This document shows, piece after piece, positions 1 through 26,649 of a stretch of DNA of 26,649 bases (its first letter is position 1; each line of letters starts with the position of its first letter). This DNA is from a virus, in IMG/VR virus record IMGVR_UViG_3300029319_000408, positions 1 to 26,649 of that record; one strand, written 5' to 3'. The position numbers and the translations under genes are program-made. The notes beneath the pieces were generated by a model. The model had not been told where the DNA came from and did not search any database. It worked only from the letters and a program-made list of their open reading frames with translations.

Positions 1-163
1 TTGACGTTGCAATGTCTTCCATTTCAGCCACAGTTTCATCTTCATCATAACCATGTCCTTGGCCTGCCATTATGGCTTGATAAATCATATCAAGTTCTCT
101 TATTCTGTGTAATGTCATTTCAACTTCTTGATCAACATTAAACTGTTCTTTATTTTCTATCAT
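1..163 (-). CDS. Hypothetical protein, N-terminal part (runs off left edge)
   Basis: The reading frame starts at an ATG read from 163 and continues to the window edge, giving 54 residues that begin MIENKEQFNVDQEVEM. A strong AGGAGG lies at 171-176, seven bases before the start, which fixes it. The visible part is acidic and predicted helical, with no recognisable domain. It is the next gene of the leftward block after the SGNH-like protein, with only 14 bp between them. Function unknown; the C-terminus is not in the window. Confidence 0.75.
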   Translation of the reverse strand, partial: MIENKEQFNVDQEVEMTLHRIRELDMIYQAIMAGQGHGYDEDETVAEMEDIATS

Positions 164-177
164 TATTCGTCCTCCTG

Positions 178-789
178 TTAATTAATTTTTATTATATTAA
201 GATTACCAAATATGTCAACTGCCTGTGCTTTTATTTGTTCTGCCCATTCTTTGTGACAATCTGCATTAGGGTGAAATGAATCTTCTGCCAATAGATTCTG
301 TTTCTTTGCATAATCGCCGATGAAAGGCCAGACTGATCTTTGTCTGATATATCCAGTGATTAGTTCTGAATCATAGATGAATGTGTGTAGGAAAGGAATA
401 TTTTTTTCCTTTAGGAGATCAATTGCTTCTGTGACCTCTCTTACATTCTTTTCCACTATATGATCATATCCTAATTCTTTCCAAGTATGTTTTCCTTCAC
501 CACTCGCCATGTTGCCATAATGGTTCCAAGTCAATCCGCTTAGGTTGGAATAATATTTTGTTTTAGGATGTACACTGGTTTCATCCAATCTGTCCATTTC
601 GCTCCACATCACAGCCACCGCCTTGATGCTGTCATTAGCATGGACCATGGCCTTAATAGATTGGGCGATGTAAAAATTACCTGCCCCATTGCTGGCCAAA
701 TTTAGTTTAGGTTTTCCTGTAAACAAATGATCGTACCAGTTTAAGTGTGGTCCTTCGGCAGTGAATGAATCTCCAGCAACTAATAACAT
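178..789 (-). CDS. SGNH/GDSL-like hydrolase-fold protein
   Basis: 203 residues. The N-terminus has a GDS block (Gly6-Asp7-Ser8), Asn and Gly residues follow in the NLASNGAGN stretch near residue 30, and the C-terminus has Asp170-Ser-Phe-His173. These are the positions expected for blocks I, II and V (Ser and DxxH) of SGNH hydrolases, which cleave ester bonds in lipids, glycans or acetylated sugars. There is no signal peptide, so it would act in the cytoplasm or on the virion. The start directly follows the stop of the 53-residue gene (TAGATG), suggesting translational coupling. A second protein of this general type lies at 5226-5921. The fold assignment is from motifs only; the substrate is unknown. 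Confidence 0.6.
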   Translation of the reverse strand: MLLVAGDSFTAEGPHLNWYDHLFTGKPKLNLASNGAGNFYIAQSIKAMVHANDSIKAVAVMWSEMDRLDETSVHPKTKYYSNLSGLTWNHYGNMASGEGKHTWKELGYDHIVEKNVREVTEAIDLLKEKNIPFLHTFIYDSELITGYIRQRSVWPFIGDYAKKQNLLAEDSFHPNADCHKEWAEQIKAQAVDIFGNLNIIKIN

Positions 790-951
790 CTATTCAAACT
801 TCGATCTTAATCTATCCATTTCTTCATCGAAGTCATCTGACTCCATAAAGTCCTGCCAAGTAGGATATAACTTGCGGAACTCTTCTGAATGCCAGCCATT
901 GGAATATATCTCTCTGGCCACATCCTCTCTACTTTCATATGGATAACTCAT
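790..951 (-). CDS. Small acidic hypothetical protein (53 aa)
   Basis: A 53-residue frame starting MSYPYESREDVAREIYSNGW and ending in a charged helix (DEEMDRLRSKFE). It fills the gap between its neighbours exactly: its ATG overlaps the upstream stop as ATGA, and its TAG is immediately followed by the ATG of the SGNH-like gene. GGAGAT, five bases before the start, serves as ribosome binding site. The tight tiling and good composition argue it is real despite its size. No domain recognised. Confidence 0.7.
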   Translation of the reverse strand: MSYPYESREDVAREIYSNGWHSEEFRKLYPTWQDFMESDDFDEEMDRLRSKFE

Positions 952-1355
952 GCTATCTCCTTTTCATATTTGTTGATTAAAACTTTGGCTTCTGTGTTCA
1001 TCAAGATCAGGTCCTCCATGTCCACATAGTTTTCATTATACAGATCGCTCATCAGTGCCTCTATATCACTATCTTCCTCATCCAATTCCCAGGTCACCCT
1101 TTCTAATGAGTCATGTATCTTATCTGCATACATTTTCATCATCTCTTTATTCTTCCATGCCTGGACTCTTTCAAAGTCTGAATCACCTTCTGATGCGATT
1201 GATATGTGTATGGTCTCTCTACCACTGTCATCTTCTGTGGTCCATACTTCATATCCTTCAAATGTCTTGCCATCTCTTACACCTGAGAACTTGATGTGAG
1301 CCTCATCGTCAAGATAATTGTTTTCTATAATCTCTTTGAGTGTGCCTACTTTCAT
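948..1355 (-). CDS. Hypothetical acidic protein (135 aa)
   Basis: Starts at MKVGTLKEI, whose ATG lies at 1355-1353 with GGAGG at 1363-1367; a longer frame reaches 1418 but has no comparable binding site and would overlap the upstream gene heavily. The protein is acidic. Its opening (KVGTLKEIIENNYLDDEAHIKFSG) resembles small phage proteins of unknown role with a beta-strand core. The start shares one base with the upstream stop (TAATG) and the end overlaps the 53-residue gene by four bases, so the block is translationally coupled. Function unknown. Confidence 0.7.
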   Translation of the reverse strand: MKVGTLKEIIENNYLDDEAHIKFSGVRDGKTFEGYEVWTTEDDSGRETIHISIASEGDSDFERVQAWKNKEMMKMYADKIHDSLERVTWELDEEDSDIEALMSDLYNENYVDMEDLILMNTEAKVLINKYEKEIA

Positions 1356-1651
1356 TATGCAACCTCCTTCAAGTGTGCCCCTGGCACTCTCCAAACAGAG
1401 CCACCATACATAGTGCAATCAACTGTGACATATTTTTTAGCCACCTTTTCAACCACGCCTTGCATTGGCTCACCTCTTCTACCTGTGAACTCAACCTTGT
1501 CACCTTTGACAAATGATCTTGCCGTGGATGAGTGTAGATAAGTTCTTCTCAACTTCACCGCGTCTACCACTTGCTGAAGTTCTTCTAAAGTCATATCATG
1601 GATTGCCATGATCAACTCACTTCTCTTCTTATTAAATTTTTGTATTGTCAT
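1355..1651 (-). CDS. Small basic protein with KOW/SH3-like segment (98 aa)
   Basis: 98 residues. The second half (about 46-75, FVKGDKVEFTGRRGEPMQG) has the hydrophobic and glycine pattern of a KOW or SH3-type barrel, as found in nucleic-acid or RNA-polymerase binding proteins. The first half is a helix rich in Glu, Leu and Val. GGAGG at 1657-1661 lies five bases before the ATG and supports this start over an internal Met15. The stop overlaps the next start as TAATG. A role in transcription or RNA binding is only inference from the barrel-like pattern. Confidence 0.65.
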   Translation of the reverse strand: MTIQKFNKKRSELIMAIHDMTLEELQQVVDAVKLRRTYLHSSTARSFVKGDKVEFTGRRGEPMQGVVEKVAKKYVTVDCTMYGGSVWRVPGAHLKEVA

Positions 1652-1660
1652 TTGGACCTC

Positions 1661-2143
1661 CTAATCCTTTTCTTTAATTTTAGTTCTCTCTGCGATTGTG
1701 TCAACCGCCTTAGAAACAAAAGATTCATTGTTGTATTTTGCTCCTTTGTATCCGACTCCATATGAAGATATAGATTCTGCACCATATTGGTCTTTCCATA
1801 TATTACTTCTTGGATTTCTTTTTTCTGACTCTGACGGTGAACGATAGTTATGACCCATCAACACATCGCCATTGGACATATCAACCCAACCAAACTGTGA
1901 TACCTCTCTTGGATGGTCTGGGTTGGTGCCTTCTTCTCTCACAATCTTTACAAATTTCTTCCCATAGGATATCTTGCATCTGCTGAAGTATCCTTTCTGG
2001 CTGGTCTTGTAGGACCACTTCTGTAAATCGTCGTTTAAGATTAAATTAATCGTTTCTTCAAGCACCTCAAGTCTTTTATGAAACTCTGGATTTTCTGCAG
2101 ACATTGTGAATGTTTCTAATGACTGCTCTTTGTTTTTATACAT
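1661..2143 (-). CDS. Hypothetical protein (160 aa), first gene of leftward operon
   Basis: 160 residues when started at the ATG read from 2143, which has GGAGG at 2148-2152 (four-base spacer). An in-frame ATG at 2167 would add eight residues and would sit at about +1 of the predicted promoter, so a leaderless longer form cannot be excluded. The protein has an N-terminal helix and a basic middle rich in aromatic residues and Gly (YKTSQKGYFSRCKISYGKKF), then a polar C-terminus. No family recognised. It overlaps the binding site of the next gene by one base. Confidence 0.65.
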   Translation of the reverse strand: MYKNKEQSLETFTMSAENPEFHKRLEVLEETINLILNDDLQKWSYKTSQKGYFSRCKISYGKKFVKIVREEGTNPDHPREVSQFGWVDMSNGDVLMGHNYRSPSESEKRNPRSNIWKDQYGAESISSYGVGYKGAKYNNESFVSKAVDTIAERTKIKEKD

Positions 2144-2173
2144 AAAACCTCCAACTTGTTTGTTCATATCCTT

Positions 2174-2201
2174 ATTATAATGTATCAGCAGAATCTGCCA
2201 A
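2174..2201 (-). promoter_or_regulatory. Sigma70-type promoter with internal palindrome
   Basis: On the minus strand TTGGCA (2201-2196) and TATAAT (2179-2174) are separated by 16 bases, a near-consensus sigma70 promoter reading into the leftward block. An 11-base inverted repeat, GCAGA-T-TCTGC (2188-2198), sits in the spacer and touches the -35 box, as an operator would. Probably an early promoter used by host RNA polymerase; this is inference from sequence. Confidence 0.6.
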
Positions 2202-2230
2202 CCATTATCAACAGATCTAAGTGTTTGATT

Positions 2231-3250
2231 TTATTGAGAAAAATCTTTCAACCAAAAATAAATTGAGGCCACACTCCTAAATTCTGGCAAAAATTGCATG
2301 GTTTCCAGATCAACATACTGTAGAGACTCTGAAAGTGTTTGGATAGTTGATTTAAAATGTTCCCTAAAGTGTCCTAAGTCCTGTGACAGATTATGATTAT
2401 GAGCCAATCGATCCGTGTTATCAAACCATATTTGTTCTATAATTTTATGGTCAGTGATGATTGCTTTATTATCTTCCAACACGCCTATGGTCATTTGATA
2501 TCTGTCATCTGTCTTTAAACTATCAAATTTAAAAATATCAGTGAACATATGAAAACCTAATTGTTCTAATACTGTATGAACTTGATAATTGCCAACAGGC
2601 ACTTGCAGGTTGCCACCAACCAAAGGCAGATAGGTGTGTTCGTTGATCCTGGCTCCTATCTCAACCCCAGTGGCTTCAGGCACAAATGCAAGATATGATT
2701 TAGCAATATAATCGGGTAGGATTACTTTATTAATAATATCTTCGTCTGTGTCTACAAATTTGTCCAACAAAAACTTTTTTGGATGCAGGTGTTTTTTATC
2801 ATAGTAGTCCGAATCTTCTATGATGGATAAAACATTGCCTAAAGAATCATTTTGTGTGAACCTATCAAGCAATTGATCCTTAGGATAATGTTTGGCCAAC
2901 CAAAACGACAAGAGTGTTCTGGCTATCCTGGTCTGTCCTCCTATGACATTGGCAGTCTTAGGCCTAACAGACTCTAAGTTTGGAATCCATTGTGGATGAT
3001 CTTTTATGGTTTGTATAAAGTAAAATGGAAACCATATTTCATTTTCATATGGATTTGGCCTCCACACAGATGTCACGAACAAACAATTAGGGAACTGTTC
3101 AAACAAGTCATAGACAAATTGTTCTGACCCCACAGATGAATAGGGAGACAACGGATAATGATCCTCCATGATCACCCATCGTGTTGACTTATCTACTTTC
3201 TCATAGATATCTGATTGGGTCATGCAGGGAGTGATAAAAACAGTGGTCAT
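2231..3250 (-). CDS. Glycosyltransferase-like phage protein (339 aa)
   Basis: 339 residues with no signal peptide or membrane segment. The C-terminal half has the segment PEATG...GARINEHTYLPLVGGN (about 191-214), followed by a conserved loop and LEQLGFHMFTDIF (228-240). The same order and spacing occurs in the 334-residue protein at 17936-18940 (ETDFEEPYITSCTEKSYL, then LLRTQGFDMFDDLID), so I read the two as distant paralogs. This E-(K/H)-(S/T) block followed by a GF-F-D block resembles the donor-binding half of fucosyltransferase- or exostosin-like glycosyltransferases, which move a sugar from a nucleotide donor. That function is inference. No clear ribosome binding site; the ATG at 3250 is the first in frame. 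Confidence 0.6.
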   Translation of the reverse strand: MTTVFITPCMTQSDIYEKVDKSTRWVIMEDHYPLSPYSSVGSEQFVYDLFEQFPNCLFVTSVWRPNPYENEIWFPFYFIQTIKDHPQWIPNLESVRPKTANVIGGQTRIARTLLSFWLAKHYPKDQLLDRFTQNDSLGNVLSIIEDSDYYDKKHLHPKKFLLDKFVDTDEDIINKVILPDYIAKSYLAFVPEATGVEIGARINEHTYLPLVGGNLQVPVGNYQVHTVLEQLGFHMFTDIFKFDSLKTDDRYQMTIGVLEDNKAIITDHKIIEQIWFDNTDRLAHNHNLSQDLGHFREHFKSTIQTLSESLQYVDLETMQFLPEFRSVASIYFWLKDFSQ

Positions 3251-3279
3251 CCTAATACTTACCGCAGGTCAATGCTTGG

Positions 3280-3307
3280 TTGACATAATGTGTTTTGGTA
3301 ATATTAT
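3280..3307 (+). promoter_or_regulatory. Sigma70-type promoter, rightward
   Basis: TTGACA at 3280-3285 and TATTAT at 3302-3307 are separated by 16 bases: full consensus -35 and a 5/6 match at -10. A transcript from here would start near 3314 and carry about 210 nt of structured leader before the first rightward gene at 3528. Confidence 0.6.
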
Positions 3308-3333
3308 CTATATAAGAGTGGTGGTGGTCACTG

Positions 3334-3402
3334 GTGTGGCATTTTTGCAACACGGATTTAGGTGTTGCACTTCTGCAACAGGTGTGGCATTAGAGCAACA
3401 CC
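3334..3402 (+). repeat. Three tandem related stem-loops
   Basis: Three consecutive hairpins share the arm GGTGTKGCA and its complement TGCAACACC. First: GTGTGGCA-TTTT-TGCAACAC (3334-3353, one mismatch). Second: TGTTGCA-CTTC-TGCAACA (3363-3380, perfect). Third: GGTGTGGC-ATTAGA-GCAACACC (3381-3402, one mismatch). They lie in the leader between the promoter at 3280 and the gene at 3528. The loops differ while the stems are kept, which suggests a structural or protein-binding role. Confidence 0.6.
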
Positions 3403-3427
3403 CGCCTCATCTGCAGATCTCCTAGGC

Positions 3428-3460
3428 CCTGCACCACACACACAGATGTCTATGTGCAGG
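3428..3460 (+). other. Hairpin in the 3251-3527 leader
   Basis: CCTGCAC (3428-3434) and GTGCAGG (3454-3460) form a perfect 7-bp stem around a 19-base loop rich in CA. It follows the three related hairpins and precedes the 14-bp tandem repeat. No T-tract follows, so it is not a typical terminator. Confidence 0.45.
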
Positions 3461-3462
3461 TA

Positions 3463-3515
3463 GACGTTGAAAGATAAGACGTTGAAAGATCGACGTTGAA
3501 CCACTCGTTGAAAGG
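3463..3515 (+). repeat. Tandem ~14-bp repeat, GACGTTGAAAGAT
   Basis: Four head-to-tail units: GACGTTGAAAGATAA (3463), GACGTTGAAAGATC (3478), GACGTTGAACCACT (3492) and CGTTGAAAGG (3506), decaying toward the gene at 3528. The word TAGACGTTGAA that opens the array (3461-3471) occurs again at 21081-21091, just before the tmRNA. Period and spacing suggest binding sites for a protein, or a slippage product. Confidence 0.6.
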
Positions 3516-3522
3516 TTAAATA
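3516..3522 (+). promoter_or_regulatory. T4-type late promoter element
   Basis: TTAAATA ends five bases before the ATG at 3528, so transcription would start at about the A of the start codon. The same spacing is seen at 4972-4978 and 6876-6882. Confidence 0.5.
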
Positions 3523-3527
3523 TTGAT

Positions 3528-3866
3528 ATGAAGATTTATGAACTATATCCATGCGAACCAATCACTGAAGCAGTGGGTAGAGTGCTAGGACGTGGTGCTA
3601 AAGGCACACTACAACGTAAATTTAGATGCACATCAGGCCCAAGAAAAGGCAGAGTTGTTGCTGATCCTGCTACCTGCACCAAGCCTATTGACATGGCCAA
3701 AAGGATCAAAGCAAGACAAACTAGACAAAGAAAGGCAGGTGTTGCGTCTTTCAAGAGAGCAAGAACACTGAGAACTTCACCAGCATCAAAAATCATCAAA
3801 AGAACAAACATTCAAAGAGCAGGACAGGCCAAGAAGCGAAGAACCATCAAAGGTTTGAAAAGATAA
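3528..3866 (+). CDS. Very basic Cys-pair protein with capsid-targeting-like N-terminus
   Basis: 112 residues, rich in Arg and Lys throughout, with a histone-like tail (TRQRKAGVASFKRARTLR). The middle motif KFRCTSGPRKGRVVADPATC, with Cys34 and Cys50 15 residues apart, recurs almost identically in the protein at 10654-10941. The N-terminus MKIYELYPCEPITE resembles the T4 internal-protein capsid-targeting peptide (MKTYQEFIAE), and I-T-E before Ala15 fits the T4 prohead protease rule (I/L)-x-E. I infer a DNA-binding internal head protein, possibly injected with the genome. No Shine-Dalgarno; a late-promoter word lies directly upstream. Confidence 0.65.
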   Translation: MKIYELYPCEPITEAVGRVLGRGAKGTLQRKFRCTSGPRKGRVVADPATCTKPIDMAKRIKARQTRQRKAGVASFKRARTLRTSPASKIIKRTNIQRAGQAKKRRTIKGLKR

Positions 3867-3887
3867 TAGCGGGGCCAATAGCGGGGC
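3865..3887 (+). repeat. Tandem AATAGCGGGGC repeat before radical SAM gene
   Basis: AATAGCGGGGC occurs at 3865-3875 and again at 3877-3887, a 12-base period. It fills the gap between the basic-protein stop and the next ATG at 3891, where a ribosome binding site would normally lie, and its G-rich core stands out in AT-rich DNA. It may set or regulate translation of the radical SAM gene. Confidence 0.55.
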
Positions 3888-3890
3888 ATA

Positions 3891-4979
3891 ATGCAACTAC
3901 CTAAATCATATTGTGTGCTACCATACATTCATCAACACATAGACACCACCAACAGTCCTAGACTGTGTTGTTTTGCAAAAACATCTGCATATGATTTAAG
4001 CAAATTTGGCAATGAAGGATACCAACAAGCAAGACAGGATATGCTGGAAGGGAAACAGATAGCAGAATGTTCTGCCTGTTGGAAGAAAGAAGCACAAGGA
4101 CTTACATCAAGAAGACAAAGCAGTAATGCAAAATGGAAAGACAAACTGTTTGACATTGACAGCAAAGACATACTGTCCGTAGATTACTTGTACAGTAATC
4201 ATTGTAATTTTGCCTGTGTAATGTGCAGTGACTCATATAGTACCACGTGGGGTAAAATTAAGAAGAAAGTTATTGTGCATAATAACGATGAAATACTACA
4301 CCACGACACTTCCAAGATGGAACATATCTATTTGGCTGGCGGAGAGCCTTTCATGATTCCAACATATTTTAAACTGCTGTCATCTATCAAAGATAAAACC
4401 TATCCCGAAGTTGTTATCAATACAAATTTATCTAAACTAACAAAAGACTGGATTGATCTGTTGCAACAGTTTCCTAAGTTGTGTCTCACTGTCAGTGTTG
4501 ATGCTTACGGCGAACTAGGTGAATACTGTCGGTTTGGCAAAGACTGGCAGAGCTTTGACCAAAACATGAAAACTATTTTGGATAATAATATCACACACAT
4601 GTTCACTGTCGCTTTGACCAATCTAAACTATTTGGATTTTGATAAACTGGCTAATTGGATGTTAGATTATAAACCTGTTAAGGTCAATGTTACAGAAGTG
4701 GTTGACCCATATCAACTAAACTTTGATTATCTCAAAACTTATTATGCAGATATCTTTGCACAAAAAACTGCCCAATTTAGAGATCATGAAATATGCAATA
4801 AATTCAGTAATGTTGCAAACTTCTTTGAACAGCAGATCAAAATGAAAGACTTGACAAAGAACACATACACACAAGATGATTTCAAACAATTTGTAACAAA
4901 TCAGGATAGAATCAAGAAGGTTGATTTTGGCAATGTGCCTTGCACTTTGAATAACACCAAAGCAATCAGCATTAAATAA
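3891..4979 (+). CDS. Radical SAM protein (twitch-type, phage)
   Basis: 362 residues. The cluster motif Cys105-x3-Cys109-x2-Cys112 (CNFACVMC) binds the 4Fe-4S that cleaves S-adenosylmethionine, and GGEP at 150-153 is the SAM-binding motif. An N-terminal set of cysteines (Cys8, Cys26, Cys27, Cys60, Cys63 in ECSACWKKE) could hold an auxiliary cluster, as in SPASM/twitch proteins. Such proteins are common in T4-like marine phages and their substrates are unknown; peptide or nucleotide modification is possible. The ATG follows a tandem G-rich repeat instead of a clear Shine-Dalgarno. The stop codon is embedded in the late-promoter word of the next gene. Confidence 0.85.
   Translation: MQLPKSYCVLPYIHQHIDTTNSPRLCCFAKTSAYDLSKFGNEGYQQARQDMLEGKQIAECSACWKKEAQGLTSRRQSSNAKWKDKLFDIDSKDILSVDYLYSNHCNFACVMCSDSYSTTWGKIKKKVIVHNNDEILHHDTSKMEHIYLAGGEPFMIPTYFKLLSSIKDKTYPEVVINTNLSKLTKDWIDLLQQFPKLCLTVSVDAYGELGEYCRFGKDWQSFDQNMKTILDNNITHMFTVALTNLNYLDFDKLANWMLDYKPVKVNVTEVVDPYQLNFDYLKTYYADIFAQKTAQFRDHEICNKFSNVANFFEQQIKMKDLTKNTYTQDDFKQFVTNQDRIKKVDFGNVPCTLNNTKAISIK
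4972..4978 (+). promoter_or_regulatory. T4-type late promoter element
   Basis: TTAAATA overlaps the last codons of the radical SAM gene and ends five bases before the ATG at 4984, the same spacing as at 3516-3522. No Shine-Dalgarno is present, so a leaderless message is plausible. Confidence 0.5.
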
Positions 4980-4983
4980 GCAT

Positions 4984-5226
4984 ATGAAAGTAATGGAACT
5001 ATTTTTAACACCAGCAGAGGCAATAGGGATTGCGCCTGCAAAAGTGTGTAGGTCCAACACACCAGATGCCAAACTGCCGGCATCATGGTTAGCATCATGC
5101 AAGTCACAGGGACTTAGGCCACGTGATGGTAAAAAAAGTCACAAGGTTGGCAAGAAGAGAGTGTCAGTTGGTGGTAAGAAAATCAAAGGTAAGGCCCATG
5201 GCGGCCCATTACCCGATTATTCCTAA
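4984..5226 (+). CDS. Small basic protein, possible internal head protein
   Basis: 80 residues. The N-terminus MKVMELFLTPAEAIG is hydrophobic with acidic positions and resembles those of the basic proteins at 3528 and 10654. Two cysteines, Cys22 and Cys39, are 16 apart, close to the 15-residue spacing in the other two. The second half is Lys/Gly-rich (GKKSHKVGKKRVSVGGKK), likely disordered and DNA-binding. I place it loosely in the same group. If the N-terminus is a capsid-targeting peptide, cleavage after Glu12 (P-A-E) is a weaker match to the T4 rule. The stop overlaps the next ATG as TAATG. Confidence 0.6.
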   Translation: MKVMELFLTPAEAIGIAPAKVCRSNTPDAKLPASWLASCKSQGLRPRDGKKSHKVGKKRVSVGGKKIKGKAHGGPLPDYS

Positions 5227-5921
5227 TGATTAAAAAAGTTGTTGTTATGGGATGTAGTTACAGCCGTCCAGGCCAATCTGGTATCACCAAGTGCTGGAGT
5301 GAACATTTACAGGATATCCTAGGTGTACCTGTGATAAATTTAACTTGGAAAAGCGGAGGTAGTAATAGTGAAATCTTGCGTGAAATTACTCAATATGTTT
5401 GGAACAATGATGTATCCTCAACAGCTTTCATAGCACAATGGACCACCATCGACCGCACAGAATTTTGTTATGAGGATGATGTGTGGATTCAAGTCAGGGC
5501 AATGAATCTTAAAAATAATGCAAAAGTTAGTAAAGAACAATATGAAATCTCCAAAACACTATTGAGAGCACAGGCTTTATCTTATTCAACAACAACATAT
5601 TTTTGGGAATGGATACAAAAAGTATTGTGTTTAGATTCAATAATGAAATCAAATAATTGCAAATATTTCCAATGGCATATGACTGGCACCGATGTAAACA
5701 ATATATTGCTAAAAAAGAAAACTATACAAGAAGATTTGAATATCGATAGAATTGTTAGCACCCTTTCATCTACACCATGGTTATATAAAAATGTTTGTAA
5801 AGCAGAGTTGGCAGGATCTTTTAAAACTGTCAGTGATGCAGATCCACATCCTAATAATGAAGGCTCTGCAGAAATAGCAAAAATTTTTGCGGCTGAAATA
5901 AAAAGAAGAAACTGGATATGA
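5226..5921 (+). CDS. SGNH-like protein (231 aa)
   Basis: 231 residues. It opens VVVMGCSYS (Gly9-Cys10-Ser11, in the place of GDS), has SGGSNSEI at 43-50 (block II Gly and Asn), and ends with DADPHPNNEGSAEIA (Asp204 to His208), the usual place of the catalytic Asp-His pair. The spacing DADPH departs from the classic DxxH, so activity is uncertain. These proteins are frequent in marine T4-like phages. It shares the layout, but little close identity, with the protein at 178-789. The start overlaps the upstream stop by one base. Confidence 0.55.
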   Translation: MIKKVVVMGCSYSRPGQSGITKCWSEHLQDILGVPVINLTWKSGGSNSEILREITQYVWNNDVSSTAFIAQWTTIDRTEFCYEDDVWIQVRAMNLKNNAKVSKEQYEISKTLLRAQALSYSTTTYFWEWIQKVLCLDSIMKSNNCKYFQWHMTGTDVNNILLKKKTIQEDLNIDRIVSTLSSTPWLYKNVCKAELAGSFKTVSDADPHPNNEGSAEIAKIFAAEIKRRNWI

Positions 5922-6106
5922 TATATTGGCTATCAAGTCCTTTGTTAGCCTACGTTGTTTGCATTTATACAGTTGCAATCATAGGTGAGTTTTATGAACA
6001 AGATGGTATGATGACACAAGAATACGTTTGTGTTTGGATAGGTATTTTGTCTGTTGGATTATTAAGAAAGATTAAGATTTTTCACACTGTTCTGCGTAAG
6101 TTGTGA
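5918..6106 (+). CDS. Small membrane protein (62 aa)
   Basis: 62 residues. Residues 3-25 (YWLSSPLLAYVVCIYTVAII) form a likely membrane helix and residues 37-50 are hydrophobic too; the C-terminus is basic (LRKIKIFHTVLRKL), giving a cytoplasmic tail. Its ATG overlaps the SGNH gene stop as ATGA. The 3' end overlaps the 3' end of the convergent lipase gene by 35 bp, unusual but not rare in phages. Function unknown. Confidence 0.55.
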   Translation: MIYWLSSPLLAYVVCIYTVAIIGEFYEQDGMMTQEYVCVWIGILSVGLLRKIKIFHTVLRKL

Positions 6107-6854
6107 TGTTGTGATCTGAAAAGGAATCCATTTGCAATTTTAAGATACCTCGGCCAAGACCTACCAGTCTGTCTTTGAACTTGCCCCATGCTGTCAGTTT
6201 CTTTTCAACACCATTGCAATTAAAGTAATGTAATGTGCCATGATGCCTGTATCCCATAATGTACATAGGCACTCTTGTCACGATGTCGTTGTTGTTAACA
6301 TAACGGTGATGTGGAAAATTAAAACAACTCACATAATCTCCATCGCCCACTCTAGGTGATCCATACGTGTAAAGTTCTGCTGGATCAGGACAGTCATTGT
6401 CTTGATAGCATCTTGAAGCAATGATGGTTGCCATTGCGGCACCTAGTGAATGGCCCGTAAACCAAATGTCTACATGATAGGTTCGCTTGGCTCCATATCT
6501 TTTAATGGTTGGCTGTAGAGTAGGCCATAGATCATCCACTTCTTTTTTGAATCCTCTATGCACTTCTCCAATGGTTTCGGACTCTACTTTAATTAACTTA
6601 AGGTCTGCTTTAATGTCGTTCCATTCTGATGGTTGTGTGCCTCTACAAGCCACCACACAGTCATCCCTGTTGGAAAATATGTAGGCTTGAGCACCATCCA
6701 CATTGAAGAACAATGTCCTTGTGAATCCTATTGCTTTGGCATATGCTCTGGCAGTTTTTTCATCTTGATAGGCAATTTCTGACAATCTTGCCATCAATCC
6801 CGAGCGAGTCTTTAAATTATATTGCTTTATTGGCTTCTTTAAATTATAATTCAT
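6072..6854 (-). CDS. Class 3 lipase (alpha/beta hydrolase)
   Basis: 260 residues with the full class 3 lipase signature: CRGTQPSEWNDIKAD (70-84, oxyanion region), the nucleophile elbow Gly134-His-Ser136-Leu-Gly138, YGSPRVGD (164-171), catalytic Asp190 in YVNNNDIVTRVP, and a C-terminal His248 in SDHNITTY. It would cleave acyl esters of glycerolipids. No signal peptide, so it may act on the inner membrane from the cytoplasm, or on the virion, for example in lysis. It is the only leftward gene to the right of 3250 and has its own late promoter (6863-6870). No Shine-Dalgarno is visible before the ATG. Confidence 0.9.
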   Translation of the reverse strand: MNYNLKKPIKQYNLKTRSGLMARLSEIAYQDEKTARAYAKAIGFTRTLFFNVDGAQAYIFSNRDDCVVACRGTQPSEWNDIKADLKLIKVESETIGEVHRGFKKEVDDLWPTLQPTIKRYGAKRTYHVDIWFTGHSLGAAMATIIASRCYQDNDCPDPAELYTYGSPRVGDGDYVSCFNFPHHRYVNNNDIVTRVPMYIMGYRHHGTLHYFNCNGVEKKLTAWGKFKDRLVGLGRGILKLQMDSFSDHNITTYAEQCEKS

Positions 6855-6862
6855 GTTATAGA

Positions 6863-6870
6863 TATTTATA
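6863..6870 (-). promoter_or_regulatory. T4-type late promoter for lipase
   Basis: TATAAATA on the minus strand is an exact match to the T4 late promoter. It ends eight bases before the lipase ATG (6854), leaving essentially no leader. Divergent from the element at 6876-6882. Confidence 0.6.
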
Positions 6871-6875
6871 ACTAG

Positions 6876-6882
6876 TTAAATA
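6876..6882 (+). promoter_or_regulatory. T4-type late promoter element
   Basis: TTAAATA ends five bases before the ATG at 6888, with no Shine-Dalgarno between. The two divergent elements are five bases apart. Confidence 0.5.
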
Positions 6883-6887
6883 AACTT

Positions 6888-7139
6888 ATGAAGCGCCAAA
6901 CCAGATCAATATTAGAAGAAATAGCATCATGTGCCCCTGGCACAACTCGTAAAAATGTTGTTGAAAACAAGAGCGGACATGTGCTGGAAGGCGCCATTAA
7001 TCTTATCAAAGAGTTCTACACAGTGTATCCATTTGAGGAGGCACAATATCTACACAAAAAATTTGTTAATTCAATCAAAACTTTGAATGAACAAAAGTTC
7101 TACAACGGTCTAGATAGAAAAGAAGAGGATGAAGTATAA
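6888..7139 (+). CDS. Small hypothetical protein upstream of ligase-like gene (83 aa)
   Basis: 83 residues, largely helical, opening MKRQTRSILEEIASCAPG, with a conserved-looking stretch GHVLEGAINLIKEF (about 31-44) and an acidic end (DRKEEDEV). No domain recognised. The 3' end overlaps the ligase-like gene by 11 bp, so the two are co-transcribed and probably coupled. Function unknown; association with the downstream enzyme is inferred from position only. Confidence 0.65.
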   Translation: MKRQTRSILEEIASCAPGTTRKNVVENKSGHVLEGAINLIKEFYTVYPFEEAQYLHKKFVNSIKTLNEQKFYNGLDRKEEDEV

Positions 7140-8343
7140 TCAATTTTTAACTGAGAACGCCAATGTGCATTTGTATCACATTGAAGAGGACATTATTCGT
7201 AATGGTTTGGTGGGTGCAAAGTCTGCTGTAAAATATCTGTATGGCATGACAGACATGTTGGGTGGCGGAACAGATGGCAATGTGAGAGTCACAGTCAAGT
7301 GGGATGGTGCACCAGCGATTGTGTGTGGTAAAGATCCCTTGAATGGAAAATTTTTTGTTGGCACCAAGAGTGTGTTTGCCCAAACACCGAAAGTAAACTA
7401 CACATTCGATGACATTGATCGGAATCACACAAAAGATGGGTTGAATAAAAAATTAAAATATGCACACAGATATCTACAAAACTTAAACATAGATGGAGTA
7501 GTACAGGGTGACTTAATGTTTACTCCAGGAGATATCAAACCTGAAAGGATAGATGGAGAAGCATACATAACATTTACTCCTAACACCATAACTTACGCAG
7601 TGCAGAAAGGCTCTAAACTGTATGACAAGATCACAAAAGCAAAGATAGGCATAGTGTTTCACACAGGTTACACAGGTGATACATTTAGAACAATGGACGC
7701 ACAATTTGGAGTTGATGTGAGTGGCTTTGGAGAAGACGGCAATGTGTGGTATGATGATGCGTATATCAAAGACATGAGTGGGTCATTGTTTTCTTCCAAG
7801 GAAGTTTTGGATCTACGCACAAGGATCAAACAATTAGACGGATTGGTTGAACAAGTACCGATGCCATTATGGATGAAACTTAGCACAAACAAAGACTTCA
7901 CAACTTATATGTTGCAGTTCATAAACAAATTGGTGCGTGGTGGCACACTTGGCATGAGTGGCAAAGCCATGATGCAACAGTTTCTCAACTACTACAGAGA
8001 CGTGCAACAACAAGCCAAAGACAAACTTAAGACAGATAAAGCCAAAGACAAACGTGACGAAATGGTAGCACTGATGGGCAAACTGTTTGCAGAAAATGCC
8101 AAAGGGGTTGAGGCCATACTGGAGATACACAACAGGACCATTGTACTAAAAAATGCTATTCTCAAGCAGATCAATCAAATCAAAGCAACCAAACAGTTTA
8201 TCAAAACTGACACAGGTTATCAAGTGACTAATCCAGAAGGATATGTGGCTATAGACAACGATGGCCAAGCAGTAAAACTGGTGGACAGACTGGACTTTTC
8301 AAAGGCCAATTTGACAGCACAAAAGCAGTGGGCTCAAGAATAA
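7129..8343 (+). CDS. Ligase-like nucleotidyltransferase, possibly head-packaged
   Basis: 404 residues. VKWDGAPAIVCG has Lys57-Trp-Asp-Gly60, the KxDG motif I of DNA/RNA ligases and capping enzymes, where Lys carries the nucleotide. FFVGTKS (76-82) and GVVQGDLMF (123-131) fit the positions of later nucleotidyltransferase motifs, and TKAKIGIVFHTGY (169-181) a further core strand. It may therefore seal or modify nucleic acid ends. The C-terminal half is helical and Lys-rich. The first residues MKYNQFLTEN look like the T4 capsid-targeting peptide with an L-T-E cut site, suggesting packaging and injection; that is inference. The start overlaps the upstream gene, with GAGG just before the ATG. Confidence 0.65.
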   Translation: MKYNQFLTENANVHLYHIEEDIIRNGLVGAKSAVKYLYGMTDMLGGGTDGNVRVTVKWDGAPAIVCGKDPLNGKFFVGTKSVFAQTPKVNYTFDDIDRNHTKDGLNKKLKYAHRYLQNLNIDGVVQGDLMFTPGDIKPERIDGEAYITFTPNTITYAVQKGSKLYDKITKAKIGIVFHTGYTGDTFRTMDAQFGVDVSGFGEDGNVWYDDAYIKDMSGSLFSSKEVLDLRTRIKQLDGLVEQVPMPLWMKLSTNKDFTTYMLQFINKLVRGGTLGMSGKAMMQQFLNYYRDVQQQAKDKLKTDKAKDKRDEMVALMGKLFAENAKGVEAILEIHNRTIVLKNAILKQINQIKATKQFIKTDTGYQVTNPEGYVAIDNDGQAVKLVDRLDFSKANLTAQKQWAQE

Positions 8344-8346
8344 ATA
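8340..8346 (+). promoter_or_regulatory. T4-type late promoter element
   Basis: ATAAATA overlaps the stop of the ligase-like gene and lies 44 bases before the ATG at 8391. The resulting leader includes AAAGGAG, a conventional ribosome binding site. Confidence 0.5.
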
Positions 8347-8390
8347 ACTCTAGTTCACTATAAATGCATTTACAGTAAAGGAGAACTACA

Positions 8391-8924
8391 ATGCCAATAA
8401 CAAGAGCGAGATCAACTGACATGATCAGACGTCAGTCGTTCGTTGGTAAATCATTAACTTTTATTGAGGTTGGCTTCAACTCAGGAATAGGTGAAACAGC
8501 AACTACTCCTGAATCACAAGATTCAGCTTTTCAAAAAGTTACAAACGTCATCAACTCACAAACTGGTAACGGTGGAACATTATTAGCATGTTCATATGAC
8601 CTAGGCAGAAAAGCCACTACACTTGATGAAACACTAGCAACAGCAATTGACGCTGGAAATTCAATCGATGTGTATCAGTACATTGTGGAAGGTGATAAAA
8701 TGTTTGATGAACCTGCATCCGCTGGAGCGGCAGTAGGTGATGATTCAACTGTTATCGATGGATCAGAAACTGATCTATTAGCAGACATCAAATCAATCTT
8801 ATCAGACGAATCAACTAACGACGTGTTTGTCAAAATTAAAGTACTACCAGCAGACGGTGTATCCGACAAAGCTGGTGTTAATTCTGACATTTTTGGAATG
8901 TTCGACCAAAGAGGCGACGCATAA
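8391..8924 (+). CDS. Small virion-like protein (177 aa)
   Basis: 177 residues opening MPITRARSTDMIRRQSFVG; the same MPI start, SD sequence and late-promoter arrangement recur for the genes at 9482 and 22797. The sequence is rich in Ser, Thr, Asp and Gly with alternating beta-type segments and no membrane helix or cysteine cluster, as in phage structural or decoration proteins. AAAGGAG ends eight bases before the ATG. It stands as a single transcription unit between a late promoter and a strong terminator, which suggests high expression. The virion role is inferred. Confidence 0.6.
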   Translation: MPITRARSTDMIRRQSFVGKSLTFIEVGFNSGIGETATTPESQDSAFQKVTNVINSQTGNGGTLLACSYDLGRKATTLDETLATAIDAGNSIDVYQYIVEGDKMFDEPASAGAAVGDDSTVIDGSETDLLADIKSILSDESTNDVFVKIKVLPADGVSDKAGVNSDIFGMFDQRGDA

Positions 8925-8954
8925 TCCAATTGATCATTACAGATAAAACACACT

Positions 8955-8982
8955 AAAGGGCGGCTTAGGTCGCCCTTTTTTT
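8955..8982 (+). terminator. Rho-independent terminator
   Basis: AAAGGGCG (8955-8962) and CGCCCTTT (8971-8978) form an 8-bp stem with loop GCTTAGGT, followed by more T residues. It closes the 8391-8924 unit. Confidence 0.85.
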
Positions 8983-9074
8983 ATGGCAGTTCTGTGTAGT
9001 TTTTAAATTTTTTTGTAATTTTTTTTCGCTTTTTTTGATTATTACAACCAAATAAGGTAGTTTTTTAACTAGAT

Positions 9075-9093
9075 GTAGTATACAATATACTAC
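9075..9093 (+). promoter_or_regulatory. Perfect inverted repeat before small membrane gene
   Basis: GTAGTATA-CAA-TATACTAC is a perfect 8-bp-arm palindrome in the 5' region of the gene at 9125, preceded by very T-rich DNA (about 9000-9066). It could be an operator or an RNA hairpin. TACAAT inside it could act as a -10 box, but no -35 is clear. Confidence 0.45.
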
Positions 9094-9124
9094 GATGGCA
9101 CTAAAGCCAACAAAGGAGAAACTG

Positions 9125-9358
9125 ATGGAAATTATGAAACAAATTAAAGGTTGGGCATCGACTCTAGCAGATGTCGGAGTATCTTTAATCGCTCTGGGCA
9201 TTGTCCTGGAGGTACTGTTCAACGGTCAAGGCATTCCGTTTTGGCCTGACATCTCAGTGATAGGAAACATACAAGGACTGTTATCAGGATTTAGTGATCA
9301 AGGATTACTAGGTTTAGTAGCAATTTGGATCTTGTATCACATCTACACTAAAAAATAA
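9125..9358 (+). CDS. Small two-helix membrane protein (77 aa)
   Basis: 77 residues from the ATG at 9125, which has AAGGAG six bases upstream (9113-9118); an in-frame ATG at 9095 has no such site. Two hydrophobic helices: about 12-34 (LADVGVSLIALGIVLEVLFN) and about 52-74 (FSDQGLLGLVAIWILYHIY), joined by a loop with IPFWPD. The C-terminus is TKK. Size and topology are compatible with a class II holin, but it could equally be a virion or host-membrane factor. The gene is followed by a GC-rich hairpin (9366-9385). Confidence 0.65.
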   Translation: MEIMKQIKGWASTLADVGVSLIALGIVLEVLFNGQGIPFWPDISVIGNIQGLLSGFSDQGLLGLVAIWILYHIYTKK

Positions 9359-9365
9359 TGCTAAA

Positions 9366-9385
9366 GGGGGAGTTTAGGCTCCCCC
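9366..9385 (+). terminator. Hairpin, probable terminator
   Basis: GGGGGAG (9366-9372) and CTCCCCC (9379-9385) form a 7-bp stem with loop TTTAGG, eight bases after the stop. There is no T-tract afterwards, so termination may be weak or it may stabilise the 3' end. Confidence 0.55.
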
Positions 9386-9420
9386 ACATTATCCACCCAC
9401 TAAAAATTACCAAACTCACC

Positions 9421-9427
9421 ATAAATA
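9421..9427 (+). promoter_or_regulatory. T4-type late promoter element
   Basis: ATAAATA, 54 bases before the ATG at 9482, giving a leader with TAGGAG as ribosome binding site. Confidence 0.5.
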
Positions 9428-9481
9428 CATACAAATCAACCGTGTTCACTGAGCGTGGGCACATATTGTAGGAGAAATACA

Positions 9482-9868
9482 ATGCCAATAGCTAAAGCAA
9501 ACTTTAGTCATAAGACAGACTTCGAAAACGAAGGTGTTGACGTTGCATACTTCACAGTTGACTTTATTTCAGCAATGAACGCAGAAACTGGAGATCCAGA
9601 CACTGCTTCAGCTGTTGCTGGTTTAGAGTTAACAAGAAGAACTATCGAGCAATTCATTAACATCTTAGGTGAAGGTCCATTAGTTGATTCTAACACACAA
9701 AAAACATACATGGTTAGAGCAGATGCACTAGGCACTCTAATAAGTGGTAACACATTAAGAGATGCTATCAGAGCACTTAACGGAAATGGTCAAGTCACAG
9801 CAACGGTATCATCTGCAACAGTAACACTCACAAAAATGGGTATCCTTACTGCGGCGGCTGTATCTTAA
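9482..9868 (+). CDS. Small virion-like protein (128 aa)
   Basis: 128 residues from the ATG at 9482, with TAGGAG nine bases upstream; a frame starting at 9455 is rejected for lack of such a site. The start MPIAKANFSHKT parallels the genes at 8391 and 22797. The sequence has beta-rich stretches (DVAYFTVDFISAMN, YMVRADALGTLISG) and a Thr/Val-rich end (GQVTATVSSATVTLTKMG). No membrane helix. Flanked by a late promoter and a strong terminator, so probably a highly expressed structural protein. Role inferred. Confidence 0.6.
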   Translation: MPIAKANFSHKTDFENEGVDVAYFTVDFISAMNAETGDPDTASAVAGLELTRRTIEQFINILGEGPLVDSNTQKTYMVRADALGTLISGNTLRDAIRALNGNGQVTATVSSATVTLTKMGILTAAAVS

Positions 9869-9887
9869 TCTTAAGACTACACTATCT

Positions 9888-9918
9888 AAGGGGGCAGTTT
9901 TTTACTGTCCCCTTTTTT
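9888..9918 (+). terminator. Rho-independent terminator
   Basis: AAGGGGGCAGT (9888-9898) pairs with ACTGTCCCCTT (9904-9914) in an 11-bp stem (one G-T pair) with a T5 loop, followed by T residues to 9918. It closes the 9482-9868 unit. Confidence 0.88.
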
Positions 9919-9924
9919 ATTCAC

Positions 9925-9931
9925 ATAAATT
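9925..9931 (+). promoter_or_regulatory. Variant late promoter element
   Basis: ATAAATT ends six bases before the ATG at 9938, directly after the preceding terminator. The same variant appears before the tmRNA (21066-21073) and at 11586-11592. Confidence 0.4.
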
Positions 9932-9937
9932 AATACA

Positions 9938-10330
9938 ATGGCTGAACAGATTACCTGTTACACTCTGGTTGATGTGTCAGAAGAAACTGCACTGCAACAG
10001 CAAAACCATAATGCTTTACTTCAAACCGTAGCATTACGTGGTAACCCCTTACGGGTATCTGTGAAAAAACTAGGCAATCAAGACATGCAAAATCATCAGT
10101 TTGGATTGAACTTTGGCGGCACGCAGAATGTGTGGCAGTTCGAATTCGAAACAGAACAGGCTGGTTTGTTCGACAACAAACTAGGAAGCTTAGGTGGTTT
10201 ATATCAAGATGTGCATCAAGTGCCTGTCATAGTCAGCCTATTGGAAAGTGTAACAATTGAACCTGCTGTGTTTGATACACAAGGAGAACAAACAAAAAAC
10301 ACCTACTTCGAGTCTGTGATATCCGAATAA
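9938..10330 (+). CDS. Hypothetical protein (130 aa)
   Basis: 130 residues opening MAEQITCYTLVDVSEETALQ. Gln- and Asn-rich with beta-type segments (FGLNFGGTQNVWQFEFETEQ) and no membrane helix or motif I recognise. It follows a strong terminator, so it must have its own promoter; a late-promoter variant sits directly before the ATG and there is no Shine-Dalgarno. The position among virion-like genes suggests a structural or assembly role, but nothing in the sequence proves it. Confidence 0.6.
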   Translation: MAEQITCYTLVDVSEETALQQQNHNALLQTVALRGNPLRVSVKKLGNQDMQNHQFGLNFGGTQNVWQFEFETEQAGLFDNKLGSLGGLYQDVHQVPVIVSLLESVTIEPAVFDTQGEQTKNTYFESVISE

Positions 10331-10333
10331 ATA
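10327..10333 (+). promoter_or_regulatory. T4-type late promoter element
   Basis: ATAAATA overlaps the stop of the 130-residue gene and precedes the gene at 10405. The leader holds AGAGC-AGGGAG-GCTCT (10380-10395), a small hairpin whose loop carries an SD-like GGGAG. Confidence 0.5.
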
Positions 10334-10404
10334 ACACATATAGGCTAGCATAGGCACTTTCAGGCACCGAATCACAACCAGAGCAGGGAGGCTCTGAAAG
10401 AGAT

Positions 10405-10650
10405 ATGGCTAGAACAGCGATAGCAAAACAAAGTGAAAGAAACAATTTAGAAGCACACGTCGACCTGTGTGCTGAAAGGTACAATCGTTTGGAACAAAGA
10501 CTTCAGGCACTTGAAAATGCCATGCAAGAGATGAAAGAAATGGTGATTGCGGAATCACAGAAGTCAACGAAGATTGTAATAGGCGCGGCCGCAACAGTGA
10601 TTGGTGGATTACTATCTACCTTGGTTGCTGTCATCCTAGTATTAGTGTAA
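10405..10650 (+). CDS. XhlA-like single-helix membrane protein, possible holin partner
   Basis: 81 residues: an N-terminal charged helix with heptad pattern (RYNRLEQRLQALENAMQEMK, about 27-46) followed by one C-terminal membrane helix (about 57-81, VIGAAATVIGGLLSTLVAV). This is the layout of haemolysin XhlA-type phage lysis proteins and of some membrane-anchored coiled coils. Lysis function is inferred from layout only. The leader has GGGAGG about 15 bases and AAGAGA about six bases before the ATG. The next gene follows after three bases. Confidence 0.55.
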   Translation: MARTAIAKQSERNNLEAHVDLCAERYNRLEQRLQALENAMQEMKEMVIAESQKSTKIVIGAAATVIGGLLSTLVAVILVLV

Positions 10651-10653
10651 ACA

Positions 10654-10941
10654 ATGAAAATTTTTGAAATATTTGCAGAAGAAATCCTAGATGAGAAACA
10701 AATTTGGGGTCGAAAAGGCAACCAAGTCGTAAGAAAGTACAGATGTACATCTGGCAGAAGAAAAAACAGAATCGTAAGCAATCCTGCACAATGTTTCAAG
10801 GCCATTGATGTAAAAAAGAGAATGACTCTAAAACGCACTAGGGCAAAAATGGGCAGTAAAATGGTTAGAAGAGCACAAAGGACAAAACGCATAAATCCTG
10901 CATCACGTAGGTTACGAAACTTAAACAGAAGAAGAAAGTGA
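10654..10941 (+). CDS. Very basic Cys-pair protein, paralog of the 3528 gene
   Basis: 95 residues. KYRCTSGRRKNRIVSNPAQC (Cys31 and Cys47, 15 between) matches the motif of the protein at 3528-3866, and it also ends in a highly basic tail (SRRLRNLNRRRK). The N-terminus MKIFEIFAEEILDE is very close to the T4 internal-protein capsid-targeting peptide, and L-D-E before Lys15 fits the prohead protease rule. I infer a DNA-binding internal head protein. The cysteine pair might bind zinc or form a disulphide. Co-transcribed with the holin-like gene; overlaps the next gene as GTGA. Confidence 0.65.
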   Translation: MKIFEIFAEEILDEKQIWGRKGNQVVRKYRCTSGRRKNRIVSNPAQCFKAIDVKKRMTLKRTRAKMGSKMVRRAQRTKRINPASRRLRNLNRRRK

Positions 10942-11183
10942 AAATACAATTCGATAGCTACAGTATTTCTGTAAGCGACAAAGAAGTATCTATCTTAAAT
11001 AGATTGCTTAATAAGAATGTCTTAGTGGAATCTTTCAGTTTGGACGACTGGGTAATAATTGATTTACTTTGGAAGAAACATATAGTAGTATATGACAAAA
11101 GCAGAACTAAAAAACCGGATATTCAACCATGGGCATCGAAAAACGTATTGAAAGCTTTATCCAACGCACAATTTGGAAACTAA
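10938..11183 (+). CDS. Hypothetical protein (81 aa), GTG start
   Basis: 81 residues reading MKIQFDSYSISVSDKEVSIL, started at a GTG that overlaps the preceding stop (GTGA), so translation is probably coupled. Mixed beta and helix (DDWVIIDLLWKKHIVVYD), ending KALSNAQFGN. No family recognised. The last 55 bases overlap the next gene in another frame, which is long for this genome; both frames look protein-like. Confidence 0.55.
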   Translation: MKIQFDSYSISVSDKEVSILNRLLNKNVLVESFSLDDWVIIDLLWKKHIVVYDKSRTKKPDIQPWASKNVLKALSNAQFGN

Positions 11184-11563
11184 CACGGAATAGTGATATC
11201 ATTAAGTACGTGCCGAAACGCATGAATAATGGTGTAATCATTGGTGATTGTGCTGTTATTAGAAGGAAAAAACCTGGCACAATAGATGTTTGGTCAAAGC
11301 AAAGACAGCCCATAGTAAGAGATCTTCATAATCATAAAATTGCTATATGTATTGCTACCTTGATGAATCAATACACGCCAAGACACGCACAAACAATCAA
11401 GGAGATGAAACAGTTAGATAAAGAATATCATATGCTGTTTATTGAGCATAATCGCTTATCAGGCAAAAAGAAATCTGATAAAGACGTGTTAGAATATTTA
11501 GAAGATAGGCTACAATTAGTAAAGAACAAAATTGATTCATTTTATAGCACCATGACCATATGA
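11129..11563 (+). CDS. Hypothetical basic protein (144 aa)
   Basis: 144 residues opening MGIEKRIESFIQRTIWKLTR. The middle has a beta-type stretch (NNGVIIGDCAVIRRKKPGTIDV), and the C-terminal half is helical with heptad-like leucines (DVLEYLEDRLQLVKNKIDSF). No recognised domain. The start overlaps the previous gene by 55 bp and has no clear ribosome binding site; a downstream start at Met32 (11222) would remove the overlap but lose the well-formed N-terminal helix. Function unknown. Confidence 0.55.
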   Translation: MGIEKRIESFIQRTIWKLTRNSDIIKYVPKRMNNGVIIGDCAVIRRKKPGTIDVWSKQRQPIVRDLHNHKIAICIATLMNQYTPRHAQTIKEMKQLDKEYHMLFIEHNRLSGKKKSDKDVLEYLEDRLQLVKNKIDSFYSTMTI

Positions 11564-11581
11564 TACAACGCCAAATATTAC

Positions 11582-11588
11582 ATAAATA
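11582..11588 (+). promoter_or_regulatory. T4-type late promoter element
   Basis: ATAAATA, overlapped by a second ATAAATT at 11586-11592 that ends five bases before the ATG at 11598. No Shine-Dalgarno is present. Confidence 0.5.
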
Positions 11589-11597
11589 AATTTAATC

Positions 11598-12935
11598 ATG
11601 AGAGTAGATAACATAGATTTTTATTCAGCGGACAAATTATCGTCAATTATTGAACAGAGATTTGGACAAAAAGTAGATCTCTCAACATTGGATAATGATA
11701 CTCTACAAATGTTCAAAGAAAGTGTACAAAATTCAATGCAAAAGTTTGAAATGGCAATGAAATTCAACACAGGCGCACATAATCCTAAATATTTGAATGA
11801 TAAACTGCTGTTGGATGCCATAGTAAAAGAGCAAGAGATGAGAGTAAAACGTGTTGCAGGAAAAAATATTACTATCGATGATCCAGCTAATCCAGGTGTA
11901 ACGACAACGATAGATTCAGATCAAGTTGATATCGACACTGATGAGGATGGCAATGTTACAATACAGAAAAAAGGATCGAAAAAAGACACCGCTTCCGATG
12001 ATGCTGTAAAGCCTGGAGCAAAAGTTACCATGGCTCAAGAAGATGATGATGACGGAGATATTGAAGATGTTGTTGCTCCAGAGTTTAAAAAGTTAGTTCA
12101 TGACATGCAAGGCGGAATGAGTAAAGATGAACTTGAAAAGAAATATCCAAAAAGAAAAAAAGAAATTGAACAATTAGCAAAAGATCTAGCCACAGTGGCT
12201 GAGTCAATGACTCAAGCGATGAGAGGACAATTAGGTGAATCATTTACCCTAGGCGGACGTGAACAAGCGGCACTTAGATTGTTAGTTGGGAATCAAAACT
12301 TTAGCATGGCCAAACGTGCATTAGAAATGGCAAAGAGTGGACAGTCTGTTCCTGCGTCATTAATGAAAGGCTTTATGCCAGTAATAGAAAAACTAGACAC
12401 TTTCATAAGGGGAGGAGCACCAGCCGTGACTAGATTTAAGAACTTAGAAAAAATAGTAGGAAGGAATGAGTCTTCAGAATATGCAGACAAAATTAAATCT
12501 TTACTAGAAAATGAGATGGAAACATCTGAAATATTATTAGCATCACAAGACATTGTGGATCAAATCACAGACATGTATGAGAAGATTGCAGAAATCAAAT
12601 CTTCCAGCATGTTAGAACTAGTTGATAGAATTAACAATGAAATGGGACAAGAGATGGGACAACAGTTTAAAAATGCAGTTGAGCCTACATTAGATTCTTT
12701 GGAACAAGCACTCGAACAAGCAAGAGAAGGAGCAATGAGTTCCGTTGCGGTAGTAAAAGGCGAATCACCAGCACCAATGGCCGGAGACAGCGATATAGAC
12801 ACTGACTTAGACACCGACCTAGGCGGCGATGATGATATAGAAGGTGGTGATGCTGACATAGAAGGCGGTGACGACTTTGGTGCTTCTGAACCAGCCGCAG
12901 GCGGTGACGAGCCAGCTGGCCGTGCTGAAAGATAA
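11598..12935 (+). CDS. Acidic virion or scaffold-like protein (445 aa)
   Basis: 445 residues opening MRVDNIDFYSADKLSSIIEQ. Mostly helical, with a low-complexity acidic stretch near 150-157 (EDDDDGDIED) and an acidic Gly/Asp repeat near the C-terminus (DTDLDTDLGGDDDIEGGD, then more ADIEGGD). The helical core (about 165-390) has long amphipathic segments and conserved-looking GGMSKDELEKKYPKRKKEI. Proteins of this make-up occur in marine T4-like phages as structural or prohead-core components; the specific role is inferred. Started from a late-promoter element with no Shine-Dalgarno. The stop overlaps the next start (TAATG), and the two genes probably work together. Confidence 0.6.
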   Translation: MRVDNIDFYSADKLSSIIEQRFGQKVDLSTLDNDTLQMFKESVQNSMQKFEMAMKFNTGAHNPKYLNDKLLLDAIVKEQEMRVKRVAGKNITIDDPANPGVTTTIDSDQVDIDTDEDGNVTIQKKGSKKDTASDDAVKPGAKVTMAQEDDDDGDIEDVVAPEFKKLVHDMQGGMSKDELEKKYPKRKKEIEQLAKDLATVAESMTQAMRGQLGESFTLGGREQAALRLLVGNQNFSMAKRALEMAKSGQSVPASLMKGFMPVIEKLDTFIRGGAPAVTRFKNLEKIVGRNESSEYADKIKSLLENEMETSEILLASQDIVDQITDMYEKIAEIKSSSMLELVDRINNEMGQEMGQQFKNAVEPTLDSLEQALEQAREGAMSSVAVVKGESPAPMAGDSDIDTDLDTDLGGDDDIEGGDADIEGGDDFGASEPAAGGDEPAGRAER

Positions 12936-13273
12936 TGTTAATACAAGAGATTGACGACTACGCATTCCATCTAGCAACAATCTTACAATACTTCAAGCAA
13001 CAAGCAGACGCTCAAAATAAGCCTGCAGAAGTTCCTATTTCAGCATTGTCAAACTTTATGGATAAGCGAGGACTAGATATAAATCCTGACACTCTAAAGT
13101 CTTTAATGACAACCGACCCTGTTATCAAAAACTTAATCAAATCATTTGACGGAGAAAAAGTAACCATAGACACTGTGTATGAGCCTGACAAAGCAGGTGA
13201 TGGCAATATGGACATCGACGACACAGGCGCTGTTGCATCAATGGCAAAAAGAGCTATGAAGAGACGCGACTAG
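12935..13273 (+). CDS. Hypothetical protein paired with the acidic structural protein (112 aa)
   Basis: 112 residues, helical N-terminus (DDYAFHLATILQYFKQQADAQ), then a region with PDTLKSLMTTDPVIKNLI and an acidic segment DKAGDGNMDIDD; it ends in a basic SMAKRAMKRRD. The strict TAATG overlap with the preceding gene suggests balanced expression and possibly interaction. No family recognised. Confidence 0.6.
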   Translation: MLIQEIDDYAFHLATILQYFKQQADAQNKPAEVPISALSNFMDKRGLDINPDTLKSLMTTDPVIKNLIKSFDGEKVTIDTVYEPDKAGDGNMDIDDTGAVASMAKRAMKRRD

Positions 13274-13277
13274 AGTA

Positions 13278-13283
13278 TATACT
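13278..13283 (+). promoter_or_regulatory. Possible -10 box at the nuclease gene
   Basis: TATACT ends six bases before the ATG at 13290, so transcription would begin about at the start codon. No good -35 is seen; the call rests mainly on the recurring promoter-to-ATG spacing in this window. Confidence 0.3.
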
Positions 13284-13289
13284 GTACTC

Positions 13290-13967
13290 ATGCAACCACC
13301 ACCTATTGTAGAAAAGTTTCAATATCACACTTTAAAACAGATCAACTTAGAAGGCAAAAGAGTATATCAAACGCCTTCAGGTGATAAGGTACCATCTGTC
13401 ACAACAATTCTATCAAAGACCAAAGACATGACAGCGATAAATGAATGGAAACAAAGAGTTGGTGAAACTGAAGCGAAGAGGATAGTCACTGAAGCCTCAG
13501 GAGTAGGGTCAGCCATGCACGCCAATCTAGAAAGATATCTCATAGGTGAACAAAGAGTGCCTGGATCCAATCTAGTGCATCTACAAGCAAACAAGATGGC
13601 AGACCAAATTATAAATCAAGCATTGGTGCATGTCAATGAGGTATGGGGCATAGAACAAGCACTGTATTTTCCTGGATTGTATTCAGGCACAACTGATCTT
13701 GTTGGTGTGTACAAAGATCAACCCTGCATAATGGACTTTAAGCAAACTAACAAGCCTAAGAAAAGAGAATGGGTTGATGATTATTTTTTACAGTTGGTTG
13801 CTTATGCAGAAGCACACAACGAAGTGTATGGCACAAAAATACGTGAAGGACACATCTTTATGTGTTCACGTGATCTTAACTACCAGCAGTTTGACCTGTT
13901 GCCTTCACACTATGAATATTATTTAGACATGTGGCTCAACAGAGTAGAACAGTACTATAAAGTATAG
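13290..13967 (+). CDS. PD-(D/E)XK (RecB/Cas4-like) exonuclease
   Basis: 225 residues with the RecB-family nuclease layout: His77 in GSAMHANLE, Glu122, Asp136 in SGTTDLVGV, Asp149-Phe-Lys151 in IMDFKQTNK (the D-x-K metal site), and the QxxxY helix at Gln168 to Tyr172 (LQLVAYAEA). It would degrade or trim DNA ends with Mg2+ and probably serves replication, recombination or host-DNA breakdown, as in other T4-like marine phages. No Shine-Dalgarno precedes the ATG. It ends just before the tail-spike gene. Confidence 0.85.
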   Translation: MQPPPIVEKFQYHTLKQINLEGKRVYQTPSGDKVPSVTTILSKTKDMTAINEWKQRVGETEAKRIVTEASGVGSAMHANLERYLIGEQRVPGSNLVHLQANKMADQIINQALVHVNEVWGIEQALYFPGLYSGTTDLVGVYKDQPCIMDFKQTNKPKKREWVDDYFLQLVAYAEAHNEVYGTKIREGHIFMCSRDLNYQQFDLLPSHYEYYLDMWLNRVEQYYKV

Positions 13968-13970
13968 CCG

Positions 13971-13977
13971 ATAAATA
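13971..13977 (+). promoter_or_regulatory. T4-type late promoter element
   Basis: ATAAATA ends eight bases before the ATG at 13986, with no Shine-Dalgarno. Typical for a late virion gene. Confidence 0.55.
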
Positions 13978-13985
13978 AACATACC

Positions 13986-15524
13986 ATGGCGATTGTACAA
14001 ATATCACGCATACAGCACAGACGCGGACTAAAGGAGTCCTTGCCACAACTAGCGGCAGGAGAGATAGGATTTGCAGTCGATACACAAGAATTATTCATAG
14101 GAAATGGCACCACAGCAGAAGGTGCTCCTGAAGTAGGCAATACAAAAATCATCACAGAAGATGATAATTTATTAACCACTGTAAACACTTACACATTCAA
14201 GGGTAACACAACTGCGGCTGTTGTAACCGGAGCAAGTGGTGATATCCAAAGGACTCTACAACAAAAGTTAGATGACAGGGCAAGTGTTAAAGACTTTGGT
14301 GCAGTGGGTGACGGAGTCACAGACGACACTGCGGCAATTAACAGAGCAATCAAAAACTTAATGACAGTTGAGACTACTGGCAAAGAAAAAAGATCATTAT
14401 ATTTTCCAGGTGGTGAATACAAGATATCAGGGACTTCAATTAAAATATATCCACACACAACTATTATCGGAGATGGTCATACATCTACAAAAATAAAAAC
14501 CTCAGACACAACATTATCTAACCTAGTTGAATTTGTCGATCTTAAAGGACAAACACAAGCTAATATTGGTGCGGATGGTGGAGAAGTACCAAATGGCATA
14601 ATGGTTGTAGGAGTTACGTTTGAAACAACAAATGATCAAAATGTTATGAGATTAGATTCAGTCAAAGATGCACACTTCGAAGACTGTGCATGGACTGGTC
14701 CTTTCACAAACCAATCTGGCCAAACAAGTGGGAATGCATTAATCAAAATGTTTTCAACAGTTGCAAACACAACCAAAAGAATAAATTTTATAGGTTGCCA
14801 CTTCGAAGGTTTAGAGTATGCTGTGGATGTAAGTGACAATGTAGAAGATGTACTTTTTTCAGGTTGTGAATTTAAAACATTATACAGAGGCTTTAATCTT
14901 GCGGAAGCGTCAGATGGCTCAACAGTCAACAAAACAATAGGCCCAACAGGATTTATTATATCAAGTAGCAGATTTGATCTAATAGATGCAGAAGCAATCA
15001 AGATACACAGTGCAGGTGGAAAACCACATGGAAATATTTTTGCAAATAACTTTTTACGTGATGTTGGAAGAAACACAGATGATTCAGCTGATGTTCCAGA
15101 AATTAATTTCCAAGAAGGATACAATGTAACGTTCAGTAACTTCTTTAATAGGACCGACATATTGAGTAACATAGCAGGAAGTGTGTATCATGAAAGTCCC
15201 CCTAGTAACGGCATTACACTTGCAGACAATCAATCAAGCAAAGGCAACATAACAGATTCACGCACAAATGCTAATTTACAATTCGACATACAAAGGGAGG
15301 CACACATAGAAATAGATTATATCCTAACAAGAAACACATCAAGAAGATCAGGCAAGTTAAGCATCGATGGCACATCTTCATCAGTCACATTGGTTGATGA
15401 CTTCAACGAAAACATAGCATCAGGCGTTGTGTTTTTTGTAACTGCGGACGGTACGTTACAGTTTACAAGCACCAACACTGGATCTGCTTCTACATTTAAG
15501 TATAGAATAACTAGGTTCGTTTAG
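13986..15524 (+). CDS. Tail spike/fibre with pectate-lyase beta-helix fold
   Basis: 512 residues. Residues about 5-40 (QHRRGLKESLPQLAAGEIGF, then AVDTQELFIGNG) match the short N-terminal module of phage tail fibres and major tropism determinants. From about 98 the sequence SVKDFGAVGDGVTDDTAAI is the classic start of the pectate lyase superfamily beta-helix; repeating strands and Asn/Gly turns continue to about 400, followed by a small beta domain at the end. Such proteins bind or cleave surface polysaccharide at adsorption. Probably a trimer on the virion. Driven by a late promoter and followed by a gap with the nrdA promoter. Confidence 0.85.
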   Translation: MAIVQISRIQHRRGLKESLPQLAAGEIGFAVDTQELFIGNGTTAEGAPEVGNTKIITEDDNLLTTVNTYTFKGNTTAAVVTGASGDIQRTLQQKLDDRASVKDFGAVGDGVTDDTAAINRAIKNLMTVETTGKEKRSLYFPGGEYKISGTSIKIYPHTTIIGDGHTSTKIKTSDTTLSNLVEFVDLKGQTQANIGADGGEVPNGIMVVGVTFETTNDQNVMRLDSVKDAHFEDCAWTGPFTNQSGQTSGNALIKMFSTVANTTKRINFIGCHFEGLEYAVDVSDNVEDVLFSGCEFKTLYRGFNLAEASDGSTVNKTIGPTGFIISSSRFDLIDAEAIKIHSAGGKPHGNIFANNFLRDVGRNTDDSADVPEINFQEGYNVTFSNFFNRTDILSNIAGSVYHESPPSNGITLADNQSSKGNITDSRTNANLQFDIQREAHIEIDYILTRNTSRRSGKLSIDGTSSSVTLVDDFNENIASGVVFFVTADGTLQFTSTNTGSASTFKYRITRFV

Positions 15525-15559
15525 GCCTTAATTATCCACAACTGGCTGTTCATTATCTC

Positions 15560-15588
15560 TTTACTAAAGAGCCTTTAGGTCCTATAAT
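15560..15588 (+). promoter_or_regulatory. Sigma70-type promoter for nrdA
   Basis: TTTACT (15560-15565) and a consensus TATAAT (15583-15588) are 17 bases apart, upstream of nrdA. CTCTT-TACTA-AAGAG (15556-15570) forms a small hairpin over the -35 box that might be an operator. A leader of about 20 nt without Shine-Dalgarno follows. Confidence 0.55.
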
Positions 15589-15614
15589 AATTACTACACA
15601 TTCACATTATATCA

Positions 15615-17933
15615 ATGAACAAAACAGACATACAGATAGTAAAAAGAGACGGTGGCAAAGAGCCATTGAATCTAGACAAGATGCATTTTGTTGTTGAACA
15701 AGCATGTGAAGGACTCAGTGGTGTATCAGCATCACAGATTGAAATGAATTCCCAGATACAATTTACAAATAATATGTCCACGACAGACATACAAGAAATA
15801 ATGATACGATCTGCAAATGACTTAATAACACTCGACACTCCAAATTATCAGTATGCGGCCGCTAGACTGTTATTATGGAATGTGTACAAAGAAGTATTCA
15901 AACAGTTTCAACCAAGACACTTAATTGCAATTATCGATCAAAATATTAAACTTGGAGTATATGATCCAGCGATAAAGGAACATTATACAAAGACTGAATT
16001 AAAAAAATTAAACACATACGTAAAACATGATCGTGATCTTGATTTTACCTACGCAGGACTTAGACAAGTTGTAGACAAATATCTTGTGCAGGATAGATCA
16101 ACTGGACAACTATATGAAACTCCACAACACATGTACATGATGATTGCGGCAACACTATTTGCATCATATCCAAAAGATACAAGAATGTCCTATGTTAAAA
16201 AATATTATGACGCAATATCAACTTTCCAAATTAATATTCCAACGCCAGTCATGGGCGGAGTGAGAACTCCTATCAAACAATTTGCATCTTGTGTGTTGGT
16301 TGATGTTGATGATACACTACCTTCTATATTTTCATCTAACACAGCGGTAGGATATTATATCGCACAAAGGGCAGGGATTGGTCTCAACCTTGGACGTGTT
16401 AGAGCAATTAATTCTAAAATAAGAGGTGGTGAAGTTGCACACACAGGCGTTATTCCTTTTCTTAAAGTGTTCGAAGCCACTGTGAGATCATGCACACAAA
16501 ATGGCATACGTGGAGGATCAGCAACTGTACACTTTCCTATTTGGCATCAAGAGATAGAAGATATCCTTGTGTTAAAAAATAATAAAGGCACTGAAGACAA
16601 CAGAGTAAGAAAGTTAGATTATTCAATACAAATCTCTAAAATATTCTATGAAAGACTATTAGAAGATGGTGAAATAACTTTGTTTTCACCACACGATGTT
16701 GAAGACATGTATGAAGCATTTGGACATGACAATGATAAGTTTGATGAACTTTATTTGAAATACGAAGCAGATAGAAAAACGCCCAAGAAAAAAATTAAAG
16801 CAATGGATATTTTTTCTGCTTTATTAAAGGAACGTGCTGAAACAGGGCGTATCTACATCATGAACATTGATCATGCAAACGCACATTCTTCATTCAAAGA
16901 TCCAGTACGCATGTCTAATCTGTGCCAAGAGATAACACTGCCAACACAGCCAATACAAAAAATAGATGACGAGCAAGGTGAAATTGCTTTATGTATTTTA
17001 AGTGCTATTAACGTAGGCACACTTAAAGACATAGATGAGTTAGAAAATCTGTGTGATCTAAGTGTGAGAGCATTGGATCAAATAATTGACTACCAAGGAT
17101 ATCCTGTAAAGGCCGCTGAAATATCTACAAAGGCAAGAAGATCATTGGGTATAGGGTACATTGGTCTTGCACATTATTTGGCAAAAAATCATGTTAAGTA
17201 TTCCGATAAGGATGCTATTAAGTTGGTGCATCAACTCACAGAAGCATTTCAATTTTACTTGTTGAAAGCATCCAACAAGATTGCACAAGAAAAAGGATCA
17301 TGCGAAGCTTTTGCACAGACAAAATATGCAGATGGAATATTACCTATTGACACTTACAAAAAAGATATAGATGCCATCTGCAAAGTAGAATATCAGTATG
17401 ATTGGGATTGGTTGAGAAAACAAATTATGGCACATGGTTTAAGACACTCTACATTATCAGCACAGATGCCTTCAGAAAGTTCTTCTGTGGTTAGCAATGC
17501 AACAAATGGTATCGAACCTCCACGGGCATTATTAAGCACAAAGAAGTCTAAAAAAGGCCCATTAAAACAAGTGGTGCCACAGTATGCCCAACTGAAAAAC
17601 TATTACACTTTACTATGGGATATGCCTAGCAATGAGGGATATATTAACATTGTTGGAGTGATGCAAAAGTTTTTTGATCAAGCAATATCAGGCAACTGGT
17701 CTTACAATCCTACACACTTTGAAAACAATGAAGTGCCAATGAGTGTTATGTTAAATGATCTACTCAATACATACAAGATGGGATGGAAGACATCATATTA
17801 CCAAAACACATATGACTACAAAGGTGAAGAAGAAACTGTACAACCTCAAGGCATTGAAGACACTGTTGAAGATCAAACAGTTGTGCAAATGACTCCTGAA
17901 GAAGAAGCAGAATGTGATGCCTGTGCAATTTAA
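15615..17933 (+). CDS. nrdA: Class Ia ribonucleotide reductase, alpha subunit
   Basis: 772 residues, full length. It reduces ribonucleoside diphosphates to deoxy forms with the NrdB radical, supplying dNTPs for phage replication. Residues about 8-95 are an ATP-cone (IVKRDGGKEPLNLDKMHFVV), so dATP/ATP activity control may be kept. Redox Cys226 (ASCVLVD) and Cys460 (EIALCILSA), radical Cys437 with Asn435 and Glu439 (SNLCQE), and radical-path Tyr728-Tyr729 (SYYQNT) are all present. The C-terminal redox tail is Cys767-x2-Cys770 (ECDACAI), a CxxC, where E. coli has four residues between. Separated from nrdB by a glycosyltransferase-like gene. Confidence 0.98.
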   Translation: MNKTDIQIVKRDGGKEPLNLDKMHFVVEQACEGLSGVSASQIEMNSQIQFTNNMSTTDIQEIMIRSANDLITLDTPNYQYAAARLLLWNVYKEVFKQFQPRHLIAIIDQNIKLGVYDPAIKEHYTKTELKKLNTYVKHDRDLDFTYAGLRQVVDKYLVQDRSTGQLYETPQHMYMMIAATLFASYPKDTRMSYVKKYYDAISTFQINIPTPVMGGVRTPIKQFASCVLVDVDDTLPSIFSSNTAVGYYIAQRAGIGLNLGRVRAINSKIRGGEVAHTGVIPFLKVFEATVRSCTQNGIRGGSATVHFPIWHQEIEDILVLKNNKGTEDNRVRKLDYSIQISKIFYERLLEDGEITLFSPHDVEDMYEAFGHDNDKFDELYLKYEADRKTPKKKIKAMDIFSALLKERAETGRIYIMNIDHANAHSSFKDPVRMSNLCQEITLPTQPIQKIDDEQGEIALCILSAINVGTLKDIDELENLCDLSVRALDQIIDYQGYPVKAAEISTKARRSLGIGYIGLAHYLAKNHVKYSDKDAIKLVHQLTEAFQFYLLKASNKIAQEKGSCEAFAQTKYADGILPIDTYKKDIDAICKVEYQYDWDWLRKQIMAHGLRHSTLSAQMPSESSSVVSNATNGIEPPRALLSTKKSKKGPLKQVVPQYAQLKNYYTLLWDMPSNEGYINIVGVMQKFFDQAISGNWSYNPTHFENNEVPMSVMLNDLLNTYKMGWKTSYYQNTYDYKGEEETVQPQGIEDTVEDQTVVQMTPEEEAECDACAI

Positions 17934-17935
17934 AT

Positions 17936-18940
17936 ATGGCGGCAACACCAGAAGCAAATTATCTATATAAACTTTTTGACGACACAGCATTCAAAGCAAA
18001 ACAAGTTGTGCCTTATGATGACTTTCTATATTCCAATGAGAAGCAGTTAGACCAACTGTTGCAAGTCCATGCAAAAAAAGGAAAAATTGTTGTGTTGGAT
18101 AAAACTTGTGAACACGTTCACAACGAACAACAAGTGATTGATATTAAAAACAAGTTGTCTCAGCACAATCTTTTAGATAGAGCCATTGTGTTCGATAACA
18201 CTGCGGATGAAACTTATTTTGAACAGCACGGTGTAAGACACTTGTATAGTGAATTCTATCTATGGAACTATCTTGTTCTTGCTGAAAGACCTAATCCACA
18301 TCCAAAAAATATTACACACAAATGGCTATGCATGAACAATTTTGCTAAAGAACATAGATGGGGAATCATCAGTGCCTTACACAATAACGACATAATTGAT
18401 CAAGTGTTATGGAGTTTTAGAGACACTTCTAAATATTTTCCTAACAATCCTTATGCACATTATGAATTCAAAGTCCCGACATACATAGATCAACCATTAC
18501 ATAAGGAAGGAAATCAAAGTTCACAAGCACAACATTTTGATCAAAATTTAAATTTAAATGATATCTACGCACAGGTTGATTACTCAATAGTTACAGAAAC
18601 AGATTTTGAAGAACCATACATTACAAGTTGCACTGAAAAAAGTTACTTGAGTATGTATTATGAAACACTTCCGATAATAGTGTCTGTTCCAGGCACAGTA
18701 GAATTGTTGCGAACACAAGGGTTTGATATGTTTGATGACTTAATTGACCATTCATACGATAGCATTATGAATGATATAAACCGTTTCAAACAACTGGTTA
18801 CTATTATAAGTCATCTTAACTCACAAGATACTCCTAGTGTTGACCCTAATAGGCACAAATTTAACAGGGCACACATGACTAACAAAACATATTGGCATAA
18901 AAGGATAAATGATAAACTGAAGAGTTATCAATTTAGTTGA
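17936..18940 (+). CDS. Glycosyltransferase-like phage protein between nrdA and nrdB (334 aa)
   Basis: 334 residues, no signal peptide. The segment ETDFEEPYITSCTEKSYLSM (221-240), then LPIIVSVPG and LLRTQGFDMFDDLIDHSYD (257-275), has the E-K-S/T then P then GF-F-D pattern of the nucleotide-sugar half of exostosin/fucosyltransferase-type enzymes, and matches the protein at 2231-3250 in order and spacing. HKWLCMNNFAKEHRW (128-142) starts the Rossmann-like core. It starts two bases after nrdA, so it rides on the nrdA transcript, yet has no known link to nucleotide reduction. Function inferred weakly; sugar modification of DNA, virion or host surface are options. Confidence 0.55.
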   Translation: MAATPEANYLYKLFDDTAFKAKQVVPYDDFLYSNEKQLDQLLQVHAKKGKIVVLDKTCEHVHNEQQVIDIKNKLSQHNLLDRAIVFDNTADETYFEQHGVRHLYSEFYLWNYLVLAERPNPHPKNITHKWLCMNNFAKEHRWGIISALHNNDIIDQVLWSFRDTSKYFPNNPYAHYEFKVPTYIDQPLHKEGNQSSQAQHFDQNLNLNDIYAQVDYSIVTETDFEEPYITSCTEKSYLSMYYETLPIIVSVPGTVELLRTQGFDMFDDLIDHSYDSIMNDINRFKQLVTIISHLNSQDTPSVDPNRHKFNRAHMTNKTYWHKRINDKLKSYQFS

Positions 18941-18965
18941 CGTGTTAAATAGTAACACTTATAAT
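18937..18965 (+). promoter_or_regulatory. Sigma70-type promoter for nrdB, plus late-like element
   Basis: TTGACG (18937-18942) and TATAAT (18960-18965) are 17 bases apart, close to ideal. The spacer also contains TTAAATA (18945-18951), a late-type word, so nrdB might be read both early and late. The start codon at 18978 is 12 bases beyond the -10 box. Confidence 0.7.
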
Positions 18966-18977
18966 TAAACAAACATC

Positions 18978-20078
18978 ATGGACAAAACTGTATTCAATCG
19001 TAAAACTGTGGACTTCTCTAAGCAACCTATGTTCTTTGGAGAGGATCAAAACACACAAAGATATGACACTTTCAAATATCCAGCACTGGATAAACTTAAT
19101 CAAACAATGCTTGGATATTTTTGGCGTCCTGAAGAAGTGTCTTTGCAAAAAGATAGAGCAGATTTCCAAGACTTCCGCCCTGAACAAAAACACATTTTTA
19201 CTTCAAACCTAAAATATCAAACACTGCTTGATTCAGTGCAAGGAAGAGGCCCCTCTTTAGCATTCTTACCATATGTGTCATTGCCCGAACTAGAAGGCTG
19301 TGTGATTACATGGGACTTTTTTGAAACAATACATTCGCGTTCTTACACTTACATAATGAAAAATGTTTATGCAGACCCATCAGAGGTGTTTGACACAATA
19401 CTAGATGACAAAGAGATATTAAAAAGAGCTGTGTCCGTTACAGAAAATTACGATAAGTTTTATAAGGTAGCACAAGATTATTTTGTAAAAGGTAAAGGTG
19501 ATATCAGGGATGTTAAAAAAGCATTGTACTTGGCAATGGTTAATGTTAACATCCTGGAGGGATTACGTTTTTATGTGTCATTTGCCTGCACATTTGCATT
19601 TGGTGAATTAAAATTAATGGAAGGCTCTGCAAAAATTATTTCATTCATAGCAAGAGATGAAGCAACGCATTTGAATCTATCTACACAAATTATAAAAAAT
19701 TGGCACAATGGCGATGATAAAGAAATGGTTAAGATAGCCAAAGAATGTCAAAATGATGTGGTTGCAATGTATCAGGCATGTGTTGAAGAAGAAAAAGCAT
19801 GGGCCAAACATTTAATGAAAGATGGATCTATAATAGGATTGAATGAAAGACTACTTGGGGATTACGTAGAATGGATAGCAAACAAAAGACTGAAAGCAAT
19901 AGGATTTGATCCATTGTATGATCGTCCACCTGCTACTAATCCTTTGCCATGGACACAACATTGGTTATCATCTTCTGGACTACAGGTTGCTCCACAAGAA
20001 ACAGAAGTTGAGTCTTACATTATAGGTGGAGTTAAACAAGATATTAACAAAGACACTCTAAAAGGATTTAAATTATAA
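18978..20078 (+). CDS. nrdB: Class Ia ribonucleotide reductase, beta subunit
   Basis: 366 residues. It makes the diiron-tyrosyl radical used by NrdA. Iron ligands and radical Tyr match the E. coli pattern: Asp85 (LLDSVQG), Glu116 and His119 with Tyr123 (ETIHSRSY), then Glu in ILEGLRFYVSFACTFAFGE and Glu/His in IARDEATHLN. The Tyr is intact, so this is the standard Tyr-radical type, not a Phe- or Leu-substituted variant. No Shine-Dalgarno at the ATG. The stop overlaps the start of a 36-residue membrane peptide (TAATG). Confidence 0.98.
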   Translation: MDKTVFNRKTVDFSKQPMFFGEDQNTQRYDTFKYPALDKLNQTMLGYFWRPEEVSLQKDRADFQDFRPEQKHIFTSNLKYQTLLDSVQGRGPSLAFLPYVSLPELEGCVITWDFFETIHSRSYTYIMKNVYADPSEVFDTILDDKEILKRAVSVTENYDKFYKVAQDYFVKGKGDIRDVKKALYLAMVNVNILEGLRFYVSFACTFAFGELKLMEGSAKIISFIARDEATHLNLSTQIIKNWHNGDDKEMVKIAKECQNDVVAMYQACVEEEKAWAKHLMKDGSIIGLNERLLGDYVEWIANKRLKAIGFDPLYDRPPATNPLPWTQHWLSSSGLQVAPQETEVESYIIGGVKQDINKDTLKGFKL

Positions 20079-20188
20079 TGTTTTTAATATGGCACACTGC
20101 TATAATTGTATTTTTTATCTTGCTTTCTTTTGGCTTAGGTTATACACTAGGATTAAAGCAAAGGAAAGTTCATGTTAAAAGAAAATAA
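20078..20188 (+). CDS. Membrane micropeptide (36 aa) after nrdB
   Basis: 36 residues: MFLIWHTAIIVFFILLSFGL, then GYTLGLKQRKVHVKRK. One membrane helix with a strongly basic tail, so N-out/C-in. Its ATG overlaps the nrdB stop (TAATG), and its last 17 bases overlap the next gene. Tiling, hydrophobic helix and positive-inside pattern suggest a real gene. Function unknown; membrane recruitment of a neighbour or an anti-host role would be guesses. Confidence 0.5.
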   Translation: MFLIWHTAIIVFFILLSFGLGYTLGLKQRKVHVKRK

Positions 20189-20486
20189 TTTTAAAGAAAA
20201 TGATATGGTTGCCATGCGTTTAAATGGCGGCGAAGAAATAATTGGTAAGTTTGTCAAACAAGATGAATCTACAATCACACTGGCAAGGCCACTTGCACTG
20301 GCTATGACACAAAATGGGATAGCAATGACTCCACACATGATTATGGCAGAGCCTACTGGTAGTTTGCCCTATAACAAGTCTCTTATCATTACAATGACAG
20401 TGGCAAACAAAGCGGCTGTGGACAATTATATTAAGAGCACAACAGGAATACAACCAGCCAAAGCAGTGCCTAATATCCAAGTGTAG
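20172..20486 (+). CDS. LSm/SH3-barrel-like small protein (104 aa)
   Basis: 104 residues. Residues about 11-75 (DMVAMRLNGGEEIIGKFV, then ESTITLARPLAL) have the strand and Gly pattern of Sm-like/Hfq-like barrels, with a second barrel-type strand region IMAEPTGSLPYNKSLIITM. Phage LSm-like proteins are known in marine T4-like phages and may bind RNA. The assignment is from pattern only. AAGGAAA seven bases upstream is the likely ribosome binding site. The end overlaps the next gene (TAGTG). Confidence 0.55.
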   Translation: MLKENNFKENDMVAMRLNGGEEIIGKFVKQDESTITLARPLALAMTQNGIAMTPHMIMAEPTGSLPYNKSLIITMTVANKAAVDNYIKSTTGIQPAKAVPNIQV

Positions 20487-21070
20487 TGTATCTTGTAATT
20501 TTAAAAAACTATCATTCTACCATTGAAGATATCATTAACACGCACGAAGATGTTAAGCCTAATGAAGTATGGACCGTATGGAGGCATCCATGGCAGAGGT
20601 TCATATCAGGAGTTTGGCATGACATTGTACAACATCAGACTACAAAAACCCCAAAAACCACCGATCATTACTTCACTGAAATAAAACAAAAACTCAGAGA
20701 TAAAAAATGGGTCAAAAAAATGATGCTCGGTACTAACGCAGAGCATGATGAATCAGGACATATGCAACCACAATGGCTACAAGTAAAAAGAGAATTGAAT
20801 AGACACAAAATTACAGAAGGCAGTGTAAGGGTGTATATGTCTCTTCGCGATGGCATTGCAAACCACTTTCCTGGATGTAACAAAATGCCTTGGATCAATC
20901 CAATGCCGTCTGGCATAGCACACAACATAGAATACGAAATAAGAGCAGTATGGCCTGATATTTCGCACATACATTATTTCTATAAAGATCAAGAATTATG
21001 GAAACAACTAAACCAAAATATGTATGGCTGGGATGACATTGGGGTAGACAAATTTAAACAAGGCATATAA
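20486..21070 (+). CDS. Sulfotransferase-like protein (194 aa), GTG start
   Basis: 194 residues started at a GTG that overlaps the previous stop (TAGTG). VWTVWRHPWQRFISGVWHD (about 28-46; Arg33 and Ser41) matches the 3'-phosphate-binding motif (R-x-P-x-x-R-x-x-S) of PAPS-dependent sulfotransferases of the carbohydrate type. The N-terminal phosphosulfate loop expected before it is not evident, so the protein may be shortened or inactive. If active it would add sulfate to a glycan or small molecule. The stop lies inside the promoter-like word ahead of the tmRNA. Confidence 0.45.
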   Translation: MYLVILKNYHSTIEDIINTHEDVKPNEVWTVWRHPWQRFISGVWHDIVQHQTTKTPKTTDHYFTEIKQKLRDKKWVKKMMLGTNAEHDESGHMQPQWLQVKRELNRHKITEGSVRVYMSLRDGIANHFPGCNKMPWINPMPSGIAHNIEYEIRAVWPDISHIHYFYKDQELWKQLNQNMYGWDDIGVDKFKQGI

Positions 21071-21073
21071 ATT
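21066..21073 (+). promoter_or_regulatory. Late-promoter variant ahead of tmRNA
   Basis: TATAAATT overlaps the stop of the sulfotransferase-like gene and would start RNA near 21079, at the 5' side of the acceptor piece of the tmRNA. Same variant as at 9925 and 11586. Confidence 0.4.
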
Positions 21074-21082
21074 ATTACTGTA

Positions 21083-21350
21083 GACGTTGAAGTGTAGAGA
21101 TACGATTGGCGGACGTCGGGGCAGTACCGACCACCTCCACCATATGGTGGCTTATGTAATCCCTTTCGGGGGTGAAACAGAATCGACGTGATCAGAAGGC
21201 TACATGGAGTTTGCCCAGTTGGAACGAGGTAACGGCCAAATTTATAAATGCAGACGAAAGTTATGCACATGAGGAACTTGCCCTAGCGGCGTAGTTCTAT
21301 CGGGGCGGCCCCTGCCTGGCAACAGAAGTGGGGCACTAACTCAGCAAAAA
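21083..21350 (+). ncRNA. ssrA: Permuted two-piece tmRNA (alphaproteobacterial type)
   Basis: tmRNA rescues stalled ribosomes and tags their products for proteolysis. Acceptor piece: a T-arm GTCGG-GGCAGTA-CCGAC (21115-21131), acceptor strand CACCTCC (21132-21138) and ACCA ending at 21142. After a short intervening loop comes the coding piece, starting GGGGGTG (21168-21174), which pairs fully (one G-T) with CACCTCC, then GAAACAGAATCGACGTG, typical of the 5' end of tmRNA. The tag frame runs GCA (21250) to TAG (21292-21294): ADESYAHEELALAA. GTGTAG (21092-21097) can pair with CTACAT near 21202, joining the pieces. GGCAACAGAAG near 21317 is a conserved 3' feature. The exact 5' and 3' ends are uncertain. 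Confidence 0.92.
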
Positions 21351-21362
21351 TTACCAATACAT

Positions 21363-21369
21363 TTAAATA
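21363..21369 (+). promoter_or_regulatory. T4-type late promoter element
   Basis: TTAAATA ends seven bases before the ATG at 21377; it could drive the 31-residue peptide and the thermonuclease. Confidence 0.4.
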
Positions 21370-21376
21370 CGCATAT

Positions 21377-21472
21377 ATGTTCGCACACAGAAAGATAAGA
21401 TTAATGTACAAACGTTTCATACGATGGGTAACCTATGATCCATCTAAACATTACATGAGGGGCAAACATTAA
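21377..21472 (+). CDS. Basic leader micropeptide (31 aa) before thermonuclease
   Basis: 31 residues, MFAHRKIRLMYKRFIRWVTY then DPSKHYMRGKH, with ten Arg/Lys. The stop overlaps the thermonuclease ATG (TAATG), and the ribosome binding site of that gene (GAGGGG) lies inside this frame, so it may couple nuclease translation. It could be a genuine basic peptide or only a leader; the overlap geometry favours translation. Confidence 0.4.
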   Translation: MFAHRKIRLMYKRFIRWVTYDPSKHYMRGKH

Positions 21473-21897
21473 TGTACGAGTATAAAGTAAACATCATAAA
21501 AGTAGTAGATGGAGACACTGTGGATGTAGATATTGATCTAGGGTTTGGCATGTGGATTAAAGATGAAAGAGTACGCATGATGGGCATAGATACTCCAGAA
21601 TCACGCACTAGAGATAAAGTTGAAAAGAAGTTTGGACTTGCATCTAAAGAAAAATTAAAATCAATATTAGGTAAGAAAGCAATTTTGAAGACTCAGGTCA
21701 ACAAAAAAGGTGAGGACATGAAAGGCAAGTTTGGCAGAATATTAGGAGATTTTATTATAGATAACAAAATGGCAACACAAATTTTAATCGATGAAGGATA
21801 TGCGGTGGCATATTTTGGTGGAAGCAAAGAAGAGATTAAAGCAAAACATCTTAAAAACAGAGACCGTTTGATTGCTGAAGGTGTTGTTACTTTATAA
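21472..21897 (+). CDS. Thermonuclease (staphylococcal nuclease fold)
   Basis: 141 residues. VVDGDTVDVDID (11-22) and VRMMGIDTPESR (34-45) give Asp15, Arg35, Asp40, Thr41 and Glu43, the Ca2+ and catalytic positions of SNase; the second catalytic Arg is Arg89 in KFGRILGD. All active-site residues are present. It hydrolyses DNA or RNA to 3'-nucleotides. There is no signal peptide, so it would act inside the host, for example on host nucleic acid. The C-terminal half, with GYAVAYFGG and KNRDRLIAEG, is complete for the fold. Confidence 0.93.
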   Translation: MYEYKVNIIKVVDGDTVDVDIDLGFGMWIKDERVRMMGIDTPESRTRDKVEKKFGLASKEKLKSILGKKAILKTQVNKKGEDMKGKFGRILGDFIIDNKMATQILIDEGYAVAYFGGSKEEIKAKHLKNRDRLIAEGVVTL

Positions 21898-21898
21898 C

Positions 21899-21905
21899 AT
21901 AAATA
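21899..21905 (+). promoter_or_regulatory. T4-type late promoter element
   Basis: ATAAATA directly after the thermonuclease stop, giving an 80-base leader before the gene at 21990. The leader includes the hairpin at 21921-21939. Confidence 0.5.
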
Positions 21906-21920
21906 CTTTTTTACTTAGAG

Positions 21921-21939
21921 AGGAAACCTTGTGTTTCCT
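21921..21939 (+). other. Leader hairpin
   Basis: AGGAAAC-CTTGT-GTTTCCT is a perfect 7-bp stem-loop in the leader of the gene at 21990. No long T-tract follows, so it may protect or regulate the message. Confidence 0.4.
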
Positions 21940-21989
21940 TTCGCCTTGAGTAAAGGATTGCAAATAGTTAGCAATAGCAAGGAGGCTAT

Positions 21990-22241
21990 ATGTTTTGGAT
22001 ATTAACCGTGATGTTAACTTACGGAGCCGTTGATGTAACTGAGATGCGTACACTGTCTTCTGATTCTGCGACCCCTTCTGTAAATTTTAGCACAGAATCA
22101 GAATGCCAAGACTATCTTTATGACAACAAAGTCGCTATTACTGACGATCTTTTATTAAAATTTAGAAACGTGGGTGGTATGGAGTTGACTGGCTTCGACT
22201 ACTTCTGTGAGGGTAGATATGATAAAACAAGCACTAATTAA
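21990..22241 (+). CDS. Small exported-looking protein (83 aa)
   Basis: 83 residues with a short hydrophobic N-terminus (MFWILTVMLTYGAV) that could be a signal peptide or anchor, and two cysteines (SECQDYLY and DYFCEGRY) that could form a disulphide in the periplasm. AAGGAGG lies seven bases before the ATG. The 3' end overlaps the next gene by 23 bp. Size and location resemble phage envelope-directed proteins, but function is unknown. Confidence 0.6.
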   Translation: MFWILTVMLTYGAVDVTEMRTLSSDSATPSVNFSTESECQDYLYDNKVAITDDLLLKFRNVGGMELTGFDYFCEGRYDKTSTN

Positions 22242-22410
22242 AAAATTAGAAGGTGACATCGAAGTTGCAAAGATAGATCTTAAAATATTTTTAGAGAAAC
22301 AAATTGGCGTAGCAGAGCACATTGATTATGTTGTCACCGCTGAAAAGAAACTTGAACAATTGGCTCATGCTGAAGATAAGTTGGAATCATTACTAAAATT
22401 AGGTGATTGA
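22219..22410 (+). CDS. Small helical protein (63 aa)
   Basis: 63 residues from the ATG at 22219, where GTGAGGG in the overlapping upstream gene can serve as binding site; an alternative GTG start at 22207 would add four residues. The whole chain is a charged amphipathic helix (KKLEGDIEVAKIDLKIFLEK, then AEKKLEQLAHAEDKLESLL), likely a coiled coil. No specific family recognised. Confidence 0.55.
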   Translation: MIKQALIKKLEGDIEVAKIDLKIFLEKQIGVAEHIDYVVTAEKKLEQLAHAEDKLESLLKLGD

Positions 22411-22437
22411 CAGATAACCATTTTGTGTTAATATAAT
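22407..22437 (+). promoter_or_regulatory. Sigma70-type promoter at lipoprotein gene
   Basis: Consensus TTGACA (22407-22412) and TATAAT (22432-22437), with a long 19-base spacer. The -10 box ends only three bases before the ATG at 22441, so RNA would start inside or at the start codon unless TAATAT (22429-22434, 16-base spacer) is the real -10. Confidence 0.5.
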
Positions 22438-22440
22438 AGT

Positions 22441-22761
22441 ATGAGATTACTATTACTACTTTGTGTATTACTCGCTGGATGCACCAACACTCAATATTTT
22501 GCTTTAACTGGACACAATCAGCAGGCCGATGTAATACAAGCAAGTTTCCAACAAGCACTAGAACACAATCCAGATGGCTCAAGCACACATTGGTATGATA
22601 AGGCAACGGGCAAACGTGGATATGTTATGCCGATATATGAAGCACCCAGCAGAAATAAGCATTGTAGGTTCTTTGAAATAGGTTATTACTTCGCAGAATA
22701 TCCAGCAGAATTTTATCATGGCAAGGCTTGTAGGCGTGATCAAGTTTGGCATATCTACTAA
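22441..22761 (+). CDS. Small lipoprotein (106 aa)
   Basis: 106 residues. MRLLLLLCVLLAGC is a lipoprotein signal with lipobox LLAGC, so Cys14 would be lipidated and the protein anchored in the membrane facing the periplasm. The rest is polar and aromatic (KHCRFFEIGYYFAEYPAEFY), with two later cysteines that may pair. It could be an outer-membrane spanin-like or superinfection-exclusion protein; no evidence decides. No Shine-Dalgarno. Confidence 0.7.
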   Translation: MRLLLLLCVLLAGCTNTQYFALTGHNQQADVIQASFQQALEHNPDGSSTHWYDKATGKRGYVMPIYEAPSRNKHCRFFEIGYYFAEYPAEFYHGKACRRDQVWHIY

Positions 22762-22768
22762 ATAAATA
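22762..22768 (+). promoter_or_regulatory. T4-type late promoter element
   Basis: ATAAATA next to the lipoprotein stop; leader of about 23 nt with AAGAGGA as ribosome binding site for the gene at 22797. Confidence 0.5.
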
Positions 22769-22796
22769 CAAATAACACTTAAGAGGATATAAAAAG

Positions 22797-23477
22797 ATGC
22801 CAATTAGTTTCAGTAACCAAGCACACGATGACAGAAGAGAAAAGCACTTTAGAGTCGCGGTTGCTATGGGAGCATATGATACAGGTACTGTAGGTACATC
22901 AGGTGGAGCAGTTACACCAAACGGAAACTTTCCAAACGCATCAAAATATCCATACATTACAAACTTAGGTACGTTAGCAACAAATGTAACTAGAGCGACA
23001 TCAAACGCACTGGCATTGAATAGAGAACGTGGCTTGATGAGATTTGAAAGTGTTGTAAAACAGTTAAACAAAAACACAAATGTTGACATCCTTGATATTG
23101 AAATAGTAGAAGCAAATGGATCTGCTCAAGCAACTGCGTTAGAGTTTACTGTGGCAGTTGAAGATACTGATAGTTTCTTTACAAAAGATGCAACTTCATT
23201 TACAGGTATTGATGGATCAACAACTGTTAATACTCCTGAGGAAGTTATCAAAGACAGAGTAGCAGTTGGTATTGCTTGTGGATCAGAAACTTATGCGGCT
23301 GACTCAACTGTGTCTGGTAGCATTACAGAAAACAGAACAGTGTTTAGACCAGCAACAACTGACACGGTTATAGAGGCAGTGACAGCAACACCGCCAACAG
23401 ACTTAGAAAGTATTTTGTTCTCAATTACAGTAACGCAGATAACAACCACTAAAAGATTGTCAGGCGAAGACAGTTAA
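22797..23477 (+). CDS. Virion-like protein (226 aa)
   Basis: 226 residues opening MPISFSNQAHDDRREKHFRV. Rich in Thr, Ala, Val and Asn with beta-type segments (TALEFTVAVEDTDSFFT; DLESILFSITVTQITTTKR), no membrane helix. Its MPI start, late promoter and strong leader parallel the small virion-like genes at 8391 and 9482. Probably a structural or decoration protein; I recognise no named family. Confidence 0.55.
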   Translation: MPISFSNQAHDDRREKHFRVAVAMGAYDTGTVGTSGGAVTPNGNFPNASKYPYITNLGTLATNVTRATSNALALNRERGLMRFESVVKQLNKNTNVDILDIEIVEANGSAQATALEFTVAVEDTDSFFTKDATSFTGIDGSTTVNTPEEVIKDRVAVGIACGSETYAADSTVSGSITENRTVFRPATTDTVIEAVTATPPTDLESILFSITVTQITTTKRLSGEDS

Positions 23478-23508
23478 TATTTCACTTTTATCTTTACGCA
23501 TTTTACGT

Positions 23509-23514
23509 TATAAT
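23509..23514 (+). promoter_or_regulatory. -10 box at the 85-aa gene
   Basis: Consensus TATAAT ends five bases before the ATG at 23520; a -35 is not clear. No Shine-Dalgarno is present, so this again suggests a leaderless start. Confidence 0.4.
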
Positions 23515-23519
23515 AAAGC

Positions 23520-23777
23520 ATGGCAGAATGGATATACACATCGCCGGATGGCGGCGAAACAGTCTATAAGCACAAGGCAGGCGTGTCTGAAAAGATTTTA
23601 GTCAGTGAAACAGAGAAAGCACAGGCTCGAAGATTTGCTTTGAACGAAGATAGGATGACAGGATCCCAGGCAGTGATGCTACGAAAAAAGTATCCTGCTT
23701 TACAAGAAGCATGGGAAAATTATGTGACCATGTGGGAACTTACAGTGACCGAGGACGATTATTTTAACATAGATTAA
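23520..23777 (+). CDS. Hypothetical protein (85 aa)
   Basis: 85 residues: a short beta hairpin-like N-terminus (WIYTSPDGGETVYKHKAG), then a helical part (KAQARRFALNEDRMTGSQAV) with KYPALQEAWENYVTMWEL. Acidic end. No recognised family. It sits between the virion-like gene and the cytochrome b operon, with 27 bp to the latter. Confidence 0.6.
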   Translation: MAEWIYTSPDGGETVYKHKAGVSEKILVSETEKAQARRFALNEDRMTGSQAVMLRKKYPALQEAWENYVTMWELTVTEDDYFNID

Positions 23778-23804
23778 TGAATATGAGGGAGCAGTAAATA
23801 TACT

Positions 23805-25118
23805 ATGTTTCTAATTGTAGTAACTTTTATTTGTGCAATGGCCATATCAACTGTGGCCATATATTATTCTGTGTTAGGATTGGCGGCAATATTTGCGGCC
23901 GCCAAGTGGCCTATCATTATTATGGGAGGTGTGTTAGAAGTATCTAAGTTGGTCACAGCCTCTTGGTTATATCAGAATTGGAAAAACATTCCATTTTTCT
24001 TAAAAACATATCTTACCATAGCCGTTGTAGTGTTGATGCTTATAACCTCACTTGGAATCTTTGGATTTCTTTCTAGGGCACACATTGAACAGGCAACTCC
24101 TACAGGTGATGCTGTCGCCAAGATAGAAAGACTAGATTCGCAGATATTGAGACAAGAAACAACAATACAAAGTCTTATAGGAAAAATAGATAGATTACGC
24201 ACTGGTACAAGTGACACTGCTAAGGAACAGATAGAAAGAGAGCAAAACATTATAGAAAATGCTAATAATAAAATTGTAAAGGATGTTGAACTTATAACTT
24301 TACAAATTGATAATATCAAGGCAGAGATCATAGATATTCAAGCGGTAGCAGATAAGAAGATAAGCATAGAACAAGACAAGTTAAACACACTTGATGATGC
24401 CGTGAACACTGTGCTAAGTGCAAACAAAAATTTCTTCAATGAAGAACTTGAAGCCGCTAAATTACGTGATAGTCAGAAAAATGAAAGAGACTCAATTACC
24501 AAAAACATTGCATCAGCACAAGCAGATGCCGACGAACAGATTCAACCTTTAAGAAGTAAAATTGGCGATTTAAACGCACAAATCAGCACCTTACAAGCCT
24601 CTGTTGCAGACGAGATAGCCAGTGCCAAAGCAAGGATAGACAGCATCAACGAGGGTGCTATAACTGCCCAAGCAGATGCAGATATTACTATAGAAAACTA
24701 TGAAATACAAATTAATGAAGCATATGATACCATTGATGAACTTAATGCTGAAAAGTATATTGCAGAATCAAAAATACGAGAATTAACTGCTGAAGTAGGC
24801 CCAATCAAATATATCGCACAATTCTTTGATCGCGATGGAGAAGTTGACTTGGAAAGAGCAGTAACTTGGCTGATCATAATAATTATGTTTGTATTTGATC
24901 CCCTGGCTGTGCTATTATTAATTGCAGTAAACATGAGTTTGAAAGCAAGATATGGATGGTCATTCGAAGGCAAAGGCGCTTTGGATAATAACGGAAATGG
25001 CACAACTGTGATAGAGAAAGAAGTTGTGCGGGACGTTGGAGATAAAGTTGACCTAAGCATTCCGCCAGGCATACGCGAACTAGAAAAAAAGATATCAGAA
25101 AAACTTAAGAAAGGTTAA
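23805..25118 (+). CDS. Membrane-anchored long coiled-coil protein (437 aa)
   Basis: 437 residues. Three hydrophobic segments lie at about 2-33, 34-55 and 66-90, a long charged coiled coil at about 105-345 ([20 protein letters not shown] and similar), then one more membrane segment at about 360-385 ([20 protein letters not shown]) and a short tail. The tail at 415-437, [20 protein letters not shown], matches the C-terminus of the 72-residue protein at 26411. It precedes cytochrome b by two bases. GAGGGAG lies 13 bases before the ATG. Such proteins occur in marine T4-like phages without known function; a membrane scaffold is plausible. Confidence 0.65.
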
Positions 25119-25120
25119 AC

Positions 25121-26398
25121 ATGGACCACAAGCCTGTACAAACAAACAAAGTAGGCGGCTCTCCATTCAAAGGCATACTAGGATGGGTTGATGATCGGCT
25201 ACCAATTTTTAGAATGTTCAAACACGAATACTTGGATTTCCAAGTGCCAAAAAGTCTAAATTACTTTTGGAGTTTTGGCGGCATATTGATGTTCTGCCTA
25301 TTAGGTCTAATTGTATCAGGCCTAGTGCTAGGTATGCATTACAAACCAGATGCAGATGATGCATTTAATTCTGTTGAACACATTATGAGAGATGTTAATT
25401 ATGGATGGTTATTAAGATATTTCCATATGAACCTTGCATCATTTTTCTTCATTGCAGTTTATCTACATATTTTTAGAGCAATGTACTTTGGATCTTATAA
25501 AGACCCTAGACAAGTGATGTGGCTAATTGGAATTGTAATATTTTTCTTAATGGTTGCAACTGCATTCTTGGGGTATACTTTACCATGGGGCCAGATGTCT
25601 TTATGGGGAGCAACGGTGATCACTAATCTTGTAAGTGCAGTTCCGTTTGTTGGAGAGCCAATCGTTACCTGGTTGTGGGGAGGATACTCTGTGGGCGATC
25701 CCACTGTGAATAGATTTTATGTGCTACATTGGTTACTAGCATTTGTAATATTGGGTATAGTAATTCTACATGTCATTGCTTTACACATCACAGGCTCAAA
25801 CAATCCCTCAGGCATAGAACCTAAGGATACAAGAGACACAGTTACATTTCATCCATACACAACAATGAAAGACGTGTTTTTCATGAGTGTGTTTTTCCTT
25901 GTGTTTGCATTTTTTGTATTTTTTGCACCTAACATATTAGGACACCCGGACAACTACATTCCTGCCAATCCAATTGTTACTCCTGAACATATTGTGCCTG
26001 AATGGTACTTTCTGCCATTCTATGCCATCCTAAGAGCGATCCCAGACAAACTGGGCGGAGTGGTTGCCATGGTCAGTGCGATTGCAATCCTAGGACTGCT
26101 TCCTTGGCTGGATCGGAGTAAAATAAGATCTTGTATCTTTAGACCAATGCATAGACAATGGTTTATTATTTTTGTATTGAACTTTTTCTTACTAATGTAT
26201 ATTGGTGCAATGCCTGCAACAGGAATATATGTTACATTAGGACAAATAGGAACGGCATATTGGTTTGCATATTTTTTATTAATTGTTCCTATCAACAGTA
26301 TTTTCGAGAAACCAAAACCCATGCCTAAAAGCATACACGAATATCTCGAGTGGAAAAAACAGGGTAAAATAAAAAACGTGTTTAAATGGATGAAATAG
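25121..26398 (+). CDS. petB: Cytochrome b (bc1 complex type), complete
   Basis: 425 residues, the usual length for alphaproteobacterial cytochrome b, with eight expected membrane helices. In the bc1 complex it oxidises ubiquinol and drives proton translocation. Haem ligands are all present with canonical spacing: His102 and His116, His203 and His217. Qo-site PEWY is at 293-296 and [10 protein letters not shown] at 151-160. Qi-site residues are His222 ([10 protein letters not shown]) and Lys250-Asp251. No break or truncation. There is no cytochrome c1 or Rieske gene nearby in the window, so it would join host subunits. It lies two bases after the coiled-coil gene and 12 bp before the 72-aa gene. 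Its DNA shares the window-wide lack of GCWGC, so it is adapted to this genome. Confidence 0.96.
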
Positions 26399-26410
26399 AA
26401 AGGAGGATCT

Positions 26411-26629
26411 ATGACAAATAAAAAACAAGAACAAATTAATCAACTTTGGGAACGATATGCTAAAACTTTAGGCTTACTAAATGCTACATTAGACGAACTT
26501 GAAAAGAAGCCTAAGGAAGTTATAGTTGAAGTTGAAGCAGATGTTGATCTTAGCACACCACCAGCTATAGCTGAACTTGAAAAACAGGTGCAAGAAAAAC
26601 TGAACAAAGATGACAGCACAGAGGAATAA
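26411..26629 (+). CDS. Small acidic protein sharing C-terminal motif with the 437-aa protein
   Basis: 72 residues. An N-terminal helix (QEQINQLWERYAKTLGLLNA) is followed by KEVIVEVEADVDLSTPPAIA and ELEKQVQEKL, closely matching the end of the 437-residue protein two genes upstream ([20 protein letters not shown]). AAGGAGG lies five bases before the ATG, the strongest binding site in this operon. The shared motif on both sides of cytochrome b suggests a common partner or a duplicated docking module. No other domain recognised. Confidence 0.7.
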   Translation: MTNKKQEQINQLWERYAKTLGLLNATLDELEKKPKEVIVEVEADVDLSTPPAIAELEKQVQEKLNKDDSTEE

Positions 26630-26649
26630 AGAAATAGTAGATAATATTT

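Follow-up and report, generated by a model that had tools for sequence, protein, structure and literature searches.

Two-piece tmRNAs of the alphaproteobacterial type have been published for phages, namely for Melnitz and the pelagimyophages (PMC9004378), so the tmRNA gene described here is not itself new. In the Melnitz paper the two-piece tmRNAs of phage genomes number 53, of which 50 come from marine or aquatic phages; the roles suggested for them are ribosome maintenance or selective tagging (PMC9004378). The spacer between the two pieces (intervening sequence, IVS) is missing from the mature two-piece tmRNA (PMC11915505). In this study we analyse an IMG/VR virus record of 26,649 bases, and "the window" below means this whole stretch. 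The new aspect of its tmRNA gene is an invariant spacer, for which we found no description; our search of the literature on the function of two-piece tmRNA spacers gave nothing on a conserved one.

The closest described systems are Melnitz and the pelagimyophages Mosig and HTVC008M. Like the window, they are marine T4-like phages (Kyanoviridae) with a permuted tmRNA and an LAA-ending tag, and no SmpB gene was found in them. They differ from the window in their tags (ANDNYVPVDYALAA, GEDNFALAA and ANFNEYALAA) and in their spacers, which are 142, 44 and 49 nt long and are without the 22-nt element described below. Melnitz is moreover reported with a glutamine riboswitch (PMC9004378), whereas none is found at the tmRNA gene of the window, where the Rfam matches belong to tmRNA families only. 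The alphaproteobacterial two-piece tmRNA (RF01849; Caulobacter ssrA) shares with the window the gene order, the pairing of T arm and acceptor, the G3-U70 pair and the CTGGCAACAGAA 3' segment, but the cellular relatives examined differ in their spacers, which have a median of 9 nt, and in their tags, for example ANDNRLALAA, ANDNELALAA and ANDNEMALAA. The Rfam family RF04321, tmRNA_permuted (PMC11915505), matches the window gene over its full length; it is a general permuted-tmRNA model and describes no conserved spacer element.

Layout and surroundings of the tmRNA gene

A circularly permuted tmRNA gene of the alphaproteobacterial type is found at 21080-21337 of the window (93-96 bits, E down to 2e-24). 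RF01849 (alpha_tmRNA) matches 21041-21337 with 93 bits and an E of 2.3e-24, RF04321 matches 21080-21294 with 96.3 bits, the gathering scores being 50 and 47 respectively, and ARAGORN reports a single permuted tmRNA (tmRNA*) at 21047-21385 with the tag ADESYAHEELALAA. The original prediction had claimed that the phage carries a permuted alpha-type tmRNA whose own tag ends in LAA, and had proposed a covariance-model search as a check; this search gave the alpha_tmRNA match, and with both scores above the cut-offs the claim stands. The landmarks it gave (CACCTCC, ACCA, GGGGGTG and the tag coordinates) match the sequence exactly, while the published phage two-piece tmRNAs and the conservation of the spacer had escaped it.

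All features lie on the plus strand. The acceptor piece (21080-21142), supported by sequence, Rfam and covariation, comprises a 5' part, the T arm GTCGG-GGCAGTA-CCGAC (21115-21131), the acceptor 3' strand CACCTCC (21132-21138) and ACCA (21139-21142), that is, A73 and the encoded CCA (21140-21142). It is followed by the spacer (21143-21167), which as the IVS (PMC11915505) should be missing once the two-piece tmRNA is mature, and by the coding piece (21168-21337). The latter begins with the acceptor 5' strand GGGGGTG (21168-21174), which pairs with CACCTCC across the permuted gene, and continues with a D-arm-like region, the tag reading frame ADESYAHEELALAA with its stop TAG (21250-21294; final codons CTA GCG GCG TAG), and a 3' terminal helix region, GGCCCC...CTGGCAACAGAA...GGGGC (21307-21334), which covaries in relatives.

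The tag ends in LAA in every relative examined, always with an intact frame. The window tag differs from the tags of isolate-phage tmRNAs, and the cellular tags, taken from two alphaproteobacterial orders which may not be those of the host, are mostly 10 aa long and mostly start with ANDN. One small alphaproteobacterial genome (G450) has two strong tmRNA matches, of which the one in L361 carries the tag ANESYALAA, whereas most tags of that order are of the ANDN type.

The gene content of the window is that of T4-like and marine phages. Its ribonucleotide reductase NrdA is nearest to those of cyanophages and of Pelagibacter phage Mosig, at about 68-70% identity, and NrdB, a tail-spike-like protein, an exonuclease and a DUF6267 protein are also encoded. 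The tmRNA gene itself is flanked by a gene for a 194-aa protein without family match and by a staphylococcal-nuclease-like gene. Elsewhere in the window there are a radical SAM protein (3891-4979, plus strand), whose role in the phage is not assigned, and, among the phage genes, a complete cytochrome b gene (25121-26398, plus strand; Pfam Cytochrome_B and Cytochrom_B_C). Relatives of this cytochrome b occur on 22 IMG/VR contigs of up to 172 kb with 70-87% identity, and not in isolate phages except for one distant match in a Helicobacter phage record; the top match among the sampled cellular genomes is at 64%, and a literature search gave no report of a phage cytochrome b of this kind. The proteins on both sides of it (23805-25118 and 26411-26629) have a common C-terminal motif, VDLSxPPxIxELEKxxxEKL, which suggests that cytochrome b was inserted beside, or between copies of, one gene family.

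Relatives and compensatory changes

Relatives were gathered by the neighbouring protein, the 3' motif, the acceptor pattern, the spacer element and the tag, giving a phage tmRNA clade of 37 members once near-duplicates are removed. Close ones are L007 (99.5%), L002 (94%) and L008 (94%). Further relatives form one group at 78% with the tag DNESFIFEEELALAA, another with the tag ADEYAYEEELALAA or ADEYAYDGELALAA, and a large sister group with tags of 22-25 aa such as ANKRALGFADLTVGMSELRLAA. These sister-group tags (L295, L301 and L313 are examples) are unusually long and conserve an internal ALGFADL besides the LAA end; the variation in the corresponding codons 5-11 is mostly silent, a test of limited value because part of the set was picked by a pattern over the same codons. 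The clade occupies at least two gene neighbourhoods: one beside nrdB and the nuclease gene (the window, L003, L296 and L312), and an unrelated one in the sister group. A nucleotide search of isolate phages with the tmRNA locus as query gave chance matches only. A close cellular donor was also considered and rejected, the tree of acceptor and coding pieces being poorly resolved and placing the window inside no cellular group.

Compensatory changes were counted on the alignment for the T, acceptor and 3' helices. The T stem occurs as GTCGG/CCGAC, AGGAG/CTCCT, GCGAG/CTCGC, ACCGG/CCGGT and other forms, and the acceptor stem as CACCTCC/GGGGGTG, TGGCTCC/GGGGCCA, CGCCTCC/GGGGGCG and CAGCTCC/GGGGCTG, all of them fully paired. 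Over 23 distinct relatives, all 276 base-pair cells of the two stems are paired (276/276). Double changes number 41, compared with 11.2 in shuffles, and pairing drops to 55-59% in a control where the partner is slid by one column. Thus the acceptor/T-arm pairing, whose loss in related phages was named in advance as an outcome that would speak against a tmRNA, is retained. The U-G pair corresponding to the alanine identity pair G3-U70 is invariant (23 of 23 relatives). In the 3' helix around CTNGCAACAGAA the sequence varies and complementarity is kept in all 37 relatives, GGCCC/GGGCC being replaced by GGTCC/GGACC, GCAACTT/AAGTTGC or GGGGC/GCCCC. Judged from these alignments, the RNA is under selection for tmRNA structure, because the stems change in sequence yet stay paired; and the presence of a tmRNA gene, conserved with compensatory changes in related phages, is by the same comparison far beyond chance.

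Conservation of the spacer element

A near-invariant, phage-specific element of 22 nt, GGTGGCYTATGTAATCCCTTYC, lies in the spacer that separates the CCA end from the coding piece; in the window it occupies 21146-21167 on the plus strand (GGTGGCTTATGTAATCCCTTTC). Spacers of the phage clade are 25-33 nt long, while in 54 cellular genes they have a median of 9 nt (range 3-29) and are variable in sequence. An exact search finds the element on 47 viral contigs, and all copies not cut off at a contig end sit inside tmRNA genes. It is absent from 384 of the 385 alphaproteobacterial genomes sampled from the class, and the single match is in a metagenome-assembled genome (MAG) that has two phage-type tmRNAs beside its own. 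This MAG (G011, titled Rickettsiales MED657; L240, L241, L324, L325 and L353) also has a phage-type cytochrome b next to cytochrome b copies of its own; the phage-type genes in it hint at the host or at misbinning.

A second set of tmRNAs was chosen by the tag codons and not by the spacer, thereby avoiding circularity. Where the spacer is readable, most members have the element at 0-3 mismatches, and a different spacer is present in six. For the 26 element-bearing members of this set that are non-redundant, the identity of the element is 95.3%, compared with 62.5% for the T stems, 56.7% for the T loops and 56.6% for the D region (ungapped values, hence somewhat understated), and the acceptor stem alone is more conserved. 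By these alignments the spacer, the very part expected to be cut out, is among the best-conserved parts of the gene. The element is nevertheless not essential to every member, because several relatives with the same type of tag have a different spacer: in L326, L329, L332, L333, L342 and L346 the tag type is the same, the spacer is conserved in another form (like ATTTAAGCAATGAAACTTGA), and the acceptor stem is changed to CCACTCC/GGGGTGG.

In the predicted fold the CCA end is buried in CCACC/GGUGG, the GGGGG strand lies in an adjoining hairpin, and CUUAUGUAAU is unpaired between them. Both hairpins are predicted in five of the five element-bearing sequences folded, separate in three and inside a three-way junction in two, but their stability exceeds that of shuffles only mildly (z about -0.7 to -1.9). 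They show no covariation, as the strands they pair with are part of the acceptor end, which is invariant. Two other explanations of the spacer were rejected. A place within a reading frame does not fit the loop ahead of the element, whose length ranges from 3 to 11 nt and not in threes; as for an element known to Rfam, tmRNA families alone match.

Proposed working and rival readings

Taken together, we consider the locus to be a functional gene for a two-piece tmRNA in a T4-like marine phage, with precursor maturation most likely controlled by the spacer element, and we give this reading a probability of roughly 75%. Expression, the timing of transcription, processing, the use of host SmpB and protease, what the spacer does and any benefit to the phage are all inferred, as follows. 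Host RNA polymerase with the main sigma factor probably transcribes the tmRNA from a promoter directly upstream, in the order of acceptor piece, structured spacer and coding piece. The two local hairpins, at the CCA end and the GGGGG strand, would keep the halves of the acceptor stem apart, and a cut in the exposed AU-rich linker CUUAUGUAAU would let the stem form; host nucleases would remove the spacer, and the two pieces would then pair through the acceptor stem. Host alanyl-tRNA synthetase would charge the RNA by way of the G3-U70 pair, and together with host SmpB it would rescue stalled ribosomes, adding a proteolysis tag that ends in LALAA. The SmpB would have to come from the host, because no gene for it is found in the 12 phage records tested, among them the complete Mosig, HTVC008M and Melnitz genomes. 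As putative roles, rescue on degraded host messages and tag-directed degradation are both plausible.

The promoter is where the original prediction needs to be changed, since it had seen a late-promoter variant upstream of the gene and would thus make the tmRNA a late gene under a T4-type late promoter. TATAAAT is indeed present at 21066-21072 on the plus strand, about 7-13 nt before the expected RNA start, but this heptamer occurs eight times in the window against 9.1 expected by chance, and TATAAATA itself, the type of T4 late promoter that the phage late sigma uses, is absent. Most relatives lack TATAAAT. Instead, a -35-like TTGACA lies at a nearly fixed offset upstream of the tmRNA; in a few members, the window among them (21045-21050, plus strand), it reads TAGACA. 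After a further 15-18 nt comes TATAAT, TTTAAA or TTAAAT, some 7 nt ahead of the RNA start. Such a promoter stands at a fixed place in most of the 37 relatives, with a mean best score of 10.6 of 12 against 8.6 in shuffles. The copy in the window is weak: its TAGACA stands 15 nt from TATAAA or 17 nt from TAAATT, and comparison with shuffled versions of this stretch gives p about 0.09. Since the relatives have TTGACA-N15/18-TATAAT-like sites at the same place, TATAAAT seems to fit better as the -10 box of a sigma70-like promoter; the Melnitz authors likewise placed their tmRNA behind an early promoter (PMC9004378), and late transcription appears improbable. In many sister-group promoters (L282, L283, L285, L295, L303 and others) a palindrome, TTGAC-N5-GTCAA, includes the -35 box; it is operator-like in look and is absent from the window.

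As for the spacer, the main rival to a maturation role is binding by a protein of the phage or the host, such as a translational or RNA regulator, with the pre-tmRNA being regulated or acting as a decoy RNA; recognition of the single-stranded UUAUGUAA or of its AUG-UAA start-stop pair would be an example. The bases of the unpaired linker are conserved beyond the need of the two hairpins, which speaks for such binding, although on the whole we regard it as rather unlikely. T4 RegA selects RNAs containing UUAUGUAA, and RegA was rejected as the binding protein, since its family PF01818 is absent from all clade records tested, a 172-kb one included, and is found in Mosig, HTVC008M and Melnitz, all without the element. 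The length of about 25-33 nt and the near-invariant sequence would also suit a small regulatory RNA released on excision and pairing with other transcripts; this is very improbable, for complementary sequences are not enriched beyond the own copies in 462 kb of clade DNA, and an antisense role was rejected on the same grounds. Phages do acquire fragments of host ssrA (PMC9004378), and the whole gene might accordingly be a non-functional passenger captured from the host. We give this hardly any credence: it is already contradicted by the covariation in the alignments, with compensatory change in the T stem, acceptor stem and 3' helix admitting no exception, by the LAA-ending frame intact in all examined relatives, and by the other tags and short spacers of cellular genes.

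Returning to the control of maturation by the spacer, we tentatively suggest, at somewhat less than even odds, that an uncultured marine phage lineage has turned the spacer into a phage-specific control cassette of 22 nt, together with a tag lacking the ANDN start of most cellular relatives; equally tentatively, this cassette would set when, or whether, the precursor becomes active tmRNA. If the element does control maturation, it would be, to our knowledge, the first regulatory module in the spacer of a permuted tmRNA, and our literature search gave no such report. For the question of why phages carry a tmRNA, a conserved element in a part of the precursor that is presumably discarded offers a direct handle, since altering it would leave the mature RNA intact. 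Were the element to control maturation, it would reveal how ribosome rescue is timed by a phage in the course of infection.
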